Source: Halorussus ruber (lineage in GTDB: Archaea; Halobacteriota; Halobacteria; Halobacteriales; Haladaptataceae). From it: a DNA stretch of 64,000 bases. Where the stretch lies: NCBI RefSeq assembly GCF_004765785.1, contig NZ_SBIT01000008.1, positions 248,001 to 312,000 on the forward strand, written 5' to 3'. A model generated the notes under the pieces. The model did no database searches. It had not been told where the DNA came from and worked only from the letters and a program-made list of their open reading frames with translations. Shown here piece after piece: positions 1 through 64,000 of this stretch. Position 1 is the stretch's first letter. Each line of letters begins with the position of its first letter. The position numbers and the translations under genes are program-made.

Positions 1-1058
1 TCCGGGCCGAGCGCGACCGGTTCGCCGCGCTGTTCGAGAACCTGCCCAACGCCGTCGTGCGCTACGACATCGAGGACGGCGAGGCCATCGGCAAGTCGGC
101 GAACCCGGCGTTCGAGGACGTGTTCGGGTGGACCGCGGACGAAATCGTGGGCGAATCGCTGGACGACTACATCCTGCCCGACGACCGCAAGGCTGAGGGC
201 GAGTCGCTCAACGAGCAGGTGAGTCGGGGCTACCGCATCGAGGGCGAGGAGGTCCACCGCCGGACGCGCGACGGCGAGCAGGATTTCCTGCTCCACACCG
301 CGCCCGCCGGAAACGGCGGCACCGAGGCGTTCGCCATCTACGTCGACATCAGCGAGCAGAAGGCCCGCGAGCGAAAGTTGGCTCGCCAGAACGAGCGATT
401 AGAGGAGTTCGCCAGCGTGGTCAGCCACGACCTGCGCAACCCGCTCAACGTCGCGCTCGGCCGGTTCGACATCGTGGACGGGGAGTGCGACAGCGAACAC
501 CTCCCGCCCATCGGTCGGTCGCTCGAACGGATGGACGCGCTGGTCGAGGACCTGCTGGCGCTCGCTCGACAGGGGCAGGTCGTGGACGAGACCGAACCGG
601 TCGCGCTCTCGGCCGCCGCCGCGGAAGCGTGGGAGACCGTCGATACGAAGGAGGCGACGCTCGAACTCGCCGACGACGTGACGGTCGAGGCCGACGACGC
701 CAGATTCAGGGAACTGCTCGAAAACCTGTTCCGCAATTCGGTGGAACACGGCGAGGAGGCCGCGGGCGACGACGCCGACCCGATGCGCGTCGAAGTCGGG
801 GAACTCGACGACCGCGAGGGGTTCTACGTGGCCGACGACGGGCCGGGCATCCCCGAGGACCTCCGCGAGCAGATATTCGACCACGGGTTTACGACCGACG
901 AGGACGGCACCGGGTTCGGCCTCGCCATCGTGGCCTCTATCGCCGACGCGCACGGCTGGGAGGTCGATGCCTGCTGTACCAGCGAGGAGGCGGCCTGCGA
1001 GGGCGCGCGCTTCGAGTTCTCGCGGGTGACGGTCCGCGACGGCGCGGCGCAACGTTGA
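1..1058 (+). CDS. Sensor histidine kinase with PAS domain (5' end outside window)
   Basis: The frame is open from the left edge (first whole codon at base 3), so the N terminus is missing and the GTG at 57 is internal. The visible part starts in a PAS domain (FENLPNAVVRYD, then a GWTADEIVG stretch). A HisKA H-box, VVSHDLRNPLN, follows with the phospho-acceptor His near base 426. The HATPase_c domain shows the N-box NLFRNSVEHG, G1 DDGPGIP and G2 GTGFGLAIV. It probably autophosphorylates in response to a signal sensed by PAS domains and passes phosphate to a receiver not present here. No membrane segment lies in the visible part, so location is unknown. This layout is common among haloarchaeal bat/PAS kinases; the specific signal cannot be inferred. 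Confidence 0.9.
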   Translation, partial: RAERDRFAALFENLPNAVVRYDIEDGEAIGKSANPAFEDVFGWTADEIVGESLDDYILPDDRKAEGESLNEQVSRGYRIEGEEVHRRTRDGEQDFLLHTAPAGNGGTEAFAIYVDISEQKARERKLARQNERLEEFASVVSHDLRNPLNVALGRFDIVDGECDSEHLPPIGRSLERMDALVEDLLALARQGQVVDETEPVALSAAAAEAWETVDTKEATLELADDVTVEADDARFRELLENLFRNSVEHGEEAAGDDADPMRVEVGELDDREGFYVADDGPGIPEDLREQIFDHGFTTDEDGTGFGLAIVASIADAHGWEVDACCTSEEAACEGARFEFSRVTVRDGAAQR

Positions 1059-1138
1059 CGGTTCCGCGCTCGAAAGAGTAGACGACGGCGGTTCAGGCGG
1101 TCCATAACGAAGGGAGACCGCCTCGGACTGTGTGCCGT

Positions 1139-1226
1139 GGAAGGGTAGCTCAGTGGTAGAGCTCCATCGGTGCGTCCGATGGTATAGCCTTACAGGCTTC
1201 GCGTGGTTCGACTCCCGCCCCTTCCG
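1139..1226 (+). tRNA. tRNA-like gene, possibly tRNA-Arg(GCG), atypical or degenerate
   Basis: A 7-bp acceptor stem (GGAAGGG with CCCTTCC), a normal D arm (GCTC, loop AGTGGTA, GAGC), an anticodon-type hairpin (CATCG / CGATG with loop GTGCGTC, U33 then GCG) and a T loop TTCGACT are all present. Oddities: a pyrimidine at position 37, a long variable region with its own small hairpin (1186-1198), and a T stem that pairs only if one T is bulged. It may be a real tRNA with an unusual fold, one carrying a small intron, or a decaying copy. The amino-acid assignment is tentative. CCA is not encoded. Confidence 0.45.
1206..1221 (+). repeat. 16-bp direct repeat, copy 1 (T arm/3' end of tRNA-like gene)
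   Basis: GTTCGACTCCCGCCCC is the T-loop and 3' T-stem/acceptor part of the tRNA-like gene. The same 16 bases recur exactly at 1439-1454. Duplication of a tRNA 3' end is the usual footprint of integration at a tRNA gene, but no integrase is seen nearby and only 217 bases separate the copies. Confidence 0.7.
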
Positions 1227-1438
1227 CTCGCGCCGTTTTTCAGCGAGGCGTTTCATCGCCGAGCGATAGCTACGGCGCGAGCGGAAGATAGCGCGGAGTC
1301 GAGCAGACGAGTCGCACGCTCGCGCAGGGAGCAAGCGAGCGGCGAAGCCGCGAGCGAGCGACCGAGCAAGAACGTCTCGGCGGTCGCAGGTGAGCAGAGC
1401 GAACCTGCGAGCAGGGAGGAGCTTTGCTCCGACTGCGA

Positions 1439-1454
1439 GTTCGACTCCCGCCCC
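1439..1454 (+). repeat. 16-bp direct repeat, copy 2 (orphan tRNA 3' end)
   Basis: Exact second copy of GTTCGACTCCCGCCCC. The flanking GCGA on its left would give four of five T-stem pairs, so this is a remnant of a tRNA 3' end without acceptor or anticodon arms. It fits an attachment-site remnant or a partial tRNA duplication. Confidence 0.6.
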
Positions 1455-1626
1455 GCAACAACCACGCTCCTCGCTCCAAAGCAACCAAATAATTTCCTAT
1501 AGAAATAATATCATTCCCTAAACATAACTTGATATTTCCTCGGAGGTCTGACAGCCACCCCGCGACGACCGGTATTCCCTCGCGCTTGCCCCGCGCCCGC
1601 TGGCCTTCCGCCCCGAGGAGCCTTAC

Positions 1627-1658
1627 AAAGATATATACTCCCTCGCAGGAATCCTGCG
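1627..1658 (+). promoter_or_regulatory. TATA box plus 15-bp palindromic operator before the BRCT gene
   Basis: A TATA-like stretch (AAGATATATAC, 1628-1638) sits about 30 bases before the ATG at 1667, as expected for a leaderless haloarchaeal transcript. A perfect inverted repeat, CGCAGGA-A-TCCTGCG (1644-1658), lies between the TATA box and the start, where a bound repressor would block initiation. Confidence 0.55.
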
Positions 1659-1666
1659 AACGTAAA

Positions 1667-2506
1667 ATGGCACGCGGCGACGACATCGGGGGCGCGGAGG
1701 TCCGGAGCGCCGCCGACCTCGAAGACCAGACGGTGGTGTTCGCCGGGCGACTCGCGGAGGTCACGCGGAGCGAAGTCACCGAACTGGTCGAGGAGTGCGG
1801 CGCGCGGGTCACGACCAGCATCTCGGACGAGAGCGACCTCCTCGTGGTGGGCGACGAACCCGGCGACGAGAAACTGACTTTCTTTGCGAATCACGACCTC
1901 CCGTCGCTGACCGAGGCCGAGTTTTACGCGCTCTTTCCCGAGCGATTCGGCCACGTCGATGGCGTGCCGGAGGCGTCCGCCGACGGCGGGCCGGACGTGG
2001 ATTCGGCGATGGAAGCGTCCGAAGGCGATTCCGCCGACGAACCCACTCTGGCGGTCGAAATCGAACTCGACCCGGTCGTCTGCCAACTGGCGACCATCGA
2101 GGCAAAGCGCACCGACCGCACCCTCGACGCGGTGGTCGCCGAATCGACCCAGAGCCTCCTGAAGGAGGTCATCGACGGCGAATCGCTGGAGGCCGACGCC
2201 GAGGAGGACGCCGACGAGACCGAATCGGTCGAAGTCGCGCTCCCCGAGAACCTCCGCGCGATGGTCGAGACGGCGGTGACGACGACCGAGGGCGTCGAGT
2301 CGGTCCCGGCGTTCGTCGCCGAGGCCTGCCGGGTGGACTTCGGATTCGACTTCGCCGAGAAGCAGGAGCTGTCGCTCGGCCTGCCCAAGCACGCGGTCAC
2401 GGCGCTCAAGGAGTTGTCCGACGACGAGGAGCGGTGCGTCGAGGACCTCGCGCGGGACTTGCTGTGCGACGGTCTGGAGGACGCGCTGACCGCGGCGTCT
2501 GAGTGA
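1667..2506 (+). CDS. BRCT-domain protein
   Basis: Predicted product is 279 aa. Residues about 12-85 look like a BRCT domain of the NAD-ligase type, with VVFAGRL, a GARV turn and LLVVGD. Such domains bind DNA ends or phosphopeptides. The rest is an acidic tail without a recognisable catalytic domain; parts (LPENLRAMVETA, VPAFVAEACRVDF) look helical. No ligase or polymerase module is present, so this is a stand-alone BRCT protein, probably a scaffold in DNA metabolism (inference). The ATG at 1667 was chosen over upstream in-frame starts because the TATA box sits 30 bases before it. A palindrome between TATA box and start suggests repression. Confidence 0.75.
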   Translation: MARGDDIGGAEVRSAADLEDQTVVFAGRLAEVTRSEVTELVEECGARVTTSISDESDLLVVGDEPGDEKLTFFANHDLPSLTEAEFYALFPERFGHVDGVPEASADGGPDVDSAMEASEGDSADEPTLAVEIELDPVVCQLATIEAKRTDRTLDAVVAESTQSLLKEVIDGESLEADAEEDADETESVEVALPENLRAMVETAVTTTEGVESVPAFVAEACRVDFGFDFAEKQELSLGLPKHAVTALKELSDDEERCVEDLARDLLCDGLEDALTAASE

Positions 2507-2572
2507 TTTTGCCCCCGCGCCGCGCGCCCGGAGGTCCGATTATTTACGTTATCGGGGAGAACGCTGAGAGAG

Positions 2573-2908
2573 ATGGCGCTGAAGACGACTCTCCGCGGGC
2601 TTTCAGCGATTACGGTCCTCGGGTTCACCTACGCGCTCGTCAGTATCTCCTCTGCCCCCGGTAGAACGCAGACGCGGCTGATTTTCTTCGGGATTCTGCT
2701 GATTTTGGCGTATCTCGGTCTCGCCGGACTCCTGCTGGACGTGGCGGGGCTGGCCGTCGTCGCTGGGTTGCTTCTGCTCGGAATCGGGTTCACCCAGTTC
2801 GTCCTCTTCGTCTACCTCCTGCCGACAGGGGCAGTTCTGCTGGTAGTGGGGCTGGCGCTGTGGGTCCCGAGTCCGGTCGATACCGACGAAGCGCCGAAAA
2901 AAGCGTAG
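2573..2908 (+). CDS. Small four-helix membrane protein
   Basis: The 111-aa product is almost entirely hydrophobic, with about four membrane segments (roughly residues 8-25, 35-55, 57-75 and 77-98) and a short charged C-terminal tail. No catalytic motif is visible. An A+T-rich element (ATTATTTACG, near 2540) lies about 30 bases before the ATG, so it is probably transcribed alone without a leader. It is convergent with the deacetylase gene that follows. Function unknown. Confidence 0.7.
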   Translation: MALKTTLRGLSAITVLGFTYALVSISSAPGRTQTRLIFFGILLILAYLGLAGLLLDVAGLAVVAGLLLLGIGFTQFVLFVYLLPTGAVLLVVGLALWVPSPVDTDEAPKKA

Positions 2909-2926
2909 CGAACGCCCGAAAATCGC

Positions 2927-3874
2927 TCAGCGAGGACCGATTGGTTCGCGCGGGAGGGGTTCGTCGTCCTTGATGTCCGTCGCAATCGACTCCATCGTCT
3001 CGACGGTCAGGGGCGTCGTCTCGCGGACCTCCGCGACGTGTTCGAGGATGGCTTCGAGTCGCTGGAAGTCGCGCTCCTCGGTCAGGTTGTTGGGGTGGAG
3101 CCACATATGAAACACCCCGTTGCGAGTGCTAGCGCGGTCGATGCCGCGCTTTGCCATCCGGACGATCGGGTCCTCGCCGACGCGCTCGGCGGCCGACCGG
3201 AATCGCCCCTCGAAGCTGAACAGGTACAGCGACGCCGGGATGTTGACGAGACCGTACTCGTCCTCGGCGGGGGTGACCAGCGGCGGCGAAACCGCGCCGG
3301 TCGGCCACCCGAGGAGTTTCGTGGCCGACCCGAGCGGACCGCGGTCGTACCACCGCCGGGGTCGGTTGCCCCGGTAGCTCTTGACGCCGTAGGCCGCCAG
3401 TACGTCGCGGTGGCCCACGTAGTTTCGCGGGAAGACGACCGAATCGACCGAGAGACCGCGCTCCTCGGCGAGTTCGACGCACTCTCGGATTTCCGCCGAG
3501 GCGACCTCTCGCGTGGTGTGGCCCATCTCGACGTGCGAGAAGGTGTGGCTCCCGACCTCGTGGTCGGCGTCGGCCGCTTCGATAGCGTCTATTAGTTTCG
3601 ACCCGTACCACGTCTCGTCCCGACCTTCCCACGTGCCGGGGTCGCGGTCGAACCACCCGTCGTGTGTGGGGTGGCCTGCGTGTTCGCCGTCGCAGGAGTC
3701 GAGCAGGAGGTGGCCGACGACCGCCCACGTCGCCGGTACCTCGAAGTCGTCGAACATGTCCAGTAGTCGAAGCCACGACTCGCGGGCCGTCTCGACCCTG
3801 TCTTCGGGCAGTTTCTCGTGGTCGTGGAACCCCCACGCGAGTTCGGCGTCGAGGGAAAGTACGACAGAACCCAT
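2927..3874 (-). CDS. Polysaccharide deacetylase (NodB-like)
   Basis: The start MGSVVLSLDAELAWG is preferred because the domain begins at once with the NodB SxDxE-type segment; an in-frame ATG at 3937 would add 21 residues unlike the family. Further marks are the metal-binding stretch EVGSHTFSHVEMGH (H-x3-H type) and a C-terminal FHMWLHPNNL. The family hydrolyses N- or O-acetyl groups on polysaccharides with a divalent metal. There is no signal peptide, so it acts inside the cell or on a lipid-linked intermediate. It lies beside glmS, which fits amino-sugar metabolism. Length (315 aa) is normal. Confidence 0.85.
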   Translation of the reverse strand: MGSVVLSLDAELAWGFHDHEKLPEDRVETARESWLRLLDMFDDFEVPATWAVVGHLLLDSCDGEHAGHPTHDGWFDRDPGTWEGRDETWYGSKLIDAIEAADADHEVGSHTFSHVEMGHTTREVASAEIRECVELAEERGLSVDSVVFPRNYVGHRDVLAAYGVKSYRGNRPRRWYDRGPLGSATKLLGWPTGAVSPPLVTPAEDEYGLVNIPASLYLFSFEGRFRSAAERVGEDPIVRMAKRGIDRASTRNGVFHMWLHPNNLTEERDFQRLEAILEHVAEVRETTPLTVETMESIATDIKDDEPLPREPIGPR

Positions 3875-3952
3875 CGTATCACTACTATGCGCGGGTCCGC
3901 GAGTAAATCGGACCGACTGTTCAGGTGTGTTCTGCACGGTAATCGCGGGTTT

Positions 3953-5776
3953 CTATTCGACGGTCACGCTCTTTGCGAGGTTTCTGGGCTTGTCGATAGC
4001 GCGCCCGAGCAGGTCGGCGGCGTGGTAGGACAACAGTTGCAACTGGACGTTGGCCAGCACGCCCGCCACGTCGGGATGGGTGTCGGGAATCGTCAGCACC
4101 TGGTCGGCGTACTGGTGGATCGACTCCTGTCCGTCGCTGGCGACCGCGACCACGGGCGCGCCCCGGGCCTCGGCCTCCTTTACGTTACCGAGGGTCTTCT
4201 CGTCGTTACGCCCGGTGAACACCGCGAAGATGGGCGTCTCCGACGTGACCAGCGCCAGCGGGCCGTGTTTCAACTCGCCCGCGGCGAACCCTTCGGCGTG
4301 TTCGTAGGAGATCTCCTTGAACTTCAAGGCCCCTTCGAGCGCGACCGGTCGGACCGCGCCCCGACCGATGAAGAAGTAGGCCTCGCTGTCCCGGTAGTTC
4401 TCGGCGACCCGGCGGGCGCTCGTATAGTCCAGAATCTGCTGGACGTGGCCCGGCAGGTCCGAGAGGGCCTGCAGACGCTCGCGGGCGTCGTCGGTCCGGG
4501 TCCCGGTCACGTCGCGGACGAGGCGCTCGCCCAGCAGGGCCAGCGAGACCACCTGCGAGGAGAACGTCTTGGTCGCGGCCACGCCGATTTCCGGTCCGGC
4601 CCGGATAAAGAGCGCGTCGTCGCACTCGCGGGCCGCGGTCGAACCCACGACGTTCGTCACCGCGAGCGTCCTCGCGCCCGAGGCGTTCGCCCGCCGGAGC
4701 GCCGACAGGGTGTCGGCGGTCTCGCCGCTCTGAGTCACGCCGATGACGAGGGTCTCCTCGTCTACCGGCGGTTGACCGGTCGCGTACTCGCTGGCGAGGA
4801 AGGCCTGTGCGGGCACGCCGCCGTCGGCGAGGTACTGCGCTCCCACGAGTCCGGCGTGGTAGGAGGTCCCGCAGGCGACGAACTGGACTCGACTCACGTC
4901 GTCGAAGGTCCCCGCCGGGAAGTCTTCGAGGCTGATGTCGCCGGTCGCGGGGTCGGCCCGCCCGCGGAGCGTCTGGCGGAGCGCGGCGGGTTGCTCGTGA
5001 ATCTCCTTGAGCATGTAGTGGTCGTAGCCGCCCTTCCCGGCGTCCTCGGGGTCCCACTCGACGGTCTGGACCGAGCGCTCTACGTCGTCGCCCTCGGGCG
5101 TCGAGATGCGGTGGCCGTCGGGTTTCACCACGACCACGTCGCCGTCGTCCAGATACACCACGTCGTCGGTGAAGTCGAGGAAGGCGGGCACGTCGCTGGC
5201 GAGGAAGTACTCGCCGTCGTCCACGCCGAGGACGAGGGGCGACCCCCGGCGGGTCGCGTACACCGCGTGGTCGTGCTTGGTTATCATGGCGACCGCGTAA
5301 CTGCCCGAGAGCTGGTCGATGGTCCGCCGGAAGGCGGTCTCGGGGTCGATTCCCTCGGCGAGTTTCTCCTCGACGAGGTGCGGGATGACCTCGGTGTCGG
5401 TGTCGCTCTCGAAGGCGTGGCCCCGAGCCCGTAGCTCGGATTTGAGTTCGTCGTAGTTTTCGATGATGCCGTTGTGAACGACCGCGACGTCGCCCGTGCA
5501 GTCGGTGTGGGGATGGGCGTTCTCGTCGCTCGGCGGGCCGTGAGTACTCCATCGCGTGTGGCCGATGCCGAGGCCGCCGTCGGGCACCTCGTCGGCCAGC
5601 GCGTCTTTCAGCCGCGAGATTTCGCCCTCGCGCTTGAAGACCTCCGGGCCGCCGCCGTTCTTTATCGCCAGTCCGGCCGAGTCGTAGCCGCGGTATTCGA
5701 GGTTTTCGAGGCCGGTGAGCAGTTCGTCTACTGCACCGTCGTCGTCGCCGCCGATTCGAGCGATAATTCCACACAT
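3953..5776 (-). CDS. glmS: Glutamine--fructose-6-phosphate aminotransferase (isomerizing)
   Basis: Makes glucosamine-6-phosphate from fructose-6-phosphate and glutamine, the entry step to UDP-GlcNAc. The product starts MCGIIARIGG, giving the N-terminal Cys nucleophile of class II amidotransferases, with HTRWSTHG and NAHPHTD in the glutaminase half. Two SIS domains follow (ACGTSYHAG, TQSGETADT; later GRGAVRPVALEGALKFKEISYEHAEG is visible as the second). The C terminus PRNLAKSVTVE is typical and 607 aa is full length. A strong Shine-Dalgarno (GGAGGTG) sits just before the ATG, so the mRNA has a leader; an ATAACAAAG element lies about 216 bases upstream. Divergent from the glmU-like gene. Confidence 0.97.
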   Translation of the reverse strand: MCGIIARIGGDDDGAVDELLTGLENLEYRGYDSAGLAIKNGGGPEVFKREGEISRLKDALADEVPDGGLGIGHTRWSTHGPPSDENAHPHTDCTGDVAVVHNGIIENYDELKSELRARGHAFESDTDTEVIPHLVEEKLAEGIDPETAFRRTIDQLSGSYAVAMITKHDHAVYATRRGSPLVLGVDDGEYFLASDVPAFLDFTDDVVYLDDGDVVVVKPDGHRISTPEGDDVERSVQTVEWDPEDAGKGGYDHYMLKEIHEQPAALRQTLRGRADPATGDISLEDFPAGTFDDVSRVQFVACGTSYHAGLVGAQYLADGGVPAQAFLASEYATGQPPVDEETLVIGVTQSGETADTLSALRRANASGARTLAVTNVVGSTAARECDDALFIRAGPEIGVAATKTFSSQVVSLALLGERLVRDVTGTRTDDARERLQALSDLPGHVQQILDYTSARRVAENYRDSEAYFFIGRGAVRPVALEGALKFKEISYEHAEGFAAGELKHGPLALVTSETPIFAVFTGRNDEKTLGNVKEAEARGAPVVAVASDGQESIHQYADQVLTIPDTHPDVAGVLANVQLQLLSYHAADLLGRAIDKPRNLAKSVTVE

Positions 5777-5992
5777 CAGCGGGACACCTCCACCGCCTCA
5801 CGCACCAGCATCGGGTTGGTAGCTATCATGGTTAGGAGCTTCGTAGTTCGATATTCGTCCGGACGGCGTCGCGCGATTCGTCGCGTAACGTTCACCTATC
5901 TTCGTGGCGCTCGCGTCCATCACACATTGTACCGTCCTGACCGCCCTGACGCACGGGGAGCGGGTGATGTTCGACAGATTGCGTCCGGACCC

Positions 5993-6001
5993 CTTTGTTA
6001 T
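5993..6001 (-). promoter_or_regulatory. ATAACAAAG element upstream of glmS
   Basis: Reads CGTATAACAAAGG on the minus strand, 216 bases before the glmS start. The gene has a Shine-Dalgarno, consistent with a long leader. One of ten exact TAACAAAG copies in the window. Confidence 0.6.
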
Positions 6002-6180
6002 ACGCTCGCTGATTGCCGGGTAGGAGAAAATACGTCGCACGTAGGCCGGACTTATTACCGAGCGTACGTCAGTTCCCGCCGCCCATACTGGCATTCGCGC
6101 CAGACTTTGGGAGCGCATGATTCGAAGGAAGCGATTCACGTCGGAACGGTACTTCGCCCTTACGCCCCGGCAAGCAGGTG

Positions 6181-6189
6181 GTAACAAAG
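6181..6189 (+). promoter_or_regulatory. GTAACAAAG element upstream of the glmU-like gene
   Basis: The core TAACAAAG ends 24 bases before the ATG at 6214. That is the spacing of a TATA box in a leaderless haloarchaeal gene, and no better TATA box is visible in this position. Confidence 0.6.
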
Positions 6190-6213
6190 TCTCCGCCCGG
6201 CCTCTTTCCCCCA

Positions 6214-7410
6214 ATGTCAAGCGAAACTCCTCGAGCGGTCGTCCTCGCGGCGGGCGAGGGAACCAGAATTCGACCGTTATCGGCGTCGCTCCCGAAACCG
6301 ATGCTCCCGGCCGCCGACCGACCGCTGGCCGCCCACGCCGCCGACGCCGCTGTTCGCGCGGGCGCGGACGAACTACTATTCGTCGTGGGCTACGAGGCCG
6401 ACGTCGTCCGAGACTACTTCGGCGAGGAGTACGCCGGGATTCCGGTTACCTACGCAGTGCAACAGGAACAGGCCGGTACCGCCGACGCGGTCCGGGCCGC
6501 CGCCGAGTATCTCGACGGCCCCTTCGCGGTCCTCAACGGCGACAACCTCTACGACCCCGACGGAATCGAAGCCCTCTTCGAGGAGGGACCGGCGGTCGGC
6601 GCGCACCGCGTGGACGACCCCACGAGCTACGGCGTCCTCTCGACGGAGGGCGACACTATCACCGACATCGTAGAGAAACCCGCCGATCCGCCGACCGACC
6701 TCGCCAACACGGGCGCGTATCTCTTCCCCGAGGAAGCCCGCGACTGGCTCGACGTGCCCGAGAGCGAGCGCGGCGAACACGAGATTACCGACGTGGTGGC
6801 GCGAGTCGTAGACGAGTACGAGGTCTCGGCGGTCGAAATCGACCGGTGGCTCGACGTGGGCAGGCCGTGGGAGCTACTGGAGGCAAACGAGTGGAAACTC
6901 GGCGAGTTGGAGCGCGACGTGCAGGGGTCGGTCCACGAGACCGCCGACCTGCGCGGCCCGGTCGTGGTCGAGGAGGGCGCGGCGGTGGACGCGGGCGTCG
7001 TCGTCGAAGGCCCCGCGCTGATTCGCTCGGGCGCGAGCGTCGGGCCGAACGCCTACGTCCGGGGCGCGACCCTCGTGGACGAGGACGCCAAAATCGGCCA
7101 CTCCGTCGAGGTCAAAAACAGCGTCTTCATGCCGGGCGCGACCGCGGGCCACCTGAGCTACGTCGGCGACAGCCTGCTGGGCCGCGACGTGAACCTCGGC
7201 GCGGGCACGACCGTCGCCAACCTGCGCCACGACGACGAACCGGTGAAACTGAACGTCAAGGGCGAGCGCGTCTCGACCGGCCGCCGGAAGTTCGGCGTCG
7301 TCCTCGGCGACGAGGCCAAGACCGGCATCAACGTCGCGCTCAACGTCGGGACGAAGCTCTCGCCGGGCGCGGGCGTCCCGCCGGGCGAGACGGTTTCGCG
7401 CGACCGCTGA
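6214..7410 (+). CDS. glmU: Bifunctional sugar-1-phosphate nucleotidylyltransferase / acetyltransferase (GlmU-like)
   Basis: The 398-aa product begins with the nucleotidyltransferase signature LAAGEGTRIRPLSASLPKPM (residues about 11-30), then LNGDNLY for metal and sugar-nucleotide binding and EKPADPP. From about residue 235 it becomes a left-handed beta-helix of hexapeptide repeats, the fold of the acetyltransferase half. With glmS next door and glmM at 33.4 kb, the likely reaction is GlcN-1-P to UDP-GlcNAc. A glucose-1-phosphate specificity cannot be excluded from sequence alone. The ATG at 6214 is supported by the TAACAAAG element 24 bases upstream. Confidence 0.88.
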   Translation: MSSETPRAVVLAAGEGTRIRPLSASLPKPMLPAADRPLAAHAADAAVRAGADELLFVVGYEADVVRDYFGEEYAGIPVTYAVQQEQAGTADAVRAAAEYLDGPFAVLNGDNLYDPDGIEALFEEGPAVGAHRVDDPTSYGVLSTEGDTITDIVEKPADPPTDLANTGAYLFPEEARDWLDVPESERGEHEITDVVARVVDEYEVSAVEIDRWLDVGRPWELLEANEWKLGELERDVQGSVHETADLRGPVVVEEGAAVDAGVVVEGPALIRSGASVGPNAYVRGATLVDEDAKIGHSVEVKNSVFMPGATAGHLSYVGDSLLGRDVNLGAGTTVANLRHDDEPVKLNVKGERVSTGRRKFGVVLGDEAKTGINVALNVGTKLSPGAGVPPGETVSRDR

Positions 7411-7554
7411 CGCGCGCGTCAGCGGTCGCGCGGACCTCGAAAGAAACCCGAATAATTGCTAAAGAAACGAAAATACCTCTGATAGAAATATCTATATTTG
7501 TCTGCGGGCGGTGTCGCCTCGACAGCGCGCCGGTACCGCCCCGGAACCGCGAAC

Positions 7555-7971
7555 TCAGTTGTTGATTTCCTCGGGCTTGACCCAGACCACGAAGCCGTCG
7601 TCCTGCCGGACGATACCCCGGACCGAGCCGCTCTCGACGCTCTTGTCCACGTTCTCGGGGTCGATGCTGACGACCTGATTCACCGCGTCGATGAGCCACC
7701 CGACGTTGCCCTCCTCGCCGTCCTCGCTCTCGAGGACGACCACGCGCTCGCCGGTCTCGGTCTGTTCGAGGTCCAGCACGCGCTTGGGATTGATGATGGT
7801 CGTCGTGGTCCCACGGAGGTCCATCACGCCCTCGACACGGGGGTCGGAGTTCGGGAGCGGTGTCAGTTCCTTCTTGTCCACGATTTCGTCCACGTGCGCG
7901 ATGTCGATGCAGTAGTTCCGGTCCTCCAGTCGGAATTCGAGGACCTGCACGTCACCAGCGGTCTCTGACAT
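7555..7971 (-). CDS. cheW: Chemotaxis adaptor CheW
   Basis: The 138-aa product is a single CheW domain: VLEFRLEDRNYCIDIAHVDEIV at the start, PNSDPRVEGVMDLRGTTTTIINPKRVLDL in the middle, VGWLIDAVNQVVSI near the end. CheW couples transducers to the CheA kinase in membrane or cytoplasmic arrays. cheA is not in the window, but archaellin, a soluble transducer and cheF follow within 6 kb. It is convergent with the glmU-like gene and transcribed alone from an upstream A+T-poor region; it ends in a short A+T island (7450-7500). Confidence 0.96.
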   Translation of the reverse strand: MSETAGDVQVLEFRLEDRNYCIDIAHVDEIVDKKELTPLPNSDPRVEGVMDLRGTTTTIINPKRVLDLEQTETGERVVVLESEDGEEGNVGWLIDAVNQVVSIDPENVDKSVESGSVRGIVRQDDGFVVWVKPEEINN

Positions 7972-8082
7972 ACTCGGTGGGTTCCGCGGAGAGCACTTTA
8001 CTGTTCCGACGCCGACCAGTCGGTGAAGCTGACGGGTCGGCTACGGTACCTTTTTAACCTACGTTTTCAAACGCGATAACTG

Positions 8083-8421
8083 ATGGAGGCCGTGGAACTC
8101 CTCCGAGTGCTCGGCAACAAGTACAATGCCGAGATACTCCGAGCCACGAACGAACCCAAGTCGGCCCAAGAGCTCAGCGACGAGCTCGAAATCCCGATAG
8201 CGACCAGCTACCGGCGAATCGAGGAACTCACCGAGGCCGACCTGCTCGAACTCTCCGGCCGCGAGTTCTCGGACGAAGGGCGCAGGACGAAGGTCTACCG
8301 CCGAAACGTCGATTCGCTCGAGATCGCCTTCGGCGAGGAGAACATCGACGTGTCGGTCGACGACCGCCCCGAAGTGGACAACTCGCTGGCCGACGTGTGG
8401 CAGGACCTCAAGGCAGAATGA
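8083..8421 (+). CDS. Winged-helix transcriptional regulator (ArsR-like)
   Basis: The 112-aa product has an N-terminal winged helix: ELLRVLGNKYNAEILRA, then KSAQELSDELEIPIATSYRRIEELTEADLLE as the recognition region, followed by an acidic tail. A TATA box (TTTTTAACC, about 8050-8058) is 25-30 bases before the ATG, so the transcript is leaderless. It precedes a small membrane protein and archaellin in the same direction, which suggests local control of motility genes (inference). No metal-binding Cys pattern is present, so the ligand is not the classic ArsR metal. Confidence 0.85.
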   Translation: MEAVELLRVLGNKYNAEILRATNEPKSAQELSDELEIPIATSYRRIEELTEADLLELSGREFSDEGRRTKVYRRNVDSLEIAFGEENIDVSVDDRPEVDNSLADVWQDLKAE

Positions 8422-8509
8422 GTCGAGTACTCCTCGGAGTCGGCAGGCGGCGAACGTCGCCGGTTCGGACACGTCTCGCGGACGGGCGGCCTCTCAGCAC
8501 AGAGAAACC

Positions 8510-8791
8510 ATGCAAACGATAGAACTGCTGTACGTCGTGTTCAGTCTGACTCTCGCAACCGCCGGTCTCTCGATGGTCGGACTCGCGGTCCGGGCGTACC
8601 ACCGCACGTCTCGACAGGCGATGTTCCACCTCTCGATTGGATTCACGCTCATCGTGGCCGCCGCCCTCGCAACCACGGTCAGCGCTTTCCTGACGCGCTT
8701 CGAGCAGACCCGGATGCTGCTCTCGGTCAACTACCTAATCACGACGGTCGGCTACCTGTTCGTCATCTACAGCATCACGGCCGAGAAGTAA
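8510..8791 (+). CDS. Small membrane protein, three helices (DUF7521-like)
   Basis: The 93-aa product has about three membrane segments (residues 5-25, 38-62, 70-88). It lies 88 bases after the winged-helix gene in the same direction. Haloarchaea often pair such a regulator with a small membrane protein of this kind, suggesting a membrane-linked sensing pair; this is from family context, not a motif. Function unknown. Confidence 0.75.
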   Translation: MQTIELLYVVFSLTLATAGLSMVGLAVRAYHRTSRQAMFHLSIGFTLIVAAALATTVSAFLTRFEQTRMLLSVNYLITTVGYLFVIYSITAEK

Positions 8792-8978
8792 GCCAGAACT
8801 ACTTTCCTAATTACGTATAGTTCCCGCAGAAGAGGGGCTACGTATCCGATATCACTCTTGTCTACGACCCAATATCATAGCTGATAATCGCGGCCGTAGA
8901 TTTATTACGCATGTTCGTTTCGTTCCGGATAGAGTCCGTAGTCAATGTCACATTGACGTTCGGACAGGACGTGAGACA
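8792..8978 (+). promoter_or_regulatory. Archaellin promoter region and leader
   Basis: An A+T-rich element, GATTTATTACG (about 8898-8908), is the best TATA box, leaving roughly a 45-50 base leader before the archaellin ATG. A GGACGTGA stretch just before the start can serve as ribosome binding site, as is usual for highly expressed archaellins. The upstream part (CAATATCATAGCTGATAA) may bind a regulator. Confidence 0.5.
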
Positions 8979-9572
8979 ATGAAAGAGAAAATCAAGGAAC
9001 GACTAACTGACAGAGGTCAAGTGGGTATCGGTACACTCATCGTGTTCATTGCGATGGTGCTGGTCGCCGCAATCGCCGCCGGCGTCCTTATCAACACTGC
9101 CGGATTCCTCCAGACCAAGTCCGAACAGACCGGTGAAGAGTCCAGCGCACAGGTGTCGAACCGCGTGCAGGTCGTCAGCGCGTTCGGCGAGGTCGGTAAC
9201 GACGAGAAGGTCACGGAGATCAGTCTGACGGTCATGCGCGGCTCCGGGTCCGACGACATCAACCTCTCGGCCGCTACCATCGAGTGGATCGGTCCGGAGA
9301 AAGCCAAGACGCTGGTCCACGATATGGACGGTGGCGGCACGGAAGACAACGAGTTCACGGTCAGCCCCATCAAGGACTCGGACAGTTCCGAACCGGTCCT
9401 GAACACCCAAGACGACCGCTTCGAAATCACGATGGACGCCACTAAGATTTCGAGCGCGCTCGACGAGGGCGAAGAGGTCAAACTCAAGCTCACCACGCAG
9501 TACGGTGCCGTGACCCTCTACCGCGCCAACGTCCCGCAGTCGCTCTCCCAAGAGAGCGCAGTCACGGTGTAG
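8979..9572 (+). CDS. Archaellin (archaeal flagellin)
   Basis: The 197-aa product has the class III (type IV pilin-like) signal: a basic head, DRGQ, then [23 protein letters not shown], with prepilin-peptidase cleavage expected before the V/G of VGIGTL. The mature N-terminal helix packs in the filament core; the rest (beta-rich, acidic) is the outer domain. Length is typical of haloarchaeal flgA/arlA products. Only one archaellin is present and the arl secretion genes are outside the window. Its neighbours are taxis genes. Confidence 0.95.
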
Positions 9573-9657
9573 GCCGAACAGTTCGCTAACTAACCTTCCT
9601 CTCGATTCCGGACCGGTAACACCACGTTTTTTCTCGCCGCGCTTCCATCGAACAGTT

Positions 9658-10878
9658 GTGACTTCGCTGTTCGAACTGGAGAAGACGGGCGACGTGGACC
9701 AGATCACCTCGCTGTTGACAAACAGCAACAGCGAGCCGGTCCGCCGCCGCGCGGCCGATATCCTCGGTGAGGTGGACGCATCCGACGAGGAGGTCGTCGG
9801 GCCGCTGGTGACGGCCGCCCAGAACGACAGCAGCGAGGCCGTGCGGGCCGCGGCCATCGACGCGCTCGACCAGCGCCACGCGGTCGAGCGACTGGTCTCG
9901 GCGCTGACCGGCGAGGAGATACCGACCGACGGTGCCGAGTGGGCGCGCGCCGAGGCGCTGGTCGAGACGCTGTCGGCCGACCAGCCGGAACTCCGGATGG
10001 CCTCCGCCAACGCGCTCGGGCGAATCGGCAACAAGGCCGGGACCAAGGCGCTGGTCAAGCATCTCGGCGACCCCGACCAGCGGGTCCGCGCTCGGGCGGC
10101 CCGGGCACTCGGTCGCATCGAGGACCCGCGGGCGATTTCGGCGCTCCGCAAGCGGTTGAACGACGAGAGCGTCGAGGTCCGCCGCGAGGCCGCCGACTCG
10201 CTCGGTCGCATCGGCGGCGAGGAGTCGCTGGCGGCGCTGTTGGACCTCCTCGACGACGAGAGCGAGACCGTCAGGCGAATCGCGGCTAACTCGCTGGGCA
10301 ACTTCGGGAGCGCCAAGCCGCTGGACGCGCTCGTCTCGATGCTGACCGACGAGAGCGAGACCGTCCGCCGGGCGGCGGTGTTCTCGCTCATCGAACTCCT
10401 GTCGAACGCGCCGGGCCAGAAGAGCCACGAACTCCGCGAGCGGATGGTCGAGAAACTGAGCGCCAACGACCACCGGAGCGTCGTGGACTCGCTGGTGGAC
10501 ATCCTCGAACAGGGCAACCAGCCCCACCAGCGCCGGAACGCCGCGTGGTTGCTGGGACGGGTGACTGGCGAGAACAACCGCGAGGCCGCAATCCGGGCGC
10601 TGGCGTCGGTGCTGGACGACAAGGACGGGATGACCGCGCAGTTCGCCGCGACCAGTATCGCCGAAATCGGCGGGGAAGTCGCCGAGGACGTGCTGTTGGA
10701 GGTGCTGGAAGACCCCGAGGCCAGCGGGAGCGCGCGCGCCAAGGCGGCGTTCACCCTCGGAAAAGTCGGCGGCGAGCGCGCGCGCCGGGAACTCGACTCG
10801 CTCATCGACGACACCGACGACGAGGAGGTCCGAAAGCGGGCCTTCTCGGCGCTGTCGAAACTCGGCGGTCGGGGATAA
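9658..10878 (+). CDS. HEAT-repeat (PBS lyase-type) protein of the taxis region
   Basis: Starts with GTG. The 406-aa product is a solenoid of about ten HEAT/PBS-type repeats with the recurring pattern VRRxAAxxLGxIGxxxALxxLxxxLxDxxxxV. Such solenoids are protein-binding scaffolds. In Halobacterium salinarum a HEAT_PBS protein (OE2401F) interacts with Che proteins and sits near CheF genes; the position here between archaellin and cheF fits the same role, linking chemotaxis output to the archaellum. No lyase active site is evident. Confidence 0.88.
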   Translation: MTSLFELEKTGDVDQITSLLTNSNSEPVRRRAADILGEVDASDEEVVGPLVTAAQNDSSEAVRAAAIDALDQRHAVERLVSALTGEEIPTDGAEWARAEALVETLSADQPELRMASANALGRIGNKAGTKALVKHLGDPDQRVRARAARALGRIEDPRAISALRKRLNDESVEVRREAADSLGRIGGEESLAALLDLLDDESETVRRIAANSLGNFGSAKPLDALVSMLTDESETVRRAAVFSLIELLSNAPGQKSHELRERMVEKLSANDHRSVVDSLVDILEQGNQPHQRRNAAWLLGRVTGENNREAAIRALASVLDDKDGMTAQFAATSIAEIGGEVAEDVLLEVLEDPEASGSARAKAAFTLGKVGGERARRELDSLIDDTDDEEVRKRAFSALSKLGGRG

Positions 10879-10965
10879 GGGGGCCGAAATCCCAGGAAGT
10901 ATTAGCGGAGTATCTTTCTTCCGGGGAGGGGACCGGGTTATCGCGCGTGAAATTTGCGTAAAACT

Positions 10966-10976
10966 TTATATCCGGT
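10966..10976 (+). promoter_or_regulatory. TATA box of the transducer gene
   Basis: ACTTTATATCC lies about 25 bases before the ATG at 10999 and identifies that start in preference to an in-frame ATG-type start at 10954. Confidence 0.65.
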
Positions 10977-10998
10977 TGGTGTCTCTTTCCAGCATAAG

Positions 10999-12963
10999 AT
11001 GGTCCGGGACAGGCTACTGAAAATTTTAACTACCTTACGAGACGGGGACAGCCCCGCTGACGCGCAACGGAACGTCACGTTCGACGGCGGCACGCAGACC
11101 GAGGACGTATCGGTCTCGGAGAGTCGAACTGTCACCCGATCGCAAATTTCCGAAACGTATCGAGACGCCGAGGCGAGCGACGACCTCCAGCAGGCTCAAG
11201 CGGTCCACCTCGGACAGTTGTTGGACGACCCCGAGGGCGCGGCCGCCGACGCTGGAGACCTCGGTCAGCGCCACGTCGACGCCGAGGTGTCGCCCGCGGC
11301 GTTCGCCGGAACCTACGAGGCGGGCGTCGAGGAGCTCGTCGGCGAGACGTTCGAGCGACTCGAACACCGCCTCGGCGCGGGCAACGAGGCGGTCGCCGAG
11401 GAGCTCCGGCGCGCCGAGGACGAACTCCAGTCGGCGCTGTCGGCGACGATGGCCGACATGCAGACCGGTCTCGACGCCTACGAAGTGGGCGTGCCGGACG
11501 AGGTGGACGTGGCCGGTGAGGCCGACGACGAGGAAGACGAACTCAACGTGGACGACGACGACCTCCTCGACGGTATCGGCGTCCCCGTGTTCATGCTAGA
11601 CACGAAGCGCGATGAAGTCGCGGCGTGGAACTCCGCACTCGAAGAGTTGACGGGCGTCCCCGCCGACGAGGCGCTTGGCACCGAGAACGTCAGCGAGGCG
11701 TTCTACCCCGACGGGCGGCGCGTCGACACCCTCGCCGACAAAGTCGCGGCGTCTCCCGAGTCGGCCCACGTCGAGTTCGACGTGGAGAAAGCCGACAGCG
11801 CGCGAACCCTCTACACCGACGAGAGTACGATGGTCGACCGCGACGGCGTCGAGCGCAGCATCGAGTTCTCCGCGATGCCGCTGTACGACGACGGCGAACT
11901 CATCGCGGTCGTGGAGACGGTTCGAGACCGCACCGAGGACATCCGCAGACAGGAGGGCATCACCGCGCTGGTCGAGGAACTCATCGGCACCCTGACCGCG
12001 ATGGAGATGGGCGACCTCTCGGCCCGCGCGTCCTTCGAGGATGAGTACGACGTGGTGGACGACTCGCTCATCGAAGTCGTCGGACAGGTCAACGACATGG
12101 CCGAGCGCTTCGAGATTCTGACCGAGCGCGTCGGCGAGCAGGCCGACGACCTCGAAGACTCGGTCGAGCGAGCCTCCGAGTCGGCCCGCGTCATCGACGA
12201 GCGCGTGGACGAACAGACCGCTCAGCTCTCGGAGGTCGCCACCCAGATGGAGAACTTCTCGGCCAGCATGGAGGAGGTCGCGGCCAGTTCCGACGAAGTC
12301 GCCTCGGCGGCCGAGCAGGCCAAAGCCTCCGCGGACAGCGGTCTCGAATCCAGCGAGGGCGCACGTGAAGCCACCGAGGAGGTCATCAAGAGCAGTGACG
12401 AACTGGTCGAGACCGTGACCGAACTCGAATCTCAGATGAACGAAATCGAGGAGGTCGTGGAGGTCATCGCCGAGGTGGCCGACCAGACCAACCTGCTGGC
12501 GCTGAACGCCAACATCGAGGCCGCTCGCGCTGGCGAGGCCGGAAGCGGGTTCGAGGTCGTCGCCGACGAGGTCAAAGAGTTGGCAAACGAGACGCGCGAA
12601 CACACCGAGGAAATCGCCACGCGCATCGAGGACGTCCAGGCCCAAGCCAACGAGACCGTCATCGCGGTCGAAGAGGGCAACGACCAAATCAAGCGCGCTG
12701 GCGACGAAATCGAGGACGCGCTCGTCGCGCTCGAAGAAATCGCCGACGCGGTCGAGGAGGCCGCGACCGGCGTCACCGAAGTCGCGGAGGCGAACGACGA
12801 GCAGGCGGCCAACGTCGAGCAGGTCATGGCGACCGTCGAGAACGTGCGCGACCAGACTCAGGAAGTCGAGGAAGCCACCGACGAAATCGTCTCGGCGACG
12901 CGCGAGCAGAACGAGGCCATCGACGAACTCTCGGCGCGGGTCAACGACATGCGAAGCGAGTAA
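10999..12963 (+). CDS. Soluble methyl-accepting taxis transducer with PAS domain
   Basis: The 654-aa product lacks membrane segments. Residues 1-170 are an acidic helical region of uncertain type; 50-140 ([22 protein letters not shown]) may be a helical sensor. A PAS domain follows (about 190-310, [26 protein letters not shown]). The C-terminal half is a methyl-accepting coiled coil with the signalling tip [22 protein letters not shown], where CheA and CheW bind. It is a cytoplasmic Htr-like receptor that probably senses redox or a metabolite. Its own TATA box shows it is a separate transcription unit between the HEAT gene and cheF. Confidence 0.93.
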
Positions 12964-13086
12964 CCTCGCCGACCCGCCCGGTATGACCGCATCGAAACCA
13001 CCAAGGAGACACCGAGGCTACCCCTCGACCAGAGGCGAGGCGACGGTTCGCCGACGCGAATCGCGCCGACGAACGCTACACCACGC

Positions 13087-13956
13087 ATGAACAAGGAAGG
13101 CGAACACAAGATTGCCGACACGAAGGGGAAGTTCCTACAAGTCGTCAAGAAGGGCCGCAAGCTGAACGACCCGGAGTGGACCAGCGGCCGCATCCTGCTG
13201 TCGAACAAGCGACTCGTGTTGGCGGGCAATCAGGGCAAGCGCACCATCCCGCTGTCGGAGATCAAGGGGCTGACCGGGCGCTACGACGTGAATCAGGCGG
13301 TCGCCTCGGTTTCGAACTACCTCAGCGTGGAGTTCGGCAAGAACGTCGTCCTGCTGGCGACCAGCATGGACATCGACGAGTTCGAGACCGAGGTCTACGG
13401 GGCGCTGCTCAACCAGAAGATGATCCTGACCAAGCACCCTGCGGTCGAAGGGGGCGTGATTCAGGACACCGACTGGGAGAAGGCCCGCGTCAAGATTACC
13501 GAGGAGATGGTCAACATCGCCATCGCCTCGGGCACGTTCGTCGGCATCGAACTGGACGACATCGGCTCGGTCGAGCGCGCGACCCGGACGGTCAAGGGCG
13601 AGCAGCGCACCGTGCTGGAGGTCGAACACACTCAGGGCGACACCAGCGTCCAGACGTACATCTCGGGCCAGACCCGGCGGTGTGCCCTGCTGGAATCGCT
13701 GTTCGAGAAGGGCGAGCGCAAGAACGAGGGCGGCGTCGAACTCGACGAGACCGAGAAGGAAGTGCTGATGGCGCTCTACTCGGGGGTCTCGTCGTTCGAA
13801 ATTCCGGACTTCCTCGGCATGGACGTAGACGAGGTAGAGAGTATCTTCGAGCGACTCGTGGAGGTGGACGTGCTGGAGGAAGTGCGAAAGCGGCGCGAAG
13901 TGAGTCTGAAGACTCGCGGTCGTAATATTGCGAGCGAGTCGATAAACGAGAAGTGA
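13087..13956 (+). CDS. cheF: Taxis protein CheF
   Basis: The 289-aa product matches the CheF (DUF439) family: an N-terminal PH-like part (KFLQVVKKGRKLNDPEWTSGRILLSNKRLVLAG), a repeat of this layout in the middle (VNIAIASGTFVGIELDDIGSVER), and a C-terminal winged-helix-like end (VLMALYSGVSSFEIPDFLGM). CheF is specific to archaea and connects CheY to the archaellum motor. The gene follows the transducer after 123 bases and completes the local taxis set. It seems intact and full length. Confidence 0.93.
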   Translation: MNKEGEHKIADTKGKFLQVVKKGRKLNDPEWTSGRILLSNKRLVLAGNQGKRTIPLSEIKGLTGRYDVNQAVASVSNYLSVEFGKNVVLLATSMDIDEFETEVYGALLNQKMILTKHPAVEGGVIQDTDWEKARVKITEEMVNIAIASGTFVGIELDDIGSVERATRTVKGEQRTVLEVEHTQGDTSVQTYISGQTRRCALLESLFEKGERKNEGGVELDETEKEVLMALYSGVSSFEIPDFLGMDVDEVESIFERLVEVDVLEEVRKRREVSLKTRGRNIASESINEK

Positions 13957-14189
13957 CCACACGACGAGAGCGAATCGCAGGGGAGCGTGAGTACTCTCGG
14001 TGGGCTTTGCAGTGTTCGTTCGAAATTCGGTAGCCGCACAACCGTCGAACCCCCACAGTTTTGCAGGACCTACCAACTATCCGAAGACCCGGAAGAACTA
14101 CCAACTCTTCCATAATTTTTAGGACTAAATTATTATTCAGTAATTAAAAATAACTATCCAAGATATGTAAAATCATATGTTCCGAGAAC
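13957..14189 (+). promoter_or_regulatory. Promoter region with A+T island before the Tat-exported cassette
   Basis: A dense A+T stretch (about 14108-14172), including AATTATTATTCAG and GTAATTAAAAATAAC, contains several possible TATA boxes; the exact one cannot be chosen. Its base composition differs sharply from the flanking genes, as often seen beside transferred genes. Confidence 0.45.
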
Positions 14190-14807
14190 ATGAACGGAGA
14201 CATCTCGGGCGACAACGAACCAAGTGAGCGGATAGGACGACGACCAGTGCTACAGTCTCTCGGTGGAATCGGTGCTTCCACTGTCGGTCTCTCCACGCTC
14301 GGTGAAGCGGCCGCAGGTGGTGTAAACCGGTACGTCGGCTACACCTACGACCCGGCGTACTTCAACCTGTACGCCAAATCGGAGGCGAAAATCACCGAGA
14401 CACACTCCGAACTTCGGGGTCGAATTCAAATCCAGAACGTTCCGGGAGTCGTCCAGAAGGACGGCAAACCGACCCGGAACGTGACGATTCCGGTGTCGCC
14501 GCAGAACCCGACGGTCGCCGAGGCACCAAGCGGGCATCCCAATTCCCGCATCTTCCACGAACTCGAAACCGAGGAGTTCGGCAAGTCGAACAAAGACTCT
14601 AGCGGCCCCGGTGGTGCGCCGCTGATCGTGAACATTCACTCCGCCCAGAACCTCACGGGGGCGATCGGCTACCCCGACAACCCACAGCACATCGGCTTCG
14701 CGCTCGCTAACGTTGCGGATCATCAGTCCGAGCAAGAAGCACTGCAGCGCATCGAGACGACACTGAAACGGCGTAAACAGTCTCTCAGCTACGGAGGTGA
14801 GCGATAA
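14190..14807 (+). CDS. Tat-exported protein of unknown function
   Basis: The 205-aa product has a twin-arginine signal: IGRRPVLQSLGGIGASTVGL then AAAGG (about residues 20-48), so it should be exported folded. No lipobox Cys is seen, so it is probably released or bound through a partner. The mature part has no motif I recognise; it has beta-like segments and a central PLIVNIHSAQNLTGAIGYP. The stop codon overlaps the next start by one base with a GGAGGTGA ribosome site before it, so the two proteins are made together. Confidence 0.75.
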   Translation: MNGDISGDNEPSERIGRRPVLQSLGGIGASTVGLSTLGEAAAGGVNRYVGYTYDPAYFNLYAKSEAKITETHSELRGRIQIQNVPGVVQKDGKPTRNVTIPVSPQNPTVAEAPSGHPNSRIFHELETEEFGKSNKDSSGPGGAPLIVNIHSAQNLTGAIGYPDNPQHIGFALANVADHQSEQEALQRIETTLKRRKQSLSYGGER

Positions 14808-15562
14808 TGGTAGTCGACAACGGCGTCCTCGACCGCGGGAAGTACTACGGCACTCACGAGGACAAGTACGGCAACGTCACCGACTTCGAGATCGCGTACG
14901 GAACGACCGGATGGGACAGAGAACTCAACGACAGCCCGTTCGACGAAATCCCGCCCGCCGGGAAGAACCGGTGGCACTCGTACATCTGGTGGGACCAGAA
15001 GCCGGAGCATCCCAACAGTTACGGTAGCTACATCTACGAAACCGGGTGGGACCTGTCGGTTACCGTCCTGCCGACGGACAACCCCAACAACAACGACGAC
15101 CCCATCGACTACCCGACCGCCATCACCAATCCGAAGCCCGAAGACAGCAAGTACGGGTCCGTGGACCTCGAAATCTCGGCGACTGTCGGCGGTTCCTACA
15201 GCGTCTTCTCTGCGGGCGTCGGCGACACCTACACCATCGAAATCAAGGACCCCCTCGACACGACCAAGGACGACACCGGAACTCAGTACAGCGAAATCGT
15301 CTGGGACCGCTGGCACCCGAACAAGGACGTCGGCTGGAGCGACTCGCTCGAAAATGCCGCTGGCGTCCGCTACACGGTCGAGGCCGGGAGTCTAGATCCC
15401 GACGTGAACTACGACGCGGAGAACGAGTCTCCGTACGACCGGTTCGACGTGACCCTCGAAGCCAACGGTCAACTCAAGTACACCTACGACACGAACGGCA
15501 CGCGGGTGTACTGTGAGACCCCGACCCGGACGTGGTATCCGGGGGCCGAGGTCACCAACTGA
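14807..15562 (+). CDS. Unknown beta-rich protein, translationally coupled to the Tat protein
   Basis: The 251-aa product is rich in Tyr, Trp, Asp, Thr and Gly and predicted to be mostly beta strands (YSVFSAGVGDTYTIEIKDPL; aromatic pairs such as HSYIWWDQ). It has no signal peptide or membrane segment of its own. Start ATG overlaps the upstream TAA by one base. Because its partner has a Tat signal, it could be co-exported as a bound passenger; this is inference. I do not recognise the family. Confidence 0.72.
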   Translation: MVVDNGVLDRGKYYGTHEDKYGNVTDFEIAYGTTGWDRELNDSPFDEIPPAGKNRWHSYIWWDQKPEHPNSYGSYIYETGWDLSVTVLPTDNPNNNDDPIDYPTAITNPKPEDSKYGSVDLEISATVGGSYSVFSAGVGDTYTIEIKDPLDTTKDDTGTQYSEIVWDRWHPNKDVGWSDSLENAAGVRYTVEAGSLDPDVNYDAENESPYDRFDVTLEANGQLKYTYDTNGTRVYCETPTRTWYPGAEVTN

Positions 15563-15618
15563 CGCCGTCGTTCCAATTTTTCGTAACTAAATTGAGTCCG
15601 AATAGACACTGCCCAGAC

Positions 15619-16119
15619 ATGCGTCGCGTGCTACTAGTCGTTGTCGGCGTCTGCTTCCTCTGTGCCGGTGTCGCGTCCGTCGGCACTACTGTGGACGTCG
15701 CAGACCCAACGTACACCGCCGAGTCGGTCCCCGCAGACCAAGTAGACGAGGACGACGATGTGACCTCGGTAGAGGAGCTACCATCCCAGACTCGACGGGT
15801 CGCTAAGGGACTCCTCGAGGGTGAAACGTACGAACCGAAGCGATACCAAGTGTCGATAGCGGCCGTCCACTTCGTTACGATCAGCACTGACGACGGCGGT
15901 GTCTACCTAGGTCTGTCCCCTCACGCCGAACGGCTTCGGTCGGTCAGGTATCTCGAGCAGGACGGCACGCATTACCGCGTCACCGATCAGGGTGGCGCGG
16001 TTCCAGCGGACCTGCTACCGAAGCACGTGCTGTCGGCAGTGCTGTTGGTTGTCGGCAGCCTCTCCGTGGCTCGCGGAGCGGGATTGTTGGACACATCCGA
16101 GATCGTCATTGACGAGTGA
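15619..16119 (+). CDS. Membrane protein with two terminal helices, unknown
   Basis: The 166-aa product starts MRRVLLVVVGVCFLCAG, a membrane helix or signal anchor, has an acidic extracytoplasmic-like middle (residues about 28-130), and a second helix HVLSAVLLVVGSLSVARG near the C terminus. An upstream in-frame start at 15532 would overlap the previous gene and add residues without hydrophobic character, so the ATG at 15619 is preferred. It follows the unknown pair in the same direction and may anchor it at the membrane. Confidence 0.7.
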   Translation: MRRVLLVVVGVCFLCAGVASVGTTVDVADPTYTAESVPADQVDEDDDVTSVEELPSQTRRVAKGLLEGETYEPKRYQVSIAAVHFVTISTDDGGVYLGLSPHAERLRSVRYLEQDGTHYRVTDQGGAVPADLLPKHVLSAVLLVVGSLSVARGAGLLDTSEIVIDE

Positions 16120-16156
16120 TAGAACGGTCCCGACTCGTCGTCGCTCGCCGACCGGG

Positions 16157-16960
16157 TTACCGCTCCGGAGTCACGGTCGTCGCGTCGGTGCTGTACTCCC
16201 GATAGACCGTTTCGGCCCACGACACGGCCGCGTCGGTGTCGTTACACACCACGCCTCGGATGTTCCCTCGGTCGCCGTACAGCACCAAGTACATCCGTTG
16301 GGTCGGGTCCGTCGTCACTCCCAGTTCGTACGGAAGCGTGCGTTCGGTTCGCTTCAAGGTCGCGGCCTCGGTCCGTTCGAGCCTTCGTTTCTTGTCCGGG
16401 TGTTCCTCCTGAATCCACGCCAGCACGTCGCTTCCGAACACGGTTTCGGCGGTTAGACTCCCGTCGAAGAGTTGCTGGCAGTACAACTCGAGAAACGTCG
16501 GCAGGACGACAGGCGTGAAAAACCGGAGGTCATTCGCTTCCGCGACTATCGTCTCGATGTCCGAAAGTACCGCGGTCGGCGCGCATCGGTCCGGCGTCGT
16601 CAGTTCCGCTTCGACGAGGACGGTCTGGTCAAACGGTGCGTCGTCGGGAATCGCCGCGAGTATACCACGTTCGTTGGCATCTTCGAGAGCACCGAACGAC
16701 TTTATGTATCGCCGGAACTCAGGGTACACTAGTTTTCCGAACGTCGTTGGCGCGTACGTGCCCGCAGATTCGGTCAGAAAGTCGTGTTCGACGAGTTGGT
16801 CGAGTCCCCTGTACACCGTCGAGCGCGAGGCAGAAGATTGTGAAGCCAGTTCCCGGCGGTCTCTCGTGCCGTCGAGGATGGCCGCCATGAGTTCGGCCCG
16901 TCTGGCTAACGTCCGCATCCTGTCACGACATACAGCGGGGATCATTTCGCTTCGTTTCAT
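16157..16960 (-). CDS. Winged-helix regulator with FilR1-type C-terminal domain
   Basis: The 267-aa product has an N-terminal winged helix (RRAELMAAILDGTRDRRELASQSSASRSTVYRGLDQLVEHDFL) and a C-terminal ligand-like domain (about 100-265) of the sort found in archaeal FilR1 / methanogenesis-regulator proteins. It faces the unknown cassette tail to tail (37-base gap), making it a plausible regulator of it. A related protein is encoded at 55.8 kb. The upstream stretch 16965-17045 is A+T-rich and holds its promoter. Confidence 0.85.
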   Translation of the reverse strand: MKRSEMIPAVCRDRMRTLARRAELMAAILDGTRDRRELASQSSASRSTVYRGLDQLVEHDFLTESAGTYAPTTFGKLVYPEFRRYIKSFGALEDANERGILAAIPDDAPFDQTVLVEAELTTPDRCAPTAVLSDIETIVAEANDLRFFTPVVLPTFLELYCQQLFDGSLTAETVFGSDVLAWIQEEHPDKKRRLERTEAATLKRTERTLPYELGVTTDPTQRMYLVLYGDRGNIRGVVCNDTDAAVSWAETVYREYSTDATTVTPER

Positions 16961-17132
16961 CCTTGCGTTTTAATGTAAACTTTTTCAAAATACAGTAAAT
17001 ATTCTACATATAGATAGTTATTCTACGGTTTGGATAATGGTACTATTTATTGGCTGTGAGGAACGAAGCACGCCGGTGTCGGAGTTGCCGGTCTGGGACT
17101 ACGGTGGGTTCCGCTGCAACGAATAGGGCGAG

Positions 17133-18089
17133 TCAGCGCAACCCTTCTATCTCCGCCAAGTCCCGCAGGCCCTCCTCCAGCGAAACGGTCGGCTCGTAAC
17201 CCAACTTCTCGCGGGCCTTCGAGATGTCGGGTTCGCTGTGGCGGATGTCGCCGGGCCGGGGGTCCACGTGCGTAATCTCCGAGTCCGAATCCGTCACCTC
17301 GACCACCGTCTCGGCGAGTTCCCGAATCGTGACGGTCTCGCCCGTGCCGACGTTGAACGGTTCACCGACGTGGTCGGTCGTCGCGGCCAGCAGGTTCGCC
17401 TGCACTACGTCCGAGACGTGGACGAAGTCGCGGGTCTGGCCCCCGTCGCCTTCGATGGTGAGCGGGCCGTCCCGAGCCTGCTGGAAGAAGACGTTCACGA
17501 CCGCGCTGTACTCGGGATTCTGGCGCGGGCCGTAGACGTTGAAGTAGCGCAGGGGGACGGTTTCGAGGCCGTAGAGGTCGTGGTACCGCCGGGCGTAGTG
17601 GTCGAGCGAGAGCTTGTCGATGCCGTAGGGCGAGGCCGGGTCCTTCGAGTCGCCCTCCGAGACCGGCACCTCGTCGGGGTGGCCGTAGATGGCCGCCGAG
17701 GAGGCCAGCACCACGCGGGCATCCTCGTTTCGTGCGCACTCCAGCAGGTCCACGGTCGCGGCGGCGTTGATGCGGTTGCTCGCGGGCGGGTTCTCGACCG
17801 ACTCCTCGACGCTGACGAGCGCGGCCTCGTGGAAGACCAGACTCGCGCCGTCCATCGCCTCGGCGACGGTCTCCTCGTCGCAGATGTCGCCCTCGATTAG
17901 GTCCGCTTCGTCGGGCACGTTCTCCCGCGCGCCGCCAGAGAAGTTGTCCAGCACGCGGACCTCGTTGTCCTCGACCAGCGCCTCGGCGAGGTGGCTTCCG
18001 ATGAACCCCGCGCCGCCGGTTATCAACACCGTCTCTCCGGATACGGTCGGGCCGTCCGCCGACCCGAGCGACTCCTCGCTGTCGTTCAT
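17133..18089 (-). CDS. NAD-dependent nucleotide-sugar epimerase/dehydratase (GalE-like)
   Basis: The 318-aa product is an extended short-chain dehydrogenase: GGAGFIGSHLAEAL for NAD binding (GxxGxxG), and the catalytic Y-x3-K in SPYGIDKLSLD, with an upstream SSAAIYG supplying the Ser. Substrates are UDP-hexoses or related sugars; the exact one cannot be read from sequence. The ATG at 18089 is chosen because a TATA box (GATTTATTTGG) lies about 25 bases before it; an in-frame ATG at 18152 lies upstream of that box. It begins the left end of the polysaccharide region. Confidence 0.9.
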   Translation of the reverse strand: MNDSEESLGSADGPTVSGETVLITGGAGFIGSHLAEALVEDNEVRVLDNFSGGARENVPDEADLIEGDICDEETVAEAMDGASLVFHEAALVSVEESVENPPASNRINAAATVDLLECARNEDARVVLASSAAIYGHPDEVPVSEGDSKDPASPYGIDKLSLDHYARRYHDLYGLETVPLRYFNVYGPRQNPEYSAVVNVFFQQARDGPLTIEGDGGQTRDFVHVSDVVQANLLAATTDHVGEPFNVGTGETVTIRELAETVVEVTDSDSEITHVDPRPGDIRHSEPDISKAREKLGYEPTVSLEEGLRDLAEIEGLR

Positions 18090-18111
18090 ATCACTCTCCT
18101 CGGTTCCTGAG

Positions 18112-18123
18112 GCCAAATAAATC
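18112..18123 (-). promoter_or_regulatory. TATA box of the GalE-like gene
   Basis: CCGATTTATTTG on the minus strand lies about 25 bases before the ATG at 18089; a classic haloarchaeal TATA box with leaderless spacing. Confidence 0.65.
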
Positions 18124-18169
18124 GGGCTTTCAGGCGTGTGAATGAGTGCCACTCAAGCGGGGATTGCGG

Positions 18170-19636
18170 TCAGGAGAGGATAGTCCGGACGCGCCGGATG
18201 TCGAGCAGGCCGCCCGCGATGGAGAGGCCGCCCCAGACCGCGACGCCCGCGAAAATCGAGGCGACGACCGCGAGCGCGCCGCCGACCTGCGCGAGGACCG
18301 CCACGACCGCAATCGACATCGCGGCCGTGACCCCGACGACCGCGGCGAGGTGGCGCGCGAGTTCCCCGACCGCCAACGAGAGTTCCGAGTGGATGACCCA
18401 GAGCGTGACCGCCAGCACTCCGGCGTGGGTGATGACCGTCGCGCCAGCCGCGCCGACCACGCCGAAGGCCGGAATCATCACGAGGTTGAGCAGGAAGTTG
18501 GCGACCGACCCTCCTCCTTTGGCGATGGCCCGCTCGCGGGCCCTCCCGAGGAAGTCGAGGGTGTCCCCCGTGACGTAGGAGACCGCTTGGAGGACGACGT
18601 AAGCCGAGAACACCTGTAGGACGGGCGCGGCGTCGGCCCACTTGTCGCCGAAGACCAGCGTGATGGCTGGTTCGGCCACGATGACGATGCCCGCCGCGGC
18701 CGGGACGTACAGCAGGAGGATGTACTTCAGCGTGGTCTCGTAAATCTGGGCGGCGTGGTCGGTCTCGCCGTCGGCCTTGTGTTCGCCGTAGGCGGGCGAG
18801 AGCGTGAACCCGAGCGAGGCGGCGGGCGAGTGGACGAACCCCATAATCTGCTTGGCGAGGTAGTAGTAGCCCACCGCGACCGGGTTCATGAAGTAGCCGA
18901 CCAGAATCGTGTCCACGCGCTTGTCGAGGATGTTGGCTCCTCGGGTCGCGGTCAGCGGGATGCTGTACCGGGCGACTCGGCGCGTCAGCCCCGGTTCCGG
19001 CGAACTCGACCGGTCGGCGTCCCGATAACACTTCCGGTAGAGGAGGCCGAGCCCCAGCGCTGCGCCGACCCCGTAGCCGACGATGTAGCCCACGAGGGCA
19101 CCGATTGCCCCGCCGATGAGCAGGACGAACGCCGCCGCGAGCGCGAGGCGGCTTATCGACCCGACGGCCCGGATGACCGCGCTGTTGGTAATCTGGTTGT
19201 AGCCCTGAAACAGGACCTGCGAGAAGGTGAACATCGAGTGGACCGCGATGTAGGCCGCCCCGACCACGAGGAGGGGTCCGAGTTCCGGTTGCCCGATTAG
19301 CTCGGAGACGTGTCCGGCCAACAGCGCGAACAGGCCGCCCACGACGCCGATGGCCGCGAGCCGGTAGACGACCGCGGCCCGGAGGACGTGTGGCACTTGT
19401 CCGGGGTCCGTCTCGCGGTACTCGGTGATGTAGCGCGCCGCGGCCTTGGCGATGCCGAGGTCGCTGAACAGTTGGACGACGCCCATCACCGCCAGCGCCG
19501 CGCCCAGCAGACCGTACTGCTCTTGGGTGAGCAGGAATCGAGCCAACACGACCATCAGCACGCCGCTGGCGGCCATGTGGAGGACTCGCGCGCTCAGCAT
19601 CGCCTTGAACGACCGCGAGAACTGTTTCAGGTCCAT
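18170..19636 (-). CDS. Polysaccharide flippase (Wzx/RfbX-like)
   Basis: The 488-aa product has 12-14 membrane segments and the start MDLKQFSRSFKAMLSARVLHMAASGVLMVVLARFL is visible as the family opening (basic head then first helix, ending in FLLTQEQYGLLG). It moves lipid-linked oligosaccharides across the membrane. An alternative in-frame ATG lies at 19696; no Shine-Dalgarno marks either. An ATAACAAAG element is 209 bases upstream of the start used here. It lies 80 bases before the GalE-like gene on the same strand, but that gene has its own TATA box. Confidence 0.9.
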   Translation of the reverse strand: MDLKQFSRSFKAMLSARVLHMAASGVLMVVLARFLLTQEQYGLLGAALAVMGVVQLFSDLGIAKAAARYITEYRETDPGQVPHVLRAAVVYRLAAIGVVGGLFALLAGHVSELIGQPELGPLLVVGAAYIAVHSMFTFSQVLFQGYNQITNSAVIRAVGSISRLALAAAFVLLIGGAIGALVGYIVGYGVGAALGLGLLYRKCYRDADRSSSPEPGLTRRVARYSIPLTATRGANILDKRVDTILVGYFMNPVAVGYYYLAKQIMGFVHSPAASLGFTLSPAYGEHKADGETDHAAQIYETTLKYILLLYVPAAAGIVIVAEPAITLVFGDKWADAAPVLQVFSAYVVLQAVSYVTGDTLDFLGRARERAIAKGGGSVANFLLNLVMIPAFGVVGAAGATVITHAGVLAVTLWVIHSELSLAVGELARHLAAVVGVTAAMSIAVVAVLAQVGGALAVVASIFAGVAVWGGLSIAGGLLDIRRVRTILS

Positions 19637-19845
19637 GTGAAGTCGTTCGTAGCGAGTGCGTCCGTTCGCCCCTCTCCTCCGGGAATCGGCCACCATCGCG
19701 GCGACGTATCCATCGGTCGCCGCGGCACGGACTCTACCGGAGGAAGACGTTGCCTCAGTCTCGCAGAGTAGTATTCACGTAGATTCATGACTGGCGAACT
19801 CGCGTCTTCCGACGCGCGGTTACTTTCATTCTCCCGGCGATGGGG

Positions 19846-19854
19846 CTTTGTTAT
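19846..19854 (-). promoter_or_regulatory. ATAACAAAG element upstream of the flippase gene
   Basis: Reads CCCATAACAAAGCCCC on the minus strand. The identical ten bases around the core (CCATAACAAAGCCCC) recur at 21.88 kb before the next gene of the region. Confidence 0.6.
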
Positions 19855-19958
19855 GGGTCGCTTATCGGGAACGAGCCGAGGGAAGGCGTGACACGCCGCC
19901 CGAGTTGAGAACAGTAGCCCGAGTCTCTCCGTCGAGAAACGTCTCCCTCGACGCCGCC

Positions 19959-19974
19959 AAAGAAAAAAGCGAGT
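19959..19974 (-). terminator. T-run terminator of the 20.0-21.8 kb gene
   Basis: On the minus strand CGCTTTTTTCTTTGG lies about 30-40 bases after the stop codon of the membrane protein gene. A T-rich run is the usual archaeal intrinsic terminator. Confidence 0.5.
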
Positions 19975-20000
19975 TCGCAAGGTCGGTTCGTCGCGCTCGA

Positions 20001-21815
20001 CTACGCCGTACTGTTGGTCTCGCTGTCGGTCAGGTAGACCTGCATGCCGCCGTTGGCCTGCACGCGAGAGAGGCCCGGCGTCGAGTCGAGCGACCGGAAG
20101 CCCTGTCGGTCGAACCGGAAGCCCTTGTACACCTGGAGGTCCTGCTGCTTGGCCCGGTCGGTGTACGCCAGATACCGGTCCTCGTAGTGGCGTGAGATGT
20201 ACTCCCCGGTGAAGTTCTCGTCCACCGCCGGATGCTCCTCGCTGGCGTAGAGGCTTCCCCTCGCCACCTTCCGCTTCCGACTCTCCTGATAGCCAAGCAC
20301 GCCGTCAGTCCAGCGCTCGCCAGACCCGCGGATGCCGACGAACGCGGCCGAACCCTTGTGTTCGACCGCGGTCTCGTAGCCGTCCATCTGAGCCTCGGTG
20401 ACGTGGCTGGACGACTGGTACATGTACGGCGACTGGTAGACGGTGGGAACCGAAACCGCGAGTAGGACCACCATCACGACGCCGAGCATGGTCCGGGCGC
20501 TCCTCTGCGAGAACCGAGTCGAGAGGCCCTCGACGACCCGCGAGAGCGCGATGGCACCGAGTATCGTCACCAGCACCAGCATGAAGCCCAGCTGTCGGAA
20601 GTGGAGCTTCTCGTAGCTGACGACGAAGTACGCCACGAACAGCATCCCGATGGGCACCAGTCCGAGACCGAGATAGCGGACGAACGCCGAAACGTCCGGC
20701 GAGTCGTCGATTCGGCCGAGGAACCCGCTCAGGACCAGCAGGCCCGCCAGCGCGAGGAACACGACGGCGACGAAGAACAGCTTGAGGAACAGCATCGTGA
20801 ACGACCCGCCGATGGCCGACAGCGAGACCGCCTGCTGGGTCACCTCACCGCCGACCTCCGGGCCGTTCAGAATCATGTTGACCAGCGCGCTGGCCGCCCC
20901 GGACGCCCGCTCGTGGCGGGGTGCCCACACGAGGAAGATACCCGCGACGAGGGCGGTCTGGAGCGCCAACAGCGGATGGTCGCCTTCCCGGGTTCCCCAC
21001 CACTTCGCAACGACCTGGAGGCCCAGCATCGCGGCGAAGACGAACAGGACGTTGAGCGCCTGCTGGGGGTGAATCAGCACGATTGCGGCCGAGGAGACGG
21101 CCATCAACAGCCCCGTGGGCGTTCCCACGAGGAGGTCGTCGCGGTCGGCCTCAGTGAGGTACCGCGCCAGCAGGAACAGCACCAGCGGGAGAAAGAGGAT
21201 GGCCTGCGAGGTCGGGTGGGCCATCTGGAAGACGCTGATGTTGGTTATCGGGACGAACAGAAAGCCCGACAGCGCCGCGATTGCCGACGCGAGTTTGCTC
21301 TGGGTCATCCGCCACGTCGCCAGCGGCAGGAAGACGAGGAAGACCGCGTTGAACGCCATAATCATCACCAAGATGGCGCGGTTCAGCCCCATTCCGGTCG
21401 CGTCGGCGAGGAACACCGCGATGGTGTGCGTGCCGGGGTAGAGCAGGTCGAGCGTCGACATCCTGCCCGCGGCGATGTCTTTGGCCCACCCGAGGTGGGT
21501 CAGCGAGTCGCCCGCCCCGAAGAAGTAGTACGACCGCAGGACGGGAATCGACGCGATGGCGAGCGCCGCGACGCCGCCGAGCGCGAGCGCCAACTTCCGC
21601 GGTCGGCCCTCGGACTGCAACCCGACGAAGACGGCGACCAGCAGGGCCGCGCCCGTCCCGAGCCAAAACGAAAGCGGCGTCTCGGCGTAAATCGACAGTT
21701 CGTAGCTCTCCGGCGGCGACCCGTGCGCGACGAGTACCGCCGCGGCCAACGACACGAAACCGACGAGAAGTGCGCCTTTCTCCCATCTACGGGAGTCGTG
21801 AGTGTCCGAAGCCAT
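20001..21815 (-). CDS. Large multi-pass membrane protein, possible GT-C-type glycosyltransferase
   Basis: The 604-aa product has about 12-14 membrane helices over residues 15-450 and a soluble C-terminal domain of about 130 residues. The first large loop carries an acidic motif (FFGAGDSLTHLGWAKDI, near residue 98), placed like the catalytic Asp of GT-C glycosyltransferases. No family is certain. Its position between flippase and glycosyltransferase genes suggests polymerisation or transfer of a lipid-linked sugar. A single ATAACAAAG element 60 bases upstream is its likely promoter. Confidence 0.8.
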   Translation of the reverse strand: MASDTHDSRRWEKGALLVGFVSLAAAVLVAHGSPPESYELSIYAETPLSFWLGTGAALLVAVFVGLQSEGRPRKLALALGGVAALAIASIPVLRSYYFFGAGDSLTHLGWAKDIAAGRMSTLDLLYPGTHTIAVFLADATGMGLNRAILVMIMAFNAVFLVFLPLATWRMTQSKLASAIAALSGFLFVPITNISVFQMAHPTSQAILFLPLVLFLLARYLTEADRDDLLVGTPTGLLMAVSSAAIVLIHPQQALNVLFVFAAMLGLQVVAKWWGTREGDHPLLALQTALVAGIFLVWAPRHERASGAASALVNMILNGPEVGGEVTQQAVSLSAIGGSFTMLFLKLFFVAVVFLALAGLLVLSGFLGRIDDSPDVSAFVRYLGLGLVPIGMLFVAYFVVSYEKLHFRQLGFMLVLVTILGAIALSRVVEGLSTRFSQRSARTMLGVVMVVLLAVSVPTVYQSPYMYQSSSHVTEAQMDGYETAVEHKGSAAFVGIRGSGERWTDGVLGYQESRKRKVARGSLYASEEHPAVDENFTGEYISRHYEDRYLAYTDRAKQQDLQVYKGFRFDRQGFRSLDSTPGLSRVQANGGMQVYLTDSETNSTA

Positions 21816-22479
21816 GTGTAATCAAACCGCGCCCGGTCGGGCGCGTCGCTACCTCGAAACGTCCCCGCGTCGGGGCTTTGTTATGGGCCGCCTGAAGCGG
21901 TGTAGGTGGTGAAAACGGGAGTGTAGGCGCTCGCGGGACTGTTTCGAAGAGCGGTCGATTCTGCGTCGGGAGCGGGGCCGATTCGGGGTCAGGCGAGGGT
22001 CGATTCGGGGTCGGGCAAAGGTCGATTCGACCTCGAAAACGACAGTCAGCGCCTGCCAGACTGTTCCCGGCGATGCTCCTCCCTTCGGAAATATATAGGT
22101 TTCTGCAACAATTAAATAGTTAGTTTAAACAATTGTATAGGATGTTTTGTATCACCTCTCAATCCCGCGGGCGGCGACTGCGAGTAGTCGCCGCTCGCCC
22201 CGCGTCGAGGACCGACGCTCGACTTTTGCTGATTCTCCGCGGCGGACCGACGAACCGGTTCGGCACTCGCCAGACTGCCTCGACACTCGTTAGACTACCA
22301 CGATAGCTATCGAAACACCCGTGGAATCGTGGGTGAATCGCCCCGCAGAATCGCTCCTCGGCCGCCGAGGAGGTATTTTGCGCCCTCACCGGAAACGAGA
22401 CATTCGCTAACCCTTATCAGGGTACGGCAGTAAGTTACTCATAGATACCCGCTTACCGACCGTAAGCGGCCAGAAACCC
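21816..22479. other. Intergenic region with ATAACAAAG element, short repeats and A+T island
   Basis: No gene is supported in these 664 bases. Left end: ATAACAAAG element and a CCCCG...CGGGG hairpin (21863-21875). Middle: three imperfect copies of a GATTCGGGGTC / GGTCGATTCG word (21978-22036). Then an A+T island (22090-22145) containing AATTGTATAGG, a word also found in the 35.8-kb spacer, and a CGATAGCTATCG palindrome (22302-22313). Confidence 0.5.
21876..21884 (-). promoter_or_regulatory. ATAACAAAG element upstream of the 604-aa membrane protein gene
   Basis: CCCATAACAAAGCCCC on the minus strand, 60 bases before the ATG at 21815. A short GC hairpin follows immediately, in the presumed leader. 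Confidence 0.6.
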
Positions 22480-22647
22480 ATGACCGGAAAATACGAGAGC
22501 GACAACAACCGCGACGAAGCCGAAATCGACGCCGAACGCTACGCCGCCTTCAGCGACGGGAGCGGCGGCACCGTCGTCTACGACACCCAGAACGACGCCG
22601 CGTGGCTCAAGTCCGACGCGGCGGTCGAAATCACAGAGATGACCTGA
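22480..22647 (+). CDS. Short acidic haloarchaeal protein (DUF7331-like)
   Basis: The 55-aa product starts MTGKYESDNNRDEAEIDAER and ends AWLKSDAAVEITEMT. It is strongly acidic with a central YAAFSDGSGGTVVYD; similar short proteins occur across haloarchaea with unknown function. Codon use matches the host (GC-rich third positions). The gene lies between two noncoding stretches and seems to be a single unit. Confidence 0.7.
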   Translation: MTGKYESDNNRDEAEIDAERYAAFSDGSGGTVVYDTQNDAAWLKSDAAVEITEMT

Positions 22648-22785
22648 GTTCGGTGTCGGTCGGCCAGTCGTCGAGTTGGCTGTGTGTTGTCTTTTTGGGG
22701 AGATGGGTTCAGACTGAGTCGAGACTTCGAGTAGGTGAGCCGTGGTTTCGAGAGTGACCGCGAGAGTCGGAAAGGCTGTAGTTTC

Positions 22786-22799
22786 GAAAGCCCTCGCGC
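22786..22799 (+). repeat. Extra 5' end of repeat R1
   Basis: GAAAGCCCTCGCGC, identical to the first 14 bases of R1 copy A, stands alone 51 bases before it. It looks like a partial or nested copy. Confidence 0.5.
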
Positions 22800-22836
22800 T
22801 TGGAACCGCAGGAACCGACAGGGCAGTAGTGTCCTC

Positions 22837-23078
22837 GAAAGCCCTCGCGCGGTTCGCGGTCGTCGTCCGAGAGCGACGCTCTCGTGATCACGAAAATCTT
22901 CGATTTTCGAACGACTCCGGCGGATATTCTGCGCTCTCCGCACCGTCCGCGCAGAATAGAGCCGCCGGAGACGACCACGGCCTTCGGACACCGGCGGACA
23001 AACCGCGTCCGCCGAGCAGTCGTTCGCTTCGCTCACGACAACCGCGAACCCCGCTTGCCCTTTCAGTCCGCCAGGAAG
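22837..23078 (+). repeat. Structured repeat R1, copy A (long form)
   Basis: Starts GAAAGCCCTCGCGCGG and ends CCCTTTCAGTCCGCCAGG. The core hairpin is CTCCGGCGG (22915-22923) with CCGCCGGAG (22962-22970) and ATTCTGCGC (22926-22934) with GCGCAGAAT (22949-22957), closing the loop TCTCCGCACCGTCC. Extra hairpins absent from copy B flank it (22891-22908; 22992-23014). Stem bases differ from copy B by paired changes; the loop is nearly the same. Confidence 0.75.
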
Positions 23079-23187
23079 TTGTCTGCCTCGCCGAGCGAGG
23101 TCCGTGGTCGTCTCGACCACAGAACCGCGGGTCTTGAACTCGCGGCCCGCGGCCGCGAACAACCGCAACCGCCGAACCGCGGGTCCT

Positions 23188-23214
23188 GACTTTCCGGCTT
23201 GTGGGCCGGAAAGT
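23188..23214. terminator. Perfect 11-bp hairpin at the end of the zinc-ribbon gene
   Basis: GACTTTCCGGC and GCCGGAAAGTC pair around TTGTG with the minus-strand stop codon inside the stem. It may end or stabilise the short transcript. Confidence 0.4.
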
Positions 23215-23378
23215 CAAGACGGATGCTGATGCTTGATTCGCTCGGCGACCTGCCCCGGAACCGGCGTCCCGCAGTCTCGGCACTTCCACGTTCGGGTCGT
23301 GTGTCCCTCCTCCTTCTGGAGGTCCTGCTTGTACCGCAGGGTCGCGCCGCAGGTGCATCGGTGGGTCGCTGGGGACAT
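23214..23378 (-). CDS. Small zinc-ribbon protein
   Basis: The 54-aa product starts MSPATHRCTCGATLRY and has a second knuckle WKCRDCGTPVPG; C-x-C plus C-x2-C is a treble-clef or ribbon zinc site. The ATG is 25 bases after a TATA box on the minus strand (GGTTTATCTTT, about 23398-23410), giving a leaderless transcript. Similar small zinc ribbons are common in haloarchaea (DUF7838-like); function unknown. Longer frames on this strand that overlap it are in the wrong frame. Confidence 0.75.
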   Translation of the reverse strand: MSPATHRCTCGATLRYKQDLQKEEGHTTRTWKCRDCGTPVPGQVAERIKHQHPS

Positions 23379-23422
23379 GCGCGATACTGGGGGCCGCGGA
23401 AAGATAAACCGCCCGCCGAGGG

Positions 23423-24403
23423 TCAGTTCAGCGCGCTGACCGTCGGTCGAGTGCGGTCGGTCGCGCCGTCGCGGTCGGTCACACCCGAGTCACGTCCGAC
23501 CGCCTGCTCGTAGACCGCAGCGAGGCGCTCGGCGACGCGCTCGACCCGCAGGTCCGAAATCGCCTCCCGGCCGTTCGATTGGCAGGGGTCGGCCAGCACG
23601 TCGGCCAGTTCGTCGACGAGTTGGGCGTCCGTCCGGCAGATCGCCGAGGGCGAGACGCCCCGCAGACACTCGCGGACGTCGCCCACGTCGGTCGCCACCA
23701 CCGGCAGGTTACAGCACATCGCCTCCTTGACCGAGTTGGGCAGGCCCTCCCGGCGCGAGGTCAGCAGGAGCGCGTCGGCGGCGTTCATGTACGCCGGAAT
23801 CAACTCGTGGTCCACGCCGCCGAGCGGGTGGAGCGCCACGGGGTCGCCGACTCGCTCGCGGACCGACTCGACCACGCGCCCGGCCCGGGGAAAGTCCTTC
23901 ACGTCCCTGTCCGGCGCGTAGGGAAACAGGACGTGGCGGGCCTCGTGGCTCCAGCCGACCCGCTCGCGGGCGGCGGGTTTTGGCGCTGGCTGGAACTGCT
24001 CGGCGTTCACGCCGTGGGGCACGACGTGGCTCTGGGCGTCGAGTTCCGCGTCCATCTCCTCGGACATCACGACGACCTCGTCGGCCCGCCTGGCGCAGGC
24101 CTGCGAGAGCCAGCCGAACTCTCCCAACAGGTCCGACCCCCACAGCGAGAGGACCACCGGCAGGTCCGACTGGGCCAGCGCCATCGGCGCGGTCAGGCCG
24201 TAGTTGGCGTGAATCAGATCGTAGTCTCCGGCGGCCTCTCGGACCGCCCGCGGAACGAACCGGAGGTAGTCGGCGACAGACCGGCCCTCGTCGGGATTTC
24301 CGGGTACCTCCAGCGTCGTGCGTTCGATACCGAGGTCGGCGAGCGCCGCGGTCTCCCGCCGGTAGAAGCCCGGCGTGTTGGCGGTGAGGCTGAGAACGTG
24401 CAT
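23423..24403 (-). CDS. Glycosyltransferase family 4 (GT-B fold)
   Basis: The 326-aa product has an N-terminal acceptor domain (NYGLTAPMALAQSDLPVVLSLWGSD) and the C-terminal donor-binding segment ADALLLTSRREGLPNSVKEAM, with the E-x7-E motif of GT4 retaining transferases. Length is slightly short for the family. It should add one sugar from a nucleotide donor on the cytoplasmic face. It lies downstream of the eight-gene sugar operon after a 216-base gap and has a variant element, ATTACAAAG, 54 bases before its start. Confidence 0.88.
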   Translation of the reverse strand: MHVLSLTANTPGFYRRETAALADLGIERTTLEVPGNPDEGRSVADYLRFVPRAVREAAGDYDLIHANYGLTAPMALAQSDLPVVLSLWGSDLLGEFGWLSQACARRADEVVVMSEEMDAELDAQSHVVPHGVNAEQFQPAPKPAARERVGWSHEARHVLFPYAPDRDVKDFPRAGRVVESVRERVGDPVALHPLGGVDHELIPAYMNAADALLLTSRREGLPNSVKEAMCCNLPVVATDVGDVRECLRGVSPSAICRTDAQLVDELADVLADPCQSNGREAISDLRVERVAERLAAVYEQAVGRDSGVTDRDGATDRTRPTVSALN

Positions 24404-24457
24404 TAGTTTCTCGGGGTCCGTCGCGGACCGCTCTGTGCTACTTTAGACCGATTCGGC

Positions 24458-24466
24458 CTTTGTAAT
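24458..24466 (-). promoter_or_regulatory. Variant ATTACAAAG element before the glycosyltransferase gene
   Basis: One mismatch to the ATAACAAAG consensus, sense orientation, 54 bases before the ATG. It sits in a GGCC...GGCC palindromic context. Confidence 0.4.
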
Positions 24467-24619
24467 TGGCCGGTTGAACTCGGAGAACAGCGACTCGGAG
24501 AACGTTGTCCGATTTCGCAACTAGTTAGGCCGCGTCAATCGGCGGAAAACAGTTCAGACGGCTAAGTTGTCTGTCCGGCGCGAGCTACTGGTTCCGGACT
24601 GGTTCCGGTCCGCCCCGAG

Positions 24620-25708
24620 CTACTGAACCAGCTTGTAGGCGCGCTTGGCGACGTTCATCGCCGCACCGGGCGATTCGACGACGTAGTACGGCACTAAGTC
24701 CGCGCCGAACTTCGCCTTGTACCGACAGAGGCGCTCGGTGTTCGCGCCCATCAGGTCGTACTTCGTGACCGACTCGACCGGCGGGTCCTCGACGAGGTCC
24801 TCGATGAGTCGCCAGTGGATGAAGCTGTTGACAGCGGTGCCCTCGTAGATTGCCTTCGCGCCGCCCTGCCAGAAGTAGGCGTGGTCGTTCGAGTACAGCG
24901 CCGTGATACCCGAGAGGTACTCGCCGCCTCCGTCGCGGGCGACGTAGGCCCGAGCGCGGTCCTCGGCCGAAAGCGCCTCGAAGAGGTCACGGACGTACTC
25001 CCACGTCAGGCCGAAGGGTTCGTCCTGCTCGGCGAACCGGCGCTGGGTGGCCCGATAGATTTCGCGGGCACCCGACAACCCCTCGGTCTCGACGGTCACG
25101 TCGAGGTCCTCGGCGTCGCCGATTTCTCGCCGCAAGCTCTTGGAGAAGGATTTTTTGACCTCCTCGGCCTCCCGGCCCTCCAAGTCGAGGAAGTAGGTAA
25201 AGTTCGGTTCGACTTGGAGGTTCCCCCACGAGTAGGGTCGGGGGTCGCCGTAGGCCGCGTTGCACTCCATCCGAAAGAGGGTCAGCCGCGAGTCCACGTC
25301 GAGGCGGTCCACCACCTTTTCGGCCATCGGCGACTCGACGCCGACCTCCGCGAGTCGCCGGTCCAAGTCGAGGTCGGTCCCGACCTGCTGGAGGACCTTC
25401 TCGGTGAACTCGTTGTTGACTTTCTCCTGCTTGCGACGCTTGGGGCTCGTCGGCATCAGAATCGGCCCGAGCCGGGGGATGCCCAGACTCGGCGGGGGCG
25501 ACGTGACCGCGGTCCCGACCGACTTGCGCTGGACGAAGACGGGCAGCAGCGCGATGGGCTGTTGGCCCTTGAACCCGCCGAACAGCTTCATCTCGGCGTC
25601 GGTGTGGTCCGCGACCACCTCCAACGCCTCGGGTCGGTGGAACACTTCGTATCCGTCGCTCGGCAGCGCCGACTCCCACTCCGACAGTTCGAGTTGCTCG
25701 ACTCTCAT
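24620..25708 (-). CDS. FemAB/GNAT-like acyl or aminoacyl transferase, copy 1
   Basis: The 362-aa product resembles FemAB-type proteins (two GNAT-like halves): an N-terminal FHRPEALEVVADHTDAEMKLFGGFKGQQP and a C-terminal YDLMGANTERLCRYKAKFGADLVPYY. Bacterial FemAB proteins attach amino acids to cell-wall precursors; archaea lack that wall, so the acceptor here is probably an amino sugar or uronic acid of the surface glycan (inference). It overlaps the upstream deacetylase-like gene by four bases and ends the sugar operon. A paralogue is at 39.8 kb. Confidence 0.82.
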   Translation of the reverse strand: MRVEQLELSEWESALPSDGYEVFHRPEALEVVADHTDAEMKLFGGFKGQQPIALLPVFVQRKSVGTAVTSPPPSLGIPRLGPILMPTSPKRRKQEKVNNEFTEKVLQQVGTDLDLDRRLAEVGVESPMAEKVVDRLDVDSRLTLFRMECNAAYGDPRPYSWGNLQVEPNFTYFLDLEGREAEEVKKSFSKSLRREIGDAEDLDVTVETEGLSGAREIYRATQRRFAEQDEPFGLTWEYVRDLFEALSAEDRARAYVARDGGGEYLSGITALYSNDHAYFWQGGAKAIYEGTAVNSFIHWRLIEDLVEDPPVESVTKYDLMGANTERLCRYKAKFGADLVPYYVVESPGAAMNVAKRAYKLVQ

Positions 25709-26742
25709 CCTGTTGGCTCGGTGTTCAGGCCGGTTTTCACTTTGTTATCCCCCGCCTGTTCCGGTCGTAAGCGACACCTGTCGGCGCTCTCGCCGTCTAC
25801 GACTTCCGCCTCGTCGCCCGCCTCGGACGCCTCGGCGGGATGGTCCATCATCGCGTAGTAGTCGGCGGGTGCGCCGACCCACGCGCCCATCTCCAAGGCC
25901 GTCTCGATGAGTCGCCGGTAGAGTCGCCGGTAGCCGGGGAAGTCGGTCCGGTTGAACAGTCTTGGATGCCAGAGCGCAGACATCACGGCGTCGTTCTCGG
26001 CGGCCTCGGAGAGCAGCGCCTCGCACTCGGCCCACGCCGCCTCGTACTCCTCGCCGGGGTCCGGCAGCGCGCACTCCATCACCGTCAGCGGGAAGACCAC
26101 GAACTCGTCGTCGAAGGGTCGGAAAGGAAGGTACTCCTCGAAGCCGAACGTCTCGCTGGAACCGGGGCTGGCGTCGTACTTCAGGCCGATGTCGCGGTGG
26201 TGGTCCCACGTCTCGGGTCCGCGATTGAGGTGGTGCTGGCGACCGCCGGTCACCGACTCGCCCAGCGCCAGCTCCAGCATCGTCTTCTCGGTCTCGAGGC
26301 GGTCCCTGTCGTCGTAGGAGTCGTACGAGCCGTGAAGCCCGACTTCCCATCCGCCCTCGTTCAGGCGCTCCAGTAAATCCAGCATCTCGGGAGTTTCGAG
26401 GCTGTACCGACCGAAGTGTTCGACCCAGTAGAACGGACTCAGCCAGTCGCGCGGCGAGCGTTCGAGGAGGTGGCGCTCTCGCAGGAAGTAAAAGGACGAC
26501 CGCACGTCCAGCGACTCCTCCAGTTCCATGATGTCCTCGAACGTCCACCACGGGTTCACGCTCGGCCGGAGCGCCCGCAGCTGGCTCAAATCGCGGTGTT
26601 CGACGGCGTGGTACGCCGACTGAATCGACTTGTACGGCCGGTCCACGTCGTGGGTCAACAGGAGCGCGAACTCCGAGTCCGCGACGGCGGAGGGCCGACC
26701 GGCAATCTTCGGATTCGACTGATGTGGCTCTCGTTCAGGCAT
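25705..26742 (-). CDS. Polysaccharide deacetylase-like protein
   Basis: The 345-aa product has the NodB-type opening LLLTHDVDRPYKS (T-H-D-V-D metal/base motif), GGWEVGLHGSYDSYDD and ALWHPRLF. Such proteins remove acyl groups from amino sugars or are inactive relatives; the first Asp pair and the His are present. It overlaps wecB-like by eight bases and the FemAB-like gene by four, so it belongs to the sugar operon. The acidic tail after about residue 300 is typical of halophiles. Confidence 0.82.
   Translation of the reverse strand: MPEREPHQSNPKIAGRPSAVADSEFALLLTHDVDRPYKSIQSAYHAVEHRDLSQLRALRPSVNPWWTFEDIMELEESLDVRSSFYFLRERHLLERSPRDWLSPFYWVEHFGRYSLETPEMLDLLERLNEGGWEVGLHGSYDSYDDRDRLETEKTMLELALGESVTGGRQHHLNRGPETWDHHRDIGLKYDASPGSSETFGFEEYLPFRPFDDEFVVFPLTVMECALPDPGEEYEAAWAECEALLSEAAENDAVMSALWHPRLFNRTDFPGYRRLYRRLIETALEMGAWVGAPADYYAMMDHPAEASEAGDEAEVVDGESADRCRLRPEQAGDNKVKTGLNTEPTG
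25740..25748 (-). promoter_or_regulatory. ATAACAAAG element before FemAB-like copy 1 (inside the upstream gene)
   Basis: Reads GGATAACAAAGTG on the minus strand and ends 31 bases before the ATG at 25708. It overlaps codons for GDNKV at the end of the deacetylase-like gene, so it may be an internal promoter or a coincidence of coding. Confidence 0.45.
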
Positions 26743-27796
26743 CGTCCAGCAGGCGAGTCACGTTCGCGGCGGCGTCCCCGTCGCCGTAAGGTCGGGGCTT
26801 TTCGGCGGGGGCGTCGGCGGTCGCCAGCGCGCGCCGAATCGCCTCGCCGTCCGCGCCGACCAGCGTGTTCCACCCGGCCTCGACGGTCTCGCGCCACTCG
26901 GTCTCCTCGCGCATCGTCACGCACGGCGTGTCGAGGAAAAAGGCCTCCTTCTGGACGCCGCCCGAGTCGGTCGCCACCACGTCGGCGCAGTCCTGCAGTC
27001 GCACGAAGTCGAGGTAGCCCGCGGGGTCGATGAGCGTCAGCTTCTCTTCGGCGTCCTCGCGGATTCCGTATTCCTGCATACGGTTTATCGTCCGCGGATG
27101 GGCGGGCAGGACGACCTCTCGGGGGTCGTCGGCCAGCGCGTCGAGGAGGCCCGCGAGTTTGTCGGGGTCGTCGGTGTTGCCCGCGCGGTGGACCGTCGCC
27201 AGCACGTACTCGCTGGGTTCGAGGTCCAACTCGTCCAGAATATCGGAGTGGTCCTCGGCTCGGTCGCGCGCCCAGAGGACGGCGTCGTACATCACGTCGC
27301 CGGTGTTGTGGACCGCGCCCGGCACCGACTCCTCGCGCAGGTTCTCGACAGCGCGCCGGGAGGGCGCGAACAGCAGGTCCGCGGCGTGGTCGGTCAGCAC
27401 GCGGTTGATTTCCTCGGGCATCGACCGGTTGTAGCTCCGGAGTCCGGCCTCGACGTGCGCGATGTCGGTGTCCATCTTCGCGGCCGCGATAGCCGCCGCC
27501 AGCGTCGAGTTGGTGTCGCCGTAGACCAACACCGCGTCGGGGTCCTCGGCCTCGATGCGCTCTTCGAGTCCGGCCAGCATCTCGGCGGTCTGGGCACCGT
27601 GGCTGTCGGAACCGACCGCGAGGTTGTCGTCGGGTTCCGGGATGCCCAGCTCCTCGAAAAACACGTCGGACATCTCCTCGTCGTAGTGCTGGCCGGTGTG
27701 AATCAGGACCTCGTCGTGGTTGCGCCGGAGTTCACGGGAGACCGCCGCGGCCTTGATGAACTGCGGGCGCGCGCCGACCACGGTCAGGACCTTCAT
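26735..27796 (-). CDS. UDP-N-acetylglucosamine 2-epimerase family (WecB/WbpI-like)
   Basis: The 353-aa product shows VVGARPQFIKAAAVSRELRR at the start, VYGDTNSTLAAA, HVEAGLRSYNRSMPEE and ATDSGGVQKEA near the end, all hallmarks of the non-hydrolysing epimerase. It converts UDP-GlcNAc-type sugars to the manno form. Beside the dehydrogenase, oxidase, aminotransferase and acetyltransferase genes, a WbpI-like role (UDP-GlcNAc3NAcA to UDP-ManNAc3NAcA) is the natural reading, but plain UDP-ManNAc formation cannot be excluded. Overlaps its neighbours on both sides. Confidence 0.93.
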   Translation of the reverse strand: MKVLTVVGARPQFIKAAAVSRELRRNHDEVLIHTGQHYDEEMSDVFFEELGIPEPDDNLAVGSDSHGAQTAEMLAGLEERIEAEDPDAVLVYGDTNSTLAAAIAAAKMDTDIAHVEAGLRSYNRSMPEEINRVLTDHAADLLFAPSRRAVENLREESVPGAVHNTGDVMYDAVLWARDRAEDHSDILDELDLEPSEYVLATVHRAGNTDDPDKLAGLLDALADDPREVVLPAHPRTINRMQEYGIREDAEEKLTLIDPAGYLDFVRLQDCADVVATDSGGVQKEAFFLDTPCVTMREETEWRETVEAGWNTLVGADGEAIRRALATADAPAEKPRPYGDGDAAANVTRLLDDA

Positions 27797-28227
27797 CGGC
27801 CGCTCACCTCCTCGGCGTCGCTTTCGCGGCGCGAGTCGGCGTCGAGTTCGTCTTCGCCGCGGTCCTCCTCGGACTCGCCCGTCACGTGGAGGGGTTCGTT
27901 CTCCGCGGCGTCGAAGACGACCGCCAGCGCGGTCGTCACCGCTCCGCCCAGTACCGTCGAGGAGTCGCGCCCTCTCGGACGCTCAGTTCGAGCAATGTTC
28001 ATAATTGTTTCGCTACCTTTTGTAATTGTTTTGATTGTGAATACATTTTCTTCCCGATTCGATTCGTTGCTTTCGTCCGCGCCGCTGGTTTCGTCGGATT
28101 CGCCCGCGCTCTCTCCGCCGCTTCCGGCCGTCTCTGGCGAGACGGCCTCGCTCCCGCACCGGAACGGGAGCGAGAACGCGGACGAGGAGGCCCGAGTCAC
28201 GGCGGCGACGGTGTTCTCTGCGAACAT
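27793..28227 (-). CDS. Small acidic protein inside the sugar operon, unknown
   Basis: The 144-codon frame starts three bases after the dehydrogenase stop and overlaps the epimerase start (ATGA), the same spacing as the other operon genes. The product is Ser/Glu/Asp-rich with no domain I know. An alternative start at 28002 (MNIARTERPRGRDSSTVLGG) gives 69 aa; before it lies an unusually A+T-rich stretch (28003-28070) that could be a promoter. The C-terminal part (AVTTALAVVFDAAENEPLHV) is the most protein-like. Confidence 0.5.
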   Translation of the reverse strand: MFAENTVAAVTRASSSAFSLPFRCGSEAVSPETAGSGGESAGESDETSGADESNESNREENVFTIKTITKGSETIMNIARTERPRGRDSSTVLGGAVTTALAVVFDAAENEPLHVTGESEEDRGEDELDADSRRESDAEEVSGR

Positions 28228-28230
28228 CGG

Positions 28231-29580
28231 TTACCCGCTCCCGATGGTGTAGACCCGGTGGTCGGTGTCGCCCAAGTCGAGGCTCTGGCGGCCGTCCACG
28301 ACCACCAGCGGGTCGAATCGGTCCCACGCGAGCGTCTCGAACTCGTCGTGGGGCGTCACCAGCACCACCGCGTCGAGTTCGCGGTCGTAAAGCTCATTCT
28401 GCGATACCATTTCGGCGTCGAACGCCTCGGCGTCGTCGAGCATGGGGTCGACCGCCAGCACCTCAGCGCCGAGATTCCGGAGGTCTTCGGCGATGGGACC
28501 GGCGGGCGTGGCGCGGGTCTCCTCGACGCCGGGCCGGTAGGTCAGCCCGAGGATTGCTACGGTGGCGTTCTCCGGGTCCTTCCCCTCGGCGTCGAGTTCG
28601 CGGGTCAGCGTCTCGACCGCAAAGTACGGCATCGAGTCGTTGACCTCGCGGGCCGTCTCCAGCAGGGGCGAGTCGGTCTCGAACCCGTTGATGACGAAGT
28701 AGGGGTAGTAGGGGATGCAGTGGCCCCCGACGCCGACCCCCGGCGCGTGGATGTCGCAGAACGGCTGGGTGTTGGCCGTCTCGATGGCCTCGTTGACGTC
28801 CACGCCCATCTCGTCGGTCAGCGTGGCCAACTCGTTGGCCAGCGCGATGTTCACGTCCCGATACAAGCCCTCGAACACTTTCACGGCCTCCGCGGTCGTG
28901 GCGTCCGAGACGGCCAGCACCTCGTTGTCGGTGATTTCGCCGTAGACGAGTTCTGCGACTCGCGTAGCCTCGTCGTCCACGCCGCCGACGACCTTGGGGT
29001 ACGCGCCCCGGATGTCTTCGAGCGCCCGCCCGCTCGAGGTCCGCTCCGGGCAGAACGCGAGTCCGAACTCGCCGTGGCCCGCGGCGTCTTCCAGAAGCGG
29101 CTGAAGCACGTCCTCGCACGTTCTAGGCGGGACGGTACACTCCACGACGACGAGGTCGCCGGGGTCGAGGCCAGACCCGATGTCCTCGGCGACCGACCGC
29201 AGGATGGAGAGGTCCGCCTCGTGGTCGTCGGTGATGGGCGTGGGCACGATGACGACGTGGACCGCGGCGTCGTCGGCGGCCGCGGCGGGGTCGTCGGTGG
29301 CCTCGAACGCGCCGGACGCGACCGTCTCGGCGACGAGTTCCGGCAGGCCGGGTTCGCGCTTGACGTGGCACTCCCCGGCGTTGATGGTCTCGACGACTTC
29401 CGAATCGACGTCCGCACCCACGACGTTGCCCGACACGTCGGCGTAGACCGCTGCGAGGGGCAGGCCCATCTTGCCGAGGCCGTAGACCGCGACCGGAACC
29501 TGCCCCGAACGGAAGGCCTCGCGCTGGTCGTCGGCCGGGGCGTCGTTGCCGTAGAGATGCGCGACTTCTTGCAGGCTCAC
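28231..29580 (-). CDS. UDP-N-acetylhexosamine 6-dehydrogenase (WecC/WbpA-like)
   Basis: The 449-aa product has the NAD motif YGLGKMGLPLAAVYA, a central SDATTAEAVKVFEGLYRDVNIALANE helix, and the catalytic Cys in GVGVGGHCIPYYPYF. It oxidises C6 of a UDP-sugar to the uronic acid. In this operon the substrate is UDP-GlcNAc (WbpA route) or UDP-ManNAc (WecC route); sequence does not decide. The first 29 residues are an extra N-terminal extension. Overlaps the oxidoreductase stop by four bases. Confidence 0.93.
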   Translation of the reverse strand: MSLQEVAHLYGNDAPADDQREAFRSGQVPVAVYGLGKMGLPLAAVYADVSGNVVGADVDSEVVETINAGECHVKREPGLPELVAETVASGAFEATDDPAAAADDAAVHVVIVPTPITDDHEADLSILRSVAEDIGSGLDPGDLVVVECTVPPRTCEDVLQPLLEDAAGHGEFGLAFCPERTSSGRALEDIRGAYPKVVGGVDDEATRVAELVYGEITDNEVLAVSDATTAEAVKVFEGLYRDVNIALANELATLTDEMGVDVNEAIETANTQPFCDIHAPGVGVGGHCIPYYPYFVINGFETDSPLLETAREVNDSMPYFAVETLTRELDAEGKDPENATVAILGLTYRPGVEETRATPAGPIAEDLRNLGAEVLAVDPMLDDAEAFDAEMVSQNELYDRELDAVVLVTPHDEFETLAWDRFDPLVVVDGRQSLDLGDTDHRVYTIGSG

Positions 29581-30653
29581 CGGGCGCTCACCCCGGCTTC
29601 CTGTTCGTCCTCGGGCGCTTCCTGCTGGTCTTCGTCCGCTTCCTGTTTGCCTTCAGCCGCTTCCTGCTCGCTTTCGGTCGTGTTCTGCTCGTCGCCGCCA
29701 GCGATGCGGTCGATTTTTCGGGCGACTTCCAGCACTCTGAGTCCGTCCTCGCCAGAGACCACCGGGTCGCCCTCGCCGGTCGCCGCGGTGACGAACGCTT
29801 CCAGTTCGTTCTTGAGCGGTTCGCCGGTCTGGACCGTCGGGCGCTCTACGATGGACTCGTGGCGGTAGCGCACGTCGCCGTTGTCCTCGATGTATTCGGG
29901 CAGCGAGTGGCGGTGAATCTCGACCGACCGGTCGATGTAGTCGACGTTGACCCGGCACTCCTCGGCGGTAATCGAGAGCGTTCGGACCCGCTGTTGGGTC
30001 ACTCGACTCGCGGTCAGCGAGGCGACGGTCCCATCGCCGAATTCGAGGTCGGCGGTCGCATACTGGTTGTTCTTGACGCCGTGGGCCGTGATTTCGGCGG
30101 GCTCCTCGCCCATCGTCGCCAGCACCACGTCGATGTCGTGAATCATCAGGTCCAGCACCGCGCTCTCGTCGACCTGCCGACCCTCGGGCGGCGGCCCGAG
30201 TCGCTCGGCGTCGATGGCGATGACGTCCAAGTCGGCCACGATGTCCGCCAGCGTCCGAATCGCGGGGTTGAACCGCTCGACGTGGCCGACCTGAATCGTC
30301 ACGCCCGCCTCGTCGGCCTTCTCGATAAGCTCGCGCCCGACCGCGGGGTCGTCCACGAAGGGCTTCTCGACCAGCACGCTCACGCCGTGGTCGATGCACT
30401 CCTCGGCGAGGTCGGCGTGGAACTGGGTCGGCACCGCGATGGAGGCCACGTCCGCCGCGCCGACGAGTTCCTCCATGCTCATCGCGCGACTCCCGTGGTC
30501 CTCGGCGACCTCGCGGGCTTGCGCTTCGTCGACGTCGTAGACGCCGACGAGGTTCACGTCGGGGAGTTCGCTGTAGACTCGCGCGTGGTGGCGACCCATT
30601 GCCCCGACGCCGATGACGGCGGCGTTCGTCGAATCAGGAAAGTCAACACTCAT
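29577..30653 (-). CDS. Gfo/Idh/MocA oxidoreductase (WbpB/WlbA-like)
   Basis: The 358-aa product has a Rossmann start IGVGAMGRHHARVYSEL, the EKPF motif with catalytic Lys, and a C-terminal alpha/beta domain. In the WbpB route it oxidises C3 of the UDP-uronic acid so the aminotransferase can act. The last 35 residues hold four 7-residue acidic repeats ending in QEA(A/D/P/G), which are outside the fold and probably disordered. It overlaps the aminotransferase by 11 bases and the dehydrogenase by four. Confidence 0.9.
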   Translation of the reverse strand: MSVDFPDSTNAAVIGVGAMGRHHARVYSELPDVNLVGVYDVDEAQAREVAEDHGSRAMSMEELVGAADVASIAVPTQFHADLAEECIDHGVSVLVEKPFVDDPAVGRELIEKADEAGVTIQVGHVERFNPAIRTLADIVADLDVIAIDAERLGPPPEGRQVDESAVLDLMIHDIDVVLATMGEEPAEITAHGVKNNQYATADLEFGDGTVASLTASRVTQQRVRTLSITAEECRVNVDYIDRSVEIHRHSLPEYIEDNGDVRYRHESIVERPTVQTGEPLKNELEAFVTAATGEGDPVVSGEDGLRVLEVARKIDRIAGGDEQNTTESEQEAAEGKQEADEDQQEAPEDEQEAGVSAR

Positions 30654-31731
30654 ATTCGGTGATGGCAGAAGCGATAGTTCGGAGGTTCTGTTCGGAGACG
30701 TTCGGGTGAACCGGCACCGAGAGCGCCCGCTCGGCGGTTCGCTCGGCGACCGGCGCGGCGTGGTCTACCTCCTCGTAGGCGGCCAGTTCGTGGATCGGCG
30801 TCGGGTAGTAGACTCCCGTGCCGACCCCCGCGTCTTCGAGGTGGTCGGCCAGTCCCGCCCGGTCGTCGGTCCGGACGGTGTACTGGTGGTAGACGTGGCG
30901 GCGCTCGTCGGGTTCGGTCGGCGTCACCACGTCGGCGTCGGCCAGCGCGTCGGTCAGGTAGGCCGCGTTCGACCGCCGGGCCTCGTTGTAGTCGGGCAGG
31001 CGGTCGAGTTGGATGCGACCGATTGCGGCCGCCATCGAGGTCATCCGGAAGTTGTGGCCGGTCCGGACGTGTTCGTACCCGCCCTCGGGCGGCCGACCGT
31101 GGTTGATGAAGCTCTCGGCGGCGTCGGCCACGTCGTCGCGGTTGGTGGTTATCATCCCGCCCTCGCCCGTGGTCATGTTCTTGGTCGGGTACATCGAGAA
31201 GCAGGCCGCGTCTCCGAGCGACCCGACCTTCAGCCCGCGGTACTCCGCGCCGTGGGCCTGCGCCGCGTCCTCCACGACTGCGAGGTCGTAGTCGTCGGCG
31301 ATGTCCAGCAGGTGGTCCATGTCGGCGGGAAGCCCGTAGAGGTGGACCGGCATGATTGCGGCCACGTCGTCCTCGCGGCGGACGACCTCCTCGACCGCGG
31401 CCGGGTCGAGGTTGAAGGTGTCCGGGTCGATGTCGGCGAAGACGGGCTGTGCGCCCGCCAGCCGAACCGAGTTCGCGCTCGCCACGAACGAGAACGGCGT
31501 CGTCACCACCTTGTCACCCGGCCCGACGTCGAGCGCCTCGAAGGCGGCGTGGAGGGCGGTCGTCCCGTTGCTCGTGGCGACGCCGCGCTCGGCCTCGCAG
31601 AAGTCGGCGAACGCCTCCTCGAACTCGCGGACTTCCGGACCGTCCGCGATGTGGCCCGACTCCATGACCTCGCGGACCTGCTCGATTTCGCGCTCGCCCA
31701 GCTCCGGGTCGGCGATGGGAATCTCGCTCAT
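30643..31731 (-). CDS. DegT/DnrJ/EryC1 sugar aminotransferase (WbpE-like)
   Basis: The 362-aa product is a PLP enzyme: NGTTALHAAFEALDVGPGDKV at the cofactor-phosphate site, VEDAAQAHG with the Asp that contacts the PLP ring, and FSMYPTKNMTTGEGG with the Schiff-base Lys. It transfers an amino group to a 3-keto (or 4-keto) UDP-sugar. Its place between acetyltransferase and oxidase genes matches WbpE. Four-base overlap with the acetyltransferase stop shows translational coupling. Confidence 0.93.
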   Translation of the reverse strand: MSEIPIADPELGEREIEQVREVMESGHIADGPEVREFEEAFADFCEAERGVATSNGTTALHAAFEALDVGPGDKVVTTPFSFVASANSVRLAGAQPVFADIDPDTFNLDPAAVEEVVRREDDVAAIMPVHLYGLPADMDHLLDIADDYDLAVVEDAAQAHGAEYRGLKVGSLGDAACFSMYPTKNMTTGEGGMITTNRDDVADAAESFINHGRPPEGGYEHVRTGHNFRMTSMAAAIGRIQLDRLPDYNEARRSNAAYLTDALADADVVTPTEPDERRHVYHQYTVRTDDRAGLADHLEDAGVGTGVYYPTPIHELAAYEEVDHAAPVAERTAERALSVPVHPNVSEQNLRTIASAITEYEC

Positions 31732-32348
31732 GCTATCTGGTTCCCCCCTTCCAACTCCTCGGGAAGCGAGCGGAACTCGGCGGGCGCGCCCACCGCCAGC
31801 GTCTCGGGCGGCACGTCCTCGGTCACGACCGCACCCGCGGCGACGAACGAGCCTTCGCCGACGGTCACGCCGGGCAGCAAGGTGGCGTTCGCGCCGATAG
31901 AGACGTGATCTTCGAGGGTCGGCCCCTCCAACTCGAAGTCCTTGCGAATCGGGTAGGCGTCGTTGGTCAACACCGCCTTGGGACCGACGAACACCTCCGA
32001 CCCGATGTCGGTGTTCGTCGGGACGTAGACGCCCGTCTGGAGGCTGACGTGCGACCCGATTGTGGTCGTCCCGTCGACGACGGTGTTGGTGCCGACCACC
32101 ACGTCGTCGCCGATGGCGGTGTCCTCTCGCACGAGGACGTTGTGACCAGTGGTGAAGTCGTCGCCGATTGTCACGTCGGCGTAGACGATGCTTCCGGCGC
32201 GAACGGTCGCGCGGTCGCCCAGCACCGGCGGGGAGGCCTCCTCGCGGTGGCGGTGGCCGACCGTCGCGGCGGGGGAGACCTCGCAGTCGTCGCCGAGTCG
32301 GGGGTCGAGTCGGTCGTCGGCTTCCGACCGGGGGTCGGCTTTAGCCAC
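31728..32348 (-). CDS. Left-handed beta-helix sugar N-acetyltransferase (WbpD/WlbB-like)
   Basis: The 206-aa product begins with GTG after an AGAGGTGACC Shine-Dalgarno. From about residue 45 it is a run of hexapeptide repeats (IVYADVTIGDDF, GHNVLVREDTAIG, and VGPKAVLTND near the active site), ending VTEDVPPETLAVGAPA, typical of WbpD-type acetyltransferases that act on 3-amino-UDP-sugars. It is the first gene of the eight-gene operon; the ATAACAAAG element is 140 bases upstream. Confidence 0.9.
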   Translation of the reverse strand: MAKADPRSEADDRLDPRLGDDCEVSPAATVGHRHREEASPPVLGDRATVRAGSIVYADVTIGDDFTTGHNVLVREDTAIGDDVVVGTNTVVDGTTTIGSHVSLQTGVYVPTNTDIGSEVFVGPKAVLTNDAYPIRKDFELEGPTLEDHVSIGANATLLPGVTVGEGSFVAAGAVVTEDVPPETLAVGAPAEFRSLPEELEGGNQIA

Positions 32349-32488
32349 GGGGGGTCACCTCTGTTCGGTTGCGGGGGACCGGTCGAACGGTTGACGTCGG
32401 TAACGGAATCATAGTAGGTCAGTCGATTTGCCCGGCCGTACCGCCGGACGGAGGGCCGGGCGTTATTGACTCCATGCCTTGCTCACCT

Positions 32489-32497
32489 CTTTGTTAT
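32489..32497 (-). promoter_or_regulatory. ATAACAAAG element of the eight-gene sugar operon
   Basis: Reads GCGTATAACAAAGAGG on the minus strand, 140 bases before the GTG start. It shares the CGTATAACAAAG form with the elements before glmS and before the PGF-CTERM gene. Confidence 0.6.
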
Positions 32498-32680
32498 ACG
32501 CTGCTTGGTGAGTGAGTATCTGGGGCCTATCCCACGTTTTCCGGCCGAATACGCGGGTTTTCGTTCTCGTCGTCAGTCGTCGGTCAGGAACGTTTCGCGG
32601 CTCCGGAACGTTGGGGATAATCCCTCGGTAGCCCCGGTCGGACCCGATATACTATCGGATTACCCGCGGGCAGCAACTGG

Positions 32681-32689
32681 GTAACAAAG
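32681..32689 (+). promoter_or_regulatory. GTAACAAAG element before the DUF7344-glmM pair
   Basis: Reads GGGTAACAAAGTGCC, 112 bases before the ATG at 32802, opposite in direction to the operon element 184 bases away. Confidence 0.55.
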
Positions 32690-32801
32690 TGCCAACGCGG
32701 TAATATCAGGGGTATGCGGCGGTCTCACCTGCGGACATCCTCCCAACCCGGTGGCTCTGAGCGTGTATCGCCTCCGACGACCTGCCGAATACCACGGGAG
32801 C

Positions 32802-33362
32802 ATGTCTCGCGCTGACGAGCTCTCTCAGGACGAGGTCTTCGAGGTCCTGAAGAGTCCACGACGACGATATGCTCTCTACTACCTCCGTCAGGAGGGCGGC
32901 GAGTCCGAACTCTCGGACCTGACCGAACAGGTCGCGGCCTGGGAGAACGAAACCACGCCGTCCGCGCTCTCGACAGAGCAGCGCAAGCGCGTGTACATCT
33001 CGCTGTACCAGACCCATCTCCCGAAACTCGACGAGGCGGACATCGTCGAGTACGACCGCGACGAGGGCATCGTCCGGCTCGGCGACCGGGCCTCGGACCT
33101 CGACATCTATCTGGGCGACGTGTCCCGCGAGGAGTTCCCGTGGGACCGATACTATCTCGGGCTGGTAGCCGCCAGTTCGCTGCTGGTGGCCGCGGTGTGG
33201 CTCGACATCTACCCCTTCGGTCTCATTCCGGGTCTCGTGCTGGCGACGCTCATTCTCGTGGTGTTCGGCGTCTCGGCAATCGTCCACTACCTCAAGTATC
33301 GACGCGGCGGCGACGTCGGCACGCCGCCCGAACTACATCGCGCGAACGGACAGGAGAACTGA
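32802..33362 (+). CDS. DUF7344-type winged-helix protein with two membrane helices
   Basis: The 186-aa product starts MSRADELSQDEVFEVLKSPR and RRYALYYLR, then a winged helix (LSDLTEQVAAWENE, VYISLYQTHLPKLDEADIVEYD). Two membrane segments follow (about 122-142 and 145-168). This is a haloarchaeal family whose members are thought to be DNA-binding; here it would be membrane-tethered. An upstream GTG at 32751 is less likely because the family opens with the motif above. It lies four bases before glmM, so the two are co-transcribed. Confidence 0.82.
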   Translation: MSRADELSQDEVFEVLKSPRRRYALYYLRQEGGESELSDLTEQVAAWENETTPSALSTEQRKRVYISLYQTHLPKLDEADIVEYDRDEGIVRLGDRASDLDIYLGDVSREEFPWDRYYLGLVAASSLLVAAVWLDIYPFGLIPGLVLATLILVVFGVSAIVHYLKYRRGGDVGTPPELHRANGQEN

Positions 33363-33366
33363 GTAG

Positions 33367-34698
33367 ATGTTCGGAACCAGCGGCATCAGAGGACGAATCG
33401 GCGACGAAGTGACCTGCGACCTCGCCTTGTCGGTCGGACGCGCCCTCGCCAGCGACGGCTACGAGACGGTCGTCGTCGGCAGAGACGCCCGCGAGAGCGG
33501 TCGGATGCTCGCCGACGCCGCGGCGTCCGGACTCCGAGAGTGCGGCGCGGACGTGATTCGACTCGGGGAGGCCGCGACCCCGACCGTCGCCCGGAGCGTC
33601 GGGTGGTTCGACGCCCACGCGGGCCTGATGGTGACGGCCTCGCACAACCCGGCCCCGGACAACGGCATCAAGCTCTGGAACCCCTCCGGGCAGGCCTTCG
33701 GCGAGGGCCAGCGCGAAGCGATTTCGGCTCGCGTGCGCGAAGAAGAATACGACCTCGCGTCGTGGGACGAACTCGGCGAGCAGGACCGGCGGGACGACTC
33801 GACCGAGCGCCACGTGACCCCGACCGAGCGCCACGCCGACGCGCTGGTCGAGGCCGCGGGGTCCGGCGACCTCGACGTCGTCGTGGACGCGGGCAACGGC
33901 ACGGGCGGCGTGACTGCCGAGGCGCTCCGGCGGTTGGGCCACGAGGTCCAGACCCTCAACGACCGGCCCGACGGGACCTTCCCGGCGCGGCCGAGCGAAC
34001 CCACCGCCGAGAACTGCCGGGCGCTGACCGAGTTCGTCGCCGCGAGCGACGCCGACCTCGGCATCGCCCACGACGGCGACGCCGACCGGATGCGGGCGGT
34101 CACCGAGTCGGGCGAGTTCGTCTCCGGGGACCTGCTTCTGGCGCTGTTCGCCCGCGAGGCCGCCGGTCCCGGCGACGAGGTCGCGGTTCCGGTCGATACC
34201 AGCCTGACGGTCGCCGACCTGCTGGAATCGCAGGGCGTGTCGGTCTCTCGGACGCGCGTCGGAGACGTCTACGTCGCCGAGCGCGCGACCGACCCCGGCG
34301 TGGCGTTCGGCGGCGAACCCAGCGGCGCGTGGATTTGGCCCGACGAGACGCTGTGTCCCGACGGCCCGTTGGCGGCGTGTCTCCTCGCGGAACTGGTCTC
34401 CCGGCAGGGGTCGCTGGACAGGCTGGTCGGCGAAGTCGAGACCTACCCGCTCCGGCGCGGGAACGTCGAAGTTGCGGAGAAGGCCGAAGTCATGGCGCGA
34501 GTCCGCGAGGAGGTACTTGCCGAGTACGACGACGTCGAGACCCTCGACGGCGTGCGGGTCGGCACCGACTCGGGGTGGTTCTTGGTGCGGGCGAGCGGGA
34601 CCCAACCGCTGGTCAGGGTGACGGCGGAGGCCAGAAGCGAGGAGCGCGCGGACGAACTGTTCGCAGAAGCCAGGCAGTTGGTCGAAGCGGCGAGGTGA
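33367..34698 (+). CDS. glmM: Phosphoglucosamine mutase / phosphohexomutase
   Basis: The 443-aa product has MFGTSGIRGRIGDEV at the start, the catalytic Ser in VTASHNPAPDNG, the metal loop HDGDADRMR, the sugar loop GGEPSGAW and the phosphate loop RASGTQPLVR. It interconverts GlcN-6-P and GlcN-1-P, linking glmS to the glmU-like enzyme. A phosphomannomutase activity is possible, as in many archaeal relatives. The last 18 bases, including the stop, are the first unit of a tandem repeat. Confidence 0.93.
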   Translation: MFGTSGIRGRIGDEVTCDLALSVGRALASDGYETVVVGRDARESGRMLADAAASGLRECGADVIRLGEAATPTVARSVGWFDAHAGLMVTASHNPAPDNGIKLWNPSGQAFGEGQREAISARVREEEYDLASWDELGEQDRRDDSTERHVTPTERHADALVEAAGSGDLDVVVDAGNGTGGVTAEALRRLGHEVQTLNDRPDGTFPARPSEPTAENCRALTEFVAASDADLGIAHDGDADRMRAVTESGEFVSGDLLLALFAREAAGPGDEVAVPVDTSLTVADLLESQGVSVSRTRVGDVYVAERATDPGVAFGGEPSGAWIWPDETLCPDGPLAACLLAELVSRQGSLDRLVGEVETYPLRRGNVEVAEKAEVMARVREEVLAEYDDVETLDGVRVGTDSGWFLVRASGTQPLVRVTAEARSEERADELFAEARQLVEAAR

Positions 34699-34760
34699 GT
34701 CGAAGCGGCGAGGTGAGTCGAATCGGCGAGGTGAGTCGAGTCAGCGAGGTGAGTCGAAGA
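34681..34760 (+). repeat. 18-bp tandem repeat at the end of glmM (about 4.4 copies)
   Basis: Units GTCGAAGCGGCGAGGTGA (34681, 34699), then GTCGAATCGGCGAGGTGA (34717), GTCGAGTCAGCGAGGTGA (34735) and a partial unit. The first unit encodes the last residues VEAAR and the stop; each later unit repeats TGA in frame. It looks like slippage copies of the gene end, with decay away from the gene. Confidence 0.85.
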
Positions 34761-34767
34761 CGCTCAG

Positions 34768-34995
34768 TCAGATGCGGTCGGCCACGTCGCAGACCGAGCA
34801 GGCGTCCGCGACGATGAACGCTTCGTCGCGGAGCATCTCCTCTTCTTCGGGCAGGAACATCAGGTGGCCGCGGTCGTCTTTCCGGGCGCGGATGACCTCC
34901 CAGTCGTCGAGTTCGTAGCCGAGGTGTTCCGGGTCGGGGTCCCGAGGCACCTCCTGCCAGTCGCCCTCGGCGGTCTGGGCGTTCTTAGGAGCCAT
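34768..34995 (-). CDS. Short acidic protein with C-terminal Cys pair, unknown
   Basis: The 75-aa product starts MAPKNAQTAEGDWQEVPRDP and ends with VADACSVCDVADRI. The C-x2-C pair could hold a metal or be redox active; the rest is acidic with DDWEVIRARKDDRGH. The start overlaps the end of the truncated beta-helix paralogue upstream by 11 bases, so it is likely on the same transcript. No family recognised. Confidence 0.65.
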   Translation of the reverse strand: MAPKNAQTAEGDWQEVPRDPDPEHLGYELDDWEVIRARKDDRGHLMFLPEEEEMLRDEAFIVADACSVCDVADRI

Positions 34996-35212
34996 ACTGC
35001 ACCTCCGAGGAGGATGCGCCGGTGCCAGCGGCGGTGCGTTGCGTCTCGATAGCGAAGTCAGAGAGAGTGCCGGAGGACGAGACCGCGGGCGTGCCAGCCG
35101 CGGTCTCGGCCCCGCCGACCGTCGCCGGAGGAGCGCCTGCCAGTTGGAGGTCCGAACGACGGTCGAGGGCGGTTTCGCAGTCGAAGTCGCGTGCCGTATC
35201 GTCGCGTGCCAT
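34985..35212 (-). pseudogene. Truncated copy of the 36.3-kb beta-helix gene start
   Basis: The 75-codon frame starts MARDDTAR and then LDRRSDLQLAGAPPATVGGA, clearly related to the start of the 507-aa protein at 36.3-37.9 kb (MARDDTAR, LDRRSYLKLAGAAAASVG). The Tat hydrophobic stretch is broken by Asp, Gln and Pro, and no beta-helix follows. The promoter and leader are also duplicated. It is best read as a decaying duplicate, though it may still be translated to couple the next gene. Confidence 0.65.
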
Positions 35213-35286
35213 GCAGTCTTCAATGCATGATTACCACTTGAAAAAGGTACCGACTTCATTTCAATGTGAGCTTGCCGATTTAAGTA
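35213..35286 (-). promoter_or_regulatory. Duplicated promoter-leader, truncated copy
   Basis: On the minus strand: ACTTAAATC TATA box (35277-35285), then CATTGAAA (35259-35266) and CATTGAA (35219-35225) boxes, then ATG. Order and spacing match those before the intact gene at 37.9 kb (TATA box 65 versus 66 bases before ATG). Confidence 0.65.
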
Positions 35287-35717
35287 TAGTGGCCGAACGC
35301 TCGGCGTGGCCGCCTCCCGCTCGCACCGCGCCTATTCGAGGGGTAGCGCCCGACCAGTATAAGTTCTCCCCCGAGAAAACCGGCCGGTAATCCTGGCTTT
35401 ACCGGGCGGATTTCTGACGGAACTGCGTGCAACGGTACTCTGACTGACGGGGTTCGGTGCTGGTCGAGGGTGTTCGAGGAGGCCTGCTCCTCGACTGCGG
35501 CCGAGAGTCGTGACTGGTCGGCGTGGGGAGTCTCCTCGCGGGAGTGTTTGGGGCCTCGGGTTCGCGGGCGTTCTGCTGGCCTCAAGCCCGCAAGGGTTCT
35601 GCTGAAACCATGCCCGATTCACGGGACTCACCCCGGTCTACCTGCCGGTCCCACATCAAGATTTCCGCCGACCCGCGATACCTCGAACCCCGGGGCGACG
35701 AAAACCAGCGCCGCGCG

Positions 35718-35747
35718 CGTCGGACCTCGACGGGTCGAGGTCCGACG
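35718..35747. repeat. Perfect 14-bp inverted repeat
   Basis: CGTCGGACCTCGAC and GTCGAGGTCCGACG separated by GG. It stands alone in noncoding DNA; a transcription terminator or a protein site is possible. Confidence 0.6.
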
Positions 35748-35934
35748 ACGCGCTCGTTCGACCACTATTTCCCTTCAAGAGACAACTCTATAATTACTTA
35801 GCCAAACGAATAAATTCTAAAAGAATTGTATAGGTTGCTCCATCCCAGCTAATCACTACCGGCGGAAAATCGGACGAGGAGTAGCGAAACAGGAGAAGGA
35901 CGCCATCGAGCGGGAAGAACCTAGCGAGAGGGGG

Positions 35935-36330
35935 AAAGTTGGGGGCGTCGAGGGAGGTCTGGGTGAGTCGCCGCGGGGGACCGTGGGAGAGGTGCGGGAT
36001 TCCGCGTGGGAGAAGCGCGGAATCGCGCGTCGAAGCGGCGCGGAGCGCCGCGAACGAGGGAGTCGTCTGGGGGAGTCGCGTGGGGAAGGTCGTCGGGGGC
36101 GTCGCAGGCGAGAGGGGAGTCGTGGGAGGGCCACGGAGGCGAGGACCTCGGCGGCAGTACGGCGAGAGGGGTCGCCGCGTCGGGGGCGTCGCGTGAGGGA
36201 AGGCCGTCAGCGAGAGACTGCGAGGGAGTCGCGTGGGAAGAGTGGGAGAGCGCCAGCGGGCTGCCGGAGGGAGCGCCAGCGGGAGACCGCGAGGGGGAAC
36301 CGTCGTTGCGACCGGGAGAGGCCGTTGCGA
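35935..36330 (+). repeat. Purine-rich, GGGAG-repeat block
   Basis: Degenerate words such as GAGGGAGTCG, GGGGGAGTCGCGTGGGGA and GAGGGAGTCGCGTGGGAA recur with irregular spacing. The many G runs could form quadruplexes on the plus strand; the minus-strand transcript from the beta-helix gene would be C/U-rich here, as in archaeal 3' ends. Confidence 0.5.
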
Positions 36331-36343
36331 CCGGAAACCCGGA

Positions 36344-37867
36344 TTAGGCGTCCTCGACGCGGACGTTGGCCGGGCCGTCGAGCGAGAAGCCGGTGACATC
36401 GCCCGAGAACCGGTAGCCGTCCTTGCCGTCGAAGACCGCGCCGGAGATTTTGCCGTCCTCGACGGTGTCGCTGGCCTGCACCGACCCGAGGTCGGTGGCC
36501 TTGCGAGCCGTGCCGCTGACCGTGAAGACGTACTCGCTGACTTGGCGACCGCTGTCGCTCCCGTCGATGACCAGCTTCTTCGAGAGGGTCAGGTCCGAGG
36601 GCGCGACTTCGCTGTCGTCGTAGCGGACCGTCCAGACGCTCTCGTCGAGGTCCATCGCGGTAATCGCGCCGTCCACGAGGAAGGCGTCGCCGTAGCCGTT
36701 GCCCGCGACGCCCGAGACCGTCACCGTGCCGTCGCCGTTGTCGGTGACCTCGTCGGCCTCCTCGGCGAGGGGGTCTGCGCCGGAGGTGCGCTTGCGGACG
36801 CTGCCGTCCACGGTGAACTCGTACTTGACGCGCGAGGCGCTCTCGTCGGGCACGAGTTCCAGCGGCGTCCCCTTCGCGTCCTGCTTCTGCTGGGTGGTGT
36901 CGGGCGAAGTGGACGACGGAGAGGTGGTCGAGGACGAGGAGCTAATCTCGCCGGAGGCGGCCTCCTCGGCCGACATCGGGACGCTGTCGGGCGGCGTCAG
37001 GTCGGGGGTGCCCGTGACGTTGACCTCCTCGACCGGTCCCGTGATGGAGCCTTCGACTCGGCAGTTCTTGAGCGTGCCAGAGCCGCTGTCGCTGGCGAAG
37101 ACGGCGTGAGAGCCGCTGACCGAGATGTCGCAGTTGATGGCCTTGAGGCCGGACTGCTCTTTGAACCAGATACCGCGGGCGTTGGTCTGGCCGTTCTGGT
37201 TCGCCGGGACGGCGTCCTGACTCTCGACGTGGACGACGCTGTCTTTGATGTAGCTGCCGGGCGTGCCGAGTCGGCAGTTCTCGATGTTGTTGTTCTTCAG
37301 GTAGGCGTTCTCGACCTGCGTGACGCCCATCGTCTGCTTGACGTGGTTGCCCGCGTGGGACATGTACATCCCGTCGGCCGCCCAGCCCTGGATGTGGATG
37401 TTCCGGATGGTGACCGTGCCAGCGTTGGCCCAGTCGGAGACGGCGGCGTGACCGCAGCGGTCGGCCGCGCCGTCGCCCATGTAGATGTTCTCGGCGAGCG
37501 CCTCTCCGCCGTCGGTGCAACGGAGGTAGAACGTGCCGTAGGTGCCGTCCATGTTGTCGTTCTCGCCCTTCACGCCGACGTTCCGGACCGTCCAACCGCT
37601 ACCCTGGGTCATCAACTTCACGTGCGCGCCGTCGGCCGTGATGTCGATGAGTTTGTTCTCGAAGGTCTCGCCGGGGCCGACCTCGATGACCTTCTTGGAG
37701 TTCGCGGGGACCTTGATGGTGTCGTAGGAGGCCGCCGCCGCGGAACTGGTGGAGACGCCTGCCGCCCCTACCGACGCGGCCGCCGCGCCTGCGAGTTTGA
37801 GGTACGAGCGTCGGTCGAGGAGCGATTGTTCCGAACTGCGTTCGCGTGCCGTATCGTCGCGTGCCAT
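36344..37867 (-). CDS. Tat-exported right-handed beta-helix (pectate-lyase-fold) protein
   Basis: The 507-aa product has a Tat signal (LDRRSYLKLAGAAAASVGAA, cleavage near AAAASY). Residues about 50-270 form a right-handed beta-helix with turns such as VTIRNIHIQGW, VENAYLKNNNIENC and LKAINCDISVSGSHA. A Ser/Thr linker (about 300-325) leads to a C-terminal beta domain built of two similar halves (YEFTVDGSVRK, then EYVFTVSGTARK). Such proteins bind or cleave acidic polysaccharides. Its promoter (ACTTAAATC) and a leader with two CATTGA boxes differ from the ATAACAAAG genes around it. Confidence 0.85.
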   Translation of the reverse strand: MARDDTARERSSEQSLLDRRSYLKLAGAAAASVGAAGVSTSSAAAASYDTIKVPANSKKVIEVGPGETFENKLIDITADGAHVKLMTQGSGWTVRNVGVKGENDNMDGTYGTFYLRCTDGGEALAENIYMGDGAADRCGHAAVSDWANAGTVTIRNIHIQGWAADGMYMSHAGNHVKQTMGVTQVENAYLKNNNIENCRLGTPGSYIKDSVVHVESQDAVPANQNGQTNARGIWFKEQSGLKAINCDISVSGSHAVFASDSGSGTLKNCRVEGSITGPVEEVNVTGTPDLTPPDSVPMSAEEAASGEISSSSSTTSPSSTSPDTTQQKQDAKGTPLELVPDESASRVKYEFTVDGSVRKRTSGADPLAEEADEVTDNGDGTVTVSGVAGNGYGDAFLVDGAITAMDLDESVWTVRYDDSEVAPSDLTLSKKLVIDGSDSGRQVSEYVFTVSGTARKATDLGSVQASDTVEDGKISGAVFDGKDGYRFSGDVTGFSLDGPANVRVEDA

Positions 37868-37940
37868 GTAATTCTCAATGCGAGCCTACCTATTCATAAA
37901 GGCTTCGACTTTGCTTCAATGCTACATTACTGATTTAAGT
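37868..37940 (-). promoter_or_regulatory. Promoter-leader of the beta-helix gene
   Basis: TATA box ACTTAAATCA (37931-37940, minus strand) followed by CATTGAA (37915-37921) and CATTGA (37875-37880) and ATG at 37867. The two CATTGA boxes, kept in the duplicate at 35.2 kb, may bind a regulator. Confidence 0.6.
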
Positions 37941-38071
37941 GCTTTGGCCGATTTCGAAACAGTCGGGAGGGTTGGGCTGTCCCGAATCGAAACAGTCCGT
38001 TTCTCGGCGGTAATCCAAGGTTAACCCGCGATTACGGGGATAGGTCGTGTTTGGACCGTGACAGACGGCGC

Positions 38072-38080
38072 ATAACAAAG
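38072..38080 (+). promoter_or_regulatory. ATAACAAAG element before the first phosphatase-like gene
   Basis: GCATAACAAAGGCC, ending 26 bases before the ATG at 38107, at TATA-box distance for a leaderless transcript. No conventional TATA box is nearby. Confidence 0.65.
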
Positions 38081-38106
38081 GCCGAACGCACGGTGGGAGA
38101 CGATAC

Positions 38107-39741
38107 ATGGCTGACCGCCCGCAGACGAGCATGCAGACCCTCTTGGTCGGGTTGGACGCCGGGTGTCGGTCCGTCCTCGAACCCCTGTTCGAGGCCGATG
38201 CGGTTCCTCATCTGGAGTCGGTCTTCGATACCGGTACTGCCGGACCGCTGGCGTCTCAGACCCCGCCGTGGACGCCGAGCGCGTGGCCCTCGCTCTACAC
38301 CGGCACGAACCCCGGCAAGCACGGCGTGTTCGGATTCCTGACCTTCGACGGCTACGACTGGGACGTGGTGAACGCGACCCACGTTCGCCAGCACACCCTC
38401 TGGGAACTGCTGGACGAGCGCGGCAAGTCGAGCGTCGTGGTCAACGCCCCGGTCACGCACCCGCCGCGAGCAATCGACGGCGCAATCGTGCCGGGATACA
38501 CCGCGCCCGAGGAGCCGGACTGCCACCCGGAGGGCCTCCTCGACGACATCCGCGAGGAGGTCGGCGAGTACCGAGTGTACGCGCCCCGGGACGCCGACGG
38601 CCCGGAGAAGGTCAGGTGGTACGAGCGACTGGTCGAGATGCGCGGCGAGGCGTTTCGCTACCTCGCAGACCGGTTCGACCCCGAGTTCGGCTTCGTCCAG
38701 TTCCAGCAGACCGATACCGTCTTCCACGAGTTCCCGGGCGACCACGGCAAGGTCCGGGCCGTCTACGAGGCGGTGGACCGCCAACTCGGGACCATCCTCG
38801 AGAAGTGCGACCCGGACACCGTCGTCGTCGCCAGCGACCACGGCATGGGCGAGTACACCGGTCACGAGTTCCGACCCAACGAGTTCCTGCGCCAGCAGGG
38901 ACTGGTCGAGACCACCACCGAGGGCGAGGGGATGCCCACGTGGTCCACCATCGCCGACAACCAGCTCCAAGACGGCAAGGAGGGCAAGACCGAGGCCGAC
39001 GACGGCCCGGACCTCCTCCGGCGCGGCATGGCCGGACTCGCCAGCGTCGGCGTCACCAGCCAGCGCATCCACGCCGCGCTCGACGCGGTCGGACTGGCCG
39101 ACTTCGTCGCCGAGCGCGTCCCGACCGACGTCGCCCGCGCGGCCTCCGAGCAGGTCGATTTCCCGTCCTCGAAGGCCTACATGCGCGACCGAATCGAACT
39201 GGGCATCCGAGTCAATCTCGAAGGCCGGGAACCCGACGGCGTCGTCTCCGAGAGCCAGTACGACCGGCTCTGCGACGACCTCGTGGCCATGCTCTCGGAG
39301 GTCACGACGCCCGACGGAAAGCCGGTCTTCGAGGAGGTCGCCCGGCGCGAGGAGGTGTTCTCCGGTCCCTACGTCGAGGAGGCCCCCGACGTGATTACGA
39401 TTCCGCGCGAGTACGACGAGTTCCTCTCGACCAGAGTCGGCGACGGTCAGTTCGGCCCGCCGAGCGAACCCTACAACCACAAGCGCGACGGCATCGTGGC
39501 GGTGTCGGGGACGGGGGTGGACCCGACGGCGGACCTCTCCGGCGCGCACCTGTTCGACGTGGCTCCAACGATTCTGGCGACGATGGGTCTCCCGGCGGGC
39601 GAGCGCATGGACGGCCAGACCCTCCCCGCGGTCGAGTCGGTCGGCACGGAGCGGTACCCCGCCTTCGACGCGGGCGAGCAGGAACGGACCGACGACGACG
39701 AGGTCGAGGCGCGACTCGCCGACCTCGGCTATCTCGAATGA
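38107..39741 (+). CDS. Alkaline-phosphatase-superfamily phosphodiesterase, copy 1
   Basis: The 544-aa product has the superfamily metal site in pieces: LLVGLDAGC (first Asp), PPWTPSAWPSLYTGTNPGKHG (likely nucleophile Thr or Ser), VVASDHGMGEY (Asp-His) and a late His in YNHKRDG. Relatives hydrolyse phosphodiesters or transfer phospho-groups to glycans. There is no signal peptide, so it is cytoplasmic or acts on activated precursors. FemAB-like copy 2 starts 10 bases after it, so the two form an operon. Confidence 0.88.
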   Translation: MADRPQTSMQTLLVGLDAGCRSVLEPLFEADAVPHLESVFDTGTAGPLASQTPPWTPSAWPSLYTGTNPGKHGVFGFLTFDGYDWDVVNATHVRQHTLWELLDERGKSSVVVNAPVTHPPRAIDGAIVPGYTAPEEPDCHPEGLLDDIREEVGEYRVYAPRDADGPEKVRWYERLVEMRGEAFRYLADRFDPEFGFVQFQQTDTVFHEFPGDHGKVRAVYEAVDRQLGTILEKCDPDTVVVASDHGMGEYTGHEFRPNEFLRQQGLVETTTEGEGMPTWSTIADNQLQDGKEGKTEADDGPDLLRRGMAGLASVGVTSQRIHAALDAVGLADFVAERVPTDVARAASEQVDFPSSKAYMRDRIELGIRVNLEGREPDGVVSESQYDRLCDDLVAMLSEVTTPDGKPVFEEVARREEVFSGPYVEEAPDVITIPREYDEFLSTRVGDGQFGPPSEPYNHKRDGIVAVSGTGVDPTADLSGAHLFDVAPTILATMGLPAGERMDGQTLPAVESVGTERYPAFDAGEQERTDDDEVEARLADLGYLE

Positions 39742-39751
39742 ATTTCCAACG

Positions 39752-40774
39752 ATGAGCGTTAGCATTCTCGACAACGACGGTATCAGCATCGGACCCGCGG
39801 ACGCCTTCGACCACCACGAGTGGAACGACCTCGTGGAGCGGTCGCCACAGGCCAACGTCTTCCACTATCTCGAATCGCTCCGAGCGCAGGCCGACCACGC
39901 CGACGCGAGGCTTCACCTCCTCGTCGGCTACAAGGGCCACGAACCGGTCGGCATCTTTCCGGTCTTCGAGAAGCGCAAGGGCGGGATGAGCATGGCGTTC
40001 TCGCCCGCGCCCTCCCTGTGGGTCTCCTATCTCGGTCCCGCGCTCCTGAACCACCGCAAGCTCAAGCGCCGGAAGCGCGAGCGCCGGACCAAGCGGTTCG
40101 TCCAAGGCAGTCTCGACTGGATAGAGCGACAACTCGGCCCGAAGTTCACCAACGTCCGGACCGACCCGGCCTATCGGGACGTCCGGCCCTTCGAGTGGCG
40201 CGACTTCGAAATCGACGTGCGCCACACCTACGCGGTGGACATCACGCCGGGCGAGGAGGACGTGCTGATGTCCTTCTCCAGTGACGCCCGGAACAACATC
40301 CGGACCGAGGGCGACTATCGGGTCTACGAGGGCGGCCCCGACGAGATTCGAGCAATCGTCTCGCAGGTCAAAGAGCGCCACGACGAGCAGGGCGAGAGCT
40401 ACGGCGTCACGCCCCGGTTCGTGACCGACCTCTATCAGAATCTCCCCGAGGGCGCGGTCCGGCCCTACGCCTGCGAAATCGACGGTGAAATCGCTGGCGG
40501 GATGATAGCCCTCGAGTTCGGCGATACCGTCTACCGGTGGCAGGGCGGCGCGAAACACGACCACGACCTGCCGGTCAACGATTTGGTGGACTGGGAAATC
40601 ATGACCGACGCGATGGACCGCGGTATCGAGCGTTACGACCTCGTGGGCGCGAACGAGGAGCGACTCTGCGGCTACAAGGCCAAGTTCGCCCCGGAACTCC
40701 GGTCGCACTACGCCATCCAGAAGGGCAACAAGGTCACGAACGCCCTGTCGAGCGTCTACCAGAAGCTTCGGTAA
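39752..40774 (+). CDS. FemAB/GNAT-like acyl or aminoacyl transferase, copy 2
   Basis: The 340-aa product is a paralogue of the 24.6-kb gene: FHYLESLRAQADHADARLHLLVGYKGHEPVGIFPVF at the start and RYDLVGANEERLCGYKAKFAPELRSHY near the end. The shared (Y/R)YDLxGANxERLCxYKAKF segment is the strongest link. Lys/Arg-rich linker at about 108-118. It follows the phosphatase-like gene after 10 bases. Likely role: transfer of an acyl or amino-acyl group to a sugar of the surface glycan (inference from FemAB family and context). Confidence 0.83.
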   Translation: MSVSILDNDGISIGPADAFDHHEWNDLVERSPQANVFHYLESLRAQADHADARLHLLVGYKGHEPVGIFPVFEKRKGGMSMAFSPAPSLWVSYLGPALLNHRKLKRRKRERRTKRFVQGSLDWIERQLGPKFTNVRTDPAYRDVRPFEWRDFEIDVRHTYAVDITPGEEDVLMSFSSDARNNIRTEGDYRVYEGGPDEIRAIVSQVKERHDEQGESYGVTPRFVTDLYQNLPEGAVRPYACEIDGEIAGGMIALEFGDTVYRWQGGAKHDHDLPVNDLVDWEIMTDAMDRGIERYDLVGANEERLCGYKAKFAPELRSHYAIQKGNKVTNALSSVYQKLR

Positions 40775-40945
40775 GAAAACCAAGGCGGAACTGCCAAAGC
40801 TTTTATCTTCTTTTATCTCGTAAAATAATTATGAACTAAGCAAGGCGACAGACGCATCACTCCGGCTCCGACTGGCTCGTCGCTCTCGCGGTCGTCCGCC
40901 GTGGCGGGGTGGGTATCGAGCGGCAAGCGACTCCGGTCCCCAAGC

Positions 40946-41170
40946 ATGACCTCCGACACCGACTCCGATTCCGACCGCGAGGGCGGGCCGCTGGTGTGGG
41001 CCAAGTTCCGCCTGCGCGTCGAGCGAGCGTCGGTCCCGACCCTCGGCGAGTTCGAAGGGCTGCGGCTGGTGGTCGAGACCACCTCCGGCGGTCGAGTGGC
41101 GAAGCTACTGGTCCTCGTCGTCCTCGCGCTCGTCGCCGCGTACTTCGGTTTCGTGCCGACGCCGTGGTAG
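40946..41170 (+). CDS. Small protein with one C-terminal membrane helix
   Basis: The 74-aa product starts MTSDTDSDSDREGGPLVWAK and ends with a hydrophobic segment AKLLVLVVLALVAAYFGFVP. The acidic head and single C-terminal helix suggest a tail-anchored protein. Start chosen at 40946 for its acidic, halophilic opening; an in-frame start at 40901 is possible. Function unknown. Confidence 0.6.
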   Translation: MTSDTDSDSDREGGPLVWAKFRLRVERASVPTLGEFEGLRLVVETTSGGRVAKLLVLVVLALVAAYFGFVPTPW

Positions 41171-41441
41171 CGCGGTCGATAACTCGGACCTGCCGACCGC
41201 TACAGGAGCGGCGTAACCCCGGTAGCTCGGCGTCAGCCACCGCGTTCCCCCGATTTTCGGAAATCAGGTTCGGGCTGACGCCCTTCAGGTGCCGCGTGCG
41301 CTCGGCGGAAGTAACGACACGTCTCTCGCGGGACGAAATCGTTAGCCGAACGATGTGTTCGACCTAAGCGCCAGAGAACAATGGCCCGAGCGTCCGTGGG
41401 TTGTGTCGAGAGCGGTCGAAGACATCGACCGCGGGAGATCG

Positions 41442-43139
41442 ATGTCGAGCAACAACAGAACAGTCGTCCTCGGATTCGACGCGCTGGCGTTCGACTACTT
41501 AGACGAGTTCTCCTCGTCGCTCCCCAACTTCGGGGCGCTTCGAGAGTCGGGCGTCGAGGCACCGCTAACGTCGACCTTCCCGCCGTGGACCGGGAGCGCG
41601 TGGCCCTCGATGTTCACCGGCACGGACCCGAGCCACCACGGGACCTACGGCTTCTTCCACCACACCGACCGCTACCCGGACGAGGACGTGCTGGTCACGC
41701 GCGATCACGTCCGCGAACCCGCGGTCTGGAACTACCTGACCGCGATGGACGAACCGGTCGTCGTCCTCAACGTCCCGGTCACGCACCCCGCCGAACCGGT
41801 CGAGGGCGTCCTCGTGCCGGGGTATCTGGCCCACGAGGAGGACGCGGGTTATCCCGAGGGCGTCCGCGACGAGATCTCGAAGGCCATCGGTGAGGAGTAC
41901 CGCATCTACTCGGCGGCAGAGACCGGCGACGACCACGGCGACAAACGCGAGAGCTACCTCGACGTGATTCGGATGCGCGGCGCGGCCGCCGAGTACCTCC
42001 TGACCGAGTACGACTGGCGGGTCGCGGTCGTCCAAGTCCAGAAGACCGACACGGTGTTCCACGACTTCGGCGACCGCGAGACCTTCCGGCGGGCCTACGA
42101 GCGGGCCGACGAGGTCCTCGGTCGGGTGCGGGAGGTCGCTGGCGACGCCAACGTGGTGATCTGCTCGGACCACGGCATGGGCGAGGTCGACGGCTACACG
42201 GTCTACCTCAACGAAATCCTGCGCGACGAGGGGTTCGTGGAGACCACGACCGACTCCTCGCGGCCGAGTCTGATGACCGAGAAGGCCGCGCTGACCGGCG
42301 ACGGGGGTGGCGGAGGGGCCAGCGGAACCGGCGACGGGAGCGGCGCGAGCGAAGCCGCTGCAAGCGGTCCCTCCGTCACCGGTCGGGTCGTCTCGGCCGC
42401 GACCGGGGCGCTCGGTCGAGTGGGCATCTCGCCGGGCGACGCCTACGCGATGGCGACGCGACTCGGCGTGGGCGACCTGCTGACCGAAATCCTGCCCTAC
42501 GAGGCGGTGTCCGCCGCCAGCGAGGGCGTCGATTGGGCCGAATCGACGGCCTACTGCCGGAGCGTCGAACTCGGCGTCCGGGTGAATCTGGCAGGCCGGG
42601 AACCCTCCGGCGTCGTCGCGCCCGAGGAGTACGAGTCGGTCCGAGACGACCTGATTCGGACGCTCGCTTCCCTCCGGACGCCGGACGGCGACCCGGTCTT
42701 CGAGTGGGTCCGGCGGCGCGAGGAGGTCTACGACGGCCCCGACGCCGAACACGCATGCGACGTGCTGTTCATGCCCGCCGACATGAACCACGTCCTCAGC
42801 ACCAACCTCATCGGCCAGCAGTTCGTGCCCCTCGACGACCACGACCACAAGCGCGAGGGCGTCTTCATCGCCGACGGCCCGGCGTTCGAGACGGGCGAGG
42901 AGGTGCAGGCACTCCTCGGCGACGGCCTCTCGCTGACCGACGTGGCACCGATTGCGATGGCCGCGGCCGGTCTCGACGTGCCCGCTCGGATGACCGGCGA
43001 GGTCCCGGCGGACTTGCTCGGGGAGTCGGTCGCGCGGGCCGACTACGGCGAGGTCCCCTTCGGGACCGAATCGGGAGCAGTCGGCGAGACGGACGACGGG
43101 TCGGTCGAGGACCGACTCAGCGACCTCGGCTACATCTAA
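41442..43139 (+). CDS. Alkaline-phosphatase-superfamily phosphodiesterase, copy 2
   Basis: The 565-aa product is a paralogue of the 38.1-kb gene, with VVLGFDALAFD, FPPWTGSAWPSMFTGTDPSHHG, VICSDHGMGEVDGY and DDHDHKREGVF. A Gly/Ser/Ala-rich insert (about residues 288-312) is not in copy 1 and probably forms a flexible loop. The ATG at 41442 is preferred to an in-frame ATG at 41355, which adds Arg/Trp-rich residues. No signal peptide. It likely acts on the same surface-glycan or lipid precursor class as copy 1. Confidence 0.88.
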   Translation: MSSNNRTVVLGFDALAFDYLDEFSSSLPNFGALRESGVEAPLTSTFPPWTGSAWPSMFTGTDPSHHGTYGFFHHTDRYPDEDVLVTRDHVREPAVWNYLTAMDEPVVVLNVPVTHPAEPVEGVLVPGYLAHEEDAGYPEGVRDEISKAIGEEYRIYSAAETGDDHGDKRESYLDVIRMRGAAAEYLLTEYDWRVAVVQVQKTDTVFHDFGDRETFRRAYERADEVLGRVREVAGDANVVICSDHGMGEVDGYTVYLNEILRDEGFVETTTDSSRPSLMTEKAALTGDGGGGGASGTGDGSGASEAAASGPSVTGRVVSAATGALGRVGISPGDAYAMATRLGVGDLLTEILPYEAVSAASEGVDWAESTAYCRSVELGVRVNLAGREPSGVVAPEEYESVRDDLIRTLASLRTPDGDPVFEWVRRREEVYDGPDAEHACDVLFMPADMNHVLSTNLIGQQFVPLDDHDHKREGVFIADGPAFETGEEVQALLGDGLSLTDVAPIAMAAAGLDVPARMTGEVPADLLGESVARADYGEVPFGTESGAVGETDDGSVEDRLSDLGYI

Positions 43140-43777
43140 CTACGCTCTGCGTCCCGCTTTCGGCTGTTTTTCTGGGGTTTTGGTTCTATCTTCGATTTCT
43201 GGTGTGGGGGATTCGGCTCAGTGTGAGGTGATAACTAGAGTCTCTGGCGCGCGCTGGCGCGACCTCGTGTCGCGCCATCGGCGTGCGAGGGATGAGTAGC
43301 GCAGGGTGTGAGCGAAGCGAACCCCGAGCAACGCAATCGGTTGGGGAGGACGTGGCCCGCGGTCGCGGTGCGGTTGCGGTAGACGCCTAGGCTTCGGGAG
43401 TAGCTAGCTCTACTTCACCCCAAACGCCGTCCCACGCTAACTCCGCAAACCAGCGACTCTCGCAGAGCAACTAACTCGCTCTCTCCTCGACCATACCCCC
43501 GACACGTCAGCCGAGGAGTCACAACGATGCAACTCACTCCAATGGCTCAGCCCTCTCGGGGTAGTCGGACTGGCGGTCCCCGGCCCGACCTCCGAGCGAC
43601 CACACGAAACGTCCGACACCAGTTGGTCCCGGCTTCGTACTTGAACCTTCGTGACGCTCTAAAGCAACCAAAACAATTCCTTAAGAACTAAATAGTTATC
43701 TCTAACAACCAAGAACAATTCTTTCTCTGGAAGCACGCCCGCGAAAACTCGAAACTCAAACGCTTGCAAACCGCCTT
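43140..43777. other. Noncoding region with structured repeat R2 and an A+T island
   Basis: R2 copy 1 occupies 43246-43408. The A+T island (about 43665-43725; AACAATTCCTTAAGAACTAA) lies just after the XapX gene on the minus strand and may end its transcript. No gene seen; a 53-codon plus-strand frame at 43526 is basic and unlikely. Confidence 0.5.
43246..43408 (+). repeat. Structured repeat R2, copy 1
   Basis: Starts GGCGCGCGCTGGCGCG and ends TAGCTAGC. Hairpin TGGCGCGAC (43255-43263), loop CTCGT, GTCGCGCCA (43269-43277). Then GTGCGAGGGATGAGTAGCGC, AACGCAATCGGTTGGGGAGG and CGGTAGACGCCTAGGC are shared with copy 2. Confidence 0.75.
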
Positions 43778-43978
43778 TCACCCGGCCAGACCGAGCATCG
43801 AGAGGAGGTCCACGCCGACGTCGAAGTACTCGACGGCCCGGTAGCCGATGTAGATGCCGACGATGCCGACCACGCCGGGGAGCTTCGGCGGCGCGGGCAT
43901 CGGGATGCCGAGGAAGGTGAACAGCGCGCCCGTGAGGAATCCGGTAAGGAGGGCGAAGAGGGTGAGTGTGACGTTCAT
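43778..43978 (-). CDS. XapX-domain small membrane protein
   Basis: The 66-aa product has two membrane helices with the family core LTGFLTGALFTFLGIPMPAP and KLPGVVGIVGIYIGYR. XapX (DUF1427) proteins are small membrane proteins of unknown function found in bacteria and haloarchaea. Longer in-frame extensions upstream run into repeat R3 and are basic, so the ATG at 43978 is the start. Confidence 0.82.
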   Translation of the reverse strand: MNVTLTLFALLTGFLTGALFTFLGIPMPAPPKLPGVVGIVGIYIGYRAVEYFDVGVDLLSMLGLAG

Positions 43979-44107
43979 CGGGTTCTGGGTTTGCGATTGG
44001 GAGAAAAGCAGTTTGTGATTCTGGATGCAGGAAGGAGACCAAGGGAAGCGGTTTGAGTGCGAGTACGAACGTGAGTTCCGGACTCGACAACAACCGAGAC
44101 CGAGAAC

Positions 44108-44225
44108 GCTTCTTGAAGCCCCCGCCCGGTCGCGGTCGCTCTGCGGCATATCCGACGGACGTAGTTGCGACGGATAGAGGCCGCAGAGCGACTGAAGTAA
44201 ACGCGACCGGGCGGCCCCTTCATCC
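44108..44225 (-). repeat. Structured repeat R3, copy 1
   Basis: Outer stem CCGCCCGGTCGCG (44122-44134) with CGCGACCGGGCGG (44202-44214); inner stem GTCGCTCTGCGGC (44135-44147) with GCCGCAGAGCGAC (44180-44192); apical TATCCG with CGGATA. In the other copy the inner stem differs at three adjacent pairs, all compensated. Confidence 0.8.
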
Positions 44226-44280
44226 ACCCGACGAGGTTCGACTGGTCGAGCACATCCTCGTGGAAGGGGCACCGAGCGTG

Positions 44281-44371
44281 GGCCTCAGACCTCCCCAACC
44301 TCCTCCTTCGCTCCCGCTGGTCGCTCAGTCGTCCCTCGCGCGGTTCGGCGCGGCCACGAGAGGCCGCGCCG
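44281..44371 (-). repeat. Structured repeat R2, copy 3 (divergent, truncated)
   Basis: Hairpin CGGCGCGGCC (44346-44355), loop ACGAGA (TCTCGT on the repeat strand), GGCCGCGCCG (44362-44371). Then GCGAGGGACGA and GGTTGGGGAGG on the minus strand as in the other copies. The distal CGGTAGACGCCTAGGC part is missing. Confidence 0.65.
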
Positions 44372-44529
44372 TGGGAGGCAAGCTCCCACGAGCCTTGCCT
44401 CACTTCGCTCGGCAAGACGCCAGCACGCGCCGAGAAAGAAGTTCCACTACGCGAGACGCTCTGAGATGGTCTATCGAGAAACTGCCGTGCCGGACCGAAA
44501 ACCGAGGAGAAGGAGGGCTGGTTATCGAG

Positions 44530-44649
44530 CTATCGCCACTGCGAGAGGGTGTGCGACTCCTCGAACGGCATCGCCAGATACGCTTCGTCGTTCGAGACGT
44601 CGGCGATGACGGTCGTGCGCTCGTCGTCGCTGTCGTCGACAGCGAACAT
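44530..44649 (-). CDS. Very short acidic protein (DUF7556-like)
   Basis: The 39-aa product starts MFAVDDSDDERTTVIADVSN and ends with AMPFEESHTLSQWR. The pattern ADVS-DEAYLAMP and final LxxWR recall a family of very short haloarchaeal proteins. The frame stays open for 21 further acidic codons upstream (DLDESFEEGEV) without a usual start, so an unusual start codon or a lost N terminus is possible. Confidence 0.5.
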   Translation of the reverse strand: MFAVDDSDDERTTVIADVSNDEAYLAMPFEESHTLSQWR

Positions 44650-44865
44650 GACTTCTCCCTCTTCGAACGATTCGTCGAGGTCGGCTGTGGGGATTGTCCA
44701 ACTCAGGGTAGATCACCGTCGTTCGGCGTGACGTACTCAGTTTTAGCTGCGGTAGCCTCTTTAGTATACACCTCACTCCCATCCGTAACGGGACGTTACG
44801 GCCAGCGTACCGCCGCAAAACGATGCGAAACGGACAGTTACCGCGGTCGAGAAGTCAAGGGAAAC

Positions 44866-47070
44866 TTACGCGCGGAGTCGCGCCGCGACCAGCGAGGCCG
44901 CCAGCAGCGCCACCAGCGTCACGCCGACGCCGAATCCGGGGACGGCGCTCCCCGAGCCCGAGGAGGTCGTCTCCTGTCCGGCGTCGTTCCCCTGCGCTTC
45001 GACCTGCACCTGCACTTCCTCGGTCACGGTCGCGCCGTACTCGTCCTCGACGACCACCGTCACCGTCTGCGTGCCGGGCGACCCGAAGCTGTGTTCGACC
45101 GACTCGCCCGTGACTTTCCCGCTAGCGAAGCGCCACGTAACGGTCGTGTCGCCGAGTTCGTCGGTCACGTCCGCCGAGAAGCCGACTGCCGTACCGACCG
45201 TCGCCGAGTCGGGCGTCGAGACGCTGACCTGCGGTTTGTCGTTGACCACCAGCGTCGCCGTCTCGGTGTCCTGAAGCCCGTTCTGGTCGGTCACGGTCAA
45301 CTCGACGGTCCGCTCGCCGACGCTGTCGAAGCCGACGCTCGCGGTCTGGCCCGAGAAGGACTCGTCGCCGACCGACCACTCGTAGCTGGTCGGCTCGCCG
45401 CTTTCGGCGGTCGAGCCGTTCGCGGAGAGTTCGGCGGTCTCGCCGACCAGCACCGACTCGTCGGCGTCGATGCTCGCACTCGGCGCTGGCACGTCGGTCA
45501 CGGCCAGCGTGCCGGTGCCCTCGGTCTCGGCCGCGAGGACCGCGGTTCCGTTCTCCTCGGACACCAGCGTCGTCTTCAGCATCGTCCACCCGTCAGCAGT
45601 TTTCTGGGCGACTTTGACGTCCGAGAGATTGGCCTCGACCGCCGCGGTCTGGACCGTGAACTCGACTGTCGCCGAGCCGTTCGCAAGTGCGCTCGGCCCG
45701 TCCATCGTGACCGCGTAGAGGGCCTCGCCCGGCGGCGAGAGCGCAGAGACGTTCGACTCCTCGGCGACCGAGAGGACGCCCGAGACGTTCGCGTCCGAGA
45801 GGGTGACCGCTCGAACCGGCGAGTCCTCGAACATCACGGTCGTCCCGGACTCGTTCGCGTCAGCGTCTTGGATGGCCGCGACCGCCGGGCCGCCGACCCG
45901 GACGACCCATCCGTCCCGCGTCTCGCCGTAGCTCGTGGACTCGCCGATTGCGAGGTAGCCGCCGCCGTGGCCCTCGACGACCGGCCAGAACTTGTCCCAG
46001 TACTCGCCGCCGAAGGTCTGCTCCCAGCTCTTCTTGCCGCTCGCGTCGGTCTTGAGCATCCAGCCGTCGGCACCCACTTCGCCGAGGACGTGCTTGGTGC
46101 CCGAGACGACGTAGCCGCCGTCAGGGTCGTTGTGGATGCCGTAGAAGGCGTCGTCCTTGGCGGTCCCGTAGGTCCGCTCCCACTGGGTCTCGCCGTTCCC
46201 CGAGATTTTCAGCATCCAGCCGTCCTGCTCGCCGTTGCCCTCGCTCGCGGTCCGACCCGCGAGGACGTAGCCGCCGTCCGAGGCCGCGACGGCGTCGTGG
46301 ACCTTGTCGAACTCGCCGCCGCCGTAGGTCTCGTCCCACTCGACTTCGCCCTCGCCGTCGACGCGAAGGACCCATCCGTCGGAGGGGTCGGCGGAGCTAC
46401 CCTGCGTGGTCCCGGTCATGAGCAGGTCGCCGCCGTCGGTCACGAAGATGGAGTTGACGTACTCGTCGGACCCCGAGCGGACGGTGTCGTAGGTCTCGCT
46501 CCAGACTTCCTTGCCGTCGCCGGTCAGCTTCATCGCCCACGCTTCGGCGTTGCCGCCGTCCTTCCGCCAGCCGCCGACGTAGATGTTGCCGCCCGAGCGG
46601 GCCAGCGACCAGAACTCCTCGGGGCCGTTCGCGCCGTAGGTCCGTTCCCACCGCTTCGCGCCGTCGGAGCCGAGTTTCATCACCCAGCCGTCTTTGTCCC
46701 CGTCGGTCGTCTTCGTGCCGACGACGAGATAGCCGTCGCCGACCTCCTCGACGCCGAAAATCCTGTCGGCACCCGACCCGCCGTAGGATTTCTCCCAGCG
46801 CGTCTCGCCCGCTCGGTCGAGCATGGCGACGTACCCGTCGTGGGGGTCGCTGGGGTCCGAACTGTTCGACCACCCGACGACGAGGTAGCCGTCGTCGACC
46901 GGGACGCCGGTCGCCAACTTGTCGTCACCGTTCCCGCCGACCGTCTTGGCCCACCGCTCGGGCGGGGCGTTTCCGGCGTCGTCGGGCGCGCTGACGGCCC
47001 CGACCGTGCCGACGACCGGCGCGACCGCGACCAGCAGCGCCAACATTCCGGCGAAGACGGCGTTTCTCAT
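44866..47070 (-). CDS. Secreted beta-propeller/PKD surface protein with PGF-CTERM anchor
   Basis: The 734-aa product has a Sec signal (MRNAVFAGMLALLVAVAPVV, cleavage about residue 26). Residues 38-395 hold seven propeller-like repeats of the form W-x-KxYGG-x-DGW-x-K-x-DGGYxVxG. Two PKD/Ig-like domains follow (about 490-570 and 575-665), then a Ser/Gly linker and the PGF-CTERM tail (VPGFGVGVTLVALLAASLVA plus Arg residues), recognised by archaeosortase A. It is a lipid-anchored, probably glycosylated, surface protein. Leadered: GGAGGAACG precedes the ATG, and an ATAACAAAG element lies 148 bases upstream. Confidence 0.9.
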   Translation of the reverse strand: MRNAVFAGMLALLVAVAPVVGTVGAVSAPDDAGNAPPERWAKTVGGNGDDKLATGVPVDDGYLVVGWSNSSDPSDPHDGYVAMLDRAGETRWEKSYGGSGADRIFGVEEVGDGYLVVGTKTTDGDKDGWVMKLGSDGAKRWERTYGANGPEEFWSLARSGGNIYVGGWRKDGGNAEAWAMKLTGDGKEVWSETYDTVRSGSDEYVNSIFVTDGGDLLMTGTTQGSSADPSDGWVLRVDGEGEVEWDETYGGGEFDKVHDAVAASDGGYVLAGRTASEGNGEQDGWMLKISGNGETQWERTYGTAKDDAFYGIHNDPDGGYVVSGTKHVLGEVGADGWMLKTDASGKKSWEQTFGGEYWDKFWPVVEGHGGGYLAIGESTSYGETRDGWVVRVGGPAVAAIQDADANESGTTVMFEDSPVRAVTLSDANVSGVLSVAEESNVSALSPPGEALYAVTMDGPSALANGSATVEFTVQTAAVEANLSDVKVAQKTADGWTMLKTTLVSEENGTAVLAAETEGTGTLAVTDVPAPSASIDADESVLVGETAELSANGSTAESGEPTSYEWSVGDESFSGQTASVGFDSVGERTVELTVTDQNGLQDTETATLVVNDKPQVSVSTPDSATVGTAVGFSADVTDELGDTTVTWRFASGKVTGESVEHSFGSPGTQTVTVVVEDEYGATVTEEVQVQVEAQGNDAGQETTSSGSGSAVPGFGVGVTLVALLAASLVAARLRA

Positions 47071-47218
47071 GGGTCGTTCCTCCTGTCGAAGACTGTCGTT
47101 GCATCGTTCGAGAGCATGGTATCCAAACGTTATCCGGTGTTATTCTGACGTTGTGGCCGTTCTCCCCGGACAGAGAACGCCGGAGCGAACGTTACTCCAT
47201 ATGTGTCCCTGTGCGGAC

Positions 47219-47227
47219 CTTTGTTAT
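47219..47227 (-). promoter_or_regulatory. ATAACAAAG element before the PGF-CTERM gene
   Basis: ACGTATAACAAAGGTCC on the minus strand, 148 bases before the ATG. The gene has a GGAGGAAC Shine-Dalgarno, consistent with a leader. Confidence 0.6.
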
Positions 47228-47363
47228 ACGTCCGTTGAGCGACTCGTAGGTCCTCCCTGTTATCGATTCCCGAGGAGTTCGAGATTGCCGAGAGAATCCG
47301 CGACGGTGGTGGTCTCGAATCTCGGCTCGGTGTAATCGGCGATTACGGGGGGACAGCCACGAG

Positions 47364-47372
47364 ATAACAAAG
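47364..47372 (+). promoter_or_regulatory. ATAACAAAG element before the DUF1616 gene
   Basis: GAGATAACAAAGTGGC, 85 bases before the ATG at 47458; a GGAGGG Shine-Dalgarno lies just before that ATG. Confidence 0.6.
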
Positions 47373-47457
47373 TGGCAATCGCGCGTTGCCCGACTGTAAT
47401 GAGCCGTCGAACCGACTCCGATTGGTATCGAAGCGTCGTTGGAGGGTCGTCGGACCC

Positions 47458-48474
47458 ATGAGTCACGAGGCCGCAGACGACACGCTGGTCGAGCGCCTCG
47501 CCCGACCGGCGCTCCCGCTTGACCTGCTCGCGGTCGTCGCCTACGCCGTCGCGGCGGTCGTCGTCCTGTCTCAGCCGGGGGTGTACGGCACGCCGCTGGC
47601 AGTCGCTGTCGGGATTCCGCTCCTGTTCTTCGCGCCGGGGTACGCGCTGGTGTCTTTCCTCTTCCCCGGCGCGACGCCCGACGACGCCTCGCCGAACTGG
47701 TCGCTGGCCGACGCCCGCCAACACGGGCTGACCGGCGGCGAGCGCGCCGCCCTCGGCTTCGGGTTCAGCGTCGCGCTACTCCCGCTGCTCGGAGTCGCGC
47801 TCGGCTTCTCGCCGTGGGCCATCACGCCCGGAACCGCCATCCTGTCGGTCGCCGTGGTCGCGTCTCTGTTCGCTCTCCTCGGGACGGTTCGGCGACTCCG
47901 GCGTCCGGCCGACCGGCGGTTCTCGCTCCCGATTCGGGCGTGGTCCGGCGACGCGAAGCGAGCGGTCTCCGGCGGGTCGATTACCGATACTGTCCTGAAC
48001 GTCGGCCTCGCGGCGGCGGTCGTCGTCGCCGTCGCGGCGGTCGGCTACGCGGTGGCCGCGCCCTCGCCCGGTCAGGACTACACCAGCGTCTCGCTGCTCT
48101 CGCAGAACGAGACCGGAAAGCTCGTGGCCGACGACTACCCCCGGAACTTCACCAGCGGTGAGGGCAAACCCCTCGTCGTGGAACTGGAGAACCACGAGGA
48201 GGTCCGGACCGACTACTCGGTCGTGGTCGAACTCCAGCGCGTCGAGCAGACGGGCGACGGCGGAGCCAAGGTGTTGCAGGAGCGAACGCTGGCGACGTTC
48301 ACGCCCACGGTCGGCGCGGGCGAGTCGTGGCGGGCGACCCACGAGGTCACCCCGACCATGACCGGCCAGAACCTGCGACTCACGTATCTGGTCTACGAGG
48401 GCGACCCGCCGAGTAATCCGACGACGGACAACGCCTACCGGCGGGTCCACGTCTGGGTCAACGTCTCGGGATAG
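47458..48474 (+). CDS. DUF1616 membrane protein
   Basis: The 338-aa product has about five membrane segments in residues 20-215, with the family motif VGIPLLFFAPGYALVSFLFP near residue 55, and an extracytoplasmic C-terminal domain (about 220-338) with an Ig-like pattern (LVVELENHEEVRTDYSVVVE). DUF1616 proteins sit in archaeal surface-glycan regions; their activity is unknown. The ATG at 47458 is marked by a GGAGG about 13 bases upstream. A hydrolase gene follows 29 bases after its stop. Confidence 0.87.
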   Translation: MSHEAADDTLVERLARPALPLDLLAVVAYAVAAVVVLSQPGVYGTPLAVAVGIPLLFFAPGYALVSFLFPGATPDDASPNWSLADARQHGLTGGERAALGFGFSVALLPLLGVALGFSPWAITPGTAILSVAVVASLFALLGTVRRLRRPADRRFSLPIRAWSGDAKRAVSGGSITDTVLNVGLAAAVVVAVAAVGYAVAAPSPGQDYTSVSLLSQNETGKLVADDYPRNFTSGEGKPLVVELENHEEVRTDYSVVVELQRVEQTGDGGAKVLQERTLATFTPTVGAGESWRATHEVTPTMTGQNLRLTYLVYEGDPPSNPTTDNAYRRVHVWVNVSG

Positions 48475-48503
48475 CCTGATTTCGATGGCTCCTCGCTAAC
48501 TCC

Positions 48504-49103
48504 ATGTGGCCTTGGGAACACCTCGCAGTGGGATACCTCTGTTACTCGCTGTTCGTCCGGGTTTTCGGGCGGCGAGCGCCGCGAACGTGGCCGGTGGTCG
48601 CGCTGGCGCTCGGGACGCAATTTCCGGATTTGGTGGACAAACCGCTGGCGTGGGCGTTCGGGATTCTGCCCTCCGGGCACTCGCTGGCCCACTCGCTGTT
48701 GGTGGCGCTCCCGGCGTCGGCGCTCGCGGTGACCGCGGCGTGGGCGCTCGGTCGGCGGAAAGTCGGCGCGGCGTTCGCGTTCGGCTACCTCTCGCACCTG
48801 CCCGGTGACGTCTTCTATCCCCTGCTCGTCGGGGGCGAACCCAACTACGGATTCCTGTTCTGGCCGGTGGTGCCCGCGTCGGTCTCGGAGGCCAGCGTGG
48901 GCTTCGTCGAGATGGTCCGGACGCTGTTCGTCCGGTACGTGGCCGAACTCGCGCAGGGTGAGGTCTCGACGTACCTCGCCGTCGAACTCGGGTTGATGGC
49001 CTCGGTGGTCCTGCTCTGGCTCTACGACGGCGCGCCGCCGTTCGGGTCGCTCTGGTCGAGGGTCGTCGTGGGTCGCCCGGCGGACGCCGAGGAGACTCCC
49101 TGA
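48504..49103 (+). CDS. YdjM-like membrane-bound metal-dependent hydrolase
   Basis: The 199-aa product starts MWPWEHLAVGYLCYSLFVR and shows the family metal ligands: EH in WEHLAVGY, Asp in GTQFPDLVDKP, the GHSLAHSLL double His and YLSHLPGD. Four to five membrane helices. The family (LexA-regulated in E. coli) is predicted to hydrolyse a phosphate ester in the membrane. It lies just after the DUF1616 gene and probably shares its transcript. Confidence 0.85.
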   Translation: MWPWEHLAVGYLCYSLFVRVFGRRAPRTWPVVALALGTQFPDLVDKPLAWAFGILPSGHSLAHSLLVALPASALAVTAAWALGRRKVGAAFAFGYLSHLPGDVFYPLLVGGEPNYGFLFWPVVPASVSEASVGFVEMVRTLFVRYVAELAQGEVSTYLAVELGLMASVVLLWLYDGAPPFGSLWSRVVVGRPADAEETP

Positions 49104-49147
49104 CATATCCCTTTTCAGGAAGTTCCTGTTCGGCTCACAGGACGCCC

Positions 49148-49156
49148 ATAACAATG
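49148..49156 (+). promoter_or_regulatory. Variant ATAACAATG element before the beta-helix lipoprotein gene
   Basis: CCATAACAATGCG, one mismatch to the consensus, ends 25 bases before the GTG start at 49182. Confidence 0.45.
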
Positions 49157-49181
49157 CGCCCGAGAGGCGAGAGAGTCGGAC

Positions 49182-50624
49182 GTGAACCGCGAGAGTCCGA
49201 CGACGAGACGCGCGTATCTCCGCGCCGCCGGAGCGACCGCCGCGGCGGGTGCGCTGGCCGGGTGTAGCGAGTTCGTGCCCGGAGAGACGACCACGACGCG
49301 ACGGACCACTTCGACCGAAACCGCCGAAATTACTGAAACCGCCGACACGCCGACCGGCGAGACGACGGCGACGACGAGGGGGAACTCGACTTCCGCGCGG
49401 ACTCCGACCGGGGTGGACCGGAGCCGGTACGAGACCGTCGTCAACGTCGCGGACGCGGGCGCTGACACCTCCGGCGAGGAGCCAATCGACGCGGTTCTGA
49501 ACGAGCGCGTCGGCGACGACACCCTGCTGTACTTTCCGCCGGGGCGCTACAAGCTCGGAGAGTGGGAGGCGACCGGGTACAGTAACCTCGGGGTCGTGGG
49601 CGACGACGCCGCGCTGATTCCGCCGGAGGGCAAGCGCGACTACTGGCTGATGTGGGGCGACCTCAGCGACTTTCGCTTCTCGGGATTCACCGTCGACTGC
49701 CGGGGGAACCGTGTCGCGCCCGTGACCTACCTCTCGGTCTCTGGCGGGCGCAACGTCGTCCGGAACGTGGCGGTCCGGGGCCACCGACGCGCGCCGACGA
49801 CCGCCTTCGAGGTTGCGGCGGCGGGGAAGGGTTCTGAACTGCGCTTCGAGAACGTCGAACTCCCCGACGGCTCGACCCACGGCCACGCGGTCTACGTCTT
49901 CCCGCGGAGCGTCGGCGACCTCACCTTCCGGAACTGCCGGGTCGAGCATTGGATGGAGGGCCTGTATGCGGCCTACCACCGCGGGCCGCTCCGAATCTTG
50001 GGCGGCTACTACGCCAACAACGGCATCGAACAGGTCCGGGTCGGCGGCGGGACCTCCGGCGCGCTGGTCCGCGGCGTGACCGTCCGCGTGGACAACCCCA
50101 GACGGCCCGAGTACAAGCCCAACATGCGCGGCATCTGGGCCGAGGAGGGCGGCAAGGTCCGCATCGAGGACTGCGACGTCGCCATCACGGACCTGACCGG
50201 GACCTACAGCTCGGGCGCTATCGTCGTCGGCAAGCAGTTCGGCGAGGCGGTCGTGGTGAACACCGAAATCCGGACCGACGCCGACGCTTACGGTCTCCAC
50301 GTCCGGAATCCCATCGAGAGCATGGCGGGCGAGACCATCCCGAGCATGGGCAGTCTCCCGAAGCGCACCCGATTCCGGGCGCGCAACGTCCGCATCTCGG
50401 GGTCCGCGGAGTCGGGGGCCGCGGTCCGGGCCACCCGCCGGGACGACTGCCGATTCGAGAGTCTCTGCGTCCGCCACCCTCGCGGCGACCGCGACGGGAT
50501 TTGGGTGGCCGGTGCGGACGGGTGCGCGGTGCGCTCCTCGACCATCGACGTGACCGGCGAGGCCCTCCGGGCCGAGGAGGCAGAAGTGGAGACGATCGGC
50601 GTCCGGACGAACGGGTCGTGTTAG
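49182..50624 (+). CDS. Tat lipoprotein with right-handed beta-helix
   Basis: Starts with GTG. The 480-aa product has a Tat signal with lipobox (TTRRAYLRAAGATAAAGALA then GC), so Cys at about residue 28 is lipid-modified. A Thr/Glu-rich linker runs to about 80. The rest is a beta-helix starting VVNVADAGADTSGEEPID, the usual opening of pectate-lyase-fold proteins, with repeats of the type VRNVAVRG, LRFENVEL and VRIEDCDVAI. It probably binds or trims an acidic surface polysaccharide outside the cell. Confidence 0.88.
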   Translation: MNRESPTTRRAYLRAAGATAAAGALAGCSEFVPGETTTTRRTTSTETAEITETADTPTGETTATTRGNSTSARTPTGVDRSRYETVVNVADAGADTSGEEPIDAVLNERVGDDTLLYFPPGRYKLGEWEATGYSNLGVVGDDAALIPPEGKRDYWLMWGDLSDFRFSGFTVDCRGNRVAPVTYLSVSGGRNVVRNVAVRGHRRAPTTAFEVAAAGKGSELRFENVELPDGSTHGHAVYVFPRSVGDLTFRNCRVEHWMEGLYAAYHRGPLRILGGYYANNGIEQVRVGGGTSGALVRGVTVRVDNPRRPEYKPNMRGIWAEEGGKVRIEDCDVAITDLTGTYSSGAIVVGKQFGEAVVVNTEIRTDADAYGLHVRNPIESMAGETIPSMGSLPKRTRFRARNVRISGSAESGAAVRATRRDDCRFESLCVRHPRGDRDGIWVAGADGCAVRSSTIDVTGEALRAEEAEVETIGVRTNGSC

Positions 50625-51111
50625 GGCGTGTTTTGGGTATATGGATAACTAATTCGTTTCTAAATATATAAATACATTTCTTTAGCACGTATCTTCATTT
50701 CTCTGCGCGAGGGCGCTCGCCGCCCGCGGCGAGCCCCCGGTGGAACAGACCACGCGCGAACGCTCGGTGAATCAGCCGACAGGAGGCGCTCGACTCATCA
50801 ACTGCCGGGACGCCCCCGCCCGACCAACCGCCGGGATGCGCTCGGCGAATCAGCCGCCGTGGGCGGGATGAAGGGGCCGCCCGGTCGCGTTCACTGTAGT
50901 CGCTGGTCGGCCTCTATCCGTCGCAACCACGTCCGTCGGATATGCCGACCAGCGACCGCGACCGGGCGGGGGCTTCAAGAAGACAACACCGCCGTAGTCC
51001 TGCTGTCTTCACTCCCGATTACACCCAAAGAGAGCGACACGTCAAGGACTTCCAAACTCCTTAGACTTCAGCCGCCAGCAAGCCAATAACGATGCAAACC
51101 GACCCAAGAGT
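50625..51111. other. Noncoding region with A+T island and R3 copy 2
   Basis: A+T island at 50636-50690. Two related 20-base words, CGCTCGGTGAATCAGCCG (50761) and CGCTCGGCGAATCAGCCG (50840), precede R3 copy 2. No gene seen. AATAACGATG, a weak relative of the ATAACAAAG element, lies 17 bases before mgsA. Confidence 0.5.
50866..50982 (+). repeat. Structured repeat R3, copy 2
   Basis: Outer stem CCGCCCGGTCGCG (50877-50889) with CGCGACCGGGCGG (50957-50969), a 9-base bulge, inner stem GTCGCTGGTCGGC (50899-50911) with GCCGACCAGCGAC (50944-50956), apical TATCCG with CGGATA. It is in inverted orientation to copy 1 at 44.1 kb. Confidence 0.8.
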
Positions 51112-51496
51112 ATGACTCGTCTCGCACTCATCGCCCACGACGACGAGAAGCCGGTCATCATCTCGCTCGCCACCGAACACGAGGACCTCCTCTCGACGTT
51201 CGACCTCGTGGCGACCGGTTCGACCGGCGAGCGAATCGCCGAGGCGACCGGCCTCGAAATCGAACGCAAGGAGTCCGGCCCAATCGGCGGCGACACCCAA
51301 ATCGGCGCGGAGGTGGTCGAGGGCCTCCTCGACGGCATCGTCTTCCTGCGGGACCCGCTCGGCCCAGCCGCACGAGCCCGACATCACCGCGCTCCTGCGC
51401 CTCTGTGACGTTCACGACGTGCCGATGGCGACGACGCGGACCTCGGCAGAGTACCTTCTGGAAGGACTGGCTGGTGAATCGGCGGAGGGGTCGTAA
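51112..51496 (+). pseudogene. mgsA: Methylglyoxal synthase with a frameshift
   Basis: The first 84 codons encode a normal methylglyoxal synthase: [41 protein letters not shown] and GIVFLRDPL. At about 51358-51370 the frame shifts; reading on in the next frame gives [35 protein letters not shown] and a stop at 51494. Comparison with the usual DPLxAQPHEPD spacing suggests two missing bases. The enzyme would turn dihydroxyacetone phosphate into methylglyoxal. Either a recent pseudogene or an assembly error. Confidence 0.8.
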
Positions 51497-51590
51497 ATTC
51501 AGACCCGGTTTTGGGGTTTGAGGACGGGGAGAACCAGAGTATTCGAACACACCGTCCCTACCCACTTCGCTCAGTTCGACAGTCCACGTC

Positions 51591-51722
51591 CCTGGCGGAC
51601 TGAAAGGGCGAGCGGGGTTCGCGCAACGCTTGGTCGTCTCAGCGGGCAACTATTTCCGCGCGGGCTGTGCGGAGAGCGCGGAAATATCCCGCTGAGCGAC
51701 CGCGAACCGCGCGAGGGCTTTC
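51591..51722 (-). repeat. Structured repeat R1, copy B (compact form)
   Basis: On the minus strand it starts GAAAGCCCTCGCGCGG and ends CCCTTTCAGTCCGCCAGG. Core hairpin: CTCAGCGGG with CCCGCTGAG (51688-51696 and 51638-51646) and ATTTCCGCGC with GCGCGGAAAT, loop TCTCCGCACAGCCC. Stem bases differ from copy A by paired changes. Confidence 0.75.
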
Positions 51723-51812
51723 TAAACCTTGTTTCCGTCTTCTTGAAGTCCCAGTTCTATCTGCTCGTCTGATTGTTATGAGAAGCAGACCCGACGTTAA
51801 AGGCTGAAAGAA

Positions 51813-51974
51813 GCTAGCTTCAGGCCGAAGCCTAGGCGTCTACCGCACCGCCCCGCACCGCGACCGCGAGCCACGTCCTCCCCAACCGATTGCGTTGCTC
51901 GTCGCTACGCTCCTGCGCTACTCATCCCTCGCACGCCGATGGCGCGGCGACGAGACGCCGCGCCAGCGCGCGCC
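51813..51974 (-). repeat. Structured repeat R2, copy 2
   Basis: Hairpin TGGCGCGGCG (51940-51949), loop ACGAGA, CGCCGCGCCA (51956-51965); then on the minus strand GTGCGAGGGATGAGTAGCGC, AACGCAATCGGTTGGGGAGG and CGGTAGACGCCTAGGC as in copy 1. Nearly full length. Confidence 0.75.
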
Positions 51975-52034
51975 GAATCGAGAGGAGTGCCTGCTAATCG
52001 GGAGAAATACCTGCCGAATCGAGAAGAGTGCCTA
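51973..52034 (+). repeat. Three degenerate 20-21-bp tandem units after sdhA
   Basis: Units begin CCGAATCGAGAGGAGTGCC (51973), CTAATCGGGAGAAATACC (51994) and CCGAATCGAGAAGAGTGCC (52014). They lie between R2 copy 2 and the sdhA stop. Confidence 0.55.
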
Positions 52035-52125
52035 CCGAGACAAGAGAACCACCGACTCCAACCCGAAAAGAGAGCAATCGAAACAGAACGGCGAAGAAGA
52101 AAAGCCGGAGAGAAAGAAATCTCGA

Positions 52126-53964
52126 TTAGTACGAGCGTTCTTTCGGCTCGTAGGTCTTGTTCTCGCCTTCGAGGATGACCGGCTTGTACCACAGTTCCGG
52201 ACTGCCCTCGTTCCACGAGAGCATCGTGTGCTTGAGCCACTCGTCGTCCTTGCGCTCCTGGTGCTCCTGTCGCCAGTGGGCACCGCGGAACTCGTCGCGG
52301 GCGAGGGCACCGAGCGTGATGGCCTCGGCGAGGTCGATGAGGTTGCGCGTCTCGATGGTGTGGATGAGGTCCGTGTTGAAGGTGCGCGAGGGGTCGTTGA
52401 CGTAGACATCCTGATAGGCCTCGCGGACCTCGCGGATGTCTTCGAGCGCCTGTTTGAGTCCCTCCTTGTTCCGGAAGACGTTGACGTTGGCGGTCATCGA
52501 CTTCTGGAGGTCCTCGCGGAGTTCGGCGTGCTGGATGCCGTCGTCCTTCTCCATGAGTTGCTCGATGCGAGTCCGCTCGCGTTCGACTGCGGCACGCACC
52601 GTCTCGTCGGGTTCGACCACGGCGGCCCCGCCGTCGGCGACCGCGTCTCCTTCGCTAGCCCCGACCGCGCCGGGTTCGACCGGCGTGTCGAGGTCGGTCT
52701 CCTTCTCGATGTCGTCGGTCTTGCCCGTCGTAATCTCGGGTTCGCCGAGGTCTTTGCCCGCGGCGTGGCGACCGGCGCGCGCGCCGAAGACGATGAGTTC
52801 CGGCAGGGCGTTGCCGCCGAGGCGGTTCGAGCCGTGGACCGAAACGCAGGCGCACTCGCCAGCGGCGTAGAGGCCGTCGATGAGGGTCTCGCCGTTCTCG
52901 TCGGTCTCGATGCCGCCCATCTCGTAGTGCTGGCCGGGCTTGACCGGCATCGGCTCTTCGAGGCCGTCGACGCCCTCGAAGTCCCGCGCGAGGTGGAGGA
53001 TGTTCTCGAGTCGGTCGGTGATGCGCTCCTCGCCGAGGTGGCGCATGTCGAGGTAGACGTACTCGTCCTCGACGCCGCGGCCCTCGTTGACCTCCGTGAG
53101 TTCGGCGCGCGACACCACGTCGCGGGAGGCCAGTTCCCCGGCGTTGTTGGCGTAGCCGTACTCGAACATGAAGCGCTCGCCCTCGCTGTTGTAGAGGATG
53201 CCACCCTCACCGCGCACACCTTCCGAAATCAGGACCCCGGTCGAGGGGAGCGTGGTCGGGTGGAACTGGACGAACTCCATGTCTTCGAGCGGGACGCCAG
53301 CGCGGTAGGCCATCGCCTGCCCGTCGCCGGTGTTGGCCACCGCGTTGGTCGTGTGGTCGTACACCTGTCCGGTGCCGCCGGTTGCGAGGATGACGCCGTT
53401 TCGCGCCTTGAAGCCCTCGACTTGACCGGTCTTGATGTCGTAGGCGACGACGCCGTGACACTCGCGGTCGGCCGGGTCGTCGTGGTCGGTGACTGCGAGG
53501 TCGGCGACGTACCACTCGTCGTAGACCTGAATCCCCCGCTTGACGACCTGCTCGTACATCGTGTGGAGCATGTGGTGGCCGGTCTCCGCTCCGGCGTAGG
53601 TCGTCCGGGCGAAGGAGAGGCCGCCGAACGGTCGCTGGGAGACGCGGCCGTCGTCCTCGCGGGAGAACGGCATCCCCCAGTTTTCGAGTTGGATGGTCTC
53701 GCTGGGACTGTCCTGCGCGAGGGTCTCGATTGCGGGGGCGTCACCGAGATAGTCCGACCCCTTCATCGTGTCGTAGGCGTGGAGTTCCCAGTCGTCGCCC
53801 TCGCGGAGCGCCGCGTTGATACCGCCTTCGGCCGCGCCGGTGTGGCTCCGGACGGGGTGGAGTTTCGTGACGATAGCCACGTCTGCACCCTCCTCGTGGG
53901 CCGCGATGGCCGCACGGAGTCCGGCACCGCCGCCGCCGATTACCAGAACGTCGTGTTCGTGCAT
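52126..53964 (-). CDS. sdhA: Succinate dehydrogenase flavoprotein subunit
   Basis: The 612-aa product has the FAD-binding start VLVIGGGGAGLRAAIAAHEE, the flavinylation site RSHTGAAEGGINAAL (His binds FAD covalently), HMLHTMYEQ, and the substrate-site EGVRGEGGILYN. It oxidises succinate to fumarate at the inner face of the membrane and feeds electrons to SdhB. An acidic insert at about residues 410-480 is halophile-typical. Last gene of the sdhCDBA operon; 24 bases follow the sdhB stop. Confidence 0.97.
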   Translation of the reverse strand: MHEHDVLVIGGGGAGLRAAIAAHEEGADVAIVTKLHPVRSHTGAAEGGINAALREGDDWELHAYDTMKGSDYLGDAPAIETLAQDSPSETIQLENWGMPFSREDDGRVSQRPFGGLSFARTTYAGAETGHHMLHTMYEQVVKRGIQVYDEWYVADLAVTDHDDPADRECHGVVAYDIKTGQVEGFKARNGVILATGGTGQVYDHTTNAVANTGDGQAMAYRAGVPLEDMEFVQFHPTTLPSTGVLISEGVRGEGGILYNSEGERFMFEYGYANNAGELASRDVVSRAELTEVNEGRGVEDEYVYLDMRHLGEERITDRLENILHLARDFEGVDGLEEPMPVKPGQHYEMGGIETDENGETLIDGLYAAGECACVSVHGSNRLGGNALPELIVFGARAGRHAAGKDLGEPEITTGKTDDIEKETDLDTPVEPGAVGASEGDAVADGGAAVVEPDETVRAAVERERTRIEQLMEKDDGIQHAELREDLQKSMTANVNVFRNKEGLKQALEDIREVREAYQDVYVNDPSRTFNTDLIHTIETRNLIDLAEAITLGALARDEFRGAHWRQEHQERKDDEWLKHTMLSWNEGSPELWYKPVILEGENKTYEPKERSY

Positions 53965-53988
53965 AGTTGGTGTTGAATTGTGGTTGGT

Positions 53989-54882
53989 CTACCAGAATTT
54001 GAGGTTCTGTTTGACCGCTTCTCGCTTGAGTTCCTGAATGTGTTCGGTCAGCGGGATGTCCTTCGGACAGACGTTCGTACAGGAGAACTGGGTCTGGCAC
54101 CGCCAGACGCCGTGTTCCTGGTCCATCACGTTCAGCCGATGCTCCTTCATGTTCTCGCCTTCGCGCTTGTCCATGGCGAACCGGTAGGCCTTGTTGATGG
54201 CCGCCGGACCGAGATACTGGTTGTCCCCGGCCGCGATGTTACACGAGGACATGCAGGCACCGCACCAGATGCACCGCGTGGACATCTTGATCTTCTCGCG
54301 GTTCTCGCGGGTCTGTCGGTACTCCTCTAAGTCGCCGCCCGACTCCTCTTCCGGCTGGAAGAAGGGTTCGACCGCGTGCATCTGGTCGTAGAAGTGTTCC
54401 ATGTCCACGACGAGGTCCTTCACCACGTCTTGGTGGGGAAGCGGCTCGACTCGGACCGGGTCGTCGAGGTCCGAAATCTGGGTCTGACAGCCGAGGCGCT
54501 GGCGACCGTTGATGAACAAAGCGTCCGACCCACAGACCGCCTGTCGGCAGGAGTGGCGGAAGGTCAGCGTCGTGTCGAAGTGGTCCCGAGCGTAGATGAG
54601 CGCGTCGAGGACCGTCATCCCCTTCTTTCGGGGGACGTAGAAATCGTCGAAGCGCGGCTCCATCTTGCCTTCGACCTCGGGGTCGTAGCGGAACACCTTG
54701 AGGAGGACCGCGTCCTCGTCGGGTTCGGCGGGCGCGCCAGCCGCCGCTTGGCGCTCTTGGCGCTCGGCGTCTCGCTCGGCCCGGCGTCGGTCGCCCGGCG
54801 TCTCCCGCTGCTGGACCGCCGTCTCGGCCGCTTGTTCGTCGGGTTCGGTCTGTTCTTGCTCTTCGGGTACTTGCGTGCTCAT
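53989..54882 (-). CDS. sdhB: Succinate dehydrogenase iron-sulfur subunit
   Basis: The 297-aa product has an acidic, Gln-rich N-terminal extension (about 60 residues) before the ferredoxin domain. The 2Fe-2S site is SCRQAVCGSDALFINGRQ plus a later Cys, with Asp in place of the third Cys as in E. coli SdhB. The C-terminal clusters are CIWCGACMSSCN and CTNVCPKDIP. It carries electrons from SdhA to quinone. Start at 54882 is two bases after the sdhD stop; longer upstream frames overlap sdhD and are not coding. Confidence 0.96.
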   Translation of the reverse strand: MSTQVPEEQEQTEPDEQAAETAVQQRETPGDRRRAERDAERQERQAAAGAPAEPDEDAVLLKVFRYDPEVEGKMEPRFDDFYVPRKKGMTVLDALIYARDHFDTTLTFRHSCRQAVCGSDALFINGRQRLGCQTQISDLDDPVRVEPLPHQDVVKDLVVDMEHFYDQMHAVEPFFQPEEESGGDLEEYRQTRENREKIKMSTRCIWCGACMSSCNIAAGDNQYLGPAAINKAYRFAMDKREGENMKEHRLNVMDQEHGVWRCQTQFSCTNVCPKDIPLTEHIQELKREAVKQNLKFW

Positions 54883-54884
54883 GA

Positions 54885-55250
54885 TTACATCACTCCGGCC
54901 ATGACGAGTGCGAGGTAGGTTCCCTGCCCTGCCAGCGCGAGGCCCGCGATGGCGAGGAGGCCCTTCACGGCGGTCTTCTTCCCGCCCGTCAGGCCCTGAT
55001 TCAGCAGGGCGGCGTAGACGCCGTTGACGCCGTGGAAGGTCGCGGTCAGTAGGAACAGCACCATCGTCAGCATGTAGCCCCACTGCTCCATCCGGGCGGT
55101 GGTTCCGGCGAAAGTCACTTCCGAGGCGTGGTTGACGAAGTGCAGGAGGAAGAAGTGGAACGCCAGCACCACGACCAGGAAGGCCGCCGTGATTCGCTGG
55201 AGGAACCACGAGAGGCTTCCGCTCTGGAAGGACGAGTAGCGTTCGGCCAT
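54885..55250 (-). CDS. sdhD: Succinate dehydrogenase membrane anchor subunit
   Basis: The 121-aa product has three membrane helices, with SGSLSWFLQRITAAFLVVVL, a His-rich FHFFLLHFVNH and ATFHGVNGVYAAL. The His residues in helices one and two are candidates for heme b ligation and quinone contact. It starts one base after the sdhC stop, so it is translationally coupled. Confidence 0.92.
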   Translation of the reverse strand: MAERYSSFQSGSLSWFLQRITAAFLVVVLAFHFFLLHFVNHASEVTFAGTTARMEQWGYMLTMVLFLLTATFHGVNGVYAALLNQGLTGGKKTAVKGLLAIAGLALAGQGTYLALVMAGVM

Positions 55251-55251
55251 C

Positions 55252-55644
55252 TCAGAACGCCCCCTCCAGGAAGGTCGGAACACTTGCCAGTACGATGACG
55301 CCGGTGACGACCAGCGACGCGTAGAAGCTCTTGTCCTGTTGCTCGAGTCCGAGTCCGAGGTCCACGAACAGCAGGCGGACGCCGTTCAGGATGTGGAAGA
55401 CGGCGACGGCCAGCAGGCCGACTTCCATGACGCGGACGACGAGCAGGCTTTCGAGCCCTTGAATCGTGTCGGTGTACGCGGTCGCACCGGTCGTTGCGGT
55501 ACTCAGCACGGCGATGTGGGTGAACAGGTAGCCGATGAGTACCCACCCGGTGAACTTGTGAAGTATCCAGGCCCACATCCCGGCCGTGAACTCCTTCCAC
55601 CGGCCGAAGTCTTCGATGAGGCCTCGATTGTACGATTGACTCAT
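55252..55644 (-). CDS. sdhC: Succinate dehydrogenase cytochrome b556 subunit
   Basis: The 130-aa product starts [16 protein letters not shown] and has three helices; [20 protein letters not shown] and [12 protein letters not shown] carry the Ser/His residues that usually bind heme b and quinone. First gene of sdhCDBA. An in-frame ATG at 55677 would add 11 residues; the start at 55644 matches the family better. Confidence 0.92.
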
Positions 55645-55794
55645 ACTTGTCCGTTCGGGGAGTTGGACTGTGGGCAAATAGAAGTTTCTACCTTCTTCCG
55701 GACCGGAAGCCGATAGCCGCGTTCGATTCCCGAACCGACAACTCAGTTCGTTATCAGCCGACCGCCGCTCGCCCCCGACCGCTCCACCGACGAC

Positions 55795-56571
55795 TCAACC
55801 GAAGGCCCGCGCCGCACGTTCGTACTCGGCGAACGTCGAGTCGGCCCACTCGCGGATCTCCTCGGCGTCGGTTTCGATGAGCGCCCGCGGAATCCCGTCT
55901 TCGTCCTCGACGCCGACGTGGACAATCTCGTCGTAGAGGCCGAGAAAGTAGGGAATGTCGCCCTCGGAGACCGAAATCTCGACCCGCCCCGTGTCGAGCA
56001 TCTCCTCGATTTTCTCGGCGTAGTGGGGCTTCTCCCGAAGTTGCTCGGCGACGCTCGGTTCGACCACGACGTGCTGGCGCTGGCCGTCTTCGACCGCGGA
56101 CTGTCGCCCGGCCTCCAGTTGATTCAGGCCGACTGCGGGCAAAAGCGCCCGGAAGGTCTCGGCCTGCGAGGCCACGTCCGCGTGGCGGTTCGCCGGCGCG
56201 TAGGGGTCGCTCGGCGTCGAGACGATTACCTCCGCGTCGGTCAGACAGCCGAAATCGAGGTCGAACTCCTCGACCGGGAGCCACTCCAAGGCGGGCTTGA
56301 GGCGCTTCATCGTCTCGACTCGCTCCTCGAATCGGCGGTACTCCGCGAGCGCGAGCCTGCCGAACGTGGTCGGGCGATACTCGCCCGCCGAATACGCCAC
56401 GAGGCCGTGCGATTCGAGTTCTCGAATACTTCTATCGACCGTCGAGCGCGAGCAGTCGAGGCTCTCGACCAGTTCGCGCTTGTCTTTTCCAGATTCCCGT
56501 ACCGACTCCAGCGCGTCGATTCGCTGTTCGAGTACGTCCAACAGCGGTTTACGAGCGATATTCGAACACAT
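55795..56571 (-). CDS. Winged-helix regulator with FilR1-type C-terminal domain, second copy
   Basis: The 258-aa product is a relative of the 16.2-kb regulator: winged helix RELVESLDCSRSTVDRSIRELESHGLV followed by YRPTTFGRLALAEYRRF and a ligand-like C-terminal domain. Start MCSNIARKPLLDVL at 56571 is supported by a TATA box (CGTATAATTTG, about 56605-56615). It lies 150 bases from sdhC, transcribed the same way but upstream, so it may regulate respiration genes (inference). Confidence 0.85.
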   Translation of the reverse strand: MCSNIARKPLLDVLEQRIDALESVRESGKDKRELVESLDCSRSTVDRSIRELESHGLVAYSAGEYRPTTFGRLALAEYRRFEERVETMKRLKPALEWLPVEEFDLDFGCLTDAEVIVSTPSDPYAPANRHADVASQAETFRALLPAVGLNQLEAGRQSAVEDGQRQHVVVEPSVAEQLREKPHYAEKIEEMLDTGRVEISVSEGDIPYFLGLYDEIVHVGVEDEDGIPRALIETDAEEIREWADSTFAEYERAARAFG

Positions 56572-56746
56572 AGCCACCCGCCAAAGGGTGTCAACCGGCC
56601 ACAAATTATACGTACTGGAGCCAATCAGCGCGCTCCTCTCGGGAATTAACCAGTCCACTTCGGTCTGGCTTTTTCCGGCGTGGATTTTGTACTATATCTG
56701 GGAATTGTCGAAGAATCAGTTTTGGACGGTGGCTTTCGGTGCCATT

Positions 56747-57817
56747 TTATCGCTTCTCCGGCACCGCGGGCGGCGGCGTCGGCGTCTCGACCGACTCGCT
56801 CTGGGCGCGCTCTCGCTTCAGCGCCTTCCGGGTGTTCGCCGAGAGTTCGACCATGTGACACAGCGGGTTCCCCGGATAGACGACCGGGTTCTCCAGCACG
56901 CCGACGAGCAGGCCCGTGAAGGGCGCTTCGACCGGTTCGCGGTCGGTCTTGAACGGGTTCGTGATGGTGCAGATGGTGTCGCCCTCGTAGACCAGCGACC
57001 CCCGGTCGTGGTGCATGTCCACCAGTCCGCCGGCGTCGGCCCGAATCCACGTCTTCGCCTTGTCGTCGTCGATGATTGTGCGCCACCCGGGCCACTTCAC
57101 TGCGTCGGTGCGGTGGACGCCGTACTCCGCGAGGACGCTCTCGACGCCCTCTAGTCCCCGGTCGATGAACTCCCGCTGGAAGCGGTGGGCCTCGCCCATC
57201 TCGATGGTGATGGTCGGGATGCCGTAGTCGGTGGCCTCCCGACGCAGGGTTCCGGACGGCCCTTCCGAGGAGATGACGACGTGGGACCCGAAGGCCTTGG
57301 CGAGGCGGGCGACCTCGGGGTCGGCCATGTCTGCCCGGACGTGGAGCATGTTGGTCCGGCCGCGAGTCGAGGTGTGGAAGTCCAGACCGATGTCGCAGGG
57401 CGCGATGAAGTTCCGGAAAATCTGGTGGGCCATCCGCTTGGCGCTGGTCGAACCGCTCCGGCCGGGGAAAGAGCGGTTCAGGTCTCGGTCGTAGATAGGG
57501 AGGTAGCGCTCCTGAGCGAGGAAGCCGGGGACGTTCAGGACTGGCATGCAGACGAGCGTGCCACAGAGGTCCTCGTGATTCCACTCGTGGGCCACCTCGC
57601 GGACGACTTCGATGCCGTTGAGTTCGTCGCCGTGGGCCGCCGCCGAGAGAAACACCGTCGGGCCGGGTTCGGTCCCGTTGACGATGGTGACGGGGATGCG
57701 AACGGGGTCGCCCAGATACGTCTCGCTGATACCGTAGCGGACGTTCTGGGTCTCGCCCGGTTCGACGATGCCGCCGTTGTACGTAAACGCGTCGGGGTCC
57801 TCCTCCGAACCGGTCAT
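56747..57817 (-). CDS. Succinylglutamate desuccinylase/aspartoacylase-like hydrolase
   Basis: The 356-aa product has the zinc site HGDE in SAAAHGDELNGIEVV, a distal His in GLDFHTSTRGRTNM and the catalytic Glu in ITIEMGEAHRF. The family cleaves N-acyl amino acids or C-terminal Glu/Asp groups. It is divergently transcribed from a RimK-type glutamate ligase, so it may remove what RimK adds (inference). MTGSEED at 57817 is preferred over MGG three codons upstream. Confidence 0.87.
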   Translation of the reverse strand: MTGSEEDPDAFTYNGGIVEPGETQNVRYGISETYLGDPVRIPVTIVNGTEPGPTVFLSAAAHGDELNGIEVVREVAHEWNHEDLCGTLVCMPVLNVPGFLAQERYLPIYDRDLNRSFPGRSGSTSAKRMAHQIFRNFIAPCDIGLDFHTSTRGRTNMLHVRADMADPEVARLAKAFGSHVVISSEGPSGTLRREATDYGIPTITIEMGEAHRFQREFIDRGLEGVESVLAEYGVHRTDAVKWPGWRTIIDDDKAKTWIRADAGGLVDMHHDRGSLVYEGDTICTITNPFKTDREPVEAPFTGLLVGVLENPVVYPGNPLCHMVELSANTRKALKRERAQSESVETPTPPPAVPEKR

Positions 57818-57935
57818 ACCACCCACTCGGACTCCGGCATATATAAAGACGGGGAGACGCGCTTCGAGTTGTTTTCGTTCCGAGCCAGTTCGATGTTCCC
57901 CTTTTTAAGGGATGGCGTACAATATTTGAATACCA
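57818..57935. promoter_or_regulatory. Divergent promoter between the desuccinylase-like and RimK genes
   Basis: Plus side: a TTTTTTAAGGG / ACAATATTTGAA stretch (57901-57927) within 35 bases of the RimK ATG. Minus side: ATATATAAAG (57838-57847) about 25 bases before 57817. Both look leaderless. Confidence 0.55.
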
Positions 57936-59294
57936 ATGACTGCAGATGGTTCTGGTGTGCGGGTGGGTGTACTGAGTCTCCACAACAGCAAGGAAACCAA
58001 AGCGATTCTGAACGCAATCGAAGACCTCGGTCACGAACCTTTCTGGCTTCGGGAGGAGAACACGGCGGTTCGCCTCTCCGACGGCGAAGTCGTCCTCGAA
58101 CCCGACGTGGACATCGTGGCGAATCGTCTCCTGTTGTCGAACACAGAACAGCCCTCGGAGGCGGTCGGACTGGCGAAAATCTACGACAGCCTCCTGCCGG
58201 TGTTGAACGACCCGAGTTCGGTCATGACGGCCATCCACAAGTTCTCGACTGCGACCGCGCTGGCCGACGCCGACCTGCCGGTTCCCGACGCCCTGCTCGC
58301 GCTGTCGAACGACCGACTCAACGACGGTCGGAGCGACTTCGGCGAGGAGGCCGTCTACAAGACCGCCATCGGGACCCACGGCGGCGGGACGTGGAAGGTC
58401 GGCCCCGACGAACTCGTCAACCCCCGAGTCGGCGACCGGCAGGCCTTCCTGCAGGAACTCATCGAGCGCGACGAGGGCGAACACCGCGACCTGCGGGTGT
58501 ACGTCGTCGGCGACCGCATCGTCGGCGCGATGAACCGCTACGCGCCCGACAACGACTGGCGGACCAACGTGGCGCTCGGCGGAGCCGTCGAGGACGCGAC
58601 CGACAACCTCCCCCGCGAGGTGGCGAACATCGCCCGCGACGCCGCCGACGTCATCGGCCTCGACTACGCCGGGGTGGACCTCATCGAGGGCCACGACGGC
58701 TGGTACGTCCTCGAAGTCAACCCGACCGCGGGCTTCAAGGGTCTGTTCAAGGCGACCGGTCGGAGCGCCGCGCCCTACATCGCCCAGCTCGCCATCGAGC
58801 GCGGCGGCGGCACCGTAGACGAGGGCCAAGTCGAGGACCTGACCGCCTCGCTGGACGACTCGGTTCCCGCCTGCAAGCCGATGCCCAAGGACATCGGGTC
58901 AGGGGAACCAATCGTCGTCGGCTACACCGAGGAGGTCATCCTGAGCGGCACCAGCGGGTCGGAGACGGTCGTCGCCAAGTCCGACACGGGCGCGACCCGG
59001 ACCAGCATCGACACCAAACTCGCGGCCGAAATCGGCGCTGGCCCCATCAAGAGCATCGCCAAGGTCAAATCGGGCAGTAGCAAGTCGAGTCGCTCCCGGC
59101 CGGTCGTGGACGTGGTGGTCGGCGTCGGCGGGAACCGCCACACCGTGACCGCGAGCGTCGAGGACCGCGCCCACATGGACTACCCGGTTCTGCTCGGCCG
59201 CGACATCCTGAAGCACTATCAAGTCAACGTCCAGAAGCGCGTGGACCAGGAAGAGGAGACCGAGGAGGAAGAGGAAGAGCAGACCGAGGAGTGA
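57936..59294 (+). CDS. RimK-type ATP-grasp ligase fused to a retropepsin-like protease domain
   Basis: The 452-aa product has an ATP-grasp ligase in residues 1-300 (KTAIGTHGGGTWKV, DLRVYVVGDRIVGAMNRYA, VDLIEGHDGWYVLEVNPTAGFKG) and, from about 320, a retropepsin-like domain with the D-T-G-type KSDTGATRTSIDTKLAAEIG and LLGRDILKHYQV. RimK adds Glu residues to proteins or small molecules; the second domain belongs to the family often called ATP-dependent zinc protease. The C terminus is a run of Glu. The fusion suggests a linked add-and-trim activity. Divergent from the desuccinylase-like gene. Confidence 0.88.
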   Translation: MTADGSGVRVGVLSLHNSKETKAILNAIEDLGHEPFWLREENTAVRLSDGEVVLEPDVDIVANRLLLSNTEQPSEAVGLAKIYDSLLPVLNDPSSVMTAIHKFSTATALADADLPVPDALLALSNDRLNDGRSDFGEEAVYKTAIGTHGGGTWKVGPDELVNPRVGDRQAFLQELIERDEGEHRDLRVYVVGDRIVGAMNRYAPDNDWRTNVALGGAVEDATDNLPREVANIARDAADVIGLDYAGVDLIEGHDGWYVLEVNPTAGFKGLFKATGRSAAPYIAQLAIERGGGTVDEGQVEDLTASLDDSVPACKPMPKDIGSGEPIVVGYTEEVILSGTSGSETVVAKSDTGATRTSIDTKLAAEIGAGPIKSIAKVKSGSSKSSRSRPVVDVVVGVGGNRHTVTASVEDRAHMDYPVLLGRDILKHYQVNVQKRVDQEEETEEEEEEQTEE

Positions 59295-59474
59295 CCTCGT
59301 AACGATATTCAGGGAGTAAACACACCAATATAATTTTCTAACAATTGTACTTATTCTCTAAACAAATAATATTCATTCTCTGTCGGTCTTCTCGTCTTCG
59401 ACGGCGGTCTGACCTCAATTCCTCGACGCCGGTCCGGCCCCAGTTTTATCTCGCCGAGCGTGGTACTCGCCAAC
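59295..59474. other. A+T island between the RimK fusion and the next gene
   Basis: A+T stretch 59318-59382 with TTTCTAACAATTGTACTTATT and CTCTAAACAAATAATATTC-like words; it probably terminates the RimK transcript and/or starts the next. No gene. Confidence 0.4.
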
Positions 59475-59984
59475 ATGTCAGACCGCGGGGCCAGACAGAC
59501 CCGACCCGCGACGAGCCGACGCCGCCAGTCGTGGTCCGGGTGGGGCGAGGGGCGCGTGGACGAGAAGGACGGCGTCGGCGTGTTCTTGGACGACGTGACC
59601 TACGCCTTCGCGGACATCTCCGTGCTGAGCATCCCGGTTCTGTTCCACCTGATGACGAGCGCGACGAACGCGTGGTTCGGCCTCAAGTTCGGGGCGCTGG
59701 TGGCGTGGCTGACGATGGTCGTCGGCGCGGCGCTCCTCCGCGGCGGGTGGGTGACGCCGCTCGCCACCGACGAACCAGGATGGGTGGCGATGACGCCGTC
59801 GCTGGTCCTCCTCCGACTGGGCTACTACAACGCCGTGCTGGCGCTGGCGGCCTACGGCGGCCGCGCCCTGAGCGAGGCCGTCTCGCCGGTCGCGTCGGTC
59901 GCGTTCGCGTTGCTGGTCGGGGCGCTCTCTGTGGGGGTGTTTCCGCGACTCGCAGACGGGTTCTACGGTGTGGTGGCGGAGTGA
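59475..59984 (+). CDS. Membrane protein, four helices, unknown
   Basis: The 169-aa product has a basic, Arg/Gln-rich head (MSDRGARQTRPATSRRRQ) and four membrane helices (about 42-62, 68-88, 105-125, 135-155). No catalytic motif seen. The ATG at 59475 is preferred to GTG at 59460. Function unknown. Confidence 0.75.
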   Translation: MSDRGARQTRPATSRRRQSWSGWGEGRVDEKDGVGVFLDDVTYAFADISVLSIPVLFHLMTSATNAWFGLKFGALVAWLTMVVGAALLRGGWVTPLATDEPGWVAMTPSLVLLRLGYYNAVLALAAYGGRALSEAVSPVASVAFALLVGALSVGVFPRLADGFYGVVAE

Positions 59985-60042
59985 GAGAATTGGGAGAGAG
60001 AGTCGCTGGTTCGAATAGAGAGAACAGAGGGAACGAGGTTTC

Positions 60043-60071
60043 GAAAGCCCTCGCCCTTTCAGTCCACCAGG
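60043..60071 (+). repeat. Minimal R1 copy C: both ends joined
   Basis: GAAAGCCCTCG joined directly to CCCTTTCAGTCC and ACCAGG. It equals R1 with the entire central hairpin missing, as expected after precise deletion between the paired arms or as a founder copy. Confidence 0.65.
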
Positions 60072-60120
60072 AGGCGGCTGGGTCACCGAGCGCACTCAGT
60101 CGGTGGGGAGAGTAACTGGC

Positions 60121-60912
60121 TCACTCCCCGAGAAAGTCCAGTATCTCCTCGGCGACCGCATCCGGGGCCAGCGCGTGGGCGAGGTGGCCTCGACCGTCGA
60201 GTCGCCGGACCTCGGCGTCGGCGATGCGGTCGGCCAGTTCCTCGGCGGTCTCCCGCAGGTAGTCGGGACTCTCGGTGCCCCAGAGGAGCAACGTCTCGGC
60301 CTCGATGTCCGGGGTCTCCGGCGGGCGGTACATCCCCGCGGCGTCTAGCTCCCGGCGGCTCACGTCCGCGAACTCGACGCGCTGGTCCCACATCGGCATG
60401 TTCGCTATCATCGCCTCGGGAAGCCCCAGCGCCTCGCGCAGGAACCACCGGAGCGCGGCCTCGTCGTCCTCCTCGGCGGCCCGGGCCGTCGCCCCGGCGA
60501 CCATCTCGGTGTGGGCCGCGCGGTGCGGTTCGAGGAGGACCGGCGGTTCGTGCAGGACCAGCGACTCCACCGCGTCGGTCCGCCGGGCGGCCTCCAGCGC
60601 GCAGATGCCGCCGAAGGACTGCCCGAGGAGCGCGACCCCTTCGTCCTCCTCGGCGCTCGCCTCTTGGGCCGCCTCGATAACGGCCAGCACGTCGTCGACC
60701 TCGCGGTCGAAGACGTAGCCGTCGGCGTCGCCGCTCTGGCCCCGGCCTCGGCGGTCCATGGCGAACAGCTCGAACTCCTCTTCCAGCAGGGGCCGAAGCG
60801 GTTGCCACGTCGAGCGAAAGTCGTTGCTCCCGTGGACGAGGACCAGCGGGCGGCCATCGCCGTAGCGTTCGTAGGCGATTTCGACGCCGTCGGCGGAGGT
60901 AGTGGTGTGCAT
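60121..60912 (-). CDS. Alpha/beta hydrolase
   Basis: The 263-aa product has the fold's oxyanion region VLVHGSNDFRSTW, the nucleophile elbow LLGQSFGGICAL (Ser), an acid near LLLWGTESPDY, and the catalytic His in DGRGHLAHALAPD. Many such enzymes are esterases, lyases or dehalogenases; substrate cannot be told. No signal peptide. It stands alone, convergent with the R1 remnant and divergent from the alkA-like gene. Confidence 0.88.
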   Translation of the reverse strand: MHTTTSADGVEIAYERYGDGRPLVLVHGSNDFRSTWQPLRPLLEEEFELFAMDRRGRGQSGDADGYVFDREVDDVLAVIEAAQEASAEEDEGVALLGQSFGGICALEAARRTDAVESLVLHEPPVLLEPHRAAHTEMVAGATARAAEEDDEAALRWFLREALGLPEAMIANMPMWDQRVEFADVSRRELDAAGMYRPPETPDIEAETLLLWGTESPDYLRETAEELADRIADAEVRRLDGRGHLAHALAPDAVAEEILDFLGE

Positions 60913-61032
60913 GGATTGAGTCGGATTGCGTTTGGTTTCGGGCGGTGTCTCAAATCCCTTACTGAATCGAGGCCGACTCCTCGCCGCATCGAGGCCGTAC
61001 GCTGATTAGCGAGCAGTTCCTACCTCGCTCCG

Positions 61033-61644
61033 ATGACCGAGCAAGCCATCGCCGAACTCCGGGCTGACCCCGACCTCGGGCCGCTGGTCGCCGAGTACGG
61101 CCCGCTGACCATCGAACCGGCAGCGGACTTCTACCGGCGGTTCGTCGTCTCCATCCTGCGCCAGCAGGTGTCGATGGCGTCGGCGGCCGCGACCCGCGAG
61201 CGTCTGTTCGACCGGGTGGAACCGACCCCCGAGGCCGTGCTGGCGGCCGACCCGCAAGTCCTGCGGGACGCCGGACTCTCGCGCCAGAAGACCGAGTACG
61301 TCCGGAACGTGGCCGAGGCGTTCATCGAGGAGGGCTACTCGCTCGACTACTTCGCGGGGGTGCCCGACGACGAGGTGCTGGCCGAACTCACCGCAATCAA
61401 GGGCGTCGGGACGTGGACCGCCAAGATGCAACTGATGTTCTCGCTCGGTCGGCCCGACGTGTTCCCGGTCGGCGACCTCGGCATCCGGAAGGGCATCGAG
61501 GCAGTCCTCGGCACGGAGATGACCAGAACCGAGATGGTCGAGGCCGCCCAGCGTTGGGCACCGTATCGAAGCTACGCCAGCCTCTACCTCTGGCGGGCCG
61601 ACGAGGACATCACCGAGAGCGTCGGCGAAGTCACCGACCTGTAG
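61033..61644 (+). CDS. DNA-3-methyladenine glycosylase II (AlkA-like)
   Basis: The 203-aa product is an HhH-GPD glycosylase: SILRQQVSMASAAATRERLF at the start, the helix-hairpin-helix IKGVGTWTAKMQLMFSLGR, and the catalytic Asp in VFPVGDLGIRKG. It removes alkylated purines in base excision repair. It lacks the N-terminal TBP-like domain of bacterial AlkA, as usual for archaeal short forms, and has no iron-sulfur Cys cluster. Confidence 0.9.
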   Translation: MTEQAIAELRADPDLGPLVAEYGPLTIEPAADFYRRFVVSILRQQVSMASAAATRERLFDRVEPTPEAVLAADPQVLRDAGLSRQKTEYVRNVAEAFIEEGYSLDYFAGVPDDEVLAELTAIKGVGTWTAKMQLMFSLGRPDVFPVGDLGIRKGIEAVLGTEMTRTEMVEAAQRWAPYRSYASLYLWRADEDITESVGEVTDL

Positions 61645-61803
61645 CGAACCCCGGGCCGGGCGGTAGGACAATCGAATCGCAGAGAATACGGAGGCTGAGA
61701 AGGTAGCAGAGAGGCTGAGGAGACAGGAGACTGGGACCGAAGCGCGGGACACAGCTATCGCGGGGAAGGGCGACGTCACGGACGGCCGACCGTCAGCGGA
61801 ACC

Positions 61804-62181
61804 TCAGACGACGTTCTCCTCGCGGGCGGCGAGGTCGAGGTACTCCGAGATGGGCTTCTCGTCGTCCTCCAGGAGCGTCACGTACCCCTCCTCGGGGTCG
61901 AACGCGACGGCGTCGGCTTCTTCGAGTCGGGGGAGTTGGCTGTGGTAGAGGTCGGCGAGGACGCGCTCTGCGTCCACGGGGTCGCCAGCCTCGCTCTCCC
62001 ACGAGGCGACTTGCTCGGCGAGTTCGTCGAGCGTGACCGTACTGCCTTCTTCTCGGAGGTGATAGAGGACGTACCGGCGGCGGCGGTTCGAGAGGAGGTC
62101 GAGCGTAGCGTCGAGAGCTGGCGAGATGCCGCTGTTTCCTCCGGCGAAGCCAGCGGTCACGTCCGGGGCGTCCGTATTCAT
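61804..62181 (-). CDS. DUF7344-type winged-helix protein (soluble)
   Basis: The 125-aa product shares with the 32.8-kb protein the core DLLSNRRRRYVLYHLREEGS, LDELAEQVASWESE and LYHSQLPRLEEADAVAFDPE, but has no membrane helices. It is probably a small DNA-binding regulator. A TTTTTGTGCC stretch about 25-30 bases before the ATG may be the promoter. Monocistronic. Confidence 0.85.
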   Translation of the reverse strand: MNTDAPDVTAGFAGGNSGISPALDATLDLLSNRRRRYVLYHLREEGSTVTLDELAEQVASWESEAGDPVDAERVLADLYHSQLPRLEEADAVAFDPEEGYVTLLEDDEKPISEYLDLAAREENVV

Positions 62182-62274
62182 GGTGCAACTTCTACTGGAT
62201 ACTCCGGCACAAAAAGCACGGTACCTAAACGATTAGGCACAGGGTGAACTCGGCCCCGCAAACCCCGTTATTGG

Positions 62275-62985
62275 TCAGTAGAGCGTCACGTAGTGGCCAT
62301 CTGGGTCACGTACTCGCAGGGCCTCGTCGGCGGTCGCGTCCTCGAAGCGGCCACTCGAATCCACGCGTTCGATTTCGCAGGCGTCCTCGCGGACTGCCTC
62401 GACTGCGGCCTCGGGGTCGTCGGCCTCGAATCCAACGTCCACGTGGAGACCGCCGCGGGCGTCGGCGATGCCGAGTTGCGGTTCCCAGAGTTCGAGGTCC
62501 ACCGGACCGGAGAGGCGAACGCGCTTTCGCTCCTCGCCGCGGTCTACCTCCTCGAAGCCGAGCGATTCGTAGAATGACTCTGCGCGCGCGAGGTCCTCGA
62601 CTTCCAGCACGATTTCGAAGATGCCGGTGATGGCCGACTCGCCCTCGCCACAGCCGCCGATTTCGACGCAGTTCCCGTCGGGGTCGTAGAAGTACAGCGA
62701 CTTCGACCCGCCGAAGTCGAACTCCGTGAGGTCGAACGACTCGCCGAGTCGGTCGCGCCACTCGTCGTACCTGTCGGGCGGCGCGGCGAAGGCGTAGTGG
62801 GTGTGGACCCCGCCGCGGGGGACCCCGCCGGGTTCTCGGAGGACGAAGGCAGAATCGCCAGCCTCGAAGACGACTTCGCCGTCGCCCTCGCGGAGAATCG
62901 GGAGATCGAGGTGGGTCGCGTAGAACTCGCGTGCCCGGTCGAGATACTTCGCTTCGAGCGCTAGCCATCGCAACCCCGAGAGCAT
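62275..62985 (-). CDS. VOC-superfamily protein (two glyoxalase-like domains)
   Basis: The 236-aa product has two VOC domains: residues 1-115 (WLALEAKYLDRAREFYATHL, YFYDPDGNCVEI) and about 125-236 (GIFEIVLEVEDLARAESFYE, VRDPDGHYVTLY). The DPDGxxxE/T motifs carry metal ligands in ring-cleaving dioxygenases and glyoxalases; the second lacks the usual Glu. Start MLSGLRWLAL fits the domain edge; upstream in-frame ATGs (to 63108) add basic residues. Substrate unknown. Confidence 0.87.
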   Translation of the reverse strand: MLSGLRWLALEAKYLDRAREFYATHLDLPILREGDGEVVFEAGDSAFVLREPGGVPRGGVHTHYAFAAPPDRYDEWRDRLGESFDLTEFDFGGSKSLYFYDPDGNCVEIGGCGEGESAITGIFEIVLEVEDLARAESFYESLGFEEVDRGEERKRVRLSGPVDLELWEPQLGIADARGGLHVDVGFEADDPEAAVEAVREDACEIERVDSSGRFEDATADEALRVRDPDGHYVTLY

Positions 62986-63154
62986 GGCTTCGTGGTACGC
63001 ACGCCCGGCGCTTAAGTGGCGGGGGCAGTCGAAGTCAAGTGGCGGGAGCAGTGGGAGTCGAGTGGCGGGAGCAGTCGAAGGGGTGATGCATCGACCACGT
63101 CGTCCCACTTACTGGCCACCGGGGATTTTGAGGGTTCGGTCCCTATACCACGAC

Positions 63155-63832
63155 ATGCCGCTGAAAAAGACCCAATCCGCGACCGAGTTCGAGGAGATAG
63201 ACCGGTGGGAGGAAGGCGTCGGGTGGATAGCCCACCCCGACGAGACGATGCTTCGGGCGAGTCACGCCATCGACACCGACGAGGGCGTGTGGGTCGTAGA
63301 CCCCGTGGACGCCGAGGGCATCGACGACCTGTTCGCCGAGTTCGGCGACGTGGCTGGCGTGGTCGTCCTGCTGAACCGCCACTATCGGGACGCCGACGAA
63401 ATCGCTCAGCGTCACGACGTGCCGGTGTACGTCCCCGCGTGGTTCGACCGCGTGCCCGAGATGACGGCCCCGCTCCGGCGATTCGACACGACGCTCCCGG
63501 GCACCGACTACCGCGTACTGAACGTCGCCGACTCGTTCGGGTGGGAGGAGGCGGCCCTCTACGACGAGGACTCCGGCACGCTCGTCGTGGGCGAGAGCGT
63601 CGGCAACGCGCCCTACTTCACCACGCCGGGCGAGCGCATCGGCGTCCACCCCATGATGCGACTCACGCCGCCGTCGGTCCTGCGCGGTCTGCGGCCCGAG
63701 CGCGTGCTGGTCGGACACGGCCGCGGCGCGACGGAGAACGCCGCCGACGCCCTCGAAGACGCGCTCCGGCGGTCCCGGCGTCGGACGCCGAAGCTCTACG
63801 CCGAGAACCTGCGGCTGCTGGTCCAGCGGTAG
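63155..63832 (+). CDS. Metallo-beta-lactamase-fold protein lacking the usual metal motif
   Basis: The 225-aa product has the order of a metallo-hydrolase: a DEGVWVVDPVDAEG strand pair, VVLLNRHYRDADEIAQRHDV where H-x-H-x-D-H would be, LVVGESVGNAPYF and VLVGHGRGATENAADAL at the end. The first motif reads NRHYRDAD, with one His and two Asp, so metal binding is altered or lost. Possible roles are structural or a changed activity. An in-frame start at 62984 is rejected: its head is basic and crosses a GGGAGCAGT repeat. Confidence 0.78.
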   Translation: MPLKKTQSATEFEEIDRWEEGVGWIAHPDETMLRASHAIDTDEGVWVVDPVDAEGIDDLFAEFGDVAGVVVLLNRHYRDADEIAQRHDVPVYVPAWFDRVPEMTAPLRRFDTTLPGTDYRVLNVADSFGWEEAALYDEDSGTLVVGESVGNAPYFTTPGERIGVHPMMRLTPPSVLRGLRPERVLVGHGRGATENAADALEDALRRSRRRTPKLYAENLRLLVQR

Positions 63833-63954
63833 TCCGGGTCCGCTTAACCGGCGTAAACCGACGCCTGTGGCGGTCCGAGCGAGATTAAGCCGGTCGTGGC
63901 GCATCGCTAGGTGGGCAATATCGTTATACACGAACGGGCCGAAGGGGGCGTGTG

Positions 63955-64000
63955 GTGTACGTAACGCGGGGACTGGTGGACGTGCTACTCGAACTCGCAC
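63955..64000 (+). CDS. 5' end of a gene running out of the window
   Basis: From GTG at 63955 the frame reads MYVTRGLVDVLLELA to the edge. The opening recalls haloarchaeal JAB/Mov34-type proteins, but 15 residues are too few to assign. A TATA-like CGTTATACA (63922-63930) lies about 25 bases upstream, supporting this start. Confidence 0.45.
   Translation, partial: MYVTRGLVDVLLELA

Follow-up and report, generated by a model that had tools for sequence, protein, structure and literature searches.

The R3 Hairpins of the Window

The stretch of Halorussus DNA analyzed here (64,000 nt, hereafter the window) carries two copies of a 117-nt hairpin repeat, called R3, at the mgsA and xapX loci, and a third, diverged copy located between an mgsA-like ORF and an sdhA-like gene (Table 1). 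Copies 1 and 2 have a common fold that consists, from the base inwards, of a 5-bp foot (TGAAG/CTTCA), a GGG/GGG loop and an identical 13-bp outer stem; above the 9-nt bulge, which lies in the 5' arm, come the 13-bp inner stem and a small asymmetric loop, with an apical TATCCG/CGGATA hairpin at the tip. In other copies of the family, small hairpins are present at the bulge position instead of the 9-nt bulge. When copies 1 and 2 are each folded alone, the minimum free energy is -73.5 kcal/mol in both cases, with dinucleotide-shuffle z values of about -7 and none of 200 shuffled sequences being equally good; folding as DNA gives z values of -7 to -7.8. The inner arms read GTCGCT-CTG-CGGC in copy 1 and GTCGCT-GGT-CGGC in copy 2, the 3' arm being exactly complementary in each. 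The preliminary description of this DNA had reported one 117-nt architecture shared by two copies, a CTG versus GGT difference in the inner stem with matching partner changes, and the retention in both of the one-sided bulge and the apical hairpin. Folding each copy alone bears out these three points, and the CTG/GGT site corresponds to three compensated base pairs.

Copy 3 has a foot ACTGAAAGGGC/GAGGGCTTTC and an apical stem TATTTCCGCGC/GCGCGGAAATA. According to the family consensus, Halorussus copies are mostly preceded by 26-27-nt tandem repeats and followed by a G-poor module. The downstream module was considered as a protein-coding remnant, due to a coding-like pattern seen by eye. However, its reading frames break and the length differences between hairpins are not multiples of three (bulge sizes 8, 9, 13, 15 and 16 nt), so that a protein-coding origin was rejected.

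Table 1. R3 hairpins, their structural parts and flanking modules in the window.
Feature	Position	Strand	Score or basis
Copy 1, R3 hairpin of 117 nt, CTG variant of the inner stem	44109..44225	-	model R1, 137.7 bits
Copy 1, parts: foot, GGG/GGG internal loop, 13-bp outer stem, 9-nt 5' bulge TTTACTTCA, 13-bp inner stem, apical hairpin			
Copy 1, upstream module, about two 27-nt repeat units (..ACGCTCGGTGCCCCTTCCACGAGGATGTGCTCGACCAGTCGAACC..); limit approximate	44226..44300	-	family consensus
Copy 2, upstream module, 3.8 copies of a 26-27-nt tandem repeat (CGCTCGGCGAATCAACCGCCGGGACG)	50761..50859	+	
Copy 2, R3 hairpin of 117 nt, GGT variant of the inner stem	50866..50982	+	model R1, 138.4 bits
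Copy 2, 5' side of the foot, TGAAG (partner 50973-50977)	50869..50873	+	fold
Copy 2, 5' arm of the outer stem (partner 50957-50969)	50877..50889	+	fold, covariation
Copy 2, 9-nt bulge, 5' arm only	50890..50898	+	fold
Copy 2, 5' arm of the inner stem with the CTG/GGT compensated site (partner 50944-50956)	50899..50911	+	fold, covariation
Copy 2, downstream module, weakly conserved, G-poor, begins CTTCAAGAAGAC; outer limit approximate	50983..51060	+	
Copy 3, diverged subfamily member	51598..51727	+	model R1, 48-49 bits; fold z -3.4

Copy Number and Distribution

A blastn search in the window's own genome detected more than 40 R3 copies. A covariance model (R1) built from 38 copies of this genome gives at least 144 matches at E<0.1, a few being the reverse strand of the same hairpin, and the family is estimated at about 140 copies, about half of which were sampled. 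The preliminary description, which dealt with two copies, thus understated R3. Matches to R1 occur in 17 of the 18 Halorussus genomes (the window's own included) and range from 0 to 103 among the congeners, one of which has no R3 and another a single copy. Exact-pattern matches were found in H. halobius, H. litoreus, H. salinisoli and one Halobacteriales MAG, and plasmid matches in H. salilacus and H. caseinilyticus.

At the level of the whole order, covariance-model matches at E<=1e-6 were obtained in 41 of 146 genomes, distributed over 15 of the 57 genera, usually with 1-10 copies; among the genera surveyed, R3 has been amplified only in Halorussus. When copies from eight further genera are folded, the Halorussus architecture reappears: a TGAAAGGGGC...GGGGCTTTC foot, the GGG/GGG loop and the 5' bulge, followed inwards by GTCGTCT with an unpaired T, CTATC/GATATG and the apical hairpin. 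The preliminary description had proposed a covariance-model search of haloarchaeal genomes and had held that a lack of further copies in related genomes would count against its reading; the search recovered many copies with strong covariation, and 15 genera are positive. Neither the window nor eight related loci gave an Rfam match above the gathering score, and no description of this repeat was found in the open-licence literature. A viral origin was also considered and discarded, the exact core pattern having no match in viral contigs or in phage records.

Covariation and the Matching of the Arms

In an alignment of 38 Halorussus copies, 97.0% of the stem cells are standard pairs and 19 of the 32 pairs have changed on both sides. 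None of 500 shuffles reached any of the covariation measures, and pairing drops to 35-44% when the partner columns are slid along. Twenty-nine copies from other genera form a second, independent set, with 96.7% pairing, 23 of 33 pairs changed on both sides and again no shuffle in 500; its alignment was fitted to the model, so that the pairing leans towards the latter. Since the copies share descent, the counts of both sets are not numbers of independent events. Unpaired stem changes, which the preliminary description had regarded as contrary evidence, do occur but are rare (3% of cells), most of them being G.G at one outer-stem pair. Run lengths in the foot also co-vary: 52 copies are A2/T2, 11 are A3/T3 and none is mixed.

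When 154 Halorussus copies are compared, all four Watson-Crick pairs are represented at the most variable positions, non-pairs amounting to 1-2%. G-U makes up 0.8% of the standard pairs in R3 versus 6.6% in the acceptor and T stems of tRNAs from the same genome (p=3e-6), a scarcity that would fit a matching of the arms at the DNA level. A single template-switching event during DNA replication can yield compensatory changes of several bases (PMC8794818). The earlier statement that paired changes are hard to get by drift therefore stands with a caveat, because this process makes several of them at once and the scarce G-U fits a DNA-level process. The conclusion drawn from that statement, namely that the paired changes indicate a function or a copying of the folded molecule, is supported by the two covariation sets, by a hairpin that changes more slowly than its flanks (see below) and by a strict bulge and loop polarity. 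The bulge and the loop lie on the same strand in ratios of 44:1 and 129:1, respectively, inversion being practically absent, and in no copy have the GGG/GGG loop and the one-sided bulge been repaired. On the displayed strand, G.T mismatches exceed A.C, 21:8 in Halorussus (p=0.02) and 14:5 in other genera, an asymmetry that points to this strand as the folding one, be it RNA or single-stranded DNA (ssDNA).

A second family of intergenic hairpins, with the loop GCGGTTT, shows similar behavior: it comprises 28 perfect-stem hairpins with nine stem sequences, none in genes; stems around this loop have either 0-5 bp (chance level) or 8-9 bp.

Genomic Surroundings

None of the 70 mapped copies overlaps a gene called by a simple codon-usage script, and all sampled copies are intergenic. 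R3 occupies about a quarter of the intergenic gaps of at least 250 nt, and occupied gaps are longer (median 472 vs. 159 nt). With respect to co-directional flanking genes, the two orientations were counted 27 and 17 times, a difference that is not significant (p=0.17). This lack of bias argues against a terminator or a UTR element, and on this ground a terminator or mRNA-stability element was ruled out. In 26 of 41 cases, a start codon lies 90-145 bp from the 3' end of R3, while random placement in the same gaps gives an expectation of 5.9 and a maximum of 14 in 2000 trials; this preferred distance could signal a regulatory role. Head-to-head inverted pairs of copies occur. Upstream of the copies there is no conserved promoter-like element, but only the GC-rich 27-nt repeats.

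In Haloarcula, the copies lie inside homologous plasmid blocks of about 2-5 kb and adjoin an RPA/SOSS-B gene; no transposase was recognized in these blocks. A type IV secretion DNA-binding gene is present near the R3 copy whose position is kept on the Haloarcula plasmids. Judging from gene content, this neighborhood of RPA/SOSS-B and type IV genes is suggestive of a link to single-stranded DNA metabolism.

Rate of Change and Turnover of Sites

Five orthologous copies were compared between two closely related species: 16 of 587 hairpin positions differ (2.7%), versus 114 of 914 (12.5%) in the adjacent 100-nt flanks and 95 of 1885 (5.0%) in more distant, mostly coding DNA. The rate of change in the flanks of orthologous sites is 3-5 times that of the hairpin. 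Since it changes less than both its flanks and distant DNA, the hairpin is constrained.

The occupation of sites is much less stable. None of 27 orthologous congeneric loci corresponding to the mgsA and xapX loci holds the hairpin, and in relatives that conserve the upstream gene the gap is about 100 bp, versus 488 in the window's genome. The closely related genomes G004 and G015 have six R3 sites in common and differ in others. At least one of these differences (G015 L077 compared with G004) is a deletion of the hairpin, the foot being left behind. Deletion scars of the type GGATGAAGGGGC|GAGGGCTTCAAGAA occur, and scaffolds devoid of a hairpin exist in the window's genome as well. Several of the presence/absence differences between both genomes are deletions or complex replacements, for which reason empty-site mapping in this pair was abandoned. 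Presence and absence thus vary between species, but neither this pair nor the congeneric loci offered a clean insertion with defined ends. Boundary mapping from recent duplicates was likewise not feasible, because the sample contains no near-identical, recently dispersed copies (the best pairs reach about 92%). The nearest relatives of a copy tend to be copies of its own genome: nine of 12 in one genome (G002; 7% expected) and all four in another (G006; 2% expected). The history of R3 looks like a lineage-specific amplification, now slow, accompanied by loss.

Origin and Maintenance of R3

On a cautious estimate, R3 is probably a non-autonomous dispersed element of the REPIN/PATE type that is kept as a folded single strand, likely ssDNA, with the assistance of template switching. 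The features from which this reading starts (copy number, intergenic confinement, covariation, slow change of the hairpin, site turnover, lineage clustering and strand polarity) are directly observed; from them we infer an ssDNA intermediate, an enzyme acting in trans and a role for template switching. R3 would be propagated and maintained as a folded single strand, most likely of ssDNA, and copied in trans, as REPINs are by tyrosine (HUH) transposases or in the manner of the Haloquadratum PATEs and SMRs. The protein involved would recognize the fixed parts (foot, GGG/GGG loop, 5' bulge, CTAT/ATAT and loops), while the variable stem letters would need only to pair, and template switching during DNA replication would probably re-match the arms after mutation. 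The preliminary description had left the folded molecule as RNA or as ssDNA undergoing transposition. Intergenic dispersal, site turnover and the lack of orientation bias favor a DNA element over RNA; transposition itself is less secure, since the lack of near-identical copies and of clean insertion ends weighs against a mobile element, and movement is therefore something that we infer. The strong purifying constraint also counts against mobility, as it exceeds the needs of a passive mobile relic. Further points against this reading are the preferred distance of the 3' end to start codons and those presence/absence differences that stem from deletions and not from insertions. Regarding a source of transposase, only one of the 27 TnpA/TnpB loci examined has a hairpin nearby, which is consistent with chance, and R3 was therefore rejected as an IS200/IS605 end or a TnpB-associated RNA. 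The genome contains six intact Y1_Tnp genes and one fragment, none of which has a hairpin within 1.5 kb.

Another reading, possible but held tentatively, is that R3 is a structured element found throughout the haloarchaea, whose single-stranded fold (RNA or ssDNA) would have a conserved function, most genera keeping it at a single locus or a few, or else on plasmids; what is seen in Halorussus would be an amplified gene-border system whose arms are matched. An RNA in the strict sense, either a small ncRNA or a cis-acting UTR element under structural selection and spread with or as an element, seems unlikely. Such a predicted RNA would agree with the strong covariation of both independent sets, the low substitution of the hairpin in orthologous copies (2.7% vs. 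12.5% in adjacent flanks), the conservation of internal motifs across genera, the G.T excess on one strand and the preferred distance to start codons. However, orientation is not biased towards the flanking genes, G-U is eight times rarer than in tRNA stems, the upstream regions carry only the GC-rich 27-nt repeats in place of a promoter-like element, Rfam offers no match, and copy number goes from 0 to 140 between congeners. Such variation, with one congener having no copies and one having a single copy, is also difficult to reconcile with a BIME-like chromosomal DNA structure, that is, a cruciform or hairpin bound at gene borders by nucleoid, topoisomerase or replication proteins. We give this proposal still less credit, considering that the same genes lack the hairpin in every congener tested and that a symmetric cruciform would need no strict polarity, even though the strictly intergenic position in about a quarter of the gaps of at least 250 nt, the fixed spacing from starts, the constraint on the hairpin, the head-to-head inverted pairs and the Haloarcula plasmid copy near the RPA/SOSS-B gene are what it would predict.

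The least probable of the explanations considered is a purely mutational one, in which R3 copies would be old dispersed repeats whose arms are homogenized by template switching at quasi-palindromes, covariation being a by-product. The mechanism is documented (PMC8794818) and accounts well for the multi-base compensated changes, the scarcity of G-U intermediates, the occurrence of every Watson-Crick pair, with 1-2% of non-pairs, at the most variable positions, and the matched arms of the unrelated GCGGTTT-loop family. It would not explain why the hairpin changes more slowly than its flanks nor why no correction is ever seen in the GGG/GGG loop and the one-sided bulge. Moreover, spacer inversion, which PMC8604942 presents as another product of template switching between inverted repeats, is almost absent from R3. 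If the non-autonomous element proposed above is correct, R3 would extend REPIN-type biology, known from bacteria, to the archaea, where its counterpart occurs across the order, in numbers from 0 to about 140 per genome, without a linked transposase and with a hairpin under stronger constraint than the DNA around it. With its numerous copies and orthologous pairs, its deletion scars and a second family of hairpins in these genomes, R3 is also a test bed for deciding whether hairpin covariation arises from selection on a folded molecule or from template switching. The family carries a warning too: covariation by itself is no proof of RNA.

Relation to Known Repeats

In our comparison, REPINs and the Haloquadratum PATEs and SMRs come closest to R3, which departs from each of them in at least one of the features tested. 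REP/REPIN sequences and their RAYTs (PMC3116915, PMC2817692) share with R3 the dozens to hundreds of extragenic hairpin repeats per genome, the lineage-specific amplification, the conserved ends, the inverted pairs and the compensatory hairpin changes, which are reported as common in REPINs (PMC3116915). However, R3 is archaeal and forms a single bipartite stem of 117 nt whose one-sided bulge is fixed, whereas a REPIN consists of two REPs of 20-40 nt; its foot (TGAAG/TGAAAG...CTTC/CTTTC) lacks the GTAG/CGTC tag of a 20-40 nt palindrome, and no RAYT-like gene flanked by R3 copies was found. Enterobacterial BIMEs are likewise composite arrays of intergenic palindromes in alternating orientation, but the R3 sequence is unrelated and 27-nt tandem repeats take the place of the REP linkers.

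Among haloarchaea, the PATEs of Haloquadratum walsbyi (PMC3119063) are also dispersed, palindrome-bearing repeats without a transposase gene; they differ in their near-terminal palindromes of the IS605 type, R3 having no systematic TnpA/TnpB linkage. The Haloquadratum SMR-A (PMC3119063) resembles R3 in size (about 110 bp), in its prominent inverted repeats and in being present in tens of copies. However, SMR-A copies are highly similar and target PATE/IS605 palindromes, while R3 copies diverge by 8-25%, have compensated stems and lie between ordinary genes. Hairpins nested inside hairpins, as in SMR-A, occur in the R3 family too.

R3 hairpins on plasmids and in inverted pairs

In about seven Haloarcula plasmids, among them pNG500 of Haloarcula marismortui, the R3 hairpin is retained at the orthologous position. 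A SOSS-B/RPA gene adjoins the plasmid hairpin and a type IV secretion DNA-binding gene lies close to it; this hairpin is possibly tied to the handling or transfer of single-stranded DNA. Inverted head-to-head pairs of R3, with approximately 90–210 nt between the hairpins, are recurrent in several genomes.

The Y1 (HUH) transposase gene of locus L218 has no adjacent TnpB among the matches listed, in which it differs from the other five intact Y1 genes, and no R3 hairpin was found within 1.5 kb around it.

Coordinates of the features discussed
Feature	Location	Strand	Remarks
Chain of short perfect hairpins	window 44250-44440	-	immediately upstream of R3 copy 1
mgsA-like ORF	window 51112-51497		98 aa
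tRNA-Arg	window 1139-1227		called by ARAGORN and by the tRNA family search (40 bits in the latter)
R3 pair, head-to-head	L085 1293-1396 / 1501-1610	- / +
R3 pair, head-to-head	L116 8927 / 9214	- / +
R3 pair, head-to-head	L123 9730 / 9948	- / +
R3 pair, head-to-head	L080 1501 / 1794	- / +
Y1 (HUH) transposase gene	G000:C1:486604-486948		L218
Region with the R3 hairpin, Haloarcula marismortui pNG500	88600-88872		L351 7001-7273

Other features of the window and related loci

The Rfam scan at gathering level listed nothing in the whole window, not even the tRNA-Arg. This miss is a filter effect, in view of which results of "no Rfam match" are to be read.

The mgsA-like ORF appears frameshifted (near 51365-51380), either by an assembly error or as a pseudogene: conserved sequence past FLRDPL continues in a different frame. 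In the counterparts of congeners the reading frame is open.

The hairpins upstream of R3 copy 1 are of the types CTTGCC..GGCAAG, GTGGGAG..CTCCCAC and GGCGCGGCC..GGCCGCGCC. A second family of intergenic mini-hairpins, with the loop GCGGTTT, was seen in the window, at loci L113, L116, L131 and L005, and at others. Their stem sequences include GAAGAC, GGAGAC and GAGGAC, the pairing being perfect over 8 bp every time, and some of these mini-hairpins sit within an R3 copy, nested either in its bulge or in its apical loop.
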